Of a DNA stretch of 64,000 nucleotides, positions 1 to 64,000 are shown piece by piece. The notes under the pieces were generated by a model. It was given only the letters and a program-made list of their open reading frames with translations. It made no database searches and was not told where the DNA came from. Position 1 is the stretch's first letter; every line of letters begins with the position of its first letter. Position numbers and translations under genes: made by a program. Source of the stretch: Metallumcola ferriviriculae (GTDB taxonomy: Bacteria > Bacillota > JADQBR01); NCBI RefSeq assembly GCF_035573695.1, contig NZ_CP121694.1, forward strand, positions 2,208,501 through 2,272,500. Direction: 5' to 3'.

Positions 1-789
1 AGCCCTGAAGAGTTAGTCAAACTAGCATTGACAGCCGGGCTGCATGCTATTGCAGTTACTGACCATGATACCGTAGGAGGTTTAGCAGCGGCGGAAGAAG
101 CGGCTGCTAAATTGCCTATTAAAGTCATTCCGGGGATCGAAATTAGTACTGACTGGCAAGATGAGGAAATCCATGCATTAGGGTACTTCATAGATTATAA
201 TTGCCAAAAACTGCAGAAAGTGTTGGATATCTTGGCAGAGGAGCGTTTCCAGCGGGGTAAAAAGATGGTGTCAAAGCTGAGACGGATAGGAATATTGATA
301 TCCTGGGCAAGGGTTCAACATCTGGCCAAAGAAGGTGTTGTGGGGCGGCCCCACGTTGCTCAGGCTATGTTGGAAGAAGGCTATGTGGGAAATATCTCTG
401 AGGCTTTTAGGAAGTATCTGTCTAAGGGTCAGGTCGGTTATGTATGCCGAATGAAGCTTACGCCGGCTGAGGCTGTAAAGTTGATTAGAGACGCGGGGGG
501 AGTCCCGGTACTGGCTCATCCTGGTTTGTTACGTAACCACCATAAACTAGGAGAAATTATTTCCAAGGGATTTCAGGGGATTGAAGTATATTATCCCCAG
601 CATGATTCAGAACAGGTTCGCCTTTATTTGACCCTGGCGCAACAGTACGGCTTGGTGGTTACAGGCGGTTCTGATTTCCATGGTGCCTCCAGGGCGAAGA
701 ATAAATTGGCTGCATCGACAGTTGCTAATAAAGTCGTGAGCGACTTAGTAAAGATACGAGAGGAGACCAAGCATGGAAATTGCAAATAG
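1..789 (+). CDS. PHP-domain phosphoesterase (5' end outside window)
   Basis: The reading frame is open from base 1, so the start lies outside the window. The TTG at 28 is internal, because the frame before it already reads as the usual PHP lead-in (SPEELVKLA). Metal-ligand motifs of the PHP family are visible: TDHDTVGG near the start, GIEIST, HPG in the middle and SDFHG near the end. The family hydrolyses phosphoesters; relatives include RNase AM/YciV-type 5'-3' exonucleases and 3',5'-nucleoside bisphosphate phosphatases, so the exact substrate is open. It overlaps the next gene by 17 bases, which suggests translational coupling. Confidence 0.85.
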   Translation, partial: SPEELVKLALTAGLHAIAVTDHDTVGGLAAAEEAAAKLPIKVIPGIEISTDWQDEEIHALGYFIDYNCQKLQKVLDILAEERFQRGKKMVSKLRRIGILISWARVQHLAKEGVVGRPHVAQAMLEEGYVGNISEAFRKYLSKGQVGYVCRMKLTPAEAVKLIRDAGGVPVLAHPGLLRNHHKLGEIISKGFQGIEVYYPQHDSEQVRLYLTLAQQYGLVVTGGSDFHGASRAKNKLAASTVANKVVSDLVKIREETKHGNCK

Positions 790-1933
790 GCTGCGCGGAC
801 AGGATTCAGCTATCTTTTCTGAAATGGACAGATTGCGTGTAGTTGAAGAAGATAAAGGAAGGGATATCATTAATTTAAGCATCGGGAGTCCGGACCTTCC
901 GCCCCCACCCCATGTGGTAGAAGCTCTAAGCAGTGCGGTAAATGATTATAATAATTATGGATACGCCCTTACACAAGGAATGAAGGAATTGAGACAGGCC
1001 GTGGCTGATATGTATCTGAAACGGTTCAATGTGAAGTTAGACCCGGCAACAGAGATATTGTCGTTAATGGGATCCCAAGATGGATTGGCCCATATTTATT
1101 TAGCATTCATTAACCCAGGTGATTGGGGGCTAATTCCTGACCCGGGTTATCCGATATACAGTTTTGGCCTATTTCTTGCCGGGGGCAGGAAATACCCCAT
1201 GCCATTGGTGAAAGATAACGACTTTTTACCGGATTTATCTGCCATTCCAGAGGAAATAGCGGATAAAGCTAAGATTATGGTTTTGAACTATCCGAACAAT
1301 CCTAACGCTGCGGTAGCGGACAAGGCATTCTTTGAGGAAATCGTTAAATTTGCCAGGAAGCATCATATTATTGTTTGTCATGATGTTGCATATTCTGAAC
1401 TCGCTTACGATGGATTTTCCCCTGACAGTTTTTTATCCGTTCCTGGCGCGAAAGAAGTGGGAGTTGAATTTTATTCAGTTTCCAAGACATATAATATGGC
1501 TGGATGCAGACTAGGTTTTGTAGTGGGCAACAGTAAAGTTATTAACGCATTGGAAAAGATAAAATCAAACATTGATTATGGAGTATTTAAGCCGATTCAG
1601 CAGGCTGGGATTGCAGCGCTTACCGGTTCACAAGAATGGGTAAGGGATTTGGCAAGTACCTATGCCAAACGCAGAGACGTTTTAGTTGATGGACTAGTTG
1701 AACTTGGTTGGCAGGTGGATAAGCCTAAAGCGTCCATGTTTGTATGGCTACCAGTTCCAAAACCTTTTCAACATTCCATTGAATTTGCAATGGATTTATT
1801 GAAAAGAGCCGGGGTCGTAGTGGTTCCAGGTATTGCGTTTGGGGATATGGGAGACAAATATGTACGATTGGCTTTGGTTTGTTCTAAAGAACGGCTTCAG
1901 GAGGTCGTAGATAGAATTTCCGCCCATTATTAG
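773..1933 (+). CDS. Class I/II PLP-dependent aminotransferase (LL-DAP aminotransferase-like)
   Basis: A 386-residue fold-type I aminotransferase. Visible motifs are the substrate-binding loop NLSIGSPDLPPP near the N-terminus, NYPNNPNA around residue 170, and YSVSKTYNMAGCRLGF around 235, where the Lys is the expected Schiff-base lysine. The C-terminal Arg region (YVRLALV) would bind the substrate carboxylate. The pattern resembles LL-diaminopimelate aminotransferase/AlaA-like enzymes, but the substrate cannot be fixed from sequence alone. The ATG at 773 has a GAGAGGAG ribosome site and overlaps the end of the PHP gene. Confidence 0.85.
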   Translation: MEIANRLRGQDSAIFSEMDRLRVVEEDKGRDIINLSIGSPDLPPPPHVVEALSSAVNDYNNYGYALTQGMKELRQAVADMYLKRFNVKLDPATEILSLMGSQDGLAHIYLAFINPGDWGLIPDPGYPIYSFGLFLAGGRKYPMPLVKDNDFLPDLSAIPEEIADKAKIMVLNYPNNPNAAVADKAFFEEIVKFARKHHIIVCHDVAYSELAYDGFSPDSFLSVPGAKEVGVEFYSVSKTYNMAGCRLGFVVGNSKVINALEKIKSNIDYGVFKPIQQAGIAALTGSQEWVRDLASTYAKRRDVLVDGLVELGWQVDKPKASMFVWLPVPKPFQHSIEFAMDLLKRAGVVVVPGIAFGDMGDKYVRLALVCSKERLQEVVDRISAHY

Positions 1934-2015
1934 TTACCTTAAGACTATATTTTGTCATTACCGAATATACTATTGTTAAAATGAGTAAAGTGGCTTAACT
2001 TTGAGGTGATGGGAT

Positions 2016-2255
2016 ATGGTCGAAGATAGGAAACTATCGCGTAAAATTGAGGAACTGGAAGAAAAAATACATCATTTGCGGGTAAGTCGCAGGGTGTTAA
2101 TGAATTTGTTGGAAAAAGTGGAGAGAGAGCGAAAACAAGATTTAGAACGTTTGGAAAAAGAAAACCGTAAACTTCAGCAGGCTAATTCCAAATATGCTAA
2201 AGACTTAATATCGAAAAATCGAAAGCTTATCGAGTTAGAGCAGGGGACAAACTAG
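2016..2255 (+). CDS. Small coiled-coil protein, unknown function
   Basis: 79 residues, highly charged (Lys/Glu/Arg), with heptad-like spacing through nearly the whole length (KIEELEEKIHHLRV and onward), so probably one long coiled coil. The start is supported by GAGGTGAT six bases upstream. No catalytic motif, membrane segment or signal peptide. I do not recognise a named family. It stands alone between the aminotransferase and a small HTH gene. Confidence 0.6.
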   Translation: MVEDRKLSRKIEELEEKIHHLRVSRRVLMNLLEKVERERKQDLERLEKENRKLQQANSKYAKDLISKNRKLIELEQGTN

Positions 2256-2362
2256 ATAAAGGACATTGGCACAAATTGCCACTGGACTTTTAACCAATTT
2301 AAAAATATTTTAAGGTTTTTTCTGACAAACTACCACTAAATACCTGTTCAAGGAGGTTATGT

Positions 2363-2587
2363 TTGGTGGTAGATTTTAAATCCAGAATGCCGCATTGTCC
2401 CGAAGTATCTTTAAAGGAAAAAGCGCGGGAAGAAAATGTAGATTATAACAATTTTTTAGACCACTTATCCGCCCAAAAAAGTGATGAGGAAATGGCCGAT
2501 GAGTTGGGGATTTCACTGAGGACCGTAGAGCATTTACGAGAACAGTTTGAAAAGGTAGGTGTGCATAGCATTATAGGGCAGGAATAA
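2363..2587 (+). CDS. Small helix-turn-helix protein
   Basis: About 74 residues. The C-terminal half (SDEEMADELGISLRTVEHLRE) reads as a helix-turn-helix of the sigma-70 region 4/LuxR type, so DNA binding is likely. The start is the TTG at 2363 (or GTG at 2366) behind a perfect AGGAGG at 2351; an ATG at 2359 is out of frame and stops at once. No effector domain is present. The stop codon sits inside a rho-independent terminator hairpin, so the gene ends its own transcript. Confidence 0.65.
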   Translation: MVVDFKSRMPHCPEVSLKEKAREENVDYNNFLDHLSAQKSDEEMADELGISLRTVEHLREQFEKVGVHSIIGQE

Positions 2588-2607
2588 AATTTCCTGCCTT
2601 TTAATTT
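2577..2607 (+). terminator. Intrinsic terminator after small HTH gene
   Basis: Eight-base stem GGCAGGAA / TTCCTGCC at 2577-2584 and 2591-2598, followed by TTTTAATTT. It overlaps the stop codon of the HTH gene. Confidence 0.8.
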
Positions 2608-2655
2608 ACTTTCCCTCCCTATTTGCATATATTGTGAACAAAGGGAGGGATTATT

Positions 2656-3123
2656 ATGGATGTTACAAGAGAACTATGGGTCAAGGTATTGGAATATCCG
2701 CTGGTACAATATATTCCTTTGAATCGGAGGAATCTAATAAAAATTAACGCAGGACTTCCCATGTCTCTTAGAGGGAAACCCAATATACGGCTCATCACGA
2801 ATAAGGCGGATTTAATCACTAGCTATTTTCCTGCTTCAATTGATAAAAGTGAAATTATTAATCAGGTAGATTTTCATGAAAAGTTACTAATTATGGCTCT
2901 AAACTATGATGTTGAAGGTCTTATGTATCGTACCATCACCATCAGTGCAGTAGGAAAACCCACCACCGGAATGTATTATCTGTTTAATGTGGATCGGCAT
3001 TTTTTTTACAGGCGCAAAGTATTCTTTCAGTGTTTTGATATGGGTGGAAAAGAAATTCCCATGCCACACACAGTCTTTAAAGTGCCATTGGTTTCCAAAC
3101 GTTTGAAGTTTGACCACAGCTGA
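2656..3123 (+). CDS. Hypothetical protein, 155 aa
   Basis: A 155-residue soluble protein with a good ribosome site (AGGGAGG) before the ATG. No signal peptide or clear membrane segment and no motif I can name. The C-terminal half is rich in aromatic and basic residues (RHFFYRRKVFFQCF). It lies between an HTH gene and fxsA in its own transcription unit. Its amino-acid composition looks like a real protein, but the function is unknown. Confidence 0.6.
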   Translation: MDVTRELWVKVLEYPLVQYIPLNRRNLIKINAGLPMSLRGKPNIRLITNKADLITSYFPASIDKSEIINQVDFHEKLLIMALNYDVEGLMYRTITISAVGKPTTGMYYLFNVDRHFFYRRKVFFQCFDMGGKEIPMPHTVFKVPLVSKRLKFDHS

Positions 3124-3185
3124 CCATAATGGTAAAATTTATCTATACACGCACACAATCGGTGTAACTTCATTCCAAGGATTTG

Positions 3186-3578
3186 ATGGTTATGTTTTTT
3201 CGCCTGTTAATGGTTTTTATCCTAGTCCCGTCCATAGAACTGATTCTATTGATTAAGCTAGGGCAGGTAATTGGTATTTTGTGGACTTTTACTATTATCG
3301 TGTTTACTGGGCTGCTGGGTGTATCACTGGCCAAGCAGCAGGGATTGATGGTACTTCAAGAGATAAGAGCTCAGTTAAATGCGGGGGTGATGCCATCAGA
3401 TGCGGTAATTGAGGGATTACTGATTTTGGGAGGTTCCTTATTCCTGCTTACCCCTGGTTTATTAACTGACCTGACCGGCTTTTCTACATTGATCCCTGCT
3501 ACCAGGGCGGCATGGCGACAATTGATTAAGAACAGGATTCAATTCTATATCCAGACCGGCCGCTGGCGATTTTATTAA
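3186..3578 (+). CDS. fxsA: FxsA family membrane protein
   Basis: About 130 residues. N-terminal hydrophobic segments (LLMVFILVPSIELILLI, then ILWTFTIIVFTGLLGVSLA) are followed by a further hydrophobic stretch around residues 75-95 (LLILGGSLFLLTPGLLTD). The PSIELILLIKLG and GSLFLLTPGLLTDLTG patterns are those of FxsA, a cytoplasmic membrane protein known for suppressing phage T7 exclusion by F when overproduced. The start is ambiguous among TTG 3183, ATG 3186 and ATG 3192, because the ribosome site is weak. Its role here is not known. Confidence 0.85.
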   Translation: MVMFFRLLMVFILVPSIELILLIKLGQVIGILWTFTIIVFTGLLGVSLAKQQGLMVLQEIRAQLNAGVMPSDAVIEGLLILGGSLFLLTPGLLTDLTGFSTLIPATRAAWRQLIKNRIQFYIQTGRWRFY

Positions 3579-3613
3579 GTTTTTGTAGCCATCGCTAATT
3601 TATTATGCTATAA

Positions 3614-5092
<1,479 letters not shown>

Positions 5093-5103
5093 TCTTTGAC
5101 AGA

Positions 5104-5137
5104 AAAGAGGCGACTAAGCATCGCCTCTTTAACCTTT
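5104..5137 (+). terminator. Intrinsic terminator after guaB
   Basis: Ten-base perfect stem AAAGAGGCGA / TCGCCTCTTT (5104-5113 and 5121-5130) with a 7-base loop, followed by a short T-rich tract. Confidence 0.75.
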
Positions 5138-5229
5138 TAGCGCTCAGCGAATGCCGCCTTTGGGGTTAAAATTGCCTGATTATTATGATAAACTTATAAA
5201 TAGAGAGAAATTTAAGAGGAGGTAGATTA

Positions 5230-6483
5230 ATGACAAATCAGAATTCAGGTATGGATGATAAGAGAAATCTTGCTGAACAAAGGGCAGTGGAATTAAAAAG
5301 TAAGATTCAGCCTTACCTTGATGCGCGGGAAGGTATACCCACCGGTATGAAACTAGCCGACCAGTATAAAATTCAAAAGCAAAAGATTTTAAAATTATTA
5401 GGTGGAACCGAAGAAGATTGGAATGATTGGCACTGGCAGGTTAAAAACCGCTTTGGTGATGTGGAGCAATTAAGCAAGATACTCAACTTATCAGAAGAGG
5501 AAAAGCAGCAAATTGCCGCCGTAGGGGAACGATTTCGGTGGGCTGCATCCCCTTACTATGTTAGTTTGATGGACCCTGATGATAAGGATTGCCCTGTTCG
5601 CCGTCAAGCAATACCTTCTGTTCATGAACTTCAAGATCACATGGGTAAGGATGACCCCATGGGAGAAGAATTTACTTCACCGGTTCCATCTATTACGCGG
5701 CGTTATCCTGATCGGTTGATTATCAAGGTTACAAACCAGTGTGCCATGTATTGCCGCCATTGCCAGCGCAGAAGAAATATTGGCGAAATTGATAAAGGAA
5801 CGCCCAAAGAACAATTAGAAGGTGCATTGGAATACGTGCGGAATCACCCTGAAATTCGGGATGTATTGCTTACTGGTGGCGATGCTTTCATGCTCAACGA
5901 AGAGGTGCTGGACTGGTTATTGGGCGAATTGAATAAAATTGAACATGTCGAAGTTAAACGTCTAGGCACCAGAACATTAGTTACCATGCCCCAAAGGGTG
6001 ACGCCGGAGTTGTGTAATATCCTTGAAAAACACCATCCGGTTTACGTCAACACCCATTTTAATAACCCCAAGGAAATTACGCAAGAAGTAGCAGAAGCAT
6101 GTGATAAACTTACTAAGGCCGGTGTACCGATAGGTAATCAGGCAGTATTATTGAAGGGTATTAATAACGACCCTCATGTCATGAAAAAATTAAATCATGA
6201 ACTGCTAAAAGTTAGGATCAGGCCATACTATATTTTCCACGCTAAACCAGTTACAGGCACTGCTCATTTTATCACGAGGGTTGAGGAAGGAATTGCCATT
6301 ATGGAAGCATTACGGGGGCAAACCTCAGGACTGGCAATTCCCACGTACATCATCAATGCTCCCAACGGTTATGGAAAAACGCCAATGCTTCCTGAATATC
6401 TGATTTCTTCTGGAAAAGATTATATTACTATCAGAACCTGGGAAGGGCGTGTAATGCAGTATCCTAATTTAGAGAATATATAA
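5230..6483 (+). CDS. eam: Glutamate 2,3-aminomutase (KamA-family radical SAM/PLP enzyme)
   Basis: 417 residues with the radical SAM signature CAMYCRHC (Cys 171, 175, 178). The family moves an amino group from C2 to C3 using SAM, a 4Fe-4S cluster and PLP. In lysine 2,3-aminomutase two aspartates bind the lysine side-chain amine. At these places this protein has Lys339 (FHAKPV) and Asn376 (IINAPN), the pair described for glutamate 2,3-aminomutase. It therefore probably makes L-beta-glutamate, a compatible solute. The ATG follows GAGGAGG. It forms a single-gene unit ended by a strong palindromic terminator. Membership in the family is certain; substrate is inferred from the two residues. Confidence 0.88.
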   Translation: MTNQNSGMDDKRNLAEQRAVELKSKIQPYLDAREGIPTGMKLADQYKIQKQKILKLLGGTEEDWNDWHWQVKNRFGDVEQLSKILNLSEEEKQQIAAVGERFRWAASPYYVSLMDPDDKDCPVRRQAIPSVHELQDHMGKDDPMGEEFTSPVPSITRRYPDRLIIKVTNQCAMYCRHCQRRRNIGEIDKGTPKEQLEGALEYVRNHPEIRDVLLTGGDAFMLNEEVLDWLLGELNKIEHVEVKRLGTRTLVTMPQRVTPELCNILEKHHPVYVNTHFNNPKEITQEVAEACDKLTKAGVPIGNQAVLLKGINNDPHVMKKLNHELLKVRIRPYYIFHAKPVTGTAHFITRVEEGIAIMEALRGQTSGLAIPTYIINAPNGYGKTPMLPEYLISSGKDYITIRTWEGRVMQYPNLENI

Positions 6484-6490
6484 TTATAAT

Positions 6491-6520
6491 AAAGGCCGCT
6501 TTAAAGCGGCCTTTATCTTT
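6491..6520 (+). terminator. Intrinsic terminator after glutamate aminomutase
   Basis: Perfect 24-base palindrome AAAGGCCGCTTT / AAAGCGGCCTTT at 6491-6514, then ATCTTT. Confidence 0.8.
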
Positions 6521-6609
6521 ACCCATTTGTGGTATACTAAAAAGGAATTTTACCGATCGGCCGCGAATTAGCCATTAGGGTTCAAAAAGCAGGATGTGAT
6601 GCTAAGGTT

Positions 6610-8049
6610 ATGATAAGCAACATAAAACTGGGTACACAACGAATTGATGGCGAACTTAGAGAGACCATATCAGCATCATTATTAAAGTTGCTGACAGAAG
6701 ATTGGGGCGGTCCCAAGAACCCCATGGCTCAAAATTATTATCGTCAAGTCGTGATACCGGAGCTACTTAACTGTTTGGAAATCAATTTACACACCCTGCT
6801 TAGTCCAGTTTTTTCAGATATTCTTGCCAAGAAACTGAATACACAATTTGGCTTTCCACCTACTTTCGCTACGGGCCTTGCAGGAGATATAATAGCATCA
6901 GTCGGAGAAGATACATCCTCATTACCACAGGCTGACCTTTACGAACCGTGGGAACGTTTGTTTAGAATGCTTTCAATCGGTGAGGCGCCGGTAACTATCG
7001 CAGAGCGTACCGCATTTGCGCAGGAATATGTGGAACTAATTCGTAAAAACTATCGCCAATTTATTAAACTAATCACGGAACACGGACAAAAAAGCTTCGA
7101 ATCTTTCGCTCAAACAGAATTTATTGAATGCGATGAGCAATTACTTCATTTTATGTATAAGTTTTGGCAGCGGTTTGAAGACCCTCATTATTTAGAACGG
7201 TTGAAGGCTGAAGACATTGCCTATCAGATGGGCTTAAATATGGAGCCGACAGAAATTTTGGCGTCATTAGTAGTTATTCATGATTTTGAAGGTCAGGTGG
7301 ACAAAAACCAACTCTTGGAACTGCTAAAATATGGAAATTCACGGCAGGGAAAAAAATTAGAACTGCTTACGGGTTGTTTACCGTTGCAAGACTACTCTTA
7401 CCAAGATGTTGAATATTTTGTAGAACGGATGCTCTCGGGTGGGTATATTAATATAGACTATAGCGGCAAAATCACCTTAGCTACTAAATCTGCACAGCTT
7501 GTGGGAGCGATGTTAGCGCCCAGATTAGTGTCCAGTGTCTTGGAAAATATTATGCCCGGGAACAAAAACATTAATGAAGCATATAGCATACTTCAAGATT
7601 TAAACGCACATGTCGTAGAAAAAGTAATCGAACGTCTTGCCCGAACCGGATCGCCGGAAGTAATAGAAGTACTGCAAATGCTTCCCCAAAAACAAAATAA
7701 GCGAATATATTTAAAAATTATATGGGCATGCGGTGAGATAGGGGCCGCTACTGCATTAGATTTCATTATCGACGCCATGCAGCACAGAGACGCGATGATT
7801 CGCGCACGGGCCTGTTTTGCCATGGGCAGTATCGGCGATGCCTCGGGTTATTTCGCACTAATGCGCCGTTTAGATGACGACGTACCCGCTGTTAAGGAAC
7901 AGGCATTGATAGGCATTGGTAAGCTTTGTGTTCGTAGTGCCCTAAAAAAGATCGAATCTATTGCGAATGATTTGAATGAAGATATCCATGTGCGCCATAT
8001 TGCCAGGGAGGTACTGGAGCAAATAAAATCAACGGAAAGTAAGGATTAG
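6610..8049 (+). CDS. HEAT-repeat protein
   Basis: 479 residues, no signal or membrane segment. The C-terminal third (about residues 335-470) shows HEAT/PBS-lyase-type repeats: ARTGSPEVIEVLQ, AATALDFIIDAM, DAMIRARACFAMGSIGDASG and VPAVKEQALIGIGKL. These build protein-binding solenoids. The N-terminal two thirds is helical, with no recognised domain. The ATG at 6610 has only a weak ribosome site. The same frame stays open back to 6539 and reads plausibly, but no good start codon is there and a -10-like TATACT sits at about 6532, so I keep 6610. Function unknown; probably a scaffold. Confidence 0.7.
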   Translation: MISNIKLGTQRIDGELRETISASLLKLLTEDWGGPKNPMAQNYYRQVVIPELLNCLEINLHTLLSPVFSDILAKKLNTQFGFPPTFATGLAGDIIASVGEDTSSLPQADLYEPWERLFRMLSIGEAPVTIAERTAFAQEYVELIRKNYRQFIKLITEHGQKSFESFAQTEFIECDEQLLHFMYKFWQRFEDPHYLERLKAEDIAYQMGLNMEPTEILASLVVIHDFEGQVDKNQLLELLKYGNSRQGKKLELLTGCLPLQDYSYQDVEYFVERMLSGGYINIDYSGKITLATKSAQLVGAMLAPRLVSSVLENIMPGNKNINEAYSILQDLNAHVVEKVIERLARTGSPEVIEVLQMLPQKQNKRIYLKIIWACGEIGAATALDFIIDAMQHRDAMIRARACFAMGSIGDASGYFALMRRLDDDVPAVKEQALIGIGKLCVRSALKKIESIANDLNEDIHVRHIAREVLEQIKSTESKD

Positions 8050-8106
8050 CTTTGGTTTTATTTCAGTACAGAATAGTTGTTACAAAGTGAAGGAGGAATA
8101 GATAAT

Positions 8107-9201
8107 ATGGCTTCAGAAGTATTTTTTACTAACATGCGGGCAAAAAGAGGTGCGAGCTTGCTGGAAAAGCTGGAACTACTTTGCCGGCGCGCTAAAGTAT
8201 TAGACGTCATTAGCGAAAAGGATTTGGTTGCATTAAAAATTCATTTTGGTGAAAAGGGAAACACTGCATACATCCGCCCTACATATGCCAGAAGGCTCAT
8301 TGATCTTATTAAGGAAAAGGGCGGCAAACCTTTTTTCACTGACGCTAATACACTATACGTGGGTAGTAGGGCCAACGCGGTAGACCACCTAAATACCGCG
8401 GTGGAAAATGGTTTTGCCTATTCGGTTGTAGGTGCACCACTGGTAATAGCAGACGGTCTCAATGGTAAAGACTTCATAAAGGTACCCATCGAGGGCAAGC
8501 ATTTTAATGAAGTGAATATTGGTAGTGCCGCAGTTAATGCGGATGTACTCATTACTTTGACTCACTTTAAAGGACACGAAGCTACCGGTTTTGGTGGAGC
8601 ACTGAAGAATGTTGGGATGGGTTTGGGAAGTCGTAGTGGCAAACAGCAGATGCATTCAGACATTTTACCATCAGTTAAACTGGAAAAATGTATTGCGTGT
8701 CAAAAGTGCGTCTCGTGGTGTCCGGCCCAAGCCATTACCGTGGAAAAGCAAGCTACTATTGACCAAGAAAAATGTATTGGCTGCGGTGAGTGTACTGTAA
8801 CCTGCAATGAAGGGGCTATTGGGATTAGCTGGAAGAGTGAGGCAAATATTATCCAGCAAAAAATTGCTGAGTATACTTTAGGGGCATTAAAAAATAAACA
8901 GGGGAAAAGCTTTTTTATAAATTTCGTCATGAATGTTACTCCTGATTGTGACTGTGTCAGTTGGAGCGACGCACCTATTGTCGGAGATATCGGCATACTA
9001 GCGTCTAAAGACCCAGTGGCTATAGACCAAGCATCGTTAGATTTGGTAAATAAGTCCCAAGGATTACCCGGAACCCGATTGGAGCATGTTGGTGCAGCGG
9101 ATAAGTTTGCCGCGATTCATGGTATAGACGGAACAGTTCAATTGGACCATGCAGAAGAGATTGGTTTAGGGAAACGAGAATATCAACTAATAGAGGTATA
9201 A
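8107..9201 (+). CDS. DUF362 protein with two 4Fe-4S clusters
   Basis: 364 residues from the ATG at 8107, chosen because AAGGAGG lies just upstream. The N-terminal 190 residues are DUF362 (LVALKIHFGEKGNTAYIRP, TLTHFKGHEATGFGGALKN). A bacterial ferredoxin module follows, with CIACQKCVSWCPAQAI and CIGCGECTVTCNEGAI, so two 4Fe-4S clusters are expected. The C-terminal part returns to DUF362. Such proteins are common in strict anaerobes, but no reaction is established. It is followed by a convergent small selenoprotein-like gene, with a hairpin between them. Confidence 0.85.
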   Translation: MASEVFFTNMRAKRGASLLEKLELLCRRAKVLDVISEKDLVALKIHFGEKGNTAYIRPTYARRLIDLIKEKGGKPFFTDANTLYVGSRANAVDHLNTAVENGFAYSVVGAPLVIADGLNGKDFIKVPIEGKHFNEVNIGSAAVNADVLITLTHFKGHEATGFGGALKNVGMGLGSRSGKQQMHSDILPSVKLEKCIACQKCVSWCPAQAITVEKQATIDQEKCIGCGECTVTCNEGAIGISWKSEANIIQQKIAEYTLGALKNKQGKSFFINFVMNVTPDCDCVSWSDAPIVGDIGILASKDPVAIDQASLDLVNKSQGLPGTRLEHVGAADKFAAIHGIDGTVQLDHAEEIGLGKREYQLIEV

Positions 9202-9217
9202 AACCCTAATAAAAGGT

Positions 9218-9244
9218 AAACCCTGTAGCATAACTACAGGGTTT
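9218..9244. terminator. Bidirectional hairpin between convergent genes
   Basis: Eleven-base perfect stem AAACCCTGTAG / CTACAGGGTTT (9218-9228 and 9234-9244). T-rich DNA lies on both sides, so it can end both the DUF362 gene and the - strand DUF1858 gene. Confidence 0.75.
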
Positions 9245-9248
9245 AGCA

Positions 9249-9446
9249 TTATTTTGCTTTTGATAAATTGTTCAAGTCTTCCATTAGTTTGTCCAAGTCA
9301 ACACCATGCATTCGAGCACCCTGCTCGATAGATTCAAATAATGCGCCGCCTCAACCAAGGCAATGTAAGCCATGCTTGTCGAAAATGGTTATGGCTTCAG
9401 GGTACTTCTGAACCACCTGTTGAATGACAGTTTGTGGAGTTATCAA
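9249..9446 (-). CDS. DUF1858 redox-disulfide protein, probable selenoprotein (UGA = Sec32)
   Basis: A 65-residue frame from TTG at 9446, five bases behind GAGGTGA, to TAA at 9249, broken only by a TGA at 9353-9351 (codon 32). Read through, it gives a complete DUF1858/hybrid-cluster-associated disulfide domain: start MITPQTVIQQVV, core KYPEAITIFDKHGLHCLG, then U, GGALFESIEQGARMHGVD and LDKLMEDLN. The family motif is HCLGC, so the TGA replaces its second redox Cys (CxxC to CxxU). A hairpin with stem TCGAGC/GCTCGA and loop AGGGT begins 22 bases after the TGA, as in bacterial SECIS elements. Partner and reaction are unknown. If TGA is not recoded, this is a pseudogene. It is invisible to standard gene finders. 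Confidence 0.8.
9312..9328 (-). promoter_or_regulatory. SECIS-like hairpin for Sec insertion
   Basis: On the - strand, stem TCGAGC / GCTCGA with five-base loop AGGGT. The first loop G lies about 29 bases after the TGA, within the roughly 16-37 base range used for bacterial SECIS searches. GG in a small apical loop is the hallmark recognised by SelB. Confidence 0.7.
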
Positions 9447-9561
9447 TAGTATCACCTCGTTGTTAAATATTTTTTGTTAAGAGAACTAAACTTATGCATC
9501 CTTATTATGGGCAAAGTTTAATATATCATATCAGAAAATGCCGACGATAATCAAGTGAATT

Positions 9562-9592
9562 CTGACAATATTGCGACATAGAATAGTATAAT
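9562..9592 (+). promoter_or_regulatory. Possible promoter for the Nudix gene
   Basis: CTGACA at 9562-9567 and a perfect TATAAT at 9587-9592; the 19-base spacer is long. The rest of 9450-9700 shows no gene. Confidence 0.4.
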
Positions 9593-9709
9593 ATTTTAGA
9601 ATGTTATTTTGAAGTTTGCTCATTGGGAAGGAATAATATCCAGGCCGTCGAACTATTTATTTAGAGATGGAAGATAAGGAACTCTCAAAAACCTGATGGA
9701 GGTGTGTTG

Positions 9710-10135
9710 ATGCTTTTTAGACAATGTGCCGGTGGTATTGTGTTTCATGGCGAAAAGGTCTTTTTGTTGCAGAACGATAAGAAAGAATGGGTTTTACCTA
9801 AAGGAATTATCCGCGATAGTGGCTACGCCAGTGAAGTTGCAGTCACCCGCGTGAAAGACGAAACCGGTATTGACGGAAAAATTCTCGGAGCGGCAGGGGA
9901 AACTAGTTACGAATTTTATTCTTTTTCTCGTCAGCGTCCTGTATGTAATCAAATTGTTTGGTTTATCATGGAAGCTGAGCATGACGAAGTGAAAGTCAGT
10001 GAACAAGAAGGGTTTAGTGACGGTCGCTTCTTCCCTGTAGAAGAAGCAATTAAAAAAATCACCTATAGTCAGGACAAATCATTGGTACGGGTTTCGTACG
10101 AAAAAAGGAAAAAGTTCAACCAAAAAGGGGCTTAA
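9710..10135 (+). CDS. Nudix-fold protein with degenerate Nudix box
   Basis: About 141 residues; ATG at 9710 behind GGAGG (GTG at 9704 is too close). The fold markers CAGGIVF and WVLPKG are clear. The Nudix box should read GX5EX7REUXEEXGU, but here it is GIIRDSGYASEVAVTRVKDETGI: the first Glu is Gly and the REUXEE core reads TRVKDE. Only part of the metal-binding Glu set remains. Activity as a nucleoside-diphosphate hydrolase is therefore doubtful; a binding or altered catalytic role is possible. The gene ends in a terminator and precedes a radical SAM gene. Confidence 0.75.
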   Translation: MLFRQCAGGIVFHGEKVFLLQNDKKEWVLPKGIIRDSGYASEVAVTRVKDETGIDGKILGAAGETSYEFYSFSRQRPVCNQIVWFIMEAEHDEVKVSEQEGFSDGRFFPVEEAIKKITYSQDKSLVRVSYEKRKKFNQKGA

Positions 10136-10149
10136 GGCCTCTTTTTTTT
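10122..10149 (+). terminator. Intrinsic terminator after Nudix gene
   Basis: Short GC stem around AGGGGCTTAAGGCCTCT followed by eight T; overlaps the stop codon. Confidence 0.75.
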
Positions 10150-10221
10150 GCCATGATATCCAGTTGTAATGGACTAAATTTTATGGTACGGTTATAATTA
10201 AAACCTGGGAGGGATTGGTAT

Positions 10222-11106
10222 ATGGAATTTTATGACGGAAGAATTTTCAGACCACCTAGTGAATCAAGGAGTCTTATTCTTCAAGTAACGGTGGGATGTT
10301 CTCATAACCAATGCACTTTTTGTTATATGTATAAAGAGAAAAAATACCGTGAACGCGCTTGGAAGGAAATCGAAGAGATTATAGCTCACGCTGCCCAGCA
10401 ATACCCGTCGGAAACAGTTCAGAAAATTTTTTTGGCGGACGGTGATGCACTTGCTATGGAACATGACAAATTAATGTCTCTCTTAACATTGCTGTATCAT
10501 ACTTTTCCGTATCTGCAAAGGGTAGGCATCTACGCCGGCCCCAAGTCTATCATAAGAAAAACTTCTACCGAGCTTCTAGAGCTAAGAAAAGCAGGTTTAA
10601 GTATAGCTTATCTTGGATTGGAAAGCGGTTGCCCCGATATTTTGAAGCAAGTCAGGAAAGGGGTCACTGATGAAGAAATGGTAGAAGCTGGGCGACAATT
10701 GAAAGCGGCCGGAATCAAGTTGTCGCTGATGGTGCTAGGTGGATTAGGAGGGAAAGACCAATCCCATCAGCACGCAAAAGCGTCAGCCGCGGTAGTTAAC
10801 CAGATCGGTCCCGACTTTTTGGCGGTTTTAACCTTGCGGTTTTACAAGGGTACTCCCTTAGCTAAACAAGTAGAAGAAGGGAGTTTTAAACCCGTTGAGC
10901 CGATGGAACTAATCCAAGAATTGCGGTGGTTTGTGGAAGACTTAGAACTCCAAGGCTGCATATTTAGAACCAATCATGCTTCTAATCGTCTTATTTTGAG
11001 TGGAACTTTAAACGAGAATAAGGATAAGATATTGAAGCAAATTGACCGGGTTTTGAAAGATAAAGGCGGAAACGCCTTGCGCCCAGAGCATCTTTTGGGT
11101 CTTTAG
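10222..11106 (+). CDS. Radical SAM protein with CX4CX2C cluster motif
   Basis: 294 residues; ATG behind GGGAGG. The cluster motif is VGCSHNQCTFCYMYKEKKYR: cysteines are spaced CX4CX2C instead of the standard CX3CX2C. The rest matches the radical SAM barrel: FLADGDALAM (GGE-like position), AYLGLESGCPDILKQVRKG and a SAM-ribose region LSLMVLGGLGGKDQ. Proteins with a GCSHNxCTFC motif form a widespread uncharacterised family. It overlaps no neighbour but sits 10 bases before the MTA/SAH nucleosidase. That pairing is suggestive, since radical SAM chemistry releases 5'-deoxyadenosine, which this nucleosidase class can also cleave. Confidence 0.8.
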   Translation: MEFYDGRIFRPPSESRSLILQVTVGCSHNQCTFCYMYKEKKYRERAWKEIEEIIAHAAQQYPSETVQKIFLADGDALAMEHDKLMSLLTLLYHTFPYLQRVGIYAGPKSIIRKTSTELLELRKAGLSIAYLGLESGCPDILKQVRKGVTDEEMVEAGRQLKAAGIKLSLMVLGGLGGKDQSHQHAKASAAVVNQIGPDFLAVLTLRFYKGTPLAKQVEEGSFKPVEPMELIQELRWFVEDLELQGCIFRTNHASNRLILSGTLNENKDKILKQIDRVLKDKGGNALRPEHLLGL

Positions 11107-11116
11107 GGTAAATAAT

Positions 11117-11815
11117 ATGTTAGGTTTATTATTTCCTCTAGATGAGGAAAGTCGCCCGTTCAAAGCCAGCATTAATGATCAGAAACCAATACTAAGAGGT
11201 AAGCATCAATTTATCGAAGGAACCTACCATGGGACCTTGTTGGCCGCAGCCATAACCGGTATGGGTAAGGTCAGTGCGGCTATGCGCGCCCAAGCGCTGA
11301 TAGACTATTATTCTCCACGACTGCTGCTTTTGGCGGGCGTGGCCGGGTGCTTGACTGATGAGATGATGCCGGGAGATATTTTTATTGCGTCAGAAATCTG
11401 TCAACATGACGTCTATGCACCGTCTAAAGGTACCAAGTGGAGGGATTACCGTCATCATGGGCAAGGTATATTCCTGGGGGATGAAGGATTACATTCAACG
11501 GCGCTTGCTTTGGATTGGGACAAAAGCAACGTGTTCACAGGTAGATTATTGACGGGTGATAAAGCAGTTGCTACTAAAGATTATACAAAAAAGCTGATTG
11601 ATAAACTTAAGGGTAAAGCAGTAGACATGGAAAGTGCTGCTGTTGCGCAAGTTGCAGCATACAACGACATACCACTTTTAGTGGTAAGAGTAATTTCTGA
11701 TAATGCTAATGAGAACGCAATGAAAGATTTCCAAGCGAATTTTTCTAATGCATGCCAGTTATTAGGTGAGTATCTGGAGCTGTTGTTAGGGAAACTAATT
11801 GAGAAAGAATTATAA
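11117..11815 (+). CDS. mtnN: 5'-methylthioadenosine/S-adenosylhomocysteine nucleosidase
   Basis: 232 residues, the usual size. PNP/UDP phosphorylase fold: LLAAAITGMGKVSAA, LLLAGVAGCL, VDMESAAVAQVA (the MES Glu contacts the ribose) and VRVISDNAN, whose Asp is the catalytic acid. The enzyme splits MTA, SAH and 5'-deoxyadenosine to adenine and the ribose product. It sits 10 bases after the radical SAM gene and probably shares its transcript. The family is sure; relatives such as futalosine hydrolase are similar, so the substrate is slightly less sure. Confidence 0.85.
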   Translation: MLGLLFPLDEESRPFKASINDQKPILRGKHQFIEGTYHGTLLAAAITGMGKVSAAMRAQALIDYYSPRLLLLAGVAGCLTDEMMPGDIFIASEICQHDVYAPSKGTKWRDYRHHGQGIFLGDEGLHSTALALDWDKSNVFTGRLLTGDKAVATKDYTKKLIDKLKGKAVDMESAAVAQVAAYNDIPLLVVRVISDNANENAMKDFQANFSNACQLLGEYLELLLGKLIEKEL

Positions 11816-11951
11816 TCTTTCAATGCACAAGTAACGGGCCGACATCGGCTGATGGGATAATAGTCTTAGCCCGCGTAGCAGTTTATAGATGAATTTCAAA
11901 CCACCGAAATGGCTAGATGGGTGGGGCGAGTGATTGAAGAGGTGATTAGTT

Positions 11952-13274
11952 TTGAAATACATGATTGAAACATGGGGCTGTCAGATGAATGCACACGATT
12001 CAGAGGTGCTGGCAGGACTTTTAGAGCAAATGGGTTATTTGGCTACAGAAAATGAAAATGATGCGGATGTCGTGCTGCTGAATACCTGTTGCATTCGCGA
12101 AAAAGCAGAAAACAAGGTTTTTGGCCGCCTTGGTAATTTAAAAAAATTGAAAGCAAACAACCCTGAGCTTATCCTGGGTGTGTGTGGCTGCATGGTCCAG
12201 CGACCGGAAATGGCAGATAAAATAAAAAAACGTATGCCCCATATGGATTTGATTTTCGGGACGCATAATATACACCAACTGCCTGATCTTATTACTGAAG
12301 CAAAGCAAAATAGCACAGCCCGGGTGAAGGTATGGGACCGGGAGGGTAAAATTGTCGAAGATTTACCCATGAGGCGCGCAGCGGGGATAAAGGCTTTTGT
12401 AAATATTATGTATGGTTGTAATAATTTTTGCACTTATTGTATAGTGCCTCATGTACGCGGTAGGGAACGCAGTCGTCATGTCGCCGATATTATCACCGAA
12501 ATTGAACACTTGGTACAACAGGGTTACGTTGAAGTAATGTTATTGGGGCAGAATGTCAATTCCTATGGTAAGGATTTAGATAATAACATAGATTTTGCTG
12601 GCCTGCTAAAGAAAGTTAATGATATTCTAGGGCTGCAGCGTATTCGCTTTATGACCTCACACCCTAGAGATTTTACCGATAAGCTAATTGACTCCCTGGC
12701 CAACTGCGGCAAAGTCTGTGAGCATTACCATCTTCCTATTCAGGCCGGAAGCACAGCGATACTAAAGCGCATGAATAGAGGGTATACAAAGGGGGAGTAT
12801 CTTGATTTAGTCAAACAAATTCGCCAAAAGGTACCTAATGCCAGCATCACTACCGATATTATAGTAGGATTCCCTGGCGAAACGGATGCTGACTTTGAAG
12901 ACACCATGGATATTTTGCAGCGCGTGCAATTTGATGGTGCATATACTTTTATTTATTCACCAAGGCCTGGAACTCCGGCTGCCGATATGGCGGAGCAGGT
13001 ACCGCCTGATCAGAAGAAAGAACGGTTTCAACGATTACTGAAGCTGCAAAACAGTATTACTGAAGAAAAACACCTGCAGCTTTTGAGAAGCACCCAAGAA
13101 GTTTTATTCGAGGGTACCAGTAAGAATGACGAGCATATTATGTCAGGGCGTACCCGTTCAAATAAACTCGTACATGTTCCAGCAGATAAATCTGTGATAG
13201 GAAAGTTTTACCTAGTAAACATTACCAAGGCGCAGATGTTCAGTGTATCAGGGGAATTGTTGGAGGAAATTTAA
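11952..13274 (+). CDS. miaB: tRNA-2-methylthio-N6-dimethylallyladenosine synthase
   Basis: 440 residues in the order of methylthiotransferases. UPF0004 domain with three cluster cysteines (WGCQMN, LNTCCIREKAENKV, GVCGCM); radical SAM motif YGCNNFCTYCIVPHVRGRER, i.e. CNNFCTYC; and a C-terminal TRAM domain. It adds the 2-methylthio group to i6A37 in tRNAs reading UNN codons. MiaA, which makes the substrate, is 5 kb downstream in the same cluster. The TTG at 11952 is preferred because GAGGTGAT lies at the right distance; ATG at 11961 is the alternative. Confidence 0.96.
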   Translation: MKYMIETWGCQMNAHDSEVLAGLLEQMGYLATENENDADVVLLNTCCIREKAENKVFGRLGNLKKLKANNPELILGVCGCMVQRPEMADKIKKRMPHMDLIFGTHNIHQLPDLITEAKQNSTARVKVWDREGKIVEDLPMRRAAGIKAFVNIMYGCNNFCTYCIVPHVRGRERSRHVADIITEIEHLVQQGYVEVMLLGQNVNSYGKDLDNNIDFAGLLKKVNDILGLQRIRFMTSHPRDFTDKLIDSLANCGKVCEHYHLPIQAGSTAILKRMNRGYTKGEYLDLVKQIRQKVPNASITTDIIVGFPGETDADFEDTMDILQRVQFDGAYTFIYSPRPGTPAADMAEQVPPDQKKERFQRLLKLQNSITEEKHLQLLRSTQEVLFEGTSKNDEHIMSGRTRSNKLVHVPADKSVIGKFYLVNITKAQMFSVSGELLEEI

Positions 13275-13315
13275 AACTTTTCCCGAAGTAGTAATAAAAT
13301 TCGGAGGTGATAGTT

Positions 13316-13690
13316 ATGACAAGTATCATGGAAAAGGCACATACGTTGGCAAACGCAATACAGGAAAGTGAAGAGTTGATTAATATGAGGAATACTGAAG
13401 CGGCTATGGCAGGAGATGCGGAAGCCCAGAAAATTCTTCAGGAATATCAAGAAGCACGTCAAAAAATAGAATATAAGCAGGCAAGTGGTGCGGAGTTAAC
13501 AGAAGCAGAACAAAGTGGCATGGAAGAAATAGAGAAAAAAATGAATAAAAATGCAACGATTAGCGCTTACCTTGAAGCACAGCGCGAAGTTAATGAAATT
13601 TTACAAGGTGTAAACTTTATTCTGACCAAAGCACTAAGTGGTGAAGATTCTGATTCTTGCGGTCCCGGATGTGGGGGCAACTGCTGTTAA
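13316..13690 (+). CDS. YlbF/YmcA (Ric) family protein with Cys-rich tail
   Basis: About 124 residues from ATG 13316 (ribosome site GGAGGTG). Helical YlbF/YmcA domain: AHTLANAIQESEELINMRNTE, then EAQKILQEYQEARQKIE and EAQREVNEILQGVNFILTKAL. The position between miaB and mutS is that of ymcA/ricA in Bacillus. Ric proteins form a complex carrying 4Fe-4S clusters and act with RNase Y on mRNA maturation, competence and sporulation. The C-terminus, CGPGCGGNCC, carries four cysteines that could ligate such a cluster; that point is inference. Confidence 0.8.
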   Translation: MTSIMEKAHTLANAIQESEELINMRNTEAAMAGDAEAQKILQEYQEARQKIEYKQASGAELTEAEQSGMEEIEKKMNKNATISAYLEAQREVNEILQGVNFILTKALSGEDSDSCGPGCGGNCC

Positions 13691-13696
13691 TTAATT

Positions 13697-13722
13697 GGCC
13701 GGGCTATCCGGTCATTTTTTTT
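13697..13722 (+). terminator. Intrinsic terminator between ylbF/ymcA and mutS
   Basis: Six-base stem GGCCGG / CCGGTC with a five-base loop followed by eight T. Confidence 0.75.
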
Positions 13723-13772
13723 GGTTCGATATTACTAGCAGACAGTGTGCACCGGCGGGGGGGAGATTCACC

Positions 13773-16385
13773 ATGACGACACCTATGATGCAACAGTATC
13801 AGCAAATTAAACAACAATACCAAGACGCTATTTTATTTTTCCGGTTGGGCGATTTTTATGAAATGTTTGGCGAGGATGCCAGGGAGGCATCTAGAATACT
13901 GGAAATAACTCTGACCACCCGAGATAAAGACAAAGAAGCTCCAATTCCCATGTGTGGCATTCCTTATCATGCTGTTAATACCTACTTAGGAAAGCTGTTG
14001 AACAGAGGATACAAAGTAGCGATCTGTGAGCAGGTGGAAGACCCTGAAAAGAGTAAGGGAATTGTACGCCGTGAAGTAGTCAGAGTAATTACTCCGGGAA
14101 CGATTATCGATAAGGAACTGCTAGCCGAAGCCCAAAACAATTTTTTGGCAGCAATTTGTCAAGTCGATGATATTTGGGGGTTGGCGTTTGTCGACGTATC
14201 GACAGGTGAGTTTTATGTTACTGAATTGAATGCCGGTAATACCTCATCAGTTGTGGACGAAATTACCAGATATAATGTAAGTGAATGCCTTGTTGCTCCC
14301 GATGACCCTGGAGCAATAAGAACGTTGCTAGAGCCAGTTTGCGTAGTAACGTCTTACCCCCCTAAGCACTGGTCTGTCAAGCGCACCCAGTTAAAGATGG
14401 AAGAACAGTTTAGCCGGTCAGGTTTGGAAGCGGCCGGTATAATAGGTTGTGAAGCCGCAGTTGCCGCCGGTGGTATTTTAATAGCATACCTTAGCGATAC
14501 TCAAAAACAGACATTAGGTCATATTAATCGAGTGCAGCTGTATTCACCCAAACATTTCATGCTCATTGATGGGGCCACCAGACGTAATCTCGAACTGCAC
14601 ACTACTATGCGAACTCGGGAAAAAAAGGGGTCCCTTCTCTGGGTGCTTGATAAAACCGTTACCGCGTTGGGCGGCAGACTGCTGAAAAAATTCATTTCCC
14701 AGCCACTTTTAGATCGGAATGAAATCTTGTCAAGGCAGCAGGCAGTTACTGAATTTGTTAATAATATGTTTTTACGGGAAAAGCTGCGAGAGTACCTGAA
14801 AAAGGTCTATGATTTAGAACGATTAGTCAGCAGACTGGTGTTTCAAACAGCAAATGGCAGGGATCTGCTGGCATTAGGTCAATCATTGCAATATTTGCCT
14901 CTTATCAAGGAAAGGTTGGAACATGCTAAAACGACTCCACTATTGCATGATTGCTGGCATTCATTAGACACGTTGACAGACATATCCCAATTAATTATGG
15001 AATCAATAAAAGATAATCCGCCGGTAAGTGTTACCGATGGTTCACTGATTAAAGATGGCTACAGCGAAGAAGTTGATAAATTGCGCCAAGCAGCCGCATC
15101 AGGTAAAAAATGGCTGGCACAACTAGAGCAAGAAGAAAGAAACAAAACAGGAATTAAATCCCTTAAGGTAAAGTATAACAAAGTATTTGGTTATTATATT
15201 GAAATTACGAAAGCCAATCTCGACCATGTTCCTACGTACTTTCAGCGCAAACAAACTTTGGCCAATGCAGAGCGTTACATTACACCGAAATTGAAGGAAT
15301 TGGAAGATACCATCCTGGGAGCGGAAGATAAACTTGTTAAATTAGAATACCGCATTTTCTCTGATATAAGACAAACCCTAGCGGTGGAAACCAAACGTAT
15401 TCAGGAAACTGCCAGAGTGATAGCCTTACTTGATGTTCTGTTGTCGCTTGCGACCACAGCGGTAGAAAACGGGTATGTTGCACCCAAAATTCTCCCCAGC
15501 GAGGATACAATGGAAATTAAAGCGGGCAGGCACCCAGTGATAGAACAATTGACTACGGCTGGCGCTTTTGTTCCCAATGATACAAATGTAGGCGACAAAA
15601 AGCAACTTATTGTTATTACAGGTCCAAATATGGCCGGTAAGTCAACTTACATGCGGCAAGTGGCCTTAATTACGTTGATGAGTCAAATCGGCAGCTGGGT
15701 ACCAGCACAGGAAGCTTTCATCCCATTGGTAGATAGAATTTTCACTCGGGTGGGAGCGGCAGACGACCTTTCTACAGGTCAAAGCACATTTATGGTTGAA
15801 ATGAATGAAGTTGCTAATATCCTTCATAATGCCACAGGTCGAAGCTTAATAATTCTCGATGAAATTGGTAGAGGTACCAGTACTTATGATGGGATAGCCA
15901 TCGCATGGGCTGTTATTGAGTTTTTACTGCAAGAGAAAAAAGGCGCTAAAACCTTTTTTGCCACCCATTATCACCAGCTTACGGCTTTAGACAATATCTA
16001 TCAGCAGGTTGCCAATCATCAAGTTGCTGTCCAGGAAAAGGGAAAAGAAATTGTCTTCTTAAGAAAAATTATTTCCGGGGGAACGGACAAAAGCTATGGA
16101 ATTCAAGTAGCTAGATTGGCAGGCCTCCCCAATCAGGTAATTAAACGGGCACAATTCTTACTGACTGAAATGGAAAATCAGGGAAATAGTGCAGCATCAA
16201 TAGAGGCTGCCGCTGCCAAAGAAGACCATTTAGTTTTTTTTGAAGCATTGAATTCAAGTTATGAAACTGTATTAGAAAAGCTAAGACATTTAGACGTGAT
16301 GAACACTACGCCAATCGAGGCCTTAAATATGCTTTCTGAATTAAAGCAACTGGTAGATGAGGGGGATAATAGTGAGCAGAATTAG
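13773..16385 (+). CDS. mutS: DNA mismatch repair protein MutS
   Basis: 870 residues from ATG 13773 (GGGGGGAG upstream), starting with MTTPMMQQYQQIK as MutS does. The mismatch-binding Phe-X-Glu is in RLGDFYEMFGED. Domains I-IV precede the ATPase, which has Walker A GPNMAGKST, Walker B LIILDEIGRGTSTYDG and ATHYHQL. MutS detects mismatches and recruits MutL. The end overlaps mutL by 14 bases, so the two are translationally coupled. Confidence 0.98.
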   Translation: MTTPMMQQYQQIKQQYQDAILFFRLGDFYEMFGEDAREASRILEITLTTRDKDKEAPIPMCGIPYHAVNTYLGKLLNRGYKVAICEQVEDPEKSKGIVRREVVRVITPGTIIDKELLAEAQNNFLAAICQVDDIWGLAFVDVSTGEFYVTELNAGNTSSVVDEITRYNVSECLVAPDDPGAIRTLLEPVCVVTSYPPKHWSVKRTQLKMEEQFSRSGLEAAGIIGCEAAVAAGGILIAYLSDTQKQTLGHINRVQLYSPKHFMLIDGATRRNLELHTTMRTREKKGSLLWVLDKTVTALGGRLLKKFISQPLLDRNEILSRQQAVTEFVNNMFLREKLREYLKKVYDLERLVSRLVFQTANGRDLLALGQSLQYLPLIKERLEHAKTTPLLHDCWHSLDTLTDISQLIMESIKDNPPVSVTDGSLIKDGYSEEVDKLRQAAASGKKWLAQLEQEERNKTGIKSLKVKYNKVFGYYIEITKANLDHVPTYFQRKQTLANAERYITPKLKELEDTILGAEDKLVKLEYRIFSDIRQTLAVETKRIQETARVIALLDVLLSLATTAVENGYVAPKILPSEDTMEIKAGRHPVIEQLTTAGAFVPNDTNVGDKKQLIVITGPNMAGKSTYMRQVALITLMSQIGSWVPAQEAFIPLVDRIFTRVGAADDLSTGQSTFMVEMNEVANILHNATGRSLIILDEIGRGTSTYDGIAIAWAVIEFLLQEKKGAKTFFATHYHQLTALDNIYQQVANHQVAVQEKGKEIVFLRKIISGGTDKSYGIQVARLAGLPNQVIKRAQFLLTEMENQGNSAASIEAAAAKEDHLVFFEALNSSYETVLEKLRHLDVMNTTPIEALNMLSELKQLVDEGDNSEQN

Positions 16386-18210
16386 GTTGTTGGATCCATT
16401 AACAGCCAATCAAATTGCAGCCGGGGAAGTAGTAGAGCGCCCAGCTTCAGTTATCAAGGAACTGCTGGAAAATTCCCTAGATGCCGGAGCGCAGTCCGTC
16501 TATCTCAAGATAGAAAATGGCGGTAAAGACAAAATTATAGTTACTGATGACGGCTTTGGTATGAATGCAGATGATATGTGTCTGGCTTTTCAAAGGCATG
16601 CAACCAGTAAGATAACCACTGCCGAAGACTTAAGTCAAATAACGACTCTAGGCTTTCGCGGAGAGGCATTGGCAAGCATAGCTGCGGTGTCCAGGGTCCA
16701 CGCTTCTTCGAGACAAAGAGAAGATGCTGCTGGTACCGAATTAAAAATTGAAGCAGGCTCTGTTTTAAGTACTAAGCCTTCAGGTTGCAGCGAAGGTACA
16801 TCTATAGAAATTTCGGATTTATTTTTTAATGCTCCCGCTCGAAGAAAATTTCTTTTTAATGCCTCCAGGGAGACGGCGGCCATTTCTGAAATAGTTAATA
16901 GGTTAGCCCTGTCGCACCCTTCGGTGAGGTTCACTTACTATAGTGGCCCGCGCCTATTACTTCAGACACCGGGAAAGGGAAGATTGAGGGAAGTGGTTGC
17001 TTCAGTGTATGGACTTGACTTGGCGGAAAAGCTTCTGGAAATTAATTATCTAAAACATGATGTAGAACTATCGGGATTTTTGTCGCCGCCGCAAATACAT
17101 AAAGCAACAACCAGTAATATTGTATTTTTTATCAATGGTAGGTATATTAAAGACAGTATTCTGCTTAATACTATTAAAGAAGTCTATAATTCCAAAATAC
17201 CAGGTGGCCGGTTTCCGGTTGCGATATTGAACATTAGTATTAAACCGGGAAGTGTGGATGTAAATGTGCACCCACAAAAACTTACCGTCAAATTTGATCG
17301 TCCCGAGTATATAAACAGCGTAATATTAGCGGCTGTAGAAGATTGTTTGAGCCGCCCTGATACCGATACATGGTTTATTCCTCAAATAGGAAATGACGGG
17401 GCAAAACAGTTTTTGCCAAACGTAGAGTATCACGAACCCCAACATCAAGTAGCTTGGAGAGAGGTAGTACAGGAAAGGTCAATGGATGCGCCCGTAGAAG
17501 ACCCATCCATTGATGTACCAAAGCCTGAAGAAGCACCAGCCAACGATTTACCTATGCCTTTGGAAGAATCTCCAGCAATTAAAAATGACATTCCGGCAGC
17601 GAAGACAACAAATATTAATGCTTCACGTTCAGGTGCCGGTATCCCAATAATGCGAATAGTGGGTCAGTTTAAAGCTGGTTATATACTTGCCGAAGCAGAA
17701 GACGGGCTTTATATAATTGACCAACATGGTGCGCACGAACGTATCTTGTATGATAAGTACTCACAGGGTACACAATTAGGCCATTCTCAACTAACAGTGC
17801 CCCAAACTGTGGACTTTAGTGCTGATGAAGCTGAATACCTCGTTGAATACATTTTTTTACTCCAGGAGTTCGGCTTTATTTTGGAGCATTTTGGTGGCAA
17901 TTCATTCATATTGCGAGGTATGCCAAGGTTCTTAAATACATCTGACGGGGTTAATCTTTTGCAAGATATAGTACAGCTTCTAGCTTCAGGGACTAAAGTA
18001 AACCAACAGGATTTAGAAAAAGAATTGCTGCTCCAATTAAGCTGTAAAGGGGCTATCAAAGAAGGACAGTACCTTGATAAGGCTGAAATGGAAATTTTGA
18101 TTAGACAGTTAGCCAAGACTTCATACCCATTATCGTGTCCTCACGGCAGACCCATAGTCATCAAGCTTAGTATAGCGGATTTAAAAAAGTTATTTTTACG
18201 TCAGGAGTAG
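16372..18210 (+). CDS. mutL: DNA mismatch repair endonuclease MutL
   Basis: 612 residues from GTG 16372 (GAGGGGG upstream, inside the mutS end). GHKL ATPase N-terminus: ELLENSLDAGA, DDGFGM, TLGFRGEALASIA. A variable linker (about residues 340-420) precedes the dimerisation domain, which holds DQHGAHERILYDK, a DQHA(X)2E(X)4E-type endonuclease motif with Asp at the last place, and SCPHGRP. This is the nicking type of MutL expected in an organism without MutH. It is followed after only a few bases by miaA. Confidence 0.97.
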   Translation: MSRIRLLDPLTANQIAAGEVVERPASVIKELLENSLDAGAQSVYLKIENGGKDKIIVTDDGFGMNADDMCLAFQRHATSKITTAEDLSQITTLGFRGEALASIAAVSRVHASSRQREDAAGTELKIEAGSVLSTKPSGCSEGTSIEISDLFFNAPARRKFLFNASRETAAISEIVNRLALSHPSVRFTYYSGPRLLLQTPGKGRLREVVASVYGLDLAEKLLEINYLKHDVELSGFLSPPQIHKATTSNIVFFINGRYIKDSILLNTIKEVYNSKIPGGRFPVAILNISIKPGSVDVNVHPQKLTVKFDRPEYINSVILAAVEDCLSRPDTDTWFIPQIGNDGAKQFLPNVEYHEPQHQVAWREVVQERSMDAPVEDPSIDVPKPEEAPANDLPMPLEESPAIKNDIPAAKTTNINASRSGAGIPIMRIVGQFKAGYILAEAEDGLYIIDQHGAHERILYDKYSQGTQLGHSQLTVPQTVDFSADEAEYLVEYIFLLQEFGFILEHFGGNSFILRGMPRFLNTSDGVNLLQDIVQLLASGTKVNQQDLEKELLLQLSCKGAIKEGQYLDKAEMEILIRQLAKTSYPLSCPHGRPIVIKLSIADLKKLFLRQE

Positions 18211-18217
18211 ATTTTTG

Positions 18218-19159
18218 ATGAGATTACCACTAGCCGCAATTGTAGGGCCTACTGCAGTGGGTAAATCTGCCGTGGCAGTAGAGGTTGCTGACCGCCTGAA
18301 TGGGGAAATTGTTTCTGCTGATTCTATGCAGGTCTATCGTCAGATGGATATAGGTACGGCAAAAATTTCCGCCGATGAAATGATTGCCACAGGCGGCAGA
18401 CTAATACCTCATCATTTGATTAACGTGGTATCGCCTGACGAAGATTATAGCGTCGCCCGTTATCAACAAGACGCGCGCACTCTAATCAGGGAAGTTAACA
18501 GCCGAAACGAGTTGCCAATATTAGTGGGAGGTACTGGACTGTACGTTCAAAGTGTTATTGACCCTTATCACTTCGGCAAGGAGCCCGGTGACAAAAATAT
18601 CCGAAATAAAATCAGGACCAAGATTAAGATTGAAGGGTTGGACAAAATCCACCAAGAACTTAGGGAGGTTGACCCTCAGGCCGGAGAAAAAATTCATCCT
18701 AATGATGAAAAAAGAATAATTAGGGCCTTAGAATACTATTATAGTAGAGGGGAACGAATTTCTGATAACTATTACAAGAAAAAAATATCTCTTTACAATC
18801 TTGCAATGGTAGGATTGACCATGGACCGGCAGCTATTATACCAACGTATTAACAAACGGGTCGATAAAATGATTGAAGCGGGCCTTTTGGATGAGGTTAG
18901 AATGTTATTAAACCAAGGATATCCACGGAATCTTCCTGCCATGCAAGGGCTTGGTTATAAGCAGATGGCTGCTTTCTGTGTCGGGGATTTAAGTTGGGAT
19001 GAAGCTATTCGTGTACTTAAGCGAGATACCAGAAGATTTGCTAAAAGGCAATTAACATGGTTTCGTCGGGATGAGAGAATTGTTTGGATAGACGTTTCCC
19101 ACATGGCTGAGGATGATATCATCTGTAAAATAACGGAATATATTTGCAGGACTCTGTAA
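18218..19159 (+). CDS. miaA: tRNA dimethylallyltransferase
   Basis: About 313 residues. P-loop GPTAVGKSAVAVEVA, then SADSMQVYRQMDIGTAK, GGTGLYVQSV and LGYKQM, the standard MiaA set. It prenylates A37 of tRNAs using DMAPP, giving the substrate of MiaB upstream. The start is ATG 18218 or TTG 18215, both after AGGAG. It belongs to the mutS-mutL-miaA-hfq unit. Confidence 0.97.
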   Translation: MRLPLAAIVGPTAVGKSAVAVEVADRLNGEIVSADSMQVYRQMDIGTAKISADEMIATGGRLIPHHLINVVSPDEDYSVARYQQDARTLIREVNSRNELPILVGGTGLYVQSVIDPYHFGKEPGDKNIRNKIRTKIKIEGLDKIHQELREVDPQAGEKIHPNDEKRIIRALEYYYSRGERISDNYYKKKISLYNLAMVGLTMDRQLLYQRINKRVDKMIEAGLLDEVRMLLNQGYPRNLPAMQGLGYKQMAAFCVGDLSWDEAIRVLKRDTRRFAKRQLTWFRRDERIVWIDVSHMAEDDIICKITEYICRTL

Positions 19160-19206
19160 AAGGTTGTAGAATAGGTTAACAAGAAAAATTTGGAGGGCTG
19201 TTCAAG

Positions 19207-19434
19207 ATGAGTAAAACCCAGATTAACTTGCAGGACACTTTTCTTAATCAAGTGCGGAAAGAAAACATTTCTGTAACTGTATTTTTGGTCAATGGTTTTC
19301 AAATCAAGGGTAATGTCAAGGGGTTTGATAACTTTACTGTTGTTTTGGATGTCGACGGAAAACAACAGATGGTTTATAAGCACGCAATTTCTACTATTGT
19401 TCCATACAAGCCTGTAAGTTTGATGAACGAGTAG
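19207..19434 (+). CDS. hfq: RNA chaperone Hfq
   Basis: 75 residues. Sm1 motif with the [19 protein letters not shown] start and NGFQIKG, and Sm2 motif [10 protein letters not shown] (YKHAIST box). Forms a hexameric ring that binds small RNAs. Position after miaA is conserved. A strong terminator follows. Confidence 0.98.
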
Positions 19435-19451
19435 AAGCAAAATAGATCAAT

Positions 19452-19490
19452 AAAACTCCCGGTATTATAGCGGGAGTTTTTCTCTTTTTG
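19452..19490 (+). terminator. Intrinsic terminator after hfq
   Basis: Ten-base stem AAAACTCCCG / CGGGAGTTTT (19452-19461 and 19471-19480), then TCTCTTTTT. Confidence 0.88.
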
Positions 19491-19552
19491 CAGGAATTCA
19501 ATGATGGATGGCGAAAACTTATCGGGTTATACCACGTACTGGAGGGATTGTA

Positions 19553-20503
19553 ATGAAAAAGTTTTTTTTATTGTTGATAGTTTCCCTGATTTTAACAACC
19601 GGCTGTGGCAGCGGCGGAGCTAATGAAGAGCAGCCTTTACGTATTGGAGTGTTACCCATTGAAGATAGTTTACCGTTGTTTGTAGCTGAAGCGGAGAACA
19701 TTTTCGTTGAAAATGGTGTAGATGTCGAATTAGTTTCCTTTAATAGTGCCAGGGATAGGGATATGGCACTTCAAGCCGGAGAGATAGACGGTGAAGTAGC
19801 TGACATTCTCGCTGCAGCCTTGTTGGAGAAAAGTGAAGTGGATGTATCTATTATTTCTCTTACCTTAGGTACTATTCCCCAGGAGGGAAGGTTTGCTCTC
19901 TTAACCAGTCCAAATTCAGGATTAGACAGCCTGGCGAAGGTAGATAGTCTCTCTGTGGCCATTTCTGAGAACACAATTATTGAATATGTCTTGGACCAAC
20001 TGATCGAAGTAGGGAGTATTAACAAAGAAAAAGTTGATAAAGTGTCTATCCCTCGCATACCTGAGCGTTTGCAGCTACTGCTGGCTGATAAAATTGATGC
20101 GGCAGTATTGCCCGACCCATTAGCATCCCTTGCTGAAGCTAAAGGTGCTCATGTGATTTTAGATGACACTAAAATAAATGATAATATTAGTCAGGTGGTC
20201 GTGCTGTTTACAAAGGATACAGTACAAGAAAACGCTGGCGCGGTGACAAAGATGATTGATGCATATGATCAGGCGGTGGAGATTTTCAACGCTAACCCTG
20301 ATAGTTATCGCCAATTGTTTATTGAAAAGGCTAGAGTACCACAAGACATTCAGAATAGTTACCAGGCACCAAAATTCTCGCCTGCACAAGTACCGGCGCA
20401 GGCGGATGTTGACCGACTATTGAACTGGGCAAAAGCAAAAAATTTGATACCTGGTGGAATTTCCTATGAACAATTGATAGACAACTCCTTTGTAAAGGAA
20501 TGA
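19553..20503 (+). CDS. ABC transporter substrate-binding lipoprotein (NitT/TauT, NMT1-like)
   Basis: 316 residues from ATG 19553 (GGAGGGATTGTA upstream). The N-terminus is a lipoprotein signal: MKKFFLLLIVSLILTTGCGS, lipobox TTGC. The mature part is an NMT1/SsuA-type periplasmic-binding fold (LRIGVLPIEDSLPLFVAEAE, LQAGEIDG, LADKIDAAVLPDP). With the ATPase and permease that follow it makes an importer for a small organic molecule of the nitrate/sulfonate/taurine/thiamine-precursor class; the ligand is not evident. Confidence 0.88.
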   Translation: MKKFFLLLIVSLILTTGCGSGGANEEQPLRIGVLPIEDSLPLFVAEAENIFVENGVDVELVSFNSARDRDMALQAGEIDGEVADILAAALLEKSEVDVSIISLTLGTIPQEGRFALLTSPNSGLDSLAKVDSLSVAISENTIIEYVLDQLIEVGSINKEKVDKVSIPRIPERLQLLLADKIDAAVLPDPLASLAEAKGAHVILDDTKINDNISQVVVLFTKDTVQENAGAVTKMIDAYDQAVEIFNANPDSYRQLFIEKARVPQDIQNSYQAPKFSPAQVPAQADVDRLLNWAKAKNLIPGGISYEQLIDNSFVKE

Positions 20504-20508
20504 TGTGA

Positions 20509-21264
20509 TTGATAGCTGTAGATAATGTTTCCCTTTCTTATGGGGGGCATCAGCATCATCAAGCATTGGCTAATATTAGTATGGACGTTAAATCAGGCGA
20601 ATCTATGGCATTAATCGGGCCATCGGGATGCGGCAAGAGCTCCCTTCTTTTTCTTATAGCAGGATTGGTTTTTCCCCAAAGAGGGAAAATTTTAGTGGCA
20701 GATGAAAATGTTGCCGGACCGCGACAAGATGTGGCTCTTATTATTCAGAACTATGGCCTATTTCCGTGGAAAACAGTATGGGATAATGTAATCCTTGGTC
20801 TCAAATTACGAAAGCTGGATCATGCCAAACAGAAACAAAAAGTCAGCCAGCTGTTAAATGTTTTGGGATTGGCAGACTATCAGGATAAATATCCAAACCA
20901 GCTCAGTGGAGGTCAGCAGCAGCGGGTAGCAGTAGCCAGAGCACTGGCATTGGAACCGATGCTGCTGTTGATGGACGAGCCATTTTCTGCACTGGATGCA
21001 TTAACCAGGGAAAGTTTACAGGAAATGGTTCTTGATATTTGGTTGGAAAACAAAATGACTTTGGTTTTTGTTACCCATAGCATTGAAGAAGCAGTTTTTC
21101 TAGGGCAAAAGATTGCCATCTTTACTCCGGGACCGGGAAGGATTACCACCATTGTAGAAAATTCGGGCATGGGTGCAAAAGAATTTCGTGCTACCAAGCA
21201 ATTTTATCAACAGTGCAGTAAGGTCAGGAAACTACTGGAGGACGGTCAACATGAGTCAGCATAA
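20509..21264 (+). CDS. ABC transporter ATP-binding protein (NitT/TauT family)
   Basis: 251 residues. Walker A GPSGCGKSSLLF, Q-loop IIQNYGLFPWKTV, signature LSGGQQQRVAVARALA, Walker B LLLMDEPFSALD and switch His in VTHSIEEA. The FPWKT sequence at the Q-loop is typical of the SsuB/TauB/NrtD group. TTG start at 20509, six bases after the previous stop. It overlaps the permease by 14 bases. Confidence 0.92.
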   Translation: MIAVDNVSLSYGGHQHHQALANISMDVKSGESMALIGPSGCGKSSLLFLIAGLVFPQRGKILVADENVAGPRQDVALIIQNYGLFPWKTVWDNVILGLKLRKLDHAKQKQKVSQLLNVLGLADYQDKYPNQLSGGQQQRVAVARALALEPMLLLMDEPFSALDALTRESLQEMVLDIWLENKMTLVFVTHSIEEAVFLGQKIAIFTPGPGRITTIVENSGMGAKEFRATKQFYQQCSKVRKLLEDGQHESA

Positions 21265-22000
21265 AGTACGATGGTGGCAGTATGTCTTGTCCCTGGCAGG
21301 ATTGCTGACTGTTTGGCAGATTGCGGCTATGCTAGTCGATAGTCCGGTCTTTCCTGAGCCGATAAATGCTATTATAGCATTTGCCCTGGAATTTCGTGGT
21401 GAAATGATACATCATTTCGTTGTAAGCACCTACCGAGTAGTAATAAGTTTGTTTTTGGCTATGCTAGCTGCAATTCCTCTTGGACTGCTGCTGGGCCGTA
21501 ACCCTAAAATTGACCGTTTTGTGGCTCCGGCTGTTTATATGGTGTATCCAATACCAAAAATAGTTTTTTTTCCTTTGATTATGATTCTGTTGGGCATTGG
21601 TAATGTTTCGAAAATCTTTATTATTACACTAATAGTATCATTTCAGATTTTAGTTTCCACTAGGGATGCAGCCAAGGGAGTCCCTCAAGCATCAGTATAT
21701 TCTGCCCGATCACTAGGGGCTAAAGGGTGGCAGGTATATCGTCATGTTATTGTACCCGCCTGCTTGCCAGAAATGATAACTGCTTTAAGAATTAGTTTGG
21801 GTACTGCGGTTGCCGTGCTGTTTCTCGCAGAAACCGTGGCTGGTTCCAGCGGACTAGGCTACTTCATTCTTTCAGCAATGTATCGAGCGGAATATAGCGC
21901 CATGTTTGCCGGCATTATGGCAATGGGTCTATTGGGATTGATGCTCTATTATTTTGTTGATCTCTTCGAGAAGATGTTTTGCAGTTGGCAGCATTTATAA
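21251..22000 (+). CDS. ABC transporter permease (NitT/TauT family)
   Basis: 249 residues from ATG 21251 (GGAGGACG upstream). About six membrane segments, for example WWQYVLSLAGLLTVWQIAA and VVISLFLAMLAAIPLGLLLG. The EAA loop that docks the ATPase reads ARSLGAKGWQVYRHVIVPACLPE. It completes the importer with the two preceding genes; a terminator follows. Confidence 0.92.
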   Translation: MSQHKVRWWQYVLSLAGLLTVWQIAAMLVDSPVFPEPINAIIAFALEFRGEMIHHFVVSTYRVVISLFLAMLAAIPLGLLLGRNPKIDRFVAPAVYMVYPIPKIVFFPLIMILLGIGNVSKIFIITLIVSFQILVSTRDAAKGVPQASVYSARSLGAKGWQVYRHVIVPACLPEMITALRISLGTAVAVLFLAETVAGSSGLGYFILSAMYRAEYSAMFAGIMAMGLLGLMLYYFVDLFEKMFCSWQHL

Positions 22001-22030
22001 CGGGGCAGAAAGCCTCGTTATTTTATTTGC
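21999..22030 (+). terminator. Intrinsic terminator after ABC importer operon
   Basis: Eight-pair stem AACGGGGC / GCCTCGTT with AGAAA loop, then ATTTTATTT. Confidence 0.8.
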
Positions 22031-22164
22031 CCGGCGTATCTGTGGGGCGATAGGTTGAAAGAAACCTTGCAACAAGAAATTATTATGGCGTTACCTTATT
22101 CGATTTTACGCAAAATATTGCCATGCATGCGTATAATTAAGTAGTACAAATGAGGTGAGCTGCT

Positions 22165-23214
22165 GTGGATATAAAACTGCGCTACGGAAATGGTGGAGGA
22201 TCCAAGAATAAATATAGAGGCAATCTATCTGAGAAGGGAAAGATTTCTAGCTTAGTGGAGCAGGGTGAAATTAGCCCGGCTAAGGCCCTGCGCATGTTAA
22301 AATCAGGTAATGGCAAGGCCGATACCGGCGGCAACGATAGCTCTGCGTCCCGAAAGACCAACGGAGTTAATAAAGGGCAAGTACAAGAGAGCAGTGTGGA
22401 AGATGTGCTCGCTGAACTAAACCAACTGGTAGGTTTAGAGGCAGTAAAACACTTAGTAAAGGAATTAAGAGCGTTTATCGATATTCAGCAGCAAAGGCAG
22501 CAAATGCACCTGCGCACTGAACCCCTAGTGATGCACATGATTTTTCGCGGCAACCCCGGTACTGGTAAAACTACAGTAGCTCGCATTATCGGTCAATTAT
22601 TTAAGGAAATGAATGTTCTTCCTAAAGGGCACTCGATAGAAGTAGAACGAGCTGATTTGGTAGGTGAATACATTGGACACACCGCACAAAGGACCAAAGA
22701 ACAGGTTAAGAAAGCCCTGGGAGGGATATTGTTTATCGATGAAGCATACTCGTTAGCTAGGGGCGGGGAAAAAGATTTTGGTAAAGAAGCAATTGATGTG
22801 TTGGTCAAGGCGATGGAGGACCATAAAGATGACTTTATTTTAATTTTGGCAGGTTATAGAGACGAGATGGATTGGTTTTTACTTACTAACCCCGGCCTGC
22901 GTTCACGGTTCCCAATACATATAGACTTTCCAGACTATACTGTTGATGAGTTACTTGGCATCAGCGATTTAATGTTGGAAAAAAGAGAATACAGTTTAAC
23001 TCCCGGCGCGAAAGTTGAACTACGAAAATTAGTCAACAATAAACTAATTTATGGTCATGAGCATAGTGGGAATGCCCGGTTGGTACGAAACATTATTGAA
23101 AAGGCAATTCGGCGTCAGGCAGTTAGGTTGGTAAATCACCATAATTTAGGCAGAAAGGAGCTAATGAGAATTACTCCGGAAGACCTAAGGGAGGCTGTGA
23201 AAAATGACAGCTAA
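22165..23214 (+). CDS. spoVK: Stage V sporulation protein K-like AAA ATPase
   Basis: 349 residues; GTG start after GAGGTGAG. A short variable N-terminus (residues 1-80) leads to a CbxX/CfxQ-type AAA module: Walker A GNPGTGKTT, Walker B ILFIDEAYSL, Arg-finger region NPGLRSRFP and a C-terminal lid. In Bacillus spoVK follows hfq and is needed for spore maturation; the same order here supports the name. It overlaps the next gene by 11 bases. Confidence 0.88.
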   Translation: MDIKLRYGNGGGSKNKYRGNLSEKGKISSLVEQGEISPAKALRMLKSGNGKADTGGNDSSASRKTNGVNKGQVQESSVEDVLAELNQLVGLEAVKHLVKELRAFIDIQQQRQQMHLRTEPLVMHMIFRGNPGTGKTTVARIIGQLFKEMNVLPKGHSIEVERADLVGEYIGHTAQRTKEQVKKALGGILFIDEAYSLARGGEKDFGKEAIDVLVKAMEDHKDDFILILAGYRDEMDWFLLTNPGLRSRFPIHIDFPDYTVDELLGISDLMLEKREYSLTPGAKVELRKLVNNKLIYGHEHSGNARLVRNIIEKAIRRQAVRLVNHHNLGRKELMRITPEDLREAVKNDS

Positions 23215-23797
23215 GAAAATTTTACTTGCTGGGAGAACCAATGTAGGGAAAAGTCTTTTAGCCTTAACTTTAACCAGATTTTTAGGTATTAACACATTGC
23301 CAATTACTTGGCACAATTATCCTAATAAAAACCAAACATATAGATTTAACTTCGCTATAGCCAAACAAAAATTGGTCAATGCTGCTGAGTATCATACACA
23401 GGGGCTTTATGACATCAACATTGAATTGTCTAAACTGACTAAATTGCAGTTGGTGGATACTACTGCGTTAACTGACGAAGTTCATCCAAAGAAACAGTTG
23501 CGGCAATACATGGCTATGACAATAGAAGCAATTCAAGATTGTGATTGTTTAATACATATTTATGATGCCGAGTATTATACCGACCACCCGATTGCCGATA
23601 TCGATCGCAGTTTGATGGAATTAGAAACAAAAGGTAAGTATATATCTGTTGTAAACAAAATCGACACCTTAAAAGCTAATGTAGGCGTGCAAAGAATTCA
23701 ATCCCTTGCAGGGGAGAATTCTTTTCTGTGTTCATGTACCACCGGCCAAGGCATAGTAGCCTTGAGGCAGGAATTATTAAAGCTTTTAAAAGTTTAA
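23204..23797 (+). CDS. Small Era/HflX-like GTPase domain protein
   Basis: 197 residues, a single G domain: G1 GRTNVGKS, G3 VDTTAL (where most have DTPG), G4 VNKID and a G5-like SCTTGQG. In Bacillus the place between spoVK and ynbB is held by the larger GTPase HflX (YnbA). This protein lacks the HflX N-terminal and C-terminal parts, so it is either a minimal relative or a separate family. The altered G3 could lower GTP hydrolysis. No membrane segment. Confidence 0.75.
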   Translation: MTAKKILLAGRTNVGKSLLALTLTRFLGINTLPITWHNYPNKNQTYRFNFAIAKQKLVNAAEYHTQGLYDINIELSKLTKLQLVDTTALTDEVHPKKQLRQYMAMTIEAIQDCDCLIHIYDAEYYTDHPIADIDRSLMELETKGKYISVVNKIDTLKANVGVQRIQSLAGENSFLCSCTTGQGIVALRQELLKLLKV

Positions 23798-23923
23798 TTC
23801 GAACCCGGCTAGCAGCTTTTTTGTTTTTGGGATAGTGACCCATTTATGGCTAAACATATCATTTATTGACAAACTAATAATCAACTAATAATATTGGATT
23901 AGAAAGATGGAACAGGGGGGAAA

Positions 23924-24733
23924 ATGTTGGACTTTACTGACGAGCAGATAAAACGCTATTCTAGACATATTATTCTTAAAGAAATTGGTGGTAAAGGACA
24001 GAAGAAGTTGCTAAATTCAAAAGTGTTGGTGGTAGGCGCAGGGGGGTTAGGCTCACCAGCCAGTCTTTATCTAGCTGCCGCCGGTGTTGGCACTTTGGGG
24101 ATTATTGACTATGATATTGTCGAACTGTCCAACCTGCAGCGGCAGGTGCTGCATGGAACTGAAGACGTGGGCAAGGCTAAAGTAGAATCTGCGAAAGAAA
24201 CATTAAACAGATTAAATCCTGATGTACATGTGATACCACACTTTAAAAAACTGGATAAGGAAAATATTTCCGAACTAATAGATGACTATGATTTAATCGT
24301 AGACGGAGTAGATAATTTTGCTGCTAGGTACTTACTAAATGATGCTTGTATTATGCGGGGCAAGCCCTTGGTGGAAGCAGGAATATTACGCTGGGATGGT
24401 ATGATTATGACTATTGAGCCTAATGCAGGTCCATGCTACCGATGCGTATTCCCTTCGCCGCCGCCGCCCGGAAGCGTACCTTCGTGTCAGGAGGCTGGTG
24501 TGTTGGGAGCAATTGCCGGAGTAATGGGCGTACTTCAGGCAACCGAAGCGGTAAAATACTTACTTGGCGTAGGGGATAACCTGATTGGCAGAATGCTTCT
24601 TTTCAATGCCTTAGAAAGCCAATTTAGAGAAGTCGAAATATCTAGAGAAGATAAATGCCCAGTATGTGGTAACAACCCATCTATTACTTCATTGGAGGAA
24701 TATGAGCTTCAGTGCTCAGTCCATAATAAATAA
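23924..24733 (+). CDS. ThiF/MoeB-type adenylyltransferase (E1-like)
   Basis: 269 residues. E1-like fold: RYSRHIILKEIGGKGQ, nucleotide loop VVGAGGLGSPASLYLAAAGVG, DYDIVELSNLQRQ. Zinc cysteines CYRCVF and CPVCG. The proline loop PSPPPPGSVPSC is typical of MoeB/HesA/ThiF. It adenylates the C-terminal Gly of a small sulfur carrier such as MoaD or ThiS; no carrier gene is adjacent, so pathway (molybdopterin or thiamine) is undecided. Confidence 0.88.
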   Translation: MLDFTDEQIKRYSRHIILKEIGGKGQKKLLNSKVLVVGAGGLGSPASLYLAAAGVGTLGIIDYDIVELSNLQRQVLHGTEDVGKAKVESAKETLNRLNPDVHVIPHFKKLDKENISELIDDYDLIVDGVDNFAARYLLNDACIMRGKPLVEAGILRWDGMIMTIEPNAGPCYRCVFPSPPPPGSVPSCQEAGVLGAIAGVMGVLQATEAVKYLLGVGDNLIGRMLLFNALESQFREVEISREDKCPVCGNNPSITSLEEYELQCSVHNK

Positions 24734-24823
24734 AAGTGACGTCTAGCGGCTATACACCATCGAAAAACCCACGAGTATAGCGCTATAAAGAAGTAAATTA
24801 GACTTCAATAAAGGAGCGTTTTT

Positions 24824-26005
24824 ATGAGCAGTAACCACATTTTATTAAAGGCACAAGCGCTTTATCCTAAGTTAATTCAAATTTATGAACAATTGCACAA
24901 AATTCCTGAATTAGCCTTTGAAGAGTTCAAGACAGCGGAATTACTATCGCAAATATTGGTTAACGAAGGATTTTCTAAGGTCCGTACAGCTATCGCCGGT
25001 ACAGGATTGGAAGTTAGCATTGGTAACGGTAGTCCCATAGTTGCACTTCGGGCCGACATGGATGCACTGCCCATTCAGGAGGAAACCGGTTTTGCTTTTT
25101 CTTCCGTGCATGATGGGCAAATGCACGCTTGCGGCCATGATGCCCATATGACGACCTTAATTGGTGCCGGAATGCTTTTAAAGGATGCGCTTAAAGAAAA
25201 ACAGGCGGGTGTTAAATTAATATTTCAACCAGCGGAGGAATCGCCCCCAGGAGGCGCCAAAGGCATGGTAGAGGCAGGAGTATTAAATCAGGAATTAAAG
25301 GCTATCTTCGCGCTCCACTGCCAACCGCAATATCCTGCTGAAGTTATTTGTCTAAAGGATGGGCCCATTATGGCGGCAGCCGATATGTTTACCATAGAAA
25401 TTAATGGACAGGGCGGCCATGGAGCGATGCCTCACCAAACCATGGATGCAGTAGTAATTGGCAGTCAAATAGTTCAAGAACTGCAGACCATTGTCAGTCG
25501 GAGGGTAGACCCGTTGGAACCGGCTGTGGTCACCGTAGGCAGTTTCCACGCCGGGTCAAAAAACAATATTATCCCCGGTAAGGCCAAGCTAGAAGGGACT
25601 GTTCGCACACTAAATTCTCAAATAAGAAATGATATGCCTGCTTTAATGGAAAAGATCATTAGTAATGTATGCGCCAGCTATGATGCTGATTATCTTTTTA
25701 ATTATCAATGGGGTTATCCACCAGTAGTCAATGATAGCAATTTGCTAAAAGTTGTGGAAAGAGCCGCACATAAAATAGTTGGGCATAATCAAACCCTTTA
25801 CGCAGACCGGCCCTCCATGGGTGGAGAAGACTTTAGCTACTACCTTGAAAAAGTGCCTGGGGTTTTCTTTTATTTAGGTGTAGGCCACGAAAATGCCAAT
25901 CTCAGGCATCCTTGGCATCATCCGTGCTTTCAAATAGACACCGCTGCTCTTCCTATAGGAGCAGCTACTTTAGCCCAAGCAGCGTTAGAAGTTATCGGAG
26001 GATAG
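24824..26005 (+). CDS. M20-family amidohydrolase (N-acyl-amino acid/hippurate hydrolase type)
   Basis: 393 residues. Metal-binding motifs ALRADMDALPIQEETG, HACGHDAHM, PAEESPPGGAKGM and a final H in the C-terminal part (RHPWHHP). Dimerisation domain inserted around residues 190-300 (GQGGHGAMPH). This family removes N-acyl groups from amino acids or cleaves similar amides in the cytoplasm; the substrate is not defined. It ends one base before ynbB, so the pair is likely co-transcribed. Confidence 0.9.
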   Translation: MSSNHILLKAQALYPKLIQIYEQLHKIPELAFEEFKTAELLSQILVNEGFSKVRTAIAGTGLEVSIGNGSPIVALRADMDALPIQEETGFAFSSVHDGQMHACGHDAHMTTLIGAGMLLKDALKEKQAGVKLIFQPAEESPPGGAKGMVEAGVLNQELKAIFALHCQPQYPAEVICLKDGPIMAAADMFTIEINGQGGHGAMPHQTMDAVVIGSQIVQELQTIVSRRVDPLEPAVVTVGSFHAGSKNNIIPGKAKLEGTVRTLNSQIRNDMPALMEKIISNVCASYDADYLFNYQWGYPPVVNDSNLLKVVERAAHKIVGHNQTLYADRPSMGGEDFSYYLEKVPGVFFYLGVGHENANLRHPWHHPCFQIDTAALPIGAATLAQAALEVIGG

Positions 26006-26006
26006 A

Positions 26007-27233
26007 ATGGAACAGTATTTGAGACAGTATGTAGATGAAGCCCGGAAGCAAATGGGGATAGAGGAAACATATTTAAGAGAGGCGGTGGGAATTAACCATC
26101 GGCGAGTCTTAGACGCCTTTCGCCAAGAACGGGTTACTGATTTTCATTTTAATTCCAGCACCGGCTATGGATATGGAGACCAGGGAAGGGAAGTTCTGGA
26201 ATCTGTCTTCGCCCGGGTATTTGGCGCCGAGGCGGCTTTGGTGCGTGGTCAGATTGTAAGTGGCACCCATGCCATCTATCTCGGATTAAAAGCTATGGTT
26301 AGTAAAAATGAAAAACTTATATACTTGGGTAACCCTTACGATACCTTAAAGACAGCATTAGGTTTGAACGAAGATAAACCGAGACCGCACGAATTTAACA
26401 CCGAAATATTTCCGCTGGATGATAGTGGGTGTGTAAACTTCGGGGAACTTTCAAAAACACTAAACGGCGCACCTGACTGCGTTCTGGCCATTCAACGGTC
26501 TTGTGGCTATGACCCCAACAGACGATCATTTTCAATGGAATACATAAAACGTATTGTAGACTTTGTCAGGCAAAATTATCCTAAGGTTAGACTATTCGTT
26601 GATAATTGTTATGGAGAATTTGTAGAGGATAAAGAACCACCAATGCTAGGGGTGGATCTTACTGCCGGGTCATTGATAAAAAACCCCGGTGGTGGAATTG
26701 CGCCGGGCGGTGGTTACTTAGTGGGCAAAGAAGAACTAATTGAAATTGCAGCGGAACTTCTTACCGCGCCGGGGTTAGGAAAAGATGTCGGTGCCAGCTT
26801 GTGGGACAAGCGATTGGTATTTCAGGGACTATTTCTTGCACCGTTGATTGTACTTGAAGCTTTGTGTGGGATGATTTTCTCAAGTAATTTGCTCTCTACC
26901 CTAGGGTTTGGCGTCAGTCCTGCCCCTCGGGAACAGCGAACAGATATCATTCAAAGAATCGACTTCGGCAGCCGGGAACTTTTACTGGCATTTTGTCGTG
27001 GTATTCAAAAATATTCCCCGATAGATTCTCAAGTGATTCCTCAGCCTGGACCTTTGCCTGGCTATGCTCACCCTGTCATCATGGCTGCCGGTACTTTCGT
27101 TCAGGGAGGATCCTTGGAATTAAGTTCTGACGCGCCTATACATGAACCGTTTAGTGCTTTCCTTCAGGGAGGCCTATCCAGAGAATATACCATTGAAACC
27201 GTGGTTAAGAGCATTGAAATTATTCGTGATTAG
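26007..27233 (+). CDS. ynbB: Methionine gamma-lyase family protein YnbB
   Basis: 408 residues, PLP-dependent fold type I (Cys/Met metabolism superfamily), of the subgroup once called aluminium resistance protein. Seen: FHFNSSTGYGYGDQGRE, GQIVSGTHAIYLGL, VDNCYGEFVEDKEP and AGSLIKNPGGGIAPGGGY, where the Lys is the probable PLP lysine. In Bacillus ynbB lies between the spoVK/hflX region and glnRA, as here. Biochemical role not established. Confidence 0.88.
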   Translation: MEQYLRQYVDEARKQMGIEETYLREAVGINHRRVLDAFRQERVTDFHFNSSTGYGYGDQGREVLESVFARVFGAEAALVRGQIVSGTHAIYLGLKAMVSKNEKLIYLGNPYDTLKTALGLNEDKPRPHEFNTEIFPLDDSGCVNFGELSKTLNGAPDCVLAIQRSCGYDPNRRSFSMEYIKRIVDFVRQNYPKVRLFVDNCYGEFVEDKEPPMLGVDLTAGSLIKNPGGGIAPGGGYLVGKEELIEIAAELLTAPGLGKDVGASLWDKRLVFQGLFLAPLIVLEALCGMIFSSNLLSTLGFGVSPAPREQRTDIIQRIDFGSRELLLAFCRGIQKYSPIDSQVIPQPGPLPGYAHPVIMAAGTFVQGGSLELSSDAPIHEPFSAFLQGGLSREYTIETVVKSIEIIRD

Positions 27234-27284
27234 TTGCTAATTAACTGCGGCAAAGTTGGTAAATTTTAATTGTTAGGAGTAGCC

Positions 27285-27767
27285 ATGGATACCCTGATGC
27301 TGACAGTTATTTTTATATTTATGATTATCGGGATAGCAGGAACCCTTATTCCCCTTGTACCGGGGCTTCCCCTTATCGCAGCTATGGTTTTAATATACGC
27401 TGTTTTAGATGGATTTCAAACAATTTCCCTTACCGTGTTAGCTATTTTCCTGTTACTCACCGGTGTAGGTATGGCGGCAGATTTTCTTTCTGCTACTATT
27501 GGCGCTAAAAAATATGGCGCCGATCGTTTGGGAGTATATGGAAGCATTGTGGGGATGGTTATCGGGCTTTTAACAATGGGACCGCTTGGCCTAGTTCTTG
27601 GACCGCTGGCAGGTGCGATTATCGGGGAAACTCTATCCGGTAAGGACTTCCAGTCGGCTCTAAAAACCGGATTGGGAAGTCTGATTGGCTTTTTAGGAGG
27701 CGCATTGATTCAGTTTCTCATCGCTCTTTTAATGGTCGGATACTTTATTTATTTGGTATTAATTTAA
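27285..27767 (+). CDS. DUF456 membrane protein
   Basis: About 160 residues from ATG 27285 (TAGGAG upstream). Strongly hydrophobic with glycine-rich helices: MIIGIAGTLIPLVPGLPLIA, LLTGVGMAADFLS and GLVLGPLAGAIIGE. The GTLIPLVPG and GPLGxxxGPLxGAxxGE patterns mark DUF456. Integral membrane protein of unknown role. Confidence 0.85.
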   Translation: MDTLMLTVIFIFMIIGIAGTLIPLVPGLPLIAAMVLIYAVLDGFQTISLTVLAIFLLLTGVGMAADFLSATIGAKKYGADRLGVYGSIVGMVIGLLTMGPLGLVLGPLAGAIIGETLSGKDFQSALKTGLGSLIGFLGGALIQFLIALLMVGYFIYLVLI

Positions 27768-27864
27768 TGTTTTCAAGGAAACATCTGCCTTCATTTCAAA
27801 GCATTGCCAAAGCTGAAGCTATATGCTAAGATATTTACTGATGAGTAAAAGGGGGTATATTGGT

Positions 27865-29196
27865 ATGGAAAATTTAACAAAGGAAGATGTCCTTAAGTTA
27901 GCACGGGATAACGATGTGCAGTTTGTGCGCTTACAATTTACCGATATTTTCGGCGTATTAAAGAATGTTGCTATTACAGTCAAGCAGTTAGAAAAAGCAT
28001 TGGATGGGGAACTAATGTTTGACGGTTCGTCTATAGAAGGTTTTGTACGCATTGAAGAATCTGACATGTATCTCAAGCCTGACCCTTCAACATTTGTTAT
28101 TTTCCCATGGAGACCCCAAGAAGGTGCCGTGGCAAGGTTGATTTGTGACGTTTATAACCCTGACGGTACCCCTTTCAGTGGTTGTCCCCGTTGCACCTTA
28201 AAGCGTGTCGTAGCTGAAGCAGAAGAGCTGGGCTATTCGGTAAATGTAGGTCCTGAAGCAGAGTTCTTCCTCTTCATGGTTGATGAAAGAGGATTGCCCA
28301 CAACAATTACCCATGATAAAGCTGGTTACTTTGATTTAACGCCGGTGGATTTAGGGGAGAATGCCCGACGCGATATGGTAATCGCGTTACAAGATATAGG
28401 ATTTGAGGTAGAGGCATCCCATCACGAGGTTGCCCCGGGGCAGCATGAGATTGATTTTAAATATGATGATGCACTAACTACTGCAGATAAGATTGCTACC
28501 TTTAAGTTTGTAGTCCGCACAATCGCTCAAAGACATGGCTTGCATGCTACCTTTATGCCCAAACCGATATTCGGTATTCCTGGTTCCGGTATGCATACGC
28601 ATGTTTCCTTATTCCAGGGAAACGAAAACGTATTTTTTGATGCTAATGACAAAAGGGAGTTAAGTGAAACGGCATATCATTTTATCGGCGGTTTGCTGAA
28701 GCACGCACGCTCTTTTTGTGCAATTACTAATCCCACGATAAACTCGTACAAACGACTAGTCTCGGGATTTGAAGCGCCAGTTTATGTCGCCTGGTCTGAA
28801 AAAAATCGTAGTCCATTGTTGAGAATTCCGGCCAGAAGGGGAGTCGGTACTAGGGTGGAAGTTAGGAACCCGGATCCTGCTGCTAATCCGTATTTAGCAT
28901 TGGCTGTAATAATTAAGGCGGGAATAGACGGTATTAAGAACAAAATAATGCCGCCGGAACCCACAGATAAGAATATTTATGACTTGGATGCTAAGGAGCG
29001 AAATGAACTGGGGATCGATAATCTCCCCGCTGACTTAATAGAAGCAGTTCAAGAACTGCAAGGCAGCAAAGTTGTTCGCGAAGCATTAGGAGAACACTTG
29101 TATAAGCGTTTTGTCGATGCTAAGATAATGGAATGGGATAAATACCGTAGCCAAGTCCATGATTGGGAACTGCAGGAATACTTAACTAAGTTTTAG
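27865..29196 (+). CDS. glnA: Glutamine synthetase, type I
   Basis: 443 residues from ATG 27865 (GGGGG ribosome site), the size of Bacillus-type GSI-alpha. Seen: [52 protein letters not shown] and NPTINSYKR. Makes glutamine from glutamate, ammonia and ATP. No glnR precedes it, unlike Bacillus; its place is taken by the DUF456 gene, so control by GlnR is not evident locally. Confidence 0.96.
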
Positions 29197-29211
29197 TAAT
29201 TTAAGCCAGAT

Positions 29212-29391
29212 ATTTTATTAGCCCCCACAAACGTCGGTTTGTTAATCGACAAAGACTAAGCGATAGCTATAGATACGGGCCTGGACCGGGATGCAGGGCG
29301 AAAAATAAAACGGGCCTTAAATGAAAAGGGACTGGGGTTGGCAGCGATCATCAATACTCATGCCCATGCAGATCATTTCGAATGTATTTAA
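29212..29391 (+). pseudogene. Remnant of a metallo-beta-lactamase-fold hydrolase
   Basis: One frame reads ILLAPTNVGLLIDKD, a TAA stop, then AIAIDTGLDRDAGRKIKRAL and AAIINTHAHADHFE before ending. This is the N-terminal strand pair and the metal motif THAHADH of an MBL-fold hydrolase, about 60 residues of the usual 250-300. It has an internal stop, no start codon with a ribosome site, and the rest is gone. Confidence 0.7.
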
Positions 29392-29425
29392 TAACGCAGG
29401 ACTTTAGTTGTCCTGCGTTATTTTA
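29390..29425. terminator. Bidirectional terminator between glnA region and lexA
   Basis: Thirteen-base stem AATAACGCAGGAC / GTCCTGCGTTATT (29390-29402 and 29410-29422) with A/T-rich ends on both sides; the - strand copy ends lexA. Confidence 0.85.
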
Positions 29426-30046
29426 GAATATAACCCGATATAGGCCGATCACTTTGCCTATTATCTGGACATCCCTAGATATAATCGGTGCTAGACTGTC
29501 ATTTTCCGGTTGTAATCTTATTGCAGAAGCCTCTTTGTAGAATGTCTTTACTGTTGCCTCTTCACCCAGCAACGCCACTACAATCTCTCCGTCACTGGCA
29601 GTCGATTGCGAACGCACAAGAATCTGGTCACCATCAAGAATTCCCGCATTAATCATACTGTCACCCCGCACCTTCAGCATGAATATATCCTCCCCTGGGT
29701 TTCCAATTAAATCCAGGGGAAGGGGATACCTGTCTTCTACGTTCTCAGAAGCAAGGATGGGTTCACCGGCCGTGATCTGACCGACAAGAGGGACTGTGGT
29801 CATTTCTTTTTTGGGCTGAAATTCATTATCCAACAGTTCAATAGCCCGGGGTTTTGAAGGATCCCGGCGAATATAGCCTGTTTGTTGTAGATAGGCAAGA
29901 TGACTGTGTACTGTAGAGCTGGAGCTTAGACCAACTGCCGCACCAATTTCGCGAACAGAAGGGGGATATCCCTTGGTAGAAATTTGCTGATAAATATAAT
30001 CCAGGATAGAAGCCTGTCTATTAGATAAGTTAGGGTACTTGCTCAA
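29423..30046 (-). CDS. lexA: SOS repressor LexA
   Basis: 207 residues; TTG start behind GGAGGTGTGA. N-terminal winged HTH (QASILDYIYQQISTKGYPP, PSVREIGAAVGLSSSSTVHSHL), then the self-cleavage site ITAGEP (Ala-Gly), catalytic Ser in RGDSMINAGI and catalytic Lys in ATVKTF. RecA filaments trigger self-cleavage after DNA damage. LexA-box-like sites lie in the divergent promoter region shared with the yneA-like gene. Confidence 0.97.
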   Translation of the reverse strand: MSKYPNLSNRQASILDYIYQQISTKGYPPSVREIGAAVGLSSSSTVHSHLAYLQQTGYIRRDPSKPRAIELLDNEFQPKKEMTTVPLVGQITAGEPILASENVEDRYPLPLDLIGNPGEDIFMLKVRGDSMINAGILDGDQILVRSQSTASDGEIVVALLGEEATVKTFYKEASAIRLQPENDSLAPIISRDVQIIGKVIGLYRVIF

Positions 30047-30106
30047 TTATCACACCTCCGAGGATAAATATGGAATTTATTTTAGTATAGCAAACAATTG
30101 CAAATA

Positions 30107-30195
30107 TCGCAAACAAATGTTCGAATTATTTTCCAAAATCTATTGACCGGAACGCATGTTCGTGATAATATTTGTATGAAAGAACACATGTTTGC
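30107..30195. promoter_or_regulatory. SOS operator region: three LexA-like boxes and a promoter
   Basis: LexA boxes of the Bacillus type (GAAC-N4-GTTC): GGAACGCATGTTCG at 30150-30163 matches fully, and two half-conserved sites lie at about 30110-30123 (CAAACAAATGTTCG) and 30181-30194 (AGAACACATGTTTG). The central box fills the spacer of a near-consensus promoter, TTGACC 30144-30149 and TAATAT 30167-30172 with exactly 17 bases between. LexA bound there would block RNA polymerase for the yneA-like gene. Confidence 0.85.
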
Positions 30196-30213
30196 ATAGG
30201 AGGTTATAAACGA

Positions 30214-30525
30214 ATGACGCAACCCTATCTTGTAATTGGTGATAAAAAGAGGAAGGCAGGCAGAATTCGATTTATTTTACTAATATTATGTGTCACTATA
30301 GTAATGTGGTTACTTGGTGCAAGTTTTTTCGACCAGAATGCGGTTGGCAGTGATCAAGAAATGGTGCAAATAGTGGTAGAGGAAGGGGATAGTCTGTGGT
30401 CCATCTGTAAAGAATTACAAATGGAAGGCGATATCCGACGAATGATCTATCAGATAAAAATTATTAATAATTTGGAACAAAGTACTATTTACCCTGGACA
30501 GGTTTTATTGGTGCCAGTCCATTAG
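30214..30525 (+). CDS. yneA: YneA-like SOS cell-division suppressor (LysM protein)
   Basis: 103 residues from ATG 30214 (GGAGGTTATAAACGA upstream). One membrane segment near residues 20-40 (FILLILCVTIVMWLLGASFF), then an external LysM domain (IVVEEGDSLWSICKEL, NLEQSTIYPGQVLLVPV). Divergent to lexA under a promoter with a LexA box, exactly as yneA in Bacillus, where it delays septation during DNA damage. Homology is by architecture and position; sequence is too short for certainty. Confidence 0.85.
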   Translation: MTQPYLVIGDKKRKAGRIRFILLILCVTIVMWLLGASFFDQNAVGSDQEMVQIVVEEGDSLWSICKELQMEGDIRRMIYQIKIINNLEQSTIYPGQVLLVPVH

Positions 30526-30542
30526 ATTAATAGAAACGCCAC

Positions 30543-30580
30543 ACTCTCTGATATTATGTTAACTATCAGGGAGTTTTCTT
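30543..30580 (+). terminator. Intrinsic terminator after yneA-like gene
   Basis: Eleven-pair stem ACTCTCTGATA / TATCAGGGAGT (one G-T pair), then TTTCTTATG. Confidence 0.8.
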
Positions 30581-31662
30581 ATGTCTATTTCTACTTTCTA
30601 TTAACTATTCACCAATATTACGATTTATCCATTACACTATGGTATTGAATAACAGCAATGCAAACATAGCCTTAGTTCCAACAAGATTCAGGAAATATTA
30701 AATAACAATGTAACGGAAGGGATATATCAGTTAGGCAGTAAGAAATTTTTCAAATTAGAAACTTTACGCAATAGCAGCGAATTGACATAAAATCAAATAA
30801 TAGTTGTTTGAATAGATTTACTGCTTCCTATAATATTAATTATGTAAACTAGAAAAGGAAAATTTTAGATAGAAGTCTTAATAGCGAACAAATCAACAGC
30901 AAACCGGTCAACCCGCCAATTCTCCTTGGTTGATTCAACATCTCTAATCATTACTTGCCAACTCCTCAAAATCGTCGTCAAGTTTCTTAATGCCCACACC
31001 TTCCAAGACCGACTTTACCAGGGCAACTTTCCTCGGACCCCAGTTGGTTAACACTACAGCCAGATCATTTTATTTCCCATGAAATCCGCTTTTTTACGAA
31101 GCCGCAGAATCTGTTTTAAGGCCCCTTAAATTTCGCCCAGGGGTGTTTGTACGTATGCAATATAGTCCCAAAACTCTCAGCGCCGTTTGGGGCCTTTGGG
31201 AAACTTTGTATTAGTGACTAAACCTGTTAAAACTAGGTTTAACTTTGTATTTACCGTAATTATATGACCATTAAAGTTGGACGGTAACCCAAATAAAAAA
31301 TCTTTAGAACTAATTCAGAAATGAGTGATTATGTCTTGGTACCAGCAAGTCAAAAGGGCGACCCAATTTTTAGTTGCACAAATCTTAAAATGTCAGCGAA
31401 AATTTATTTCGCTGTTTCATTACGAAACAGAGCCCTATTTTTCTCTTGAATAAAGTGAAATATTTCACATATTGTTTGTGAATGGCCAATGGTTACTTGC
31501 TTTTTCATGGAGGTTAATAGTCTGTTTCTAATCACATTCCACAATCGCTTTAAAGAAACTCAAACATTCCTCCCCTCCCCTTTAACTTGAACTAGGTTAT
31601 ATGCAGGTCTAGTTTTGTGGATATGGGAAATGCTAGAATTTGCCTTGTAACGCTAGAACCAG
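30581..31662. other. 1.1 kb without an intact gene
   Basis: A/T-rich DNA with stops in all frames. It holds a frameshifted coding remnant (30944-31135, - strand), a hairpin CTGTTTC/GAAACAG near 31412-31430 and a perfect 14-base palindrome GTGAAATATTTCAC at 31455-31468 that could be an operator. Otherwise I see nothing. It marks the start of the accessory region. Confidence 0.5.
30944..31135 (-). pseudogene. Frameshifted remnant of an unknown small protein
   Basis: On the - strand one frame reads LKQILRLRKKADFMGNK and, after a one-base shift near 31068, DLAVVLTNWGPRKVALVKSV, EGVGIKKLDDDFEELASND and stop. The composition is protein-like across the shift, so a real gene probably decayed here. 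I cannot name the family. Confidence 0.3.
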
Positions 31663-31947
31663 TTACTCTTTATTCTCATTAAAAAGCCAACCCGGAACTT
31701 CTACATGAGGATTGAGAAGCTGAGCAATTTCATATTCTTCGCCTTCAATCAAGTTTATAATTCTTTCTATTAGGCCTGAATCAATTTTATAAACAGACAG
31801 GGCTGTATAGCAAAGTTTGTAACCAAGTTCTCTCTTTCCTTGCTGGACAAAATAGCACCCACAAGCAAAAAGATCCCCAATGGCAACAGGCAATGGTCCA
31901 TACTCCGTTTTCCCTGGTCGGTGACAGGGGGACGGGATTATCGTCAC
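31663..31947 (-). CDS. Hypothetical protein, probably truncated by a REP-like element
   Basis: 94 residues. The N-terminal 12-15 residues (IIPSPCHRPGK) are encoded by one arm of the REP-like repeat at 31920-32030, so the natural start has probably been lost. The remainder (GDLFACGCYFVQQGKRELGY, then ERIINLIEGEEYEIAQLLNP) looks like part of a soluble helical protein. No recognised motif. Confidence 0.4.
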   Translation of the reverse strand: MTIIPSPCHRPGKTEYGPLPVAIGDLFACGCYFVQQGKRELGYKLCYTALSVYKIDSGLIERIINLIEGEEYEIAQLLNPHVEVPGWLFNENKE

Positions 31948-32030
31948 ACTATGATCTTTGGATTATCCACCCCTGGGGTACTTTGTACTATAGGGGTCCT
32001 GTGTGTCAACATCCCCGTCCCTCTGTCATC
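31920..32030. repeat. REP-like imperfect inverted repeat
   Basis: Left arm GTGACAGGGGGACGGGAT (from 31921) and right arm ATCCCCGTCCCTCTGTCAT (from 32011) are imperfect inverted copies, about 16 of 18 matching. The middle holds another self-complementary stretch (GTACTTTGTAC). Sequences with GGGGACGG/CCGTCCCC arms are typical of REP elements spread by RAYT (Y1) transposases in clostridia. No transposase gene is present. Confidence 0.55.
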
Positions 32031-32038
32031 TGCATGTC

Positions 32039-32887
32039 TTATATATGGTGGTTTAAAACCAATCCTTCCTGGATTCCATTTGGATAAAGATAAATACGTC
32101 GACGCCTATCAAACATAGGATTTGCATTGTGGATAATACTATGGTGATTCGGGCAGGTAATAAGCTGATTATCAGAATCATTATTCAGGCTATGTATAAA
32201 ATAATCGATGTGATGTGCCTCTACTACATTCGAGTCATACTTCTTACCAACATCTGTTCCACAAATTTGACACCGGTAGTCATAAAGTAATTTAAGATTA
32301 TCGCCTATCTTTCGATTAAGCTTGCGAATCTTAACTAAACGTTCCGTTTCAAAGATAGCGGGCTCGCCATCAATCACATCATAATTAAAGTTCGCTTCTA
32401 ATACTCGCTCCTGCTTATTTTTAATGATCTCTTTTAAAATAGAAATATCCTCTGCGACAATTGCTTCAAGCAGATATGTATCCTGATATTCTGTGGTATA
32501 AATAGCTATATATTCTTTACAATCCTCCGGCAAACGGATCATGGTTCTGTCACCCTTTTCCCGGAGTTTTCTTTTATCAGAAATGTATTTAAAACTATTT
32601 ATGAAATAAGTCTTCAATGCATTTGACAGTTCTCCATTCGGAGAATACCTTATTTGCAATGTATCTTTTTTTCGGTTATGTCTTTCAGCAAAATTGACAT
32701 TTGTTATCTTAGCTTGGTAACTCCTTCCATCTAGAATCATCGTGATACTTTTCGATTCGCCTCTGGACAAAAATTGGCCCATATTACGACCAAACACAAC
32801 CTGATTGTTAAGTGGCAAAGTAAGACCTTCATTTAAAAGTGACCAATCAACTTCTTTTTTATATACATAATTTTCTTCTGTTTCCAC
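32039..32887 (-). CDS. HNH endonuclease
   Basis: 282 residues; GTG start with AGAGGTGAAG upstream. The C-terminal 90 residues form an HNH nuclease: CQICGTDVG (zinc Cys pair), VEAHHIDYF (catalytic His), LITCPNHHSIIHN (second Cys and final His). The N-terminal 190 residues form an unrecognised domain with many beta-like segments, possibly for DNA recognition. No methylase is next to it, so a modification-dependent (McrA-like) enzyme or a solitary defence nuclease is possible. Located in the accessory region. Confidence 0.75.
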   Translation of the reverse strand: METEENYVYKKEVDWSLLNEGLTLPLNNQVVFGRNMGQFLSRGESKSITMILDGRSYQAKITNVNFAERHNRKKDTLQIRYSPNGELSNALKTYFINSFKYISDKRKLREKGDRTMIRLPEDCKEYIAIYTTEYQDTYLLEAIVAEDISILKEIIKNKQERVLEANFNYDVIDGEPAIFETERLVKIRKLNRKIGDNLKLLYDYRCQICGTDVGKKYDSNVVEAHHIDYFIHSLNNDSDNQLITCPNHHSIIHNANPMFDRRRRIYLYPNGIQEGLVLNHHI

Positions 32888-33405
32888 TCATCTTCACCTC
32901 TTGCATCGTACATCACAGTTTAATTAGCTTTAAGGTCGATTACTCAACGATATTTTAATATGGAATCTGTACGTTTGCTAATTGAGTGTAAGCCGTCTCC
33001 CCGACACCACTGCATAATTACAATAGCCCTACATACGGTTGTCCGAACAGTCCGAGCTAGGAAGAAAAGGTAAAACTTATGCTATTTTGGGCCCCTTTTA
33101 AAGTTCGCATATTTACAATTTCGACTTCCTTCCACATTTTCCTTTTTTTGCCTGAATACTGCACATTACCAAATTAGACAGCGAAAAACAAAGCCTCGTT
33201 ATTGTTCCCAACATACAAAGAAACAGCTTAGCAGCCATATGGCAACCACGCTGTTCCTGCTAGTCCATGTTACATAGTTACATAACTATCGCTCATTTTG
33301 TCCTATTACTACATAGTTCCTGCATGTCCTCTTTCAATATAACTGCATACTATGATGAATTGCTTCGCACTATCTGTCGCTAGCTTCAGTAGTAATTACA
33401 CTCTT
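32888..33405. other. 0.5 kb intergenic stretch
   Basis: No open frame with a plausible protein and no clear repeat or hairpin seen. It probably contains the HNH promoter at the left and decayed sequence beyond. Confidence 0.4.
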
Positions 33406-34010
33406 TTAAGATTTCAACATACCTTTATTTACTGCTTCCCACAAGTAAAGAGAAGCTACTGTTCTATACGGCTTCCATACCTCGCCCATTTCTTGCATTG
33501 TTTCTTTACTGGGCTGCTCCGGGAGATCGTAGAGCCATTGAGCCGCTCTTTTAAGACCAACGTCATCTGCTGAGAAAATATCATGAACATTTCTGCTGAC
33601 CATCTGCCTATCCCCTTAATCTTTGTCAACAACTCCAATACTTCTTTATCGGACAGGTCGTGCATGCTCTCTAAATTTAATTTATCACTTAGAACAGTAT
33701 CTGATAGGTACTTTGCATACGAAATCTTTTGCCTGGATAACCCCATTGACCTTAATTTATCGTCTGGTGCAGCTATAATCTGCTCCGGTGAAACTTCATC
33801 TAGATCCCTTTCAATTCGCCTCCAAATAGTTGTGGCAGCTTTAATTGATAGCTGCTGGCCAATAATAATTCGTATTAGGGACTGGAACAAATCTGTTCTT
33901 AAGTTCAAAGTACAATTTCCAATTCTGTCTATTAAGTATGCCATTTTGTGTTCTGAATCTTTAATATGATTTAATTCAATGCCGTTGTCTGTAAATACCT
34001 GGGTACCCAT
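33406..34010 (-). pseudogene. alkA: Broken DNA-3-methyladenine glycosylase (AlkA/HhH-GPD)
   Basis: Frame 1 (34010 to about 33578) starts MGTQVFTDNGIELNHIK and carries IIGQQLSIKAATTIWRRI and the HhH motif IKGIGRWSAEMFMIFS. The expected continuation, with the catalytic Asp (ADDVGLKRAAQWLYDLPE, then EVWKPYRTVASLYLWEAVNKG), is in another frame ending at 33406. Next to FS, family members have about eight more residues (LGRPDVLP-like), so an out-of-frame deletion of about 20-25 bases occurred. A partial copy of this gene is found at 44572-44834. Probably non-functional. Confidence 0.75.
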
Positions 34011-34013
34011 GAC

Positions 34014-34082
34014 TTACACCTCTTTAATACAACAAAAGTATAATTTCATTATACCTGCTACTACAGATTTCTAAAGAGGTAT
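34014..34082. repeat. Short element with terminal inverted repeats upstream of the broken alkA
   Basis: ACCTCTTTA at 34017 and TAAAGAGGT ending near 34081 are inverted copies about 65 bases apart; between them lies a TATAAT-like box. The same unit recurs at 44771-44834. It may be the alkA promoter with an operator, or a MITE-like unit. Confidence 0.45.
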
Positions 34083-34099
34083 TTATTTCATTTCCGCTT

Positions 34100-34597
34100 T
34101 TAGAATCCAAAGTGATAGCTGCCCAACCAGTGCACCTCTCCCCCTGCTTTGTAAATTGTGGCAAGTAGCAGTATCGAAAATGCCCACGGAAATATTCCTA
34201 ATAAAGTTAACACCGCGTACCGTACCGGGTTTACTTTACTCATTCCTGCAACATAGGAAATATAATTACCAATGCCAAAAGGGCGGCTCAAACAAATGCT
34301 GAGCTCCCCATAGCGTACAAACCATAGCTGCACCTTGCGTATTTTTGAAAACATGTAATCCGGGATTTTAGCTTGGAATTTTAAACCTACTAGATAGGGA
34401 ATAAAACTTGCCGCACAGTACGCCAAGCTCATACCCAAAGCTACGGCTAATAACTGTAATAAGCCGTCATCCAGGAAGTTGCCAAGAGTCAGCACTACAG
34501 CTAACCCCGGAAAAGGAATTGAGGAACCTTCAAGGAGCATTGACATATAGAGTCCAAAAATACCATAATCATTCAGGGTCTCGATTATTTGCACCAT
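34100..34597 (-). CDS. DedA/VTT-domain membrane protein
   Basis: 165 residues; ATG after GGTGATAAGTA. Motifs of the SNARE-associated/DedA family: GLYMSMLLEGSSIPFPG near the N-terminus (the E-G-x-x-x-P-x-P-G core) and SRPFGIGNYISYVAGMS, with four or five membrane segments. DedA proteins act in membrane lipid (undecaprenyl phosphate) transport and homeostasis. Slightly shorter than the usual 190-210 residues but with an intact core. Confidence 0.8.
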   Translation of the reverse strand: MVQIIETLNDYGIFGLYMSMLLEGSSIPFPGLAVVLTLGNFLDDGLLQLLAVALGMSLAYCAASFIPYLVGLKFQAKIPDYMFSKIRKVQLWFVRYGELSICLSRPFGIGNYISYVAGMSKVNPVRYAVLTLLGIFPWAFSILLLATIYKAGGEVHWLGSYHFGF

Positions 34598-35528
34598 TAC
34601 TTATCACCTTTACTAACTTACAGTTGAACTTCTTTCCGTTGCTTCCCTTCCCATTTACATCAGCCTATTATAGAATCATACAGATTTCAAGCAAGACAAA
34701 AGAAACGTCCCCGCGTCTTCCGGCCAAAACTGAGTAAACCCAAAAAACGTACACTGGCTTCGGCAGATGAAGAGTACCGCAATTTGCTGATCCAGATGAA
34801 TTTTAAAAGAAATTGATTTTGCAATCCATAAAGTTGGCAAAGACAAGGAGCACCAAAGGAGCATAGGAGAGGACTGTCTGTTTCCGCCATGGGACGGCTG
34901 GTTTTCCTGTATCCAAATATCGATGAAAGGAAGTCCTCATTCTTCCCTCAAAGACCAACAGGCAAGAAGGCCGCAACATCATGATCATTATCCATATTTT
35001 TTTAAAAATTCGTTTTCAGATTATGGAATTATATGGGTTCGTGAATTCGCCGTGAACCATGAACCATGGGGTACAAGCCGATTTATCTGTTCGTTACTGG
35101 CACTCTATAGAAGCTGCATGTTACATTTTCATAAATACACTCGTTATCCGGCACTCAAATGTTTAATGTCAATGGCAAGTTTGCTAATATTGTTGTCTGG
35201 CAACATGAGCCACTGTGTGCCGCTGTGTCGCGTTTTAGCTGCCGCCATAGGGTAGTTTTACCTTCCACGAAGGTGAGGAGGAATTTGACGGCTTTGTGCC
35301 GGAAATCACCAGATAAATCATCCGGCAGTAAATAGTCCCTAACCATCCCATTTACAGGCTGAACCATGGGGTCACAGAGCTTCCCCGCTCCAACTCACAC
35401 CGCCCCGCAAAGCGGGTCGTGGAACGATTCTCTTCGGGGTCGGATTTCCGCTGCTGGGGTCGGAATAGGGGTTACGAACTGGGGAATTCAGCATTTGTCA
35501 AGGAGCATGCAGGAGTCATGTTTGATCC
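34598..35528. other. 0.9 kb decayed intergenic region with repeats
   Basis: Contains a REP-like scrap (AAACGTCCCCGCG at about 34704), a short + strand coding scrap near 34684-34818 (RPRVFRPKLSKPKKR), and the first copy of the ~300-bp GAACCATGGGGT repeat (35054-35372). No intact gene seen. Confidence 0.5.
35054..35372 (-). repeat. ~300-bp diverged repeat, copy 1 (after orphan tip module)
   Basis: Bounded by direct GAACCATGGGGT sequences at about 35061 and 35362. The inner part matches copy 2 at 37028-37338 in the same orientation. On the - strand both copies keep a related broken frame (FVEGKTTLWRQLKRDT here; FVEGANTFWRLLKRYT in copy 2), so each is a decayed coding unit. It lies downstream of a putative immunity gene. 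Confidence 0.6.
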
Positions 35529-35540
35529 CTATAGATTTTT
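35488..35540 (-). repeat. Short repeat at immunity gene 3' end, copy 1
   Basis: CATTTGTCAAGGAGCAT and following CCCTATAG at 35490-35530 recur as CATTTGTCAAGGAACAT and CCCTATAT at 37543-37590. Each copy lies just beyond a putative immunity gene. Confidence 0.5.
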
Positions 35541-35798
35541 ATGCTTTTCTTTAATAATCTTAAGCAAGTATTCACTTTTCTTAGCCATTGTTTTCTCATC
35601 ATAGAGATATTCTCCACCACTAGGTCTATATGAAGCAAAGTAAGTTGCATAATCTTGAATCTCATCATTATCCGAAAATAGTCTGTCAAGTGCGACTTCT
35701 ATTTCTCCAGCAATAGTCAAAGTACGGTCTTTTCCAGAAATAAAATCTTCGAGTTTGTTTACAAGAATTTCAATCTCATTATTATCCAAAAGTATCAT
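35529..35798 (-). CDS. Putative immunity protein of the orphan toxin tip
   Basis: 89 residues; ATG overlapping AGGAGG, eight bases after the stop of the orphan tip. Acidic, helical, no membrane segment or signal (MILLDNNEIEILVNKLEDF; EIEVALDRLFSDNDEIQDY). I do not recognise the family; the immunity role is inferred from position directly behind a toxin tip, the standard polymorphic-toxin order, and from its small acidic character. Confidence 0.65.
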   Translation of the reverse strand: MILLDNNEIEILVNKLEDFISGKDRTLTIAGEIEVALDRLFSDNDEIQDYATYFASYRPSGGEYLYDEKTMAKKSEYLLKIIKEKHKNL

Positions 35799-35805
35799 CC
35801 TCCTG

Positions 35806-36849
35806 TTATTTCGGATTTATTATAGTTATTATACGTTTTCCTGTGGCAGTATCTACAACAACTTCTTTAATACTTGAACTAGCATTCCTAAGTGTTATAG
35901 TATCTCCTAAAGGATGTTGGCTAATTTTTCTGATATCAGTAACAGTATCAAGAAAATTATCTATATCAGTCATTGATGTCGGTACACGGCCTTTAGGAGG
36001 ATTAACCATTCTTTCCGCAGCGTGTGCAGTTATCGTCCTGCCTCCAGGTGTGATATTTGTTGGACTATTAAGTATCTGTCTTGCTGCAAAGTCCCCATCA
36101 TATAATGCTGGAAGATTTTTATTAATAGTACTCCCCGCACCCTTACCAAACATCCTGCCAACAGTCTCGGTAACATCATCATATAATCTTCCGCCAATTT
36201 TCTTTACTCCAGATAATAGTTTACTTCCGACATTTGTCGTTAATTTCTTTGCTACAAACCCGCCTGCAAGAGGTAATCCAACTGGGCCGGTGCTTTGTAT
36301 TAATGCTAATTCACCATCTGTAGGCTTAATCCATTTATCATAGAAATCAGCAACGCCCTGATAAAGGCCTCTCCTATTCTCCTCTGCTTCTTTTGCGGTT
36401 ATCCCAGATAAGTATTGGCCTGTGCTTTGATAGCTGGAAATTGAAATTTGGCGGCTTGAAACTGCTTGGATCTGGGGCTGTGCCGGTGCCTCGCTGTTAA
36501 ACCCCTGATGCTCCTCTTCCGGTGTCGGTGGAGGCGGGCTGTAATCATCATCGTCGCTGCTTCCTCCGCTACCTCCTCCAGAGTCATCGTCATCATAGTT
36601 ATGCTCCTCATCTATGTTAACATCACTATCGTCATATTCATCATGTACTTCATCTACATCATCTTCCCACTCGTCCGCTTCTTCCTCATCATCATAAACA
36701 ATTGTTACGTCGTCGCCGTCTACTATTACATCGAAATGTCCGGTGGGGTCTATCCGGTTTATCGGGTTATTACCTACATAGGCGTAGGTATGTTGTGTCC
36801 TTGGCTTTGCTATGTTTCCTTTATAGGTATCGGGTTGGATAAACCGGCC
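35806..36849 (-). CDS. Orphan Rhs C-terminal tip with HAAERM (RNase-like) toxin domain
   Basis: The first ~235 codons (36849 to about 36140) repeat the end of the intact rhs (38328-39037, offset 2188, nearly no gaps): RHS core end GNNPINRIDPTG, Asp-rich linker and pre-toxin region. Then the sequence switches to a new 100-residue toxin (AARQILNSPTNITPGGRTIT, HAAERMVNPPKG, KRIITIINPK). The H-AERM start and small alpha/beta size resemble BECR/DUF4258-type RNase toxins. There is no start codon or ribosome site at the left edge, and one base is missing at the border, so it is silent until recombined with rhs. The frame is open throughout; the first start codon is at 36153. Confidence 0.7.
   Translation of the reverse strand, partial: GRFIQPDTYKGNIAKPRTQHTYAYVGNNPINRIDPTGHFDVIVDGDDVTIVYDDEEEADEWEDDVDEVHDEYDDSDVNIDEEHNYDDDDSGGGSGGSSDDDDYSPPPPTPEEEHQGFNSEAPAQPQIQAVSSRQISISSYQSTGQYLSGITAKEAEENRRGLYQGVADFYDKWIKPTDGELALIQSTGPVGLPLAGGFVAKKLTTNVGSKLLSGVKKIGGRLYDDVTETVGRMFGKGAGSTINKNLPALYDGDFAARQILNSPTNITPGGRTITAHAAERMVNPPKGRVPTSMTDIDNFLDTVTDIRKISQHPLGDTITLRNASSSIKEVVVDTATGKRIITIINPK
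36140..36849 (-). repeat. 710-bp direct repeat of rhs 3' end, copy in orphan tip
   Basis: Matches 38328-39037 at a constant offset of 2188 with only scattered substitutions, in the same orientation. It gives the length of perfect-enough homology needed to swap toxin tips by recombination. Confidence 0.9.
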
Positions 36850-37620
36850 TAATGTTAACTCTGTCCGAAACGGATTGCAAGTTGTTTCTGCGGTATATTT
36901 TTATGGCGAGGTGAAGCACCACATGCAGAAAAAGAAAACGAGGGATTTTTCCGGGAAAATTTCTTACCCCCTTAACCCCCACTCTGGCACAAGTTTTACC
37001 ACAGAACAGATTTCCTGTAAATCCATGGTTCATGAACCATGGGGTAAAAGCCAATTTATATGTTCGTTATCGGCAATCTACAGAAGCTGTGCGTTTCATA
37101 TATGCCCTCATTATCTGGCACACAAATGTTAATGCCAATGGCAAGTTTGCTAATATTATTGTCTGGCAATGTGAGCCACCGTGTGCCCCTGTGTAGCGTT
37201 TTAGTAAACGCCAGAAGGTGTTTGCCCCCTCGACAAAAATGAAACCGGATTTGGCGACTTTCTGCGAAAGAACCTTTTCCTTAAAAATGCAGCCCCAAAA
37301 TACGCCTTCATCACCTCAATCACGGGGTGAACCATGGGGTCGAAAACTGTGCAGGTTAAAGGCGGGTGCACCTTAAGGCGCACCCGCGGTCCACAGCAGT
37401 CGGCAATGCCGACCGCGCAGGCTTTAGTAACCAACAGCCATTTCTATTTAGGTAGCTTTAAATTAGTGGGATAAACCTTTTAGGTGGCTGTAAGTGCACA
37501 ACCACAGCCAATGCTGACGTTTTATAAAGTGTCTATAAAAAACCTGCATTTGTCAAGGAACATAGCGGGGTATTGATGACCCCTATATCTCTTAATTGAA
37601 CTGTGTAAAAACAGAATGTC
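36850..37620. other. 0.77 kb spacer between toxin modules
   Basis: No intact gene. It holds copy 2 of the ~300-bp repeat (37021-37338), a strong hairpin GCGGGTGC / GCGCACCCGC near 37363-37387 without a T run, and the short TTGTCAAGGA repeat near 37545. Confidence 0.5.
37021..37338 (-). repeat. ~300-bp diverged repeat, copy 2 (after active module)
   Basis: Begins with the palindrome CCATGGTTCATGAACCATGG at 37023 and ends with a second GAACCATGGGGT near 37327. Matches 35054-35372. Lies between the immunity gene of the active rhs and the orphan tip, in the same relative place as copy 1. Confidence 0.6.
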
Positions 37621-37980
37621 TCAACTCCTTGCATTATTTTCGCAGTTTTTTGCCTCTAACTCGTTTAATGTTTCATCTATGTATCTTAGATAGAATCTAG
37701 GGAACACCTTCCCACTATCTATCTTATGCCCTAGTTCAAGAATCTGTGGTTTAAGCTCCACGAGCCCAAGATTTTTCGCAATCCTTACTGCAAGCATTGT
37801 ACGCGGCTCTGATTGTGTTTCAATCCAATCCATCAATGCTTCAATTAGCCCTTGTCTATCATTTTGCAAAACGTCTACTGCATGACTGAGCGCGTGCTCT
37901 TCCAAGTATTCTCCAGATTTGTATGAACCCGGATTAAAAATGTCACTCTCTAAAATTGCTAGAACATCTTCCTTACTCAT
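37621..37980 (-). CDS. Putative immunity protein of the HYD1-like toxin tip
   Basis: 119 residues, ATG with GGGGGAATATAAA upstream, 16 bases after the rhs stop. Helical, possibly HEAT-like in its centre (LSHAVDVLQNDRQGLIEALM, MLAVRIAKNLGLVELKPQIL). No signal peptide, so cytoplasmic as an immunity protein should be. Assignment rests on position directly after a toxin tip. Family not recognised. Confidence 0.65.
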   Translation of the reverse strand: MSKEDVLAILESDIFNPGSYKSGEYLEEHALSHAVDVLQNDRQGLIEALMDWIETQSEPRTMLAVRIAKNLGLVELKPQILELGHKIDSGKVFPRFYLRYIDETLNELEAKNCENNARS

Positions 37981-37996
37981 TTTATATTCCCCCTAA

Positions 37997-40900
37997 CTAC
38001 TTGATTAATTTTATTGCTTCCGAAGGAATAGCATGCGGAAATACTACCTCAGTCCCTCCTCCTGGCATATTAAACATTCTTGTAACTTGTTTTCCTTGTG
38101 GAATTTCTATCCCCATGTTTCTTAACGTTGGTACATCAATTTCCAGTAAGTTTTTGGGTAATCCTCTATTGGGTGGCAAAGCTAAATCTATTTGGGCTTG
38201 CAATGGGCTAAGGTTTTTAGAAGGGGTCGTGAATACTTTTCCTGACGAACCAGACTGGAGCCCATTTTTCAGTATGCTTTCTGGGTTGGCAGATGTATAG
38301 TGGTAGAAGTTTCCACCATTACCCGCGCCCTTACCAAGCATCCTGCCAACAGTCTCGATAACATCATCATATATTCTTCCGCCAATTTTCTTTACTCCGG
38401 ATAATAGTTTACTTCCGACATTTGCCGTTAATTTCTTTACTACAAACCCGCCTGCAAGAGGTAATCCAACTGGGCCGGTGCTTTGTATTAATGCTAATTC
38501 ACCATCTGTAGGCTTAATCCATTTATCATAGAAATCAGCAACGCCCTGATAAAGGCCTCTCCTATTCTCCTCTGCTTCTTTTGCGGTTATCCCAGATAAG
38601 TATTGGCCTGTGCTTTGATAGCTGGAAATTGAAATTTGGCGGCTTGAAACTGCTTGGATCTGGGGCTGTGCCGGTGCCTCGCTGTTAAACCCCTGATGCT
38701 CCTCTTCCGGTGTCGGTGGAGGCGGGCTGTAATCATCATCGTCGCTGCTTCCTCCGCTACCTCCTCCAGAGTCATCGTCATCATAGTTATGCTCCTCATC
38801 TATGTTAACATCACTATCGTCATATTCATCATGTACTTCATCTACATCATCTTCCCACTCGTCCGCTTCTTCCTCATCATCATAAACAATTGTTACGTCG
38901 TCGCCGTCTACTATTACATCGAAATGTCCGGTGGGGTCTATCCGGTTTATCGGGTTATTACCTACATAGGCGTAGGTATGTTGTGTCCTTGGCTTTGCTA
39001 TGTTTCCTTTATAGGTATCGGGTTGGATAAACCGGCCTGTTTCTGTATCATACCAGCGGGCGCCATAGTCCATCAGGCCGCTTTTGGGGTCGTACTCCTT
39101 ACCCGTCAGCCCGGTAAAGTTATACGGTGCTAAAGTGCCGGCAAACATGCCGCCGAAGGCGTCAAAGCGAAATTTGCTAATGACATCACCGGTCCTGTCG
39201 GTTAAGTCGGTGACGTTGCCTATGGCATCATTACTGTAGTACAGCAGTCCGCCGCGGGTCTGCAGGGTGGGTTTACCCTGTTCTTTGCGCCCCTTATAGC
39301 CAAACATTTTCCGGGACACTGCACCCTTTGGTCCTATTTGGTATTCGGCAAGAGGGCTGCCATTTCCTGTATATTCCTTCGCTACTTTCTTACCGTCATA
39401 GAGGTAGGCGGTTGATTCAGTACGCAGTTTGGCGTTGTTACCCTGGGATTTCTGCTTACCTTTGCCTTTACTTTTTTCTTTCCCTTTCCCCTTCTTCTCC
39501 TTGACCTGCCAGTAGGTTTCCTCCCGGGACACTTTCCTCCCGTAGCCGTCGTAGGCATACTGCAGGTCGGTACCGTCCTCGAAGTAGACGGCATCCAGGC
39601 GGTTGGCCGCATTGTACTGATATTCGGTACGGGTACCGTCTTGTTTTACCTTAAAGACCAGGTTGCCGTTGGCATCGTAATCGTACCCGGTGCCGCCGGC
39701 ACGAAGCAGCCTGTTGGCCGCGTCATAAGTATACTTTGTTTCCTCGCCGTCTTTGGTCATGGAGATGCGGTTTCCTGCTGCATCATAGCTGTAGCTGACG
39801 TTTTCTACCGGCTCAACCAGGTATGCCGGGTAGGTGCCGGTGCTTAAAAGTTCCCCTTCCTGGTTAAAGAAGGACTCCATATTACGCCACCGGCCGCCTT
39901 TACCCCAGCCTTTACCTTTTTTACCTTTCTCCTTACCCTTGGCCTTACCTTTACCTGGGTGGTCTTTGTTTTTTCGTTTCTCTTTACCTGAATTGCTGCC
40001 TTTACCCGAATCCTTCCCTGAACTGCCGCTTTTGGAAGAGCCTTTTTCTTTACCAGAACTTTTACCTGAGTCACCGCTCTTTTTGGAACCGCCACCGCCG
40101 GAGGAACCTTTACCCTTTCCTTTTCCTCCTTTGGCCAGAAGCACTCCGGTGTTATCGGTAAAACCTGTCTCCAGGTCATAGCTTAAGCTGAGCAGACTGC
40201 CGGACTTCTTTCCGCCTTTTCCTTTACCTTTACCGCTGTTTCCCTTTTCCTTACCGGTTGTCTTTTCCCTGCTGCCGCCTCCCGGCAGAATCTCCTGTGC
40301 CGGAATTTTGACTTGGGGCTGTTCCAGGATATATGCTGTCCTCAATTTTTCTATCTTCTCTACGGGATAGTTTACCTCCGAAAGGCGGTTAAGCTCATCA
40401 TATTGGTAGGTGGTTTCGGCACCGTCTTCTTCAACCTGGCTGGTGCGGTTTCCTGCTGCATCGTATTGATAGGCAAAGCTTGAGATAAGCCCCTTTGGGC
40501 CGGTGTTTTCAATACCGGTGACACGTCCTGCAGCATCATAGGTATAGCCGCTATCCACCCCGTTGGGGCGGCTGATGCCGCTCACCCGGCCCAGGTCGTC
40601 ATAACCAAAAATGGTAACGTTTCCGTCCGGGTCGGTCAACTGAACCATCCGGCTGCTGCCGTCATACCGGTAGCTAGTGGTGCGGTCCTCGGCATCGGTG
40701 GTGGAAATCCGGTTGCCCACGGCATCATACTGAAACTTAAGCGCCTTGTCCCGGGTTAAATCTTCTATTTTCTCCAGGTGCCCCATGTCGTCGTAATAGT
40801 ATTCTTCATGCAGGGCCGGGCTGACCATACTGCCCACACTGCCCTCACCGTTATAGCGGAAGCTGGCAAATTCCTCGCCGTTAAAGTTGACACCCGTGAG

Positions 40901-41785
40901 GCGGTTATTCTTATCATAGTCATACTCGGTAACCTGTCCCAGCGGGTCGGCTTTTTCTGTCAGGTTTCCGGCGTCATCATAGCCGTAGCTTGTCTTTTGC
41001 TTTAAGGGATTGATTTCTGCCACCAGCCGGTTTAAGTTATCGTACTTGAGACTGGTGGTGCTGCCCCCGGCATCCTCCACCGACAGCAGGTTTCCCACCC
41101 GGTCATAGTGGTAATTGGTGCTGTTACCCAGGGCATCGGTTACCTTAGTCAGGTTATTCCTGAAATCATAGCTGTATTGAGTGGTGTTACCCAGGGGGTT
41201 TGTCACTCCCGCTACATTTCCGGCAGCATCATAATCGTATTCGGTCACTGCTCCCAAGGCGTTGACGCTTTTTACAACTTGACCCAAGGCATCATACTGC
41301 AGCTTACTGACATTACCCAGGGCATCCTCCACCCTGACGGGATTTCCCAGTAAATCGTAGCTGTATTTGGTAATAGCGCTTTCCGGACCGGTCTCCCGGG
41401 TGACATTACCCATGAAATCATAGCGGTAGCTGCGGCTGTATCCCCGGGGGTCGGTCTCTTTAATGAGGCGGCCCAGGGGGTCATACTGAAAACTCGTTAC
41501 ATTGCCCACGGGGTCTACCTGCCCGGTCACTTCTCCCAGCTCGTTGTAGCGAAACTGTGTCGTCCTGTTGGCCGGCTCGGTAACAGTGACCAGCCTGTTG
41601 GCCAAATCGTAGCTGTAGGTGGTATTGTTTCCTTCGGGGTCCATTACCCGGATCAGGTTACCCCGGGAATCATAGTAGTAATGGGTGGTGCTGCCGTTTC
41701 TATCAGTGAGGCGGGTTATCTCTCCCCGGGAATTGTAGCGAAATGTTATGCTGCTGCCACTGGCGTCAGTCACTTCAGTGAGCAT
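37997..41785 (-). CDS. Rhs/YD-repeat toxin, C-terminal part with HYD1/ART-like tip (after frameshift)
   Basis: 1262 residues in this frame, open in fact back to about 41945, where it joins the N-terminal part by a one-base shift. Dozens of YD repeats (GN-x-T-x-Y-x-YD pattern) form the RHS shell, ending at GNNPINRIDPTG. Two odd inserts: a Lys/Gly/Ser-rich low-complexity stretch of about 130 residues (39885-40275) inside the core, and an Asp/Glu-rich linker after it (36-40 acidic residues). The last 110 residues (FYHYTSANPESILKNGL, KVFTTPSKNLSP, GTEVVFPHAIP) resemble the HYD1-type ADP-ribosyltransferase toxin tips. Followed by a putative immunity gene. Confidence 0.85.
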   Translation of the reverse strand: MLTEVTDASGSSITFRYNSRGEITRLTDRNGSTTHYYYDSRGNLIRVMDPEGNNTTYSYDLANRLVTVTEPANRTTQFRYNELGEVTGQVDPVGNVTSFQYDPLGRLIKETDPRGYSRSYRYDFMGNVTRETGPESAITKYSYDLLGNPVRVEDALGNVSKLQYDALGQVVKSVNALGAVTEYDYDAAGNVAGVTNPLGNTTQYSYDFRNNLTKVTDALGNSTNYHYDRVGNLLSVEDAGGSTTSLKYDNLNRLVAEINPLKQKTSYGYDDAGNLTEKADPLGQVTEYDYDKNNRLTGVNFNGEEFASFRYNGEGSVGSMVSPALHEEYYYDDMGHLEKIEDLTRDKALKFQYDAVGNRISTTDAEDRTTSYRYDGSSRMVQLTDPDGNVTIFGYDDLGRVSGISRPNGVDSGYTYDAAGRVTGIENTGPKGLISSFAYQYDAAGNRTSQVEEDGAETTYQYDELNRLSEVNYPVEKIEKLRTAYILEQPQVKIPAQEILPGGGSREKTTGKEKGNSGKGKGKGGKKSGSLLSLSYDLETGFTDNTGVLLAKGGKGKGKGSSGGGGSKKSGDSGKSSGKEKGSSKSGSSGKDSGKGSNSGKEKRKNKDHPGKGKAKGKEKGKKGKGWGKGGRWRNMESFFNQEGELLSTGTYPAYLVEPVENVSYSYDAAGNRISMTKDGEETKYTYDAANRLLRAGGTGYDYDANGNLVFKVKQDGTRTEYQYNAANRLDAVYFEDGTDLQYAYDGYGRKVSREETYWQVKEKKGKGKEKSKGKGKQKSQGNNAKLRTESTAYLYDGKKVAKEYTGNGSPLAEYQIGPKGAVSRKMFGYKGRKEQGKPTLQTRGGLLYYSNDAIGNVTDLTDRTGDVISKFRFDAFGGMFAGTLAPYNFTGLTGKEYDPKSGLMDYGARWYDTETGRFIQPDTYKGNIAKPRTQHTYAYVGNNPINRIDPTGHFDVIVDGDDVTIVYDDEEEADEWEDDVDEVHDEYDDSDVNIDEEHNYDDDDSGGGSGGSSDDDDYSPPPPTPEEEHQGFNSEAPAQPQIQAVSSRQISISSYQSTGQYLSGITAKEAEENRRGLYQGVADFYDKWIKPTDGELALIQSTGPVGLPLAGGFVVKKLTANVGSKLLSGVKKIGGRIYDDVIETVGRMLGKGAGNGGNFYHYTSANPESILKNGLQSGSSGKVFTTPSKNLSPLQAQIDLALPPNRGLPKNLLEIDVPTLRNMGIEIPQGKQVTRMFNMPGGGTEVVFPHAIPSEAIKLIK
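38328..39037 (-). repeat. 710-bp direct repeat of rhs 3' end, copy in rhs
   Basis: Counterpart of 36140-36849. Encodes the end of the RHS core, the acidic linker and the pre-toxin region; homology stops at the first residues of the toxin tip. Confidence 0.9.
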
Positions 41786-41937
41786 TCCTGTCTTATCATA
41801 GCTGTAGGTGGTGGTGTTTCCCTTGGCATCAGTTATCTGGGAAATGTCGCCTCTGAAGTTATAGCGGTAGATGGTGACATTCCCCTCCGGGTCGGTTATT
41901 TCAGATGTCCTGTTGGCATAGTCGTAGTTTATGCTGG

Positions 41938-44223
41938 TTACGTAACCCCGTCGGTCACTTTCACCATGTTTCCTAAGGCATCATATTCGTAAGTTATTTC
42001 TCCCCCGGCAGGGTCTATCTTTTTCACCAGGCGGCCGGCGGCATCATACTGGTAGGTGGTAGTATTTCCGAGGGCGTCGGTTACTTTAGTCAGGTTCCCC
42101 ATAGCATCGTAGCGGTAATGGATTTTATTCCCCTTGGGATTGGTGACGGTGGTTAGCCGGTCAAACTGGTCATATTCAAAGGAGACCACACCGCCGTCGG
42201 GATTGATTACTTGGCTGCGGTTACCGTCGGCAGTATACTCCACTTTAGTAACGTGGCCGCCGGGCTCGGTGGTTTCTATTACCCGGCCCCGCTTGTCATA
42301 CTTGAAGCTAAATGCGCTGCCTGAGCTGTCCATTACTGTCTCTACCAGCCCGCCCTGATTATAGCTGTAGGTCTTAGTGCCGCCGTCGGGGGCTGTCACC
42401 CGTTCCAGGCGCCCCAGGGCATTGTACTTGAAGCTGTAGCTGTTACCTTTGGCATCGATAATGGATGTCACCTTACCGGCGGCATTGTAGGTGTAGGTAG
42501 TGGTATTGCCCAGCACGTCGGTAACTGACTTAATGCGTCCCATTTCATCATACAGAAAAGAAGTCGTTTCGCCTCCGGGGTCAGTGCGAGATGTCATCCG
42601 GCCCATGCTGTCGTAGCTGAAGTTGGTCACCTCTCCTTTGGCATTGGTAACCGATATCAGGTTTCCGGCATCATCGTATGTATAACGGGTGGTGTTCCCC
42701 CTGGCATCGTTTGCCGTCAGCCGGTTACCGCCACTGTCGTAAGTATAGGTAACGGTATTGCCCAGGGCATCGGTTCTGGAGGTAAGGTTTCCGGCATCAT
42801 CATAGGTAAACGTTACCTGGGAACCGTCGGGGTTAATCACCCTAGTGAGCTTATCAAATTTGTCCTCATAGAAATACCGGCTTGTCTTGCCGTCGGAATA
42901 GATTATCTTAGTTTTTCTGTACTTATCGTCATATTCGTACCGGGTGGTATTGCCGTCCTGGTCGGTGACAGCAGTGCGTTCTCCCTGCTCATTGTAGGTA
43001 TAGGTCTTTATCCGGCCCAGGTTGTCTTTTTCCTTGATAATCTTTTTATCGGCATTCCAGTAGACTTTTTTCTCCAGGCCCCTGGCATCGGTGATTAAGG
43101 CATAGCTGAGGTCGCCTTCGGTGCCGTAGCTGAAGCTTTTTACAAGACTATTATCTGCTCTTTTGATGTGGCTAACTTTTCCCTGGCTGTTATACTGGTA
43201 TTTAAAAGTCCTGCCCGCTTTGTCGGTAAAGGAGGTCAACCGGTGGCTTGAGTCGTAACTAAAGCTCTTACTGCTGCCGTCGGGGTAGGTAACTTTTTTC
43301 AGGTTCTGGGAACTATCATACTGGTATTTAGCCCGCCGGCCTGCAGGGTCGGTAATGCTTTTTACTAGGCCGCCTTGGGCCTCTACGTCCAGTACCCTGC
43401 CGGCGGTGTCGGTGATAGTATCAAGGGCCCCGTTTTGGTCATACTCAAAGCTCATGGCATGTCCCTGGGGACCGGTGAGGGACAGGAGCCTTCCGGCATC
43501 GGCCGCCTGGCTGCGCCAGGAGGCTTGATAGCCGTTGTATAGGTAGCTAAAGCCGTTTTTATCCTCAACCGTATATGTACCGTCTGCATTCCTGGTCAGG
43601 GTGGAGCCGCTGCCGCCCTTTTGGGTATATGTACCCTGATCCAGGGGATAGTAAATCAGCGGGTCCCCGTCATAGGAATCGACGATTAAGTCGGGATCGT
43701 CCTTGGTAAACTCGTAGCTGCGGTGCTGCCCGTCACCACGAAACTCCATGATGACAAAGTTCTGGTACATGCCCAGGTGCTGGTCAAAGGCGAGGTTCCA
43801 GCCGTAACCCAGCATTCCCTTGATCCCTTCCTGGCGCATATATGTACGGCTTATCCGCGGCGAAAAGCCTGAAGACGGGTAAGCGATATCGCTTTCACTG
43901 AGGGTGAGTATCCCGGTCACCGGGTCCACGTAGCCAAAGTCGGCATCACTTTTATTTACCGTGCCTAAATTCAAAGACGAAAAGCTTGGTGCTACGGAGG
44001 CCGGGTCTGGAAGTCCCTTTCCCGGGGGAGAAAGCATTTCCTCCCACCCTGCCAGACCCGTGAGTTCGTAGGGGTCAAACACAGGTGGTATTGAGCTTTG
44101 CTCTCTAATTGATGCTGGAATACTGCCTGCAGCCAGTGCCGGTGTAACCGTACCGGTAAACAGGATGGTTACTGCCAGAATTACAGAAAGGTATCGAACA
44201 AATTTTTTACTCTTTAGTCTCAT
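41938..44223 (-). CDS. Rhs/YD-repeat protein, secreted N-terminal part (before frameshift)
   Basis: About 761 residues from ATG 44223, behind GGAGGGGATGTCA. Begins with a Sec signal peptide (RLKSKKF, then VRYLSVILAVTILFTGTV and TPALAA). Next comes a DUF6531/YD-repeat start (SGFSPRISRTYMRQEGIKGM, LGYGWNLAFDQHL) and then RHS repeats. The frame stops at 41938 (DGVT-stop). If one G is added in the GGGG run there, the reading continues as DGGYVTSINYDYANRTSE and on through the next frame, so the original gene was one protein of about 2,070 residues. Sequencing error, true mutation or phase switching cannot be told apart here. Transcription starts above a c-di-GMP riboswitch. Confidence 0.88.
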   Translation of the reverse strand: MRLKSKKFVRYLSVILAVTILFTGTVTPALAAGSIPASIREQSSIPPVFDPYELTGLAGWEEMLSPPGKGLPDPASVAPSFSSLNLGTVNKSDADFGYVDPVTGILTLSESDIAYPSSGFSPRISRTYMRQEGIKGMLGYGWNLAFDQHLGMYQNFVIMEFRGDGQHRSYEFTKDDPDLIVDSYDGDPLIYYPLDQGTYTQKGGSGSTLTRNADGTYTVEDKNGFSYLYNGYQASWRSQAADAGRLLSLTGPQGHAMSFEYDQNGALDTITDTAGRVLDVEAQGGLVKSITDPAGRRAKYQYDSSQNLKKVTYPDGSSKSFSYDSSHRLTSFTDKAGRTFKYQYNSQGKVSHIKRADNSLVKSFSYGTEGDLSYALITDARGLEKKVYWNADKKIIKEKDNLGRIKTYTYNEQGERTAVTDQDGNTTRYEYDDKYRKTKIIYSDGKTSRYFYEDKFDKLTRVINPDGSQVTFTYDDAGNLTSRTDALGNTVTYTYDSGGNRLTANDARGNTTRYTYDDAGNLISVTNAKGEVTNFSYDSMGRMTSRTDPGGETTSFLYDEMGRIKSVTDVLGNTTTYTYNAAGKVTSIIDAKGNSYSFKYNALGRLERVTAPDGGTKTYSYNQGGLVETVMDSSGSAFSFKYDKRGRVIETTEPGGHVTKVEYTADGNRSQVINPDGGVVSFEYDQFDRLTTVTNPKGNKIHYRYDAMGNLTKVTDALGNTTTYQYDAAGRLVKKIDPAGGEITYEYDALGNMVKVTDGVT

Positions 44224-44236
44224 TGACATCCCCTCC

Positions 44237-44274
44237 AAAAAAATACCGTGCCAAGGGATTACCTTGGCACGGTA
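44237..44274 (-). terminator. Terminator of the rhs riboswitch expression platform
   Basis: On the - strand a 13-base perfect stem TACCGTGCCAAGG / CCTTGGCACGGTA with a five-base loop, then seven T, directly between the aptamer and the rhs ribosome site. The motif TGCCAAGG occurs both in this 5' arm and at the 3' edge of the aptamer (44289-44296), so an antiterminator can form. Confidence 0.92.
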
Positions 44275-44285
44275 AGAATAGACGC

Positions 44286-44370
44286 TGCCTTGGCAACCCG
44301 GCGATCGTAGCCTGATTCGGCCTTAGACCCGTAGTTTTGCGTCCCCCGCTTTCACGGGGTTTGCCTTTTT
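44286..44370 (-). promoter_or_regulatory. Cyclic-di-GMP-I (GEMM) riboswitch upstream of rhs
   Basis: Aptamer on the - strand from GGCAAACC (44365) to GGGTTGCC (44292). It shows the class-I hallmarks in order: GGCAAACC, a first hairpin capped by GAAA, GGGACGCAAA, CTACGGGTCTAA, a second hairpin, and the CCGGGTTGCC closing strand pairing with the GGCAA start (P1). The terminator that follows lies just before the rhs start. If P1 is stabilised by ligand, the terminator is free to form, so c-di-GMP would switch rhs off; this direction is inferred. Confidence 0.93.
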
Positions 44371-44500
44371 CTGGTATTTTATTCGATTGTTCTACTACGC
44401 TTCGATATATTTCCTTTTTTTTCCTGCTTTTTACAAATATTTTTTTGAATATTTTAGTAATTTAGTCTCCGTCCCAGCATATACCTCCTCCTAATGGCAT

Positions 44501-44530
44501 AAAAAAACGGACTAGTAAAACCAGTCCAGG
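44501..44530 (-). terminator. Terminator of the acyl-CoA ligase/SDR operon
   Basis: On the - strand stem GGACT / AGTCC with a nine-base loop, followed by GTTTTTTTAT. It separates this operon from the rhs leader. Confidence 0.65.
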
Positions 44531-44571
44531 GCTTTTATTTAGGATACTAAAAAAATATCCAATCGCCCAAG

Positions 44572-44834
44572 TGAAAATATCATGAACATTTCTGCTGACC
44601 ATCTGCCTAACCCCTTAATCTTTGTCAACAACTCCAACACTTCTTTATCGGACAGATCGTGCATGCTCTTAAAGTTTTATTTACCACTTAGAACAGTGTC
44701 TGATAGGTACTTTGTATACGAAATCTTTTGCCTGGATAGCCACATTGACCTTAATTTATCGTCTTGAATTACACCTCTTTACTAAACAAAAAGTATAATT
44801 CCATTATACCTGCTACTACAATTTCTAAAGAGGT
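44572..44834 (-). repeat. Partial, diverged duplicate of alkA and its upstream region
   Basis: 44572-44764 matches 33573-33765 (the middle of the broken alkA); 44771-44834 matches 34014-34080 (its upstream region). About 245 bases between the two segments are deleted here. Both copies have the same orientation. The two sets of alkA sequence bracket the rhs toxin island. Confidence 0.85.
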
Positions 44835-44867
44835 AGCTGGTATGCAGGTTTAATTAATCCTGCTGGC

Positions 44868-46424
44868 TTAGAAACTTTTCTCACTAAACTTGAGTTGCTT
44901 TTTATCAAGTTTCCCCACGGGTGTATAAGGCATATCATCAACGAATGCTATGTCTTTTGGCATTTGAAACCTTGCAACTCTGGGGCCTAACCACTGGAAA
45001 AGTTCCTCTTTTGTTACGGTAGCATTTGCTGCGGGAAGCACGAATGCTTTTAACCTCTGCCCAAACTTTTCATCACTAACCCCAATAACTGCAGCTTCTT
45101 CTACTTCAGGGTGGTTTAAAAGTATTTGTTCAAGTTCAATTGGGTAAACATTTTCACCGGCTGAAACAACCATATCATCCACTCTTCCACAAAGATAATA
45201 ATGGCCACGACTATCTTTATAACCTAAATCACCTGTTTCCAACCAACAGTTATTTTGGTTACTCATCGACCACCTATTTTTGATGCAGAATTGGCCTACC
45301 TCACCTGCTTCTACTTCATTTTTGTGCTGGTCCAATACTTTTAACCGAACCCCGTCTATTTTTTTACCAATTGTCTCAGCTGAATAGGATAGATCTTGTG
45401 GTGTTGCTATCACATTTAGTCCAGCTTCCGAAGTGCCATAGAGATTGTATAAGACACTACCCAATTTGTTCATAGTCTCACCTACAAGTCTCGGATTCAG
45501 TTGTGCACCTCCTGAGGCTATACAGGCAAGGGAATTTAAGTCTTCGACGTTATTATTTAACATCTTGTCTATCATTAGTGGCACTACGGTTACAACTTCA
45601 ACATTGTGTTCCCGAATCAGTGAACATGCTCTTTGGGCATCAAATCCATTACTGATGACAATTTTTCTTCCCAAAGCAATAAGTACAAATAATATACCTA
45701 CACCGTAGCCGTGATAAATAGGAGTGGCAATATAAGCGGTGCGATAATTTAGCAGCTTCAGCCTGGTTATTAGGGCTAAGAATGGATTTAGGAAGTTTAG
45801 AAGAGACGGTTTATATGGGGCTGCTTTGGGATCTCCCGTGGTCCCGCCCGTTAGTATTACAAGTTTACCGGGTGAAGAACGTTTGATTTCTTGTTGTTCA
45901 CTTACTGAATTAAGCAAATTGCTTATTGCCGGCAGGTCGGTATGGTAACTTAAAACTACCCCGTTAGCATAGTCTGACTGCTTAACTAAGGAGTCCAATT
46001 GGAAATCATATATAAGCAAGTTAAAATCATATCGCTTTATTAAGTTGTTAAACTGGTGCTTACTAATTTCTGCGTTAAGTAAGTATACATCTACTCCCAG
46101 CAAAGATAACGCAAATATGGCTTTAATCAACGAAGCATGGTTTTTACACATAATGCCTACTTTATTACCGCTGCTAAGCTGATATCTTTCATTAAATATA
46201 GCGGAAAGCTTTTTCGACTGCAATAATAACTGCTGATAATTTAAGGTTTCATGGTCATCCACCACTGCAACCTTATCAGAGTATACCCTTTCTGCAAAAG
46301 ACAGCAGGGGCATTAAGTTTATCCCGTATTTGTGAATGGCAGCTATTAAGCTATACAACCCCAATGGAGAAAATAATTTAACTCTGAATAAAACATATAT
46401 AAGTTTAAATACCTGCAATATCAC
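44868..46424 (-). CDS. AMP-binding acyl-CoA synthetase/ligase
   Basis: 518 residues from the GTG at 46424, which overlaps the SDR stop by four bases (GTGA) and has GGGGGAA upstream. ANL superfamily motifs: P-loop ILTGGTTGDPKAAPYKP, LYNLYGTSEAGLNV, hinge YLCGRVDDMVVSAGENVYP and C-terminal catalytic Lys in TPVGKLDKKQL. It activates a carboxylic acid as adenylate and usually passes it to CoA. Coupling with the SDR suggests the acyl-CoA is then reduced; chain length is unknown. Confidence 0.85.
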   Translation of the reverse strand: MILQVFKLIYVLFRVKLFSPLGLYSLIAAIHKYGINLMPLLSFAERVYSDKVAVVDDHETLNYQQLLLQSKKLSAIFNERYQLSSGNKVGIMCKNHASLIKAIFALSLLGVDVYLLNAEISKHQFNNLIKRYDFNLLIYDFQLDSLVKQSDYANGVVLSYHTDLPAISNLLNSVSEQQEIKRSSPGKLVILTGGTTGDPKAAPYKPSLLNFLNPFLALITRLKLLNYRTAYIATPIYHGYGVGILFVLIALGRKIVISNGFDAQRACSLIREHNVEVVTVVPLMIDKMLNNNVEDLNSLACIASGGAQLNPRLVGETMNKLGSVLYNLYGTSEAGLNVIATPQDLSYSAETIGKKIDGVRLKVLDQHKNEVEAGEVGQFCIKNRWSMSNQNNCWLETGDLGYKDSRGHYYLCGRVDDMVVSAGENVYPIELEQILLNHPEVEEAAVIGVSDEKFGQRLKAFVLPAANATVTKEELFQWLGPRVARFQMPKDIAFVDDMPYTPVGKLDKKQLKFSEKSF

Positions 46425-47266
46425 TTCCCCCTTTTTCTTAGAATAGTGGGAATGGATAATTCCCATACCCCTCTAAGAAACACTGAGGCAATACGGCCAA
46501 AAATTAACCACCATGGCATATACCTCTTCCGTTGAGTATACATTGCTTTGCCAATGATTTTGGCCACATGGTTCGGACACATGACAGGCATCTTTTGGTA
46601 AGCCGCTGTCGGCTTAATCATGGGTGTATTTACTAGCGGAAGGTAGATAGATGTGGTTGATATTCCAGCAGCGTTCAATTCAGGCCCAGCAGATTGATAC
46701 CACGTATCAAACGCCGCCTTGGAAGCCTGGTAAGCAGCCCAATAGGGGAAGGGTATTAGCAATACATTAATAGTAGATATATTGATGATCTGGCCTTGAT
46801 TTTTTCTAAGCATCGGAATTATAGACAATAGCAGTTGAACAGGTGCAAAATAATTGATAGCCATAGTTCGAGTGAAGTCGTGAAACCGGTCCAGCGAGTC
46901 GTTAATTGATCGCCGGATAGATATGCCTGCATTGTTTACTACTATGTCTATACCGTTAGGCATCTGGTGAATAAATTTTAGCAAGCCCTCCATCTCTTCC
47001 ATGTTTCTTAGGTCAGCCCTATAAATACTCACTCTGGCAGTTTTCTTTTCTATCTCATTTTTAATTGTTAAAAGTTTTTCCTCTGTTCTAGCAACTAAGA
47101 GTAAACGGGTATTGGTGTCTGCCAGAAGATAAGCTAATTTCTCCCCTATACCGGAGCTTGCACCTGTGATTAAAACAGTCTTCTCGTCTAAACTGTTCCT
47201 AAGTTTCTTTTGGTTCAAATACGTAGGCGGAAACAATATGTTTTCTAGAATGTTATTTTTTTGCAT
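46421..47266 (-). CDS. Short-chain dehydrogenase (Acr1-like fatty acyl-CoA reductase type)
   Basis: 281 residues. Rossmann motif LITGASSGIGEKLAYLLA, NNAG motif VNNAGISIR, catalytic Ser in NISTINVL and YxxxK in AYQASKAAFD. The stretch SIYLPLVNTPMIKPTAAYQ, with following PNHVAKII, is like the PLVRTPMIAPT region of Acr1-type fatty acyl-CoA reductases, so acyl-CoA to aldehyde reduction is a fair guess. A hydrophobic C-terminal stretch may touch the membrane. First gene of the pair with the acyl-CoA ligase. Confidence 0.8.
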   Translation of the reverse strand: MQKNNILENILFPPTYLNQKKLRNSLDEKTVLITGASSGIGEKLAYLLADTNTRLLLVARTEEKLLTIKNEIEKKTARVSIYRADLRNMEEMEGLLKFIHQMPNGIDIVVNNAGISIRRSINDSLDRFHDFTRTMAINYFAPVQLLLSIIPMLRKNQGQIINISTINVLLIPFPYWAAYQASKAAFDTWYQSAGPELNAAGISTTSIYLPLVNTPMIKPTAAYQKMPVMCPNHVAKIIGKAMYTQRKRYMPWWLIFGRIASVFLRGVWELSIPTILRKRGK

Positions 47267-47415
47267 AGTAGCCCCTTTACATGTGCGCTTTTCTTAAGAA
47301 CTATTTCAGGACGAGCCCCTACCTCGCCCTGATAAATAACGGATTCTTTTTATATGCTTTCCAAAGATTATTCCTCCCTTAGCGTCGCATTATGGACAAG
47401 TCCTTCCCAACACTA

Positions 47416-47982
47416 TTAATGATTAATAGGCATTGACTTTACTACCATCTTCTCAGCAGCTAGACGGATAGTATCAAGCTTATAATCCCTATTTTTACGG
47501 GTTATTCCTATTAAGTCAAATCTCTCAGACCGCATATGTCCGAACAACCTTTCCATGGATGAAAGACATGTAAGAGTGCCGTTACCAGTACCACCGGCAG
47601 CTGCTACGGCAATATACGGTTTATTTGCTGTTTTATTGTTCCCTTCTCTATTACTTGCCTCGCACCGTCGTAAACGGTCTGTAAACATCTTAGCGGATTC
47701 ACTCATTTCTCCCCAGTATACAGGTGTAACCATTACGTAGCCATCCGCTTCATCTACAAATTTATGCAAATCCTGAAAATCGTCTTGTACTTTGCATCGA
47801 TGCTCTTTGAGGCAGTTTCCCCAGCCGTTACCACAGGCCTGGCATTGAGAAATTTCCAGGTCATTTAACCGTACCATTCTGACATTTCCGCCGGCCGCCT
47901 CCACTCCCTGCTTAGCTGCTTCGGCACAGGCGGCAGTCAGACCATTCTTATTGGGACTAGCAGTGATAATCAGTACTTTCAT
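47416..47982 (-). CDS. Flavodoxin-like NAD(P)H-dependent FMN oxidoreductase
   Basis: 188 residues. FMN-binding start ITASPNKNGLTAACAEAAKQ, and TPVYWGEMSESAKMFTDRL in the middle. The segment SQCQACGNGWGNC, with later HRC, carries four cysteines as in iron-sulfur flavoproteins or disulfide-bearing relatives. Cytoplasmic; probably reduces a small electron acceptor or shuttles electrons. ATG follows GGGGGAAA. Confidence 0.85.
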   Translation of the reverse strand: MKVLIITASPNKNGLTAACAEAAKQGVEAAGGNVRMVRLNDLEISQCQACGNGWGNCLKEHRCKVQDDFQDLHKFVDEADGYVMVTPVYWGEMSESAKMFTDRLRRCEASNREGNNKTANKPYIAVAAAGGTGNGTLTCLSSMERLFGHMRSERFDLIGITRKNRDYKLDTIRLAAEKMVVKSMPINH

Positions 47983-47997
47983 GTATATATTTCCCCC

Positions 47998-48141
47998 TTA
48001 CTTTTTGTGATCTATATTTACTTCAAAGGATGTGTACTCTTTACCTGTCTTTCTCTTATCTTTATAGTTCTCTATCGCCGGTATAATTTCGCCCGGAGGT
48101 CGTATTTTTAAAGGAACAATATGGGAAACATTATGCTTCAT
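47998..48141 (-). CDS. Small ORF of unknown status, 47 aa
   Basis: 47 codons from ATG 48141 ending just before the flavodoxin ribosome site (RPPGEIIPAIENYKDKRK in the centre). No convincing ribosome site of its own. The composition is protein-like, so it may be a small gene or the tail of a lost one. No family recognised. Confidence 0.25.
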   Translation of the reverse strand: MKHNVSHIVPLKIRPPGEIIPAIENYKDKRKTGKEYTSFEVNIDHKK

Positions 48142-48195
48142 CAAAAGAATCTTGGTGTGCAGCCCTCAGCATGCATCTAAAAAAAATTTTGTGAT

Positions 48196-48229
48196 AAAGT
48201 AAAGGTCTGTGAGTTTGCCACAAACCTTT
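48196..48229 (-). terminator. Terminator after DUF1330 gene
   Basis: On the - strand stem AAAGGTTTGTG / CACAGACCTTT (one mismatch) with a seven-base loop, then ACTTT. Confidence 0.65.
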
Positions 48230-48256
48230 CCAAAATACATTCACATTTTCTGAAAA

Positions 48257-48631
48257 CTATATTTTACGCAAATCCATTCCTTGAGTAGCGTAGAGAACAG
48301 CACGCTCCAGTGCTTCCTGACGATGAACATGAGCTCTTTTATATTCCTCACTCCTGATCATATTCAGAAAATCTTTCCGCGATGGATACTCCACAAGCAA
48401 AACGGAATCCCACCGATCTTCGCCGGTCAATAATTCATGTGTTTGCCCTGCAAAAATAATTCGCCCACCCAAATCGGTGATCATTTTGGTCACAACTGCG
48501 GCATACCTCGCGTATGCTTCTTCGCCGCCGTCATCCTTAAATTTCAGTAAATTAAGCATCACCACCGGTTCTTCGTTCGGGTTATCTTTAAATTCCTTGT
48601 AATCTTTGTCATTGATATCCAGCTTACCCAC
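48257..48631 (-). CDS. DUF1330 domain protein
   Basis: 124 residues; GTG start behind GGGGGTAG. Dimeric alpha-beta barrel fold of the DUF1330/NIPSNAP kind: EEPVVMLNLLKFKDDGG, YARYAAVVTKMI, WDSVLLVEYPSRKDFLNMI. No enzyme activity is established. It follows the QueG-like gene by 30 bases and is probably in the same operon. Confidence 0.8.
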   Translation of the reverse strand: MGKLDINDKDYKEFKDNPNEEPVVMLNLLKFKDDGGEEAYARYAAVVTKMITDLGGRIIFAGQTHELLTGEDRWDSVLLVEYPSRKDFLNMIRSEEYKRAHVHRQEALERAVLYATQGMDLRKI

Positions 48632-48661
48632 TAATTTCTACCCCCTTTTTAGTAATGGCTG

Positions 48662-49789
48662 TTAAGCGAATGCCAAGGCCGTTTCTACTTCTTCCATTAT
48701 TGTTTTATTAGATTCACTAACAAAACTACGCAAAGCCTTTTTAGCCTCATGACCACCGATGCGGCCTAAAGCCCATGCACACATCCCCTGCACCCTTTCA
48801 TCGTTATTTTCTGAATAAGCCTTAACTAGTTGCGGTATATAGCTTGGGTCGCGGCTATTGCCTAATGCCCGAGCCGCATTCATTTTCCAGCGCCAGATTT
48901 CTTTTGGTGGCACGTAAAACATATGCGGCCATATCTTAGTTTTAAAATAATTCATATCCATATGAAGCAGTTTTATGAGATCAAAGTCATCTTTCATGGC
49001 TGCCACTTTTTCGTTAACCGGAAGCTTTTCCGCTAACCACGGCTGATTACGGGGACATATGTTTTGGCATCTATCGCAACCATAAATCCACATGCCCATG
49101 GGCTCCCTAAATTCCAACGGCGTTATTTCTTCCCCATAATAAGTTAAAAAAGATATGCACCTGCGTGGGTCCAATTTCCTTGGAGCAAGGAGTGCCTGGG
49201 TAGGACAAGCGACTATACAAGCATTTCTACACCAATCCGGACAACCTATGGTTATTGTGGGATTATCCGGCTCAAATTCTTGATTTGTAATTATTGCAAT
49301 GGGTAAAGTCCAAGAGCTTTGCTTGGCGGCCTTACGCGAATAAAACAAACAATTCTTGCCAAAGGTACCTAAACCCGCTCGGGCCGCTGCCAATCTGTGG
49401 GGTATGTTAAATGGCACTTTAGACTCAACCCCGTGATCACGTAAAAACCCTCTAAAAGCTTTTATTCGCAGGAAAAGACCATCCTTAGTAACCCGGTCAT
49501 CATCCAAATAGCAACGGCCAAAAGTATTCTCCATGGCTTTTGGGAACGATTTGTTAAAGTAGTTCTCCATCAATACGACAATCGATTTACCCTCAGGGTA
49601 CACCCTTTTGGGGTCTACACCGTTTATTAAATCCAAACCTTTTACAGCGGTCCAATCATATAATGCTTTACGCGAGGCCAACACTTCTACTTGGGATTTA
49701 AATATTGCCGCAGTGGTAAATCCCACATCTTCAAACCCCAATTCAAAGACCTTGTTAATAATGTCTGATTTTTTTACAACTTTAAACAC
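48662..49789 (-). CDS. Epoxyqueuosine reductase-like iron-sulfur protein (QueG family)
   Basis: 375 residues; GTG start after AAGGGA. Two cluster motifs: CPDWCRNACIVACPTQAL and YGCDRCQNICPRNQP, as in QueG and reductive dehalogenases. The preceding IPHRLAAARAGLGTFGKNCL resembles the cobalamin-binding core. The C-terminal 70 residues are HEAT repeats (ARALGNSRDPSYIPQLVKAY, RVQGMCAWALGRIG), used for tRNA contact in QueG. Whether it reduces epoxyqueuosine or is a paralogue with another substrate is open, since no other queuosine genes are near. Confidence 0.8.
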   Translation of the reverse strand: MFKVVKKSDIINKVFELGFEDVGFTTAAIFKSQVEVLASRKALYDWTAVKGLDLINGVDPKRVYPEGKSIVVLMENYFNKSFPKAMENTFGRCYLDDDRVTKDGLFLRIKAFRGFLRDHGVESKVPFNIPHRLAAARAGLGTFGKNCLFYSRKAAKQSSWTLPIAIITNQEFEPDNPTITIGCPDWCRNACIVACPTQALLAPRKLDPRRCISFLTYYGEEITPLEFREPMGMWIYGCDRCQNICPRNQPWLAEKLPVNEKVAAMKDDFDLIKLLHMDMNYFKTKIWPHMFYVPPKEIWRWKMNAARALGNSRDPSYIPQLVKAYSENNDERVQGMCAWALGRIGGHEAKKALRSFVSESNKTIMEEVETALAFA

Positions 49790-49843
49790 TCCCTTACAGA
49801 AAATGACTGTGATGCAAACACAAGACGGTTAGGTTGACTGGTT

Positions 49844-51643
49844 CTAAACTTTGAATTTACCAATAGTCTGTGTTAGCTTATCTGACAGTCCGACCAATTC
49901 GTCGGCATTGACAATCAATCCGTTTATTGAAGTATTTTGGTGTTCCGTGGACGACGCCACCTCGTGACTGGCTTCTGCAGCCTGTACACTACCTTGACGA
50001 ACTTCTTTCATAACCATTTCAATGTTGGTTATTTCCCCGGAAGCTATTTCCGCTGCTTTGTGGACCGCATTGACTGCTTGCACCATATCGCTAATTACCT
50101 GGTTTATCCCCTCAAACTGGGCACCCGCTCGCTCCACAACCTCTCCGCCTTGTTTTACCTGTTCCATACTACCGTACATCACGTCAACGACTTTCCCTGT
50201 ACCACTTTGGATATTAGTTACCAATGAGGAAATTTCGTGTGCAGCTTTCGCCGATTGCTCCGCCAATTTGCGTACTTCCTCAGCAACAACCGCAAATCCA
50301 CGCCCTTGGTTTCCGGCCCGAGCGGCTTCAATTGCAGCATTCAACGCCAGTAAGTTGGTCTGTTCTGCAATATCACCAATAGTGGAAATAATCTTTCCTA
50401 TTTCTATGGAATACTGATTCAACTCCTGAAGGCCTTTTGATGTTTCAGAAGTGGATTGATAAATAGCATGCATTTGATGCCGCATATCTATTACGCTTTC
50501 ATTGCCTAATTTTGTAGAATCTCTCGCCTGGTCGGCAAGGGTCACCGTATCGGTAATTTTAGTGACAACCTCACCCATTGCAGTCGTTATTTCCAAAACA
50601 ACCGTTTCTGATTGTTCTACCTGATTCTGTTGCTCTTCAGCACCCGCTGAAAGTTCTTCGGCGGAGGCAGCCACCTGTTGAATAGCACTTCCTAGGGCAG
50701 TGCTTGTTCCCGAAAGCTGGCTCCCTGATTGTACTAAATGGGTTGAAGCTGTAGAAACATCTAAGATTACCTTCTTTAAACTCTGAGTCATAATTTTAAA
50801 AGCTCTTGTAAGTTGGCCAATCTCGTCGCTACCAATCACCTGTAGATTTTCTTCGGCAGTAAGGTTACCCTGACTAATCTCATTGGCAACCGCGGTTAGG
50901 CTTTTCAAAGGAGTAGAAATGGAGCGAGCTTGAATCAAAGCAATGACGATAACAGCCAACACCGACACCACTAGGGAGCTAACCAAAGCATAAACAGTAG
51001 CTTGGATAACTTTGTCACTTTCTGCTTCCGCTTCCGCAATATTCTTTTCCAACAGGGCTGTCAGTTTTTTAGAAAGCTCGCTAATCCTATCTTTTAATGA
51101 CCCCAAGGTCATACTAAATATCCGGTTTTGCATATTAACATTATTGCTGTTACGCCAGGCAGGCAGCATTTGTTCTTCCAATGCTTTATTAAAATCAGAA
51201 TCATACTGCAATATTCTGTTAAGCAAATAATTCTCATTTTCTCCCAAGCTTTGGTGCGTCATTTGCTCTGTAATTACAAGTAATCTCTTCTCAACAGGTT
51301 CAATTTTATCAAGTGACTTTTCGTTATTGGTAATCAGCAGGTCTGCTGCAAGTATGTATTTCTCATTGACTAGAGATACCATCTCCTCAACTGATGCCAG
51401 ATTACGATACTGGGCATCCTTGTGCTCTTGGCTTTGTTGTAACCTATCCAAATTACTCCAGGTGTAATACACTGCCCCGGCAAAAACAACAACTACTAAC
51501 AAATAGCCCAAAACCAATTTTGTGGCTATTTTTGTTTTTTTATTATTTAAATTCTTATCTTCGGTCTCGGCCTTGCCTAGTTTCCGATTCTTTTTTTCAT
51601 TTACATTTTTATTTTTTGATTTGTCCTTTTTTAACAGAATCAC
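49844..51643 (-). CDS. Methyl-accepting chemotaxis protein
   Basis: 599 residues. A lysine-rich cytoplasmic start (residues 1-40) precedes the first membrane segment (KLVLGYLLVVVVFAGAVYYT). A four-helix-type sensor (about 60-210), second membrane segment (VYALVSSLVVSVLAVIVIAL), HAMP (ARSISTPLKSLTAV) and the long signalling coiled coil follow. The conserved tip is IGDIAEQTNLLALNAAIEAA, then GRGFAVVAEEVRKLAEQS. Ligand unknown. GTG start at 51643 with GGGGAT upstream. Confidence 0.93.
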   Translation of the reverse strand: MILLKKDKSKNKNVNEKKNRKLGKAETEDKNLNNKKTKIATKLVLGYLLVVVVFAGAVYYTWSNLDRLQQSQEHKDAQYRNLASVEEMVSLVNEKYILAADLLITNNEKSLDKIEPVEKRLLVITEQMTHQSLGENENYLLNRILQYDSDFNKALEEQMLPAWRNSNNVNMQNRIFSMTLGSLKDRISELSKKLTALLEKNIAEAEAESDKVIQATVYALVSSLVVSVLAVIVIALIQARSISTPLKSLTAVANEISQGNLTAEENLQVIGSDEIGQLTRAFKIMTQSLKKVILDVSTASTHLVQSGSQLSGTSTALGSAIQQVAASAEELSAGAEEQQNQVEQSETVVLEITTAMGEVVTKITDTVTLADQARDSTKLGNESVIDMRHQMHAIYQSTSETSKGLQELNQYSIEIGKIISTIGDIAEQTNLLALNAAIEAARAGNQGRGFAVVAEEVRKLAEQSAKAAHEISSLVTNIQSGTGKVVDVMYGSMEQVKQGGEVVERAGAQFEGINQVISDMVQAVNAVHKAAEIASGEITNIEMVMKEVRQGSVQAAEASHEVASSTEHQNTSINGLIVNADELVGLSDKLTQTIGKFKV

Positions 51644-51925
51644 GTCACTATCCCCTTTTAGACCTTTTAATCCCTTTTGTTATTAATGGGTAACCGAACT
51701 TCAATTTTTTCAACTTTCTGAAATATTGGGTAACTTTTGCAGTAACAAAAGATGATCGCCAATTTATGGCTGCTTCCTTTCCTAAGAGATTATCTATCAG
51801 AAAATATTTTTCTTTCATATATGTAATATACATATGCAATATTCTTGCCAATACTGCCGGAATAATATTAGCCAATTCAAATTTGGCTCAGCATAGCAGC
51901 AAATTAAGTCCATATTGTATATATT

Positions 51926-54022
51926 CTACTGAAACTGCCCAAAGCTTTTTCCCCCATTAAACAGCTTGTCGCACCCACTGACAGGTAGTGGGCGGCTGAA
52001 TAGATATCCCTGCATTATCTCACAACCGCGATTTTTTAAGAAAGACGCCTGCGCGTCGGTTTCCACTCCCTCTGCCACCAACCCAATGCCTAAGTTATGT
52101 GCTAAAGAGATAATTGCGGTGGTGATTACTTCGGCATTTGGGTCCACTGGAATGTCTACCACAAAAGACTGGTCAATTTTCAGGCGGTCCACGGGCAGGC
52201 GCTTTAAATAACTTAATGAAGAATAGCCTGCTCCGAAATCGTCAATGGAGACTTTAATGCCGTTTCTTTTTAGTTCATGCAGTATGGAGATAATATTGTC
52301 GACATTTTGCATAATAATGCTTTCCGTGATTTCTAGTTCTAGCCAATGCCCATTTAAGTTATGCCTGTCTAGTGCCTGCTTGACCACAGTGACAATATCC
52401 TGGTTTCTAAATTGGTTGGGGGAGAGATTAACGGATATCTTTATATCGGAATAACCCTTTTGTTGCCAAAGCTTATACTGCCTGCAAGCCTCGTCAATCA
52501 CCCACCCCCCAATGGGAATTATTAAGCCCGTTTCTTCTGCCAAAGGGATAAATTTATTAGGGTAGAGCAGGCCCTGTTCCGGATGATTCCAGCGAATTAA
52601 TGCTTCCATCGACGTAATCTTACCGGTATTAATATTAACCTGTGGTTGATAATGGAGTACAAACTCTCTTTTCTCTAGGGCTTTGTATAAAGTTTGTTCC
52701 AATTGCAACCGTTTGAAAAACTGTGTATGAACAGCTGGAGAATATACCTGGTAACTTTTTTGTCCTTCTTTTGCGCGATACATGGCAAAATCAGCATTTT
52801 TCAGCAGGGTTTCCACGTCAGTACCATCGGAAGGATAAAAAGCAATGCCGATGCTGACATCCAAAGATAATTCCTGCTCCTTAATAAAAAAAGGTGTACG
52901 GAAACTTTCTAGAATTTTTTCTGTTACTTTAAAAACATCCGCGGCACCATTAATGTGCGGTACTAAAACAGCAAATTCATCGCCGCTTAATCTAGCAATC
53001 ATATCATCCGTTCGCAGCACTGTTTGCAGACGGGTAGCAACATCCTTTAATAAATGGTCACCGGTAAGGTGACCAAAGGAGTCGTTTACATTCTTAAATT
53101 TATCCAAATCCAGAAATAACAAGGCAAAACGCTGTTTCAAATCCTTTGGATTAGCGATTGCCTCAGATAATGACTGTAAAAAAAGTGACCTATTGGGAAG
53201 ACCGGTTAAGGTATCATAGTAGGCCAATTTTTTTATATCAGCCTCGTAGCGTTTTCGCTCAGTTATTTCATTAAAAATGGTTTGAACTATACGCTGACCG
53301 TTATAATCAAAAGACATAGTGGCTATTTCTACATCAATAGGCTTACCATCCAGACGAACATATTTTCCTTCGACCTTTTCCTGGTTATTACCTATTTCCG
53401 CATCGGCAATACGGTGCAGCGCTCGTTTCACATAATCATGATGGACAAAATCAAGTGGATTACGCCCAATTATTTGATCTGGTGAGGCGATACCAATAAT
53501 GCTCATCGCCATAGAATTGACATAAGTGACTTTGCCCTGCTGATAGGTGGTGATCCCCACCGGAGCCAGTTCTACTAACTGGCGGTAGCGTTCCTCGCTT
53601 GATTTCAGTTCTCTTTCTGCCTGCTTTTGTTCCGTGATATCCCGGGCGATGCCGAAAACACCTTCAGCTTTACCGTTGATAACGATGGGTAGGTGGGTTA
53701 TATGAAGGTCAATTAGGCTCCCGTCTTTATGAATAGCCTTTACTTCAAAACTTTGGGCTTCCCCTTGAAATGCTTCATGAATTTTATCGCTGATAAGCTG
53801 ACGGTCTTTTTTGACAATTAGATCATCAATAGTACATTGCTCTAATTCTTGCATGGAATAACCAAGTTTCCCGGCACATGCAGGGTTAGCTGTGGTAAAT
53901 TCTTCCTCATTATCCAAAGAGTAGACCATGTCCGGATGATGATAAAATAAAGACTTATAACGCTGCCGAGATTCTTCCAGCGAATGATTGAGACTTTTCA
54001 TTTCCTCCATAATTGTTTTCAT
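51926..54022 (-). CDS. PAS-PAS-GGDEF-EAL cyclic-di-GMP protein
   Basis: 698 residues, no membrane segment. Two PAS domains (about 20-135 and 140-260), then GGDEF (about 270-430) with active-site RLSGDEFAVLV and an upstream RTDD inhibitory I-site, then EAL (about 440-690) with MEALIRWNHP, ELEITES, DDFGAGYSSLSYL and LVAEGVET. The GGDEF motif begins with Ser instead of Gly, a change that some active cyclases carry. The EAL domain keeps its metal and catalytic residues, so net degradation of c-di-GMP is likely, with synthesis possible. It is the only c-di-GMP enzyme in the window and lies 8 kb from the c-di-GMP riboswitch. Confidence 0.93.
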   Translation of the reverse strand: MKTIMEEMKSLNHSLEESRQRYKSLFYHHPDMVYSLDNEEEFTTANPACAGKLGYSMQELEQCTIDDLIVKKDRQLISDKIHEAFQGEAQSFEVKAIHKDGSLIDLHITHLPIVINGKAEGVFGIARDITEQKQAERELKSSEERYRQLVELAPVGITTYQQGKVTYVNSMAMSIIGIASPDQIIGRNPLDFVHHDYVKRALHRIADAEIGNNQEKVEGKYVRLDGKPIDVEIATMSFDYNGQRIVQTIFNEITERKRYEADIKKLAYYDTLTGLPNRSLFLQSLSEAIANPKDLKQRFALLFLDLDKFKNVNDSFGHLTGDHLLKDVATRLQTVLRTDDMIARLSGDEFAVLVPHINGAADVFKVTEKILESFRTPFFIKEQELSLDVSIGIAFYPSDGTDVETLLKNADFAMYRAKEGQKSYQVYSPAVHTQFFKRLQLEQTLYKALEKREFVLHYQPQVNINTGKITSMEALIRWNHPEQGLLYPNKFIPLAEETGLIIPIGGWVIDEACRQYKLWQQKGYSDIKISVNLSPNQFRNQDIVTVVKQALDRHNLNGHWLELEITESIIMQNVDNIISILHELKRNGIKVSIDDFGAGYSSLSYLKRLPVDRLKIDQSFVVDIPVDPNAEVITTAIISLAHNLGIGLVAEGVETDAQASFLKNRGCEIMQGYLFSRPLPVSGCDKLFNGGKSFGQFQ

Positions 54023-54274
54023 CTATAAACCTCCAGCATTCTAGCTTCAGAAAGTATTATCTTTATTAAAGAATAGACATTTTCCTTAATAATTCTACAA
54101 TCCATTTGAATTTTCCTTTTCAATAGACGGAAAATTGCGTCATATTACCCACGTCTATGGTACTAGACCAAAAATAGATCTACTTTCCTTAAAAATTATG
54201 AGATAGATTAATATTAGCAATCAATGATGAGAAGGATATATCTATCGCATAAATAAAATGAATAGGGGCTAATA

Positions 54275-54685
54275 ATGAACGGATTTCTGGAACTTAACAA
54301 TATAAAGGATGCTCTCTTAGTGGCCAAGCGAGATGAGGCAGTCGGCATAAAAATAGTTAGGTTAACAGGTAATGACACATTTGCCTTCTATGCTGCTGAA
54401 ATTGACGGTTATAAGCCGGTGGGGGCACACTATCATACGAATGGAATAGAAATCTATCAAATAGTCGAAGGTCAAGGAGAAATGTATATCGGTTCTCCGG
54501 AGGCGGATGCTCACGTGGCTTGGCGTAACCCAATAGTAGTAACGACAGGGGACTGCTTTACAGTTAAAGCAAATCAAGCCCATCAGTTGGTTAATAGTAG
54601 ACCTGAGCGATTAATAATTCTGTTTGCCTGCCCTTACTCTCACATAAGTACTGACAGAATTATAGTTACCGGAGCAAATGGGTGA
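54275..54685 (+). CDS. Cupin-domain protein
   Basis: 136 residues. Single cupin barrel: KPVGAHYHTNGIEIYQIVEG (first motif, with two His and a Glu) and AHQLVNSRPERLI (second motif, with His). These ligands bind a divalent metal. Substrate unknown; small stand-alone cupins are often sugar isomerases, dioxygenases or sensors. Transcribed divergently from the GGDEF-EAL gene. Confidence 0.85.
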   Translation: MNGFLELNNIKDALLVAKRDEAVGIKIVRLTGNDTFAFYAAEIDGYKPVGAHYHTNGIEIYQIVEGQGEMYIGSPEADAHVAWRNPIVVTTGDCFTVKANQAHQLVNSRPERLIILFACPYSHISTDRIIVTGANG

Positions 54686-54733
54686 CTTTCAAAATCATAA
54701 ATTTAAGTATGTCCTGTCCAGCATGAGGGGAGA

Positions 54734-55540
54734 TTAATATTCCGGTAAATTTTCAGCCGGTATGGCCAACCCTTTTTTCTGTTCCTGACTATCTCCGGTA
54801 GTTGCAAAGACTATGGCGACAACCTGCCCCTTTTCGTTAAAAACCGGGCTTCCGCTGCTTCCCGACTGAATTGGGGCATCTATTATAATTACCGGAGCAG
54901 CCAATTGGCTTACGCGGCCGAGACCGGTTATCTCCCCTTCCATCACTACCCATGGAAATCCTAACGGGTTACCTATTACCAGCACCTTTTCCCCTTTACC
55001 CGGCAGTAACCTGCTAATCTCAATATTTGGTAAGTTCTGGCCATCCAAGTAAACGAGCGCTAAATCAAGCGATGGATACTCATTCACCTGTATATCACGA
55101 AAGGTCTTACCACCTGAGAAAGAAACACTAACAGCTGCAGCATTTTGGATAACATGATAATTAGTAACAATGACCCCCGTCGGACTGATGTTAAATCCGG
55201 TACCGGATCGCCGTTCGGGTAATACTAATCCTTCTCCCTTACTCATTACTTCCACCCGAACTACTGCCTCTTTAAGTTCCTGGACCTTCGCACTTTGGCT
55301 CAGTTCCCTTGAGCGGGATATAAATCCCAGGGAAAAATAGGAAAATATCTTACCGAGACCGTTAAAGGAAAAAACCGTAATAAAAATTACTACTACTAAA
55401 AATGCGACCAGTTTCCATCCAACGGATGTGCCACGCCTCACTATTGGCCGGCGATAATCCTCTTCCTCAAACTGTTCATTCAACTCCATCGTTTCTTCTT
55501 CGCCAGGAAATTCTTGTTTAGCATAGGGGTTGTCAGTCAT
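54734..55540 (-). CDS. Membrane-anchored trypsin-like serine protease (S1C, no PDZ)
   Basis: 268 residues. One membrane segment at about 42-65 (WKLVAFLVVVIFITVFSF); protease domain outside. Catalytic triad in view: VTNYHVIQ (His), YPSLDLALV (Asp), IQSGSSGSPVF (Ser). Length ends right after the protease domain, so the PDZ found in HtrA/DegP is missing. Probably cell-envelope quality control. Eight bases separate it from the DUF2007 gene upstream. Confidence 0.88.
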   Translation of the reverse strand: MTDNPYAKQEFPGEEETMELNEQFEEEDYRRPIVRRGTSVGWKLVAFLVVVIFITVFSFNGLGKIFSYFSLGFISRSRELSQSAKVQELKEAVVRVEVMSKGEGLVLPERRSGTGFNISPTGVIVTNYHVIQNAAAVSVSFSGGKTFRDIQVNEYPSLDLALVYLDGQNLPNIEISRLLPGKGEKVLVIGNPLGFPWVVMEGEITGLGRVSQLAAPVIIIDAPIQSGSSGSPVFNEKGQVVAIVFATTGDSQEQKKGLAIPAENLPEY

Positions 55541-55548
55541 TTATGCCT

Positions 55549-55773
55549 CTACTCCTCTAGAAAATCTTGAAGCAAGCATTCCACTTCTTCTAAATCCTCC
55601 ACTTTCACCATTATTTGCATGGGTCCGTCTAAATAGTTAAACGGCATGTTGCGCACTCTTTCACCTTTAACAAAACTCCAAATGCCAGCGCCTTCCAAAA
55701 TGGATCTGGCTATGGTCATCTTTACTTGATCAAATGTACTATATACCGCTACCGGAGACTTCTTATCACTCAT
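55549..55773 (-). CDS. DUF2007-like small protein
   Basis: 74 residues: VAVYSTFDQVKMTIARSILE, GPMQIMVKVEDLEEVECLL. The pattern of a small alpha/beta domain that begins with a strand then a helix and ends in EDLEEA-like is that of DUF2007 (putative signal-transducing protein). Co-directional with the protease gene. Function unknown. Confidence 0.7.
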   Translation of the reverse strand: MSDKKSPVAVYSTFDQVKMTIARSILEGAGIWSFVKGERVRNMPFNYLDGPMQIMVKVEDLEEVECLLQDFLEE

Positions 55774-55828
55774 AGCTTGAAACCGCCTTTGTAAAAAATG
55801 TCACAATATTGCCCAGTGGGTGCTTCAT

Positions 55829-56617
55829 CTATTTCAATCTTCTCGAATTCTTTTCGAAGGCTATTATTGCAGCCCCTAGAGCACCGTTAATCTGTGTGTA
55901 AGGAGGAACTGTAAGTTTACATTCTAACTTCTCTTCCAAGGCATTGACCACGCCTTTGTTCTGAGCAACGCCCCCAGTCATCACTACTGTTTCTTCTATC
56001 CCCACTCGTCTGACAAGTCCGGCAATTCGTCGTGCGATGGAGTCATGGATTCCCGCTACTACATCCTCTACTTTCTTTTTAGCTGTTAAGTGGGAAATTA
56101 CCTCAGATTCAGCAAATACCGTACAAGTGCTGCTAATTATCACTTTTTCCGTTGACCTTTTACCCAAGATTCCCAATTCAGCTACTGGGTATCCTAAAGC
56201 TTGAGCCATCACATCTAAAAATCTTCCAGTACCGGCGGCGCATTTTTCATTCATTTCAAACTTTAGCACTTTTCCATTTGCTGCGAGTTTTATGGCCTTG
56301 GCATCCTGACCACCAATATCGATTACCGTCCGTGCATTTTCAACCTGAAAGGCGGCACCTTTAGCGTGACAGGCAATTTCACTAATCTCTTCATCAGCAT
56401 CCGCATAAATTACCCTGCCATATCCTGTCGCCACCACGTAAGTAAGGTCTTCTCGATTTAAACCAGCTTCGTTTAGGGTTTTACTAACCGCCCGTTCAGG
56501 CCCGTCACTGCCAGTCCCCGCCTTTATTACAGCATGCGCCACAATTTCTTGACCATTCTTTAGGATTGCGCATTTAGAAGTGATTGATCCGATGTCAACT
56601 CCCATGGTATAGGTCAT
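55829..56617 (-). CDS. 2-hydroxyacyl-CoA dehydratase activase (ASKHA ATPase)
   Basis: 262 residues, HgdC/FldI type. ASKHA motifs MGVDIGSITSKCAIL, VIDIGGQDAKAI and VVMTGGVAQNKGV. Two cysteines in CAAGTGRFLDVMA and SSTCTVFAESE are placed to share one 4Fe-4S cluster across the homodimer. It uses ATP to drive a single high-energy electron into the dehydratase. The gene lies 11 bases after the smaller dehydratase subunit, completing the system. Confidence 0.93.
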   Translation of the reverse strand: MTYTMGVDIGSITSKCAILKNGQEIVAHAVIKAGTGSDGPERAVSKTLNEAGLNREDLTYVVATGYGRVIYADADEEISEIACHAKGAAFQVENARTVIDIGGQDAKAIKLAANGKVLKFEMNEKCAAGTGRFLDVMAQALGYPVAELGILGKRSTEKVIISSTCTVFAESEVISHLTAKKKVEDVVAGIHDSIARRIAGLVRRVGIEETVVMTGGVAQNKGVVNALEEKLECKLTVPPYTQINGALGAAIIAFEKNSRRLK

Positions 56618-56628
56618 GCTACTTCCCC

Positions 56629-57750
56629 CTATGCTAGCATTTCTGTAAAGGCTTGAAGCCTAGTTCTGATTTGGCCAAAAGATGCCATCTGCTGCTCTAC
56701 TTCAATAAATAATAGTGGTATCCCTGCCTGTTCCAATTCCTGTTTGAGTATCGGATAATCGAATTCTTCTGCTTCACAAAATTTCATGTTAATGAATACT
56801 ACACCGTTGGCCTTTGTTTTCTCTACCAGCTCTTTAATATGGCTCCCCCTTTTCTTACCTGGGTCAAACAAAGTGGAACAGGGGCCAAGACTCAAGTGTC
56901 TCTGGACAAGGGCGTCTATGGGCTCAGTTTGGGTGGTGACTTGTACTCCATGCAATCTGGACCCGAGGGCCAAATCGTCAGCTACCACGGCACAACCAAG
57001 GTCTTCGATGACATCCAGCAATTCTTCGGGCTCGGCCATAATACCGGTTAGTAACAGCCGTTTATGGGGCACCTCTTTTATATCTCGAACTTCCAGCCAA
57101 GGCAGCAGACCTTCGAGCTCCTGGTTATACTGCTCCTTTGGCATAAATAAAGAGGCCTTTACCAGCCCTGCCATCTCCCGATGGGTCAGACTTTGCGGTT
57201 GTTCCGCACGAAGCTGCCTCAGTTTTTCCATCAGCTCGCGATGATGATTATAAACACTGATACTCCGTTGCAAATCGCCATTATTAATACTAGAGCCGAC
57301 CAATTCTTCCAGCCAAGAAATAAATTCCCGATAAAGGTCCGCCAAATAAAGCGTTGCAGCATTGCTGGACCTGTTGGCTGGGTACACTAAATCAAATTTT
57401 ACTTTGTCTGGAAAAGTCTTTGCCCATATATCAGAGCTATTTTGAACATGGTCACAAGTGGACGGAAAAACAAATCCATCTACCATGTCATATGTCCCTT
57501 TTAAAGCGTACTCTAAAACGCCTCTAACAATAGAACAGGAAAAACCCTGCAGGTGTGCATTGGCCCTTTCAATTTCCGTAGTGCCGCCCCACAACCCAAC
57601 AGGCAAGGCCCCTGCTGCATGAATTATTTCTTCAGGAACATAGATTGGCAGACACCCGATCACTTTGCCGCCGGTAACTTCTTTCCAACCGGTAATAGCG
57701 CGTTGGGGATTCTCTGCAATTTCCAAAAGCTCGCGTAATTTTTCTTCCAT
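56629..57750 (-). CDS. 2-hydroxyacyl-CoA dehydratase, subunit of the D/HgdB type
   Basis: 373 residues. Features of the family: CLPIYVPEEIIHAAGALPVG, SCSIVRGVLEYAL, VFPSTCDHVQNSSDI (cluster Cys) and VFINMKFCEAEEFDYP (second Cys region). With the next gene it forms the iron-sulfur heterodimer that removes water from a (R)-2-hydroxyacyl-CoA by a ketyl radical. The substrate (lactoyl, 2-hydroxyglutaryl, phenyllactyl or other) cannot be read from sequence. No CoA-transferase is next to it. Confidence 0.88.
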   Translation of the reverse strand: MEEKLRELLEIAENPQRAITGWKEVTGGKVIGCLPIYVPEEIIHAAGALPVGLWGGTTEIERANAHLQGFSCSIVRGVLEYALKGTYDMVDGFVFPSTCDHVQNSSDIWAKTFPDKVKFDLVYPANRSSNAATLYLADLYREFISWLEELVGSSINNGDLQRSISVYNHHRELMEKLRQLRAEQPQSLTHREMAGLVKASLFMPKEQYNQELEGLLPWLEVRDIKEVPHKRLLLTGIMAEPEELLDVIEDLGCAVVADDLALGSRLHGVQVTTQTEPIDALVQRHLSLGPCSTLFDPGKKRGSHIKELVEKTKANGVVFINMKFCEAEEFDYPILKQELEQAGIPLLFIEVEQQMASFGQIRTRLQAFTEMLA

Positions 57751-57763
57751 TAGATAGCCCTCC

Positions 57764-58972
57764 TTAATATACTGCCATTTCTAATGTTTCCATGAATGAT
57801 TGAAACCTGCTTTCAAACTGTGCCCAGGAAAAGTTGCGAGCATCTGTTTGATCCCCATCAAAAATAAAATCAGGTATTGGATGGTTACCGTTTTGGGTCA
57901 TCCTGCTCAAATCATAAAGTCCAAAACAATAAGGTTTACAACTCCTATTCGAGTGATGTATGACACCGTCTAAGTTATAATCCTCTGCCAATTGATCTGC
58001 ATCGTTGAATTTAGCATCCAAGTTTTGATTGATTAGGACAGCGGTATATACTTCAGCCATGCTGCGCATCAGGTTAGTGGTATCAAATTCCAATATCCAA
58101 GCATTTGTGTAAGTCGAACAAACTAAGTTGGCATTATACTTGGCAAAAAGTTGAGCCATCGGACGCAAGGCATACCATACGGGAATACCATTCCATAAAA
58201 ACCTATGTCTCTCATCGGGAACTGCCCCTTTTCCTTCCTTGACCTTTTCCTGTAATTCAGCCTTTAGCACACGATAGTACTCCAATGCCTCGGGAGTCCC
58301 CCTCATTGTCACTATTGGTGCCATAAAATTAAAGGCTTCAAAAGCAGTAAACGGGGCCGGCTTATTTTTATTTAATTGCAATATCTCACGCCACAGTTGA
58401 GATGTCTTTGTAGAGATTTCGGACACCTGCTTAAAACGCTCCATGTCAAAATTTTGCCCGGTCACTTGCTCCAACCAAGGAATAAATTCCTCAAATTGCC
58501 CTTGAACATACCTGATGCTGCTTTCGGAAATTGCCGCTCCATGATTAAAGGGTGTATCAATAAGAAATAACGGTACGTTAAAATGGCGGGCAAGATTTTC
58601 ATACCATTTGACAACGGTATTGCAGATATTATTACAGCAGACCAGAAAATCCGGCCTGGCTAGTCCATTTACCGGGCTCTTGCCTGTCAATATCTGTCCA
58701 ATATCTGCACGGGCATAAGAACATATGTCCGTGGAATAGCCAACCGCTTCTGCAGCCTCAGCCAATTCCACCCCCATCTTTCTCGCGCCAATCATAGCGC
58801 CATGGTTTTCGGGAAACAGCGGAAGAACATCCATTACCTGTAAGAACTCCACCGGCGCAATTGAACTGCACCAAGCAACCGGATGTTTCTTGCGATCCAT
58901 TTTTTTTGGTGCGCCATAATGCACCATGGTCATTTGTCTTAACATTTCTTCTGCCCTGCTAGTTTCTTTCAT
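57764..58972 (-). CDS. 2-hydroxyacyl-CoA dehydratase, larger subunit
   Basis: 402 residues from ATG 58972 (AGGGGATAACG upstream); a longer reading from 59050 has no ribosome site. Motifs: VAWCSSIAPVEFLQVMDVLP near the start, TDICSYARADIG, FLVCCNNICNTVVKWYENLA, and HHSNRSCKPYCFGLYDL near the C-terminus, giving the cysteines for a 4Fe-4S cluster. First gene of a three-gene operon (subunit, subunit, activase). Confidence 0.9.
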   Translation of the reverse strand: MKETSRAEEMLRQMTMVHYGAPKKMDRKKHPVAWCSSIAPVEFLQVMDVLPLFPENHGAMIGARKMGVELAEAAEAVGYSTDICSYARADIGQILTGKSPVNGLARPDFLVCCNNICNTVVKWYENLARHFNVPLFLIDTPFNHGAAISESSIRYVQGQFEEFIPWLEQVTGQNFDMERFKQVSEISTKTSQLWREILQLNKNKPAPFTAFEAFNFMAPIVTMRGTPEALEYYRVLKAELQEKVKEGKGAVPDERHRFLWNGIPVWYALRPMAQLFAKYNANLVCSTYTNAWILEFDTTNLMRSMAEVYTAVLINQNLDAKFNDADQLAEDYNLDGVIHHSNRSCKPYCFGLYDLSRMTQNGNHPIPDFIFDGDQTDARNFSWAQFESRFQSFMETLEMAVY

Positions 58973-59107
58973 CGTTATCCCCCTGTCCTCAAACAAATTT
59001 TTCGCATCATATACTCCACTCCCTCTCAAATAATTATTTGCAATTATCATGCCACAGGGCTAATCAGCCCTGAAATATTCTGACTTTGTCTGGCTTTTAT
59101 AAGAAAT

Positions 59108-59147
59108 AAAAAAAGGACGGTTGATGGCAATTAGCCACCCACCGTCC
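59108..59147 (-). terminator. Intrinsic terminator after ABC exporter genes
   Basis: On the - strand stem GGACGGT / ACCGTCC with inner TGGC / GCCA pairs, followed by seven T. Confidence 0.88.
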
Positions 59148-59164
59148 CTGGTGTAAAATATCTA

Positions 59165-61024
59165 TTAATTTACTGCCGTAAACTGGCTATTATATAATTC
59201 CGCATAGAAACCGTTCTTTTCTAAAAGTCCTTGATGAGTACCATTTTCTACGATATTGCCGTCGTTCATTACCAAGATTAAATCTGCGCCACGAATGGTA
59301 GATAAGCGATGGGCAATGACAAAGCTGGTTTTTCCTTTCATCAGATTATTCATCGCCTTTTGGATATAAACCTCCGTTCTAGTATCAACGCTGCTGGTCG
59401 CTTCATCGAGGATCAGGATAATTGGGTCAGCAAGAATGGCTCTGGCAATAGTTAAGAGCTGCCTTTGTCCCTGGGATAAATTTGACGCATCTTCGTTTAA
59501 CACGGTAGCATAACCATCGGGAAGTGTTCTGATAAAGTGATCCGCATGAGCTGCTTTGGCGGCCGCCACGATTTCTTCATCCGAAGCATTTTCACGTCCA
59601 TAGGCTATGTTATCCTTGATACTGCCATTAAAAAGCCAGGTGTCCTGCAGCACCATGCCAAAGATGCTGCGCAAATATCCTCGTTTCATCTCTTTAATAT
59701 CAACCCCGTCAATTAATATCTGCCCCCCATTAAGTTCATAGAAGCGCATTAATAAATTTACCAATGTAGTCTTCCCTGCACCGGTAGGGCCTACTATGGC
59801 CACAGTCTGACCGGGTTTTATCCCGAAAGTCATATTTTCGATAAGAGTTTCATTATCCTTATAACCAAACTTAACATTTTCGAACTTGACCTCTCCCTTG
59901 GGAAACTCCAATATTTTAGCATTTACACTTTCAGGTACTTCTTCATTTTCGTCTAAAAGTTCAAAAACACGCTCGGCCGACGCCACAGTAGACTGAATAA
60001 TATTAGCAATATTTGCCGTTTGCGTTATCGGTTGGGTCAGTTGTCTTGAATATTGAATAAATGCTTGTACGTCCCCGATTGTAATCGCCTGATTGGTAAC
60101 AAAAATTGCACCGACAACGGAAACTAATACATACCCAATGTTGCCAATAAACTGCATCAGCGGCATGATGATGCCGGAAATATACTGTGCCTTCCAACCT
60201 ACATCGTGAAGTTCATCGTTAATTGCATTAAATTCTTCAATAGCCTTATCCTCGTGTCCAAAGGCCTTAATTATTTTGTGACCGGTGTACATTTCCTCAA
60301 TATGACCGTTCAACTGTCCCAGCGCTTTCTGCTGCCCAGCAAAGTACTTTTGTGAACGAGATGCCACATATTTTGTTACTACCGCATACAACGGCAGAGT
60401 CAAAATAGTAATTAATGTTATCAAAGGACTAATTGATAACATCATGATGATGACGCCGACAAGGGTAACTAAAGCGGTAATGAGCTGCATGATACTCTGT
60501 TGCAAGGTGTTGCTTATATTTTCAATATCATTCGTCACACGGCTTAATATTTCTCCATGGGGATGCGAATCGAAATATTTCAAAGGTAAGCGAGCTAATT
60601 TGCTGTTAACATCCTCGCGCATATCATAGACCGTCTTCTGGGCGATGCTCACCATGATATATTGCTGAATATAATTAAAAACGGCACTAGTAACATAAAG
60701 AATACTTAGAATGAACAAAATGTGCTGAATATAATTGAAGTCAATTGTTGCCCCTGGTACCCCATTAATTTTCATCATCATACCTTCGAATATCTTAGTG
60801 ATTGCTTTGCCAAGAATTTTGGGGCTTACAATAATAAACAATGTGCTTAAAATAGCAATAAAAAACACTTGAATAATCTGGTATTTTCTTGGTGCAAAGT
60901 AAAGCAGCAATCTTTTTAAAGTACCTTTGAAATTCTTAGCTTTTTCTACCGGCATGCTCATGTGCGGACCGCTGCCAAATCCCCTGCCGCGACCGGTCGT
61001 TTTATAATCTCGGCGCTCTGTCAT
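59165..61024 (-). CDS. ABC exporter half-transporter with canonical ATPase site
   Basis: 619 residues, membrane domain (about residues 35-340) then ATPase. Walker A GPTGAGKTTLVNLL, signature NLSQGQRQLLTIARAI, Walker B ILILDEATSSVD with the catalytic Glu, H-loop VIAHRLSTI. A Gly-rich N-terminal tail (GRGRGFGSGPHM) is unusual but common in this subgroup. It overlaps the partner gene by four bases (ATGA), so the two are translated together and most likely form a heterodimer for drugs, lipids or peptides. Confidence 0.93.
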   Translation of the reverse strand: MTERRDYKTTGRGRGFGSGPHMSMPVEKAKNFKGTLKRLLLYFAPRKYQIIQVFFIAILSTLFIIVSPKILGKAITKIFEGMMMKINGVPGATIDFNYIQHILFILSILYVTSAVFNYIQQYIMVSIAQKTVYDMREDVNSKLARLPLKYFDSHPHGEILSRVTNDIENISNTLQQSIMQLITALVTLVGVIIMMLSISPLITLITILTLPLYAVVTKYVASRSQKYFAGQQKALGQLNGHIEEMYTGHKIIKAFGHEDKAIEEFNAINDELHDVGWKAQYISGIIMPLMQFIGNIGYVLVSVVGAIFVTNQAITIGDVQAFIQYSRQLTQPITQTANIANIIQSTVASAERVFELLDENEEVPESVNAKILEFPKGEVKFENVKFGYKDNETLIENMTFGIKPGQTVAIVGPTGAGKTTLVNLLMRFYELNGGQILIDGVDIKEMKRGYLRSIFGMVLQDTWLFNGSIKDNIAYGRENASDEEIVAAAKAAHADHFIRTLPDGYATVLNEDASNLSQGQRQLLTIARAILADPIILILDEATSSVDTRTEVYIQKAMNNLMKGKTSFVIAHRLSTIRGADLILVMNDGNIVENGTHQGLLEKNGFYAELYNSQFTAVN

Positions 61025-62748
61025 GCTAATTCCTCCTCTGACAGCTGTGAAACTACTATTTCTCGGTATACCTTACATTTTTCTAATAAATCTTTATGAC
61101 AGCCAATTCCCGCTATCCGACCTTGATCCAACACTATAATACGGTCCGCATCCACTACAGTACTGACCCTTTGTGCCACAATAATTATCGTGGAATTTAA
61201 TATTTCTTTTTTAAGGGCGGCCCGCAGGTTAGCCTCCGTTTTTAAATCAAGCGCAGAGAAACTGTCGTCGAACACATAAATCTCCGGTTTTCGCACCAGG
61301 GCCCGGGCAATGGAAATCCGCTGCTTTTGCCCTCCTGAGATATTAATACCACCCTGAGCAATGAGAGATTGAAAGCCGTCTTTCATAGTGGATATAAATT
61401 CAGTGGCTTGGGCTATTTCTGCTGCCCGCTTGACCTCTTCATCAGTGGCCGTCTCTTTTCCGTATCTAATATTTTCTGCAGTTGTACCAGTAAACAAAAC
61501 TGCTTCTTGCGGTATAAAACCTATCTTCGCTCTAAGTTCTTTTTGAGTCATATCTCGAACATCTACTCCATCTATCTTAACACTGCCACTTTCCACATCG
61601 AAAAATCGCGGGATCAAGTTTATTAAGGTTGATTTCCCCGAGCCGGTACCCCCGATGACAGCAGTAACTTCCCCGGGAAACGTAGTAAATGTTATATCAT
61701 TTACTACCGGTTCTTCTGCCCCCGGATACCTAAAGGTTACATCTTTGAATTGGACAACCCCTCTTTTTCCTTCGGAACCTTGCGAACACTGAGGGTCCTT
61801 AATATCTGCTTCCATATTTAAGATTTCGTTAATTCTCAGCGCCGACGCCGATGCCCGTGGTACCATGACAAACATCACTGAAATCATAATCAACGAAAAC
61901 ATAATCTGGGTGACATACTGGATAAAAGCCATTAAATCCCCTACCTGCATACTTCCATTATTAATACGAATACTGCCAAACCAAACCACTGCGATAGTTG
62001 TTAAATTAAATAAAAACATCATCACAGGCATCATAGAGACCATAATATGATTGACATTAATGGCGGTGCCTGTCAGGTCTCCATTGGCACGATTGAAACG
62101 AACACTTTCGTATTCTGATCGGTTAAAAGCTCGTATTACCCTGATGCCGGTCAGACTTTCTCTTAAGACACGGTTTAGTTTATCTAGCTTTACCTGCAAT
62201 GCCTTAAACAATGGTAGCCCTTTCCGGGCAATAACAAAAATAGCGACGGAAAGCAGCGGAATGACAACCAGGATAATTATTGATAACTGCGCATCTTTGG
62301 ATACAGCCATGATGACGCCACCAATAATCATCATCGGTGCGCTGATGACCATCCGCAGCATCAGCATCGTTACCTGTTGAACTTGCGTAATGTCATTTGT
62401 AGTTCTAGTAATGAGAGAAGCAGTTCCTATCTTGTTAAATCCCTGCAGTGAAAAACTTTCAATGTGGGTAAAGACCTTATTTCTTAAAATTTTACCAAAC
62501 CCGGTAGCGCTTTTCGCGGAAAGATAACTGGCGGCAATTGTGGCGACAGTCCCCCCTGCAGCTATAAACAGCATTACTACGCCAACCTTAAAAATGTAGC
62601 GGGTATCGCCTTGCACTATGCCAATATCAACGATATCAGACATCAAGGTAGGCAGGTACAATTGAGATAGTGATTGGATAAATAGTAATATAAAGACCGC
62701 AGTAATCGACAACGTGTATGGCTTCAGATACCTCGTTAATTTAAGCAT
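61021..62748 (-). CDS. ABC exporter half-transporter with degenerate Walker B Glu
   Basis: 575 residues. Walker A GGTGSGKSTLINLI, signature NISGGQKQRISIARAL, Walker B EIYVFDDSFSALD: Asp stands where the catalytic Glu should be, and the H-loop reads VAQRVSTV, with Gln for His. This asymmetry is typical of heterodimeric exporters such as BmrCD/TM287-288, where one site binds but barely hydrolyses ATP. Preceded by the remains of a MarR-type regulator. Confidence 0.93.
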   Translation of the reverse strand: MLKLTRYLKPYTLSITAVFILLFIQSLSQLYLPTLMSDIVDIGIVQGDTRYIFKVGVVMLFIAAGGTVATIAASYLSAKSATGFGKILRNKVFTHIESFSLQGFNKIGTASLITRTTNDITQVQQVTMLMLRMVISAPMMIIGGVIMAVSKDAQLSIIILVVIPLLSVAIFVIARKGLPLFKALQVKLDKLNRVLRESLTGIRVIRAFNRSEYESVRFNRANGDLTGTAINVNHIMVSMMPVMMFLFNLTTIAVVWFGSIRINNGSMQVGDLMAFIQYVTQIMFSLIMISVMFVMVPRASASALRINEILNMEADIKDPQCSQGSEGKRGVVQFKDVTFRYPGAEEPVVNDITFTTFPGEVTAVIGGTGSGKSTLINLIPRFFDVESGSVKIDGVDVRDMTQKELRAKIGFIPQEAVLFTGTTAENIRYGKETATDEEVKRAAEIAQATEFISTMKDGFQSLIAQGGINISGGQKQRISIARALVRKPEIYVFDDSFSALDLKTEANLRAALKKEILNSTIIIVAQRVSTVVDADRIIVLDQGRIAGIGCHKDLLEKCKVYREIVVSQLSEEELA

Positions 62749-62787
62749 CTTTTCTAATCATCTCCAGTCAAATCTGCTGTAATAGGT

Positions 62788-63036
62788 TTATTCAATCTGA
62801 TTATCGCGGTCGTTGGCTTTTTCTAATGCACTTTGAAGCTGCTTTAAGCCCGTCATCAATTCTTTAACGCTGACCTCAGGCATTTGGGACATGATAGCCG
62901 CTATCCGCTCGTGAACAATAGACTTTACATGACCAATCTGATGTTCCGCATCACCCTTGAGATACAGCCTTATATTATACCCATTATATTTCTCATTTAC
63001 AATAGCAATAACAGGAAAAAAACCGAGGTGAAATGC
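62788..63036 (-). pseudogene. C-terminal remnant of a MarR-type regulator
   Basis: Open frame without a start, from a TGA at 63039-63037 to TAA at 62788. It reads IVNEKYNGYNIRLYLKGDAE, VKSIVHERIAAIMSQMPEVS and VKELMTGLKQLQSALEKAND. The last 55 residues are like the C-terminal dimerisation helices of MarR proteins (ERIAAI..MP, LxxLxxALEK). The DNA-binding half is missing. MarR genes often head two-gene ABC exporter operons, as here, so the exporter may have lost its repressor. Confidence 0.6.
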
Positions 63037-63258
63037 TCAATAGTTTGACCAATTGTTATATTTTGCAAAAATCAAGCATGTCAGCCACTAAATAACCAAT
63101 ATAGGTGCATCTACGAAATGCTCGGTGCGTTAACACACCGGGTTCACTGAGCAAAATTTTTTCTTCCATGGCATTACTGAGTTAATTATAATATAGCAAT
63201 TCCCGTGCCTGTCATTCCTAAATCCGTGTATTAAATAGGGCCCGTTTCGAAAAATGGC

Positions 63259-63297
63259 ATGAAACTTGCTACATTATTAACAGATTAATGTTTCATG
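63259..63297 (+). promoter_or_regulatory. Inverted repeat, probable operator upstream of crotonase gene
   Basis: CATGAAAC (63259-63266) and GTTTCATG (63290-63297) are exact inverted copies 23 bases apart, 31 bases before the ATG. Spacing allows two turns of helix between half sites, as for TetR/FadR-type repressors of fatty-acid genes; the regulator is not in the window. Confidence 0.5.
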
Positions 63298-63327
63298 TTG
63301 TAAATCAAATTTTATAAGGAGGTAAAT

Positions 63328-64000
63328 ATGGTGAAGTATGAAAAGCTTATAGTGGAAAAACAGCCAGGTTTTGTTGTGGCAGTTATCAACAACCCCCCGG
63401 CCAACGCTTTAGGGCAGCCAGTTTTGCGGGACTTAAACAGCCTGTTAGACCAATGTTTTAGCGATGAGGAGGTCAGAGCCATCGTAATCACCGGCGCGGG
63501 AGAGAAACTGTTTTCAGCCGGAGCTGACATTAGCGAATTTTCTGCCATTCAGGATGGTAGTACGCCAAAAATCAGTGGCCATGATTTATTTTTGAAAATT
63601 GAAAACTATCCTAAACCTATTATTGCTGCTCTTCAAGGCAGCGCCTTCGGCGGCGGTAACGAATTGGCCATGAGCTGTCACCTACGAATTTTATCCGAAA
63701 CGGCAAAAATCGGCCTGCCAGAAGTGAAGTTAGGCATTATACCTGGTTGGGGCGGTACCCAGCGATTACCCAGATTGATTGGTAAAACCAAGGCCTTAGA
63801 AGTAATGATCACCGGAGACCCCTTAAGCGCTGGAGAGGCACTGAGCTATGGCTTGGTAAATATAGTTGTTGCTGCTGATAAAGTACTAGACGAAGCGAAA
63901 ACTTTGGCGGGAAAGCTGGCCAAAGGGGCTCCTATCGCCATTAGGGAAATATTAAAGGCCGTCACCCAAGGACTCAACACCACTATTGAGGAAGGCATCA
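63328..64000 (+). CDS. Enoyl-CoA hydratase/crotonase family (3' end outside window)
   Basis: ATG 63328 with AAGGAGG; 224 codons are visible and the frame stays open to the window end. Crotonase motifs: INNPPANALGQPVL, the oxyanion residues in SAGADISEF and FGGGNELAMSCHLRIL, and both catalytic glutamates (GGGNELAM and GLPEVKLGIIPGWGGTQRLP). It hydrates trans-2-enoyl-CoA in beta-oxidation or butyrate-type pathways. It is not detected by simple ORF calling because its stop is beyond the edge. Confidence 0.92.
   Translation, partial: MVKYEKLIVEKQPGFVVAVINNPPANALGQPVLRDLNSLLDQCFSDEEVRAIVITGAGEKLFSAGADISEFSAIQDGSTPKISGHDLFLKIENYPKPIIAALQGSAFGGGNELAMSCHLRILSETAKIGLPEVKLGIIPGWGGTQRLPRLIGKTKALEVMITGDPLSAGEALSYGLVNIVVAADKVLDEAKTLAGKLAKGAPIAIREILKAVTQGLNTTIEEGI

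Follow-up and report, generated by a model that had tools for sequence, protein, structure and literature searches.

Reading frame and domain

A small reading frame on the minus strand of the 64,000-nucleotide stretch of Metallumcola ferriviriculae DNA analysed here (the window) encodes a DUF1858 domain and is interrupted by one TGA. The question is whether this codon marks a dead gene or a site where selenocysteine (Sec) is inserted. The features of the locus are the following.

9249..9446, minus strand: DUF1858/TIGR03980 selenoprotein gene (predicted), 65 codons, TTG start, TAA stop, from the read-through translation and family matches
9351..9353, minus strand: predicted selenocysteine, in-frame TGA codon 32, in place of the second Cys of CLGC; 22 sequences have TGA there, others Cys codons
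9312..9328, minus strand: putative SECIS hairpin TCGAGCA-GGG-TGCTCGA, 22 nt 3' of the TGA
9452..9458 (approximate), minus strand: ribosome-binding site GAGGTGA, 5' of the TTG start, recognised from the sequence
9217..9245, both strands: predicted two-way intrinsic terminator between the DUF1858 gene and the convergent DUF362 gene, with a 13-pair stem on the minus strand, a 12-pair stem on the plus strand and T-rich tails
9525..9554, minus strand: promoter-like site TTGATT-18-TATGAT with extended TG, a weak candidate recognised by its match to the consensus

With TGA read as U, positions 9252-9446 translate into the 65-residue protein MITPQTVIQQVVQKYPEAITIFDKHGLHCLGUGGALFESIEQGARMHGVDLDKLMEDLNNLSKAK. 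The TGA (codon 32, window positions 9353-9351) is the sole stop ahead of the terminal TAA. TIGR03980 covers the read-through protein end to end with 82.3 bits (cut-off 44.95), and PF08984 (DUF1858) matches it with 71.9 bits (cut-off 32.2). The original prediction of a full DUF1858 domain broken by TGA alone, with its own start and ribosome site and with the frame intact on both sides of the TGA, was thus borne out. When the CxGC columns are aligned, the redox pair of the product is CLGU, in which Cys29 is retained and the second Cys is replaced by the predicted Sec. As is expected of a bacterial selenoprotein gene, the UGA is in frame, is aligned with the Cys of the homologues and has intact flanks on both sides. 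The host genome has a second DUF1858 copy (L002/L029, G000:C1:2035393-2035566), which is a Cys form with the motif CSDC.

Recurrence of the TGA

The matches listed from 398 genomes of the phylum included at least 23 TGA-interrupted homologues, this gene among them. In all 23 the interruption was a single TGA, never TAA or TAG, and it stood at the second Cys in 22 and at the first Cys in one. The Cys forms have TGT or TGC as the second-Cys codon, and the TGA form was kept in all three sampled genomes of the host's own family. SelB was encoded by each of the 23 TGA-bearing genomes listed, as against 263 of the 398 overall (hypergeometric p = 5e-5); it must be noted that shared ancestry of the Sec forms and of related genomes inflates comparative statistics, so that this p value and the one given below are indicative. 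It had been proposed that UGA replaces the second Cys, and that Cys homologues and further U forms aligned at residue 32 would support this; both kinds of homologue were found, and the additional stops in relatives that would have spoken against it did not appear, each listed interrupted homologue having only the one TGA.

These observations bear on two simpler explanations of the codon. In favour of a nonsense mutation in a decaying gene are the end of the frame at codon 32 under the standard code and the existence of the Cys-form paralogue elsewhere in the genome (G000:C1:2035393); but 22 sequences from several families have TGA at this codon and none has TAA or TAG, the flanks are intact, and the hairpin described below is conserved with compensation. 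We therefore consider a pseudogene very improbable, in agreement with the earlier judgement that chance decay was unlikely. A sequencing error is more improbable still: although a single base separates TGA from TGT or TGC, the same TGA is found in independent assemblies, L019 and L020 among them.

A search of plasmid, viral and phage collections found no relative. When the window was scanned for more TGA-interrupted genes, a second convincing candidate, as judged by eye, was not found. Two further DUF1858 forms, L130 and L133 (in G401 and G262), have the motifs CMGU and CFGU, and the GAGCAGGGTGCTC hairpin core likewise follows their TGA.

The hairpin downstream of the TGA

In bacteria the SECIS hairpin lies about 16-37 nt 3' of the UGA and has a G in its loop. 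The hairpin at 9328-9312 begins 22 nt from the TGA and folds as seven pairs with a GGG loop or, alternatively, as six pairs with an AGGGT loop. The distance was exactly as first described, and the six pairs and AGGGT loop given at that time extend to seven and GGG. The folding energy of the hairpin did not differ significantly from that of shuffled sequences (z = -0.25), and because it is unremarkable, the case for the hairpin rests on comparison across relatives.

A five-pair hairpin core was present in 21 of the 22 Sec forms, but all 42 Cys forms lacked it (Fisher p = 5e-16); randomisation of synonymous codons would be expected to produce it in approximately 4%. At least one Sec sequence without the core pattern (L118) can fold its own longer stem at the same place. 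Pairing held in 95.2% of the stem cells when 21 distinct Sec sequences were compared, with compensatory changes at two stem pairs (C-G/U-A/A-U and A-U/G-C). Cells in which both sides had changed numbered 15, compared to 5.3 in shuffles, and none of 500 shuffles reached as high a value; when, as a control, the partner was slid by 1 to 3 columns, pairing fell to 22-45%. Two Cys homologues that are close in protein sequence (L021 and L022) have GAGCAGGGTGCTAAA in place of GAGCAGGGTGCTCGA, so the outer pairs of the hairpin disappear together with the TGA. This comparison of sequences indicates that the RNA hairpin would have been selected together with the TGA. The description of the hairpin as SECIS-like is in this way supported by covariation that is confined to the Sec forms, although its energy alone is not significant.

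Selenocysteine machinery of the host

The genome (3.72 Mb, a single contig) encodes SelA (615.8 bits), SelB (388.7 bits), SelD and tRNA-Sec, the set that a selenoprotein gene needs in its host. The selB gene lies directly 3' of selA, and the tRNA-Sec, with anticodon TCA, approximately 5 kb beyond selA-selB. The host SelD (L030, G000:C1:414315-415238) is itself broken by one in-frame TGA; selenocysteine-containing SelD proteins likewise have a single in-frame TGA. All four genes, selA, selB, selC and selD, whose presence had been named as a check, were thus found, including selB and selC, without which the prediction would have fallen.

The presence of the full Sec machinery also bears on whether TGA could have been reassigned throughout the genome, or be read here as another residue such as Trp. 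In favour of this, three of the 37 frames of at least 200 codons in the window end in TGA, which is the least used stop there; against such a reading stand, besides the machinery, the homologues, which have Cys and not Trp at the TGA codon, and the hairpin core, which accompanies the TGA and is missing from the Cys forms. Reassignment appears to us hardly more credible than a reading error in the assembly.

On the evidence of the sequences, it is highly probable that this is a stand-alone DUF1858 (TIGR03980) gene with selenocysteine inserted at residue 32. SelB in complex with Sec-tRNA-Sec would bind the hairpin 22 nt past the UGA, and selenocysteine would enter at residue 32 to give the CLGU motif.

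Comparison with known proteins

The original prediction had asked whether Sec forms of this family were already described. They have been predicted before: a DUF1858 domain-containing selenoprotein (PF08984, CxxU, representative WP_012065717.1) is tabulated as a predicted family in two reviews, and the 2026 review counts it among high-confidence computational predictions (PMC9312934; PMC13188914). For this family the 2026 review refers to Peng 2016 and to Zhang 2008, in whose main texts the word DUF1858 was not found. The domain and the Sec position (CxxU) of the reviewed protein are the same as here, and no difference was found when family and motif were compared. Judged by its sequence, the gene is a well-supported new member of the already predicted CxxU DUF1858 selenoprotein family.

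It is interesting to compare the product with its Cys relatives. It shares the full-length domain and the CxGC columns with the Cys forms of TIGR03980 (hybrid cluster protein-associated redox disulfide domain), and differs from them in the predicted Sec at the second Cys and in the mRNA hairpin. To the N-terminal domain of ScdA/YtfE (RIC), PF04405, there is a weak sequence match (25.7 bits, below the cut-off of 32.5). The fold is similar to that of YtfE in 5FNN/5FNY (TM 0.69-0.75 by query length, with E values that are not significant), but unlike ScdA/YtfE the protein is a stand-alone chain of 65 residues without the hemerythrin-like di-iron domain. As a full-length RIC repair protein it did not qualify, scoring 31.3 against 259 bits with NF009777 and 22.4 against 204.7 bits with TIGR03652.

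Structure and predicted function

The AlphaFold2 model, in which Sec was modelled as Cys, is all-helical and confident (pLDDT 91.4). The closest solved folds were 2K5E, 2K53 and 2FI0, and YtfE (5FNN/5FNY, part) was matched more weakly. Three residues separate Cys29 from residue 32, the two lying at and just after a short helix, and we infer from the model that Cys29 and Sec32 would be near enough for a reversible selenenylsulfide. The product is probably a small helical selenol/thiol redox carrier or reductase, the redox role being suggested by the motif. DUF1858 has been met in nitrate respiration and denitrification contexts, which are distant and do not fix its function (PMC6282519; PMC6710368). 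A possible role in nitrosative or Fe-S stress is only hinted at, by the distant connection of DUF1858 with ScdA/YtfE and with denitrification regulons.

Genomic neighbourhood

The neighbours of the gene are guaB and genes for a lysine 2,3-aminomutase-like radical SAM protein, a HEAT protein, DUF362, NUDIX, radical SAM and nucleosidase proteins. Analysis of the neighbourhoods of the Sec loci revealed no functional partner or evident pathway, the neighbours being mostly housekeeping genes. Since guaB and the radical SAM neighbours recur at several Sec loci, distant ones included, the synteny argues for an old, vertically kept DUF1858 Sec locus. Elsewhere in the window, a c-di-GMP-I riboswitch (44289-44375, minus strand, 85.3 bits) was the only Rfam match at gathering level.

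A possible form with selenocysteine at the first Cys

Three DUF1858 sequences from two genera of a different family of the phylum (L119, L122 and L123, in G371, G405 and G409) have TGA at the first Cys (UxGC). Their close relatives have Cys at that first position, and SelB is present in the UxGC genomes. No one conserved hairpin was assignable to the UxGC forms, because the candidate stem is also partly present in a Cys relative. The UxxC arrangement is absent from the tables of the reviews, which give only CxxU (PMC9312934; PMC13188914). On balance, we lean towards a second subfamily of DUF1858 selenoproteins in this other family of the same phylum, one in which Sec takes the place of the first Cys.

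Significance

Selenoprotein genes of this kind tend to be missed by standard gene callers because what these see is a 31-codon frame. Since the hairpin lies within the coding sequence, where Cys homologues whose proteins are similar in sequence offer a comparison, SECIS rules can be tested cleanly on the Sec and Cys forms of DUF1858. If the UxGC subfamily proves true, selenium would have been placed on either side of one redox pair in a tiny domain.
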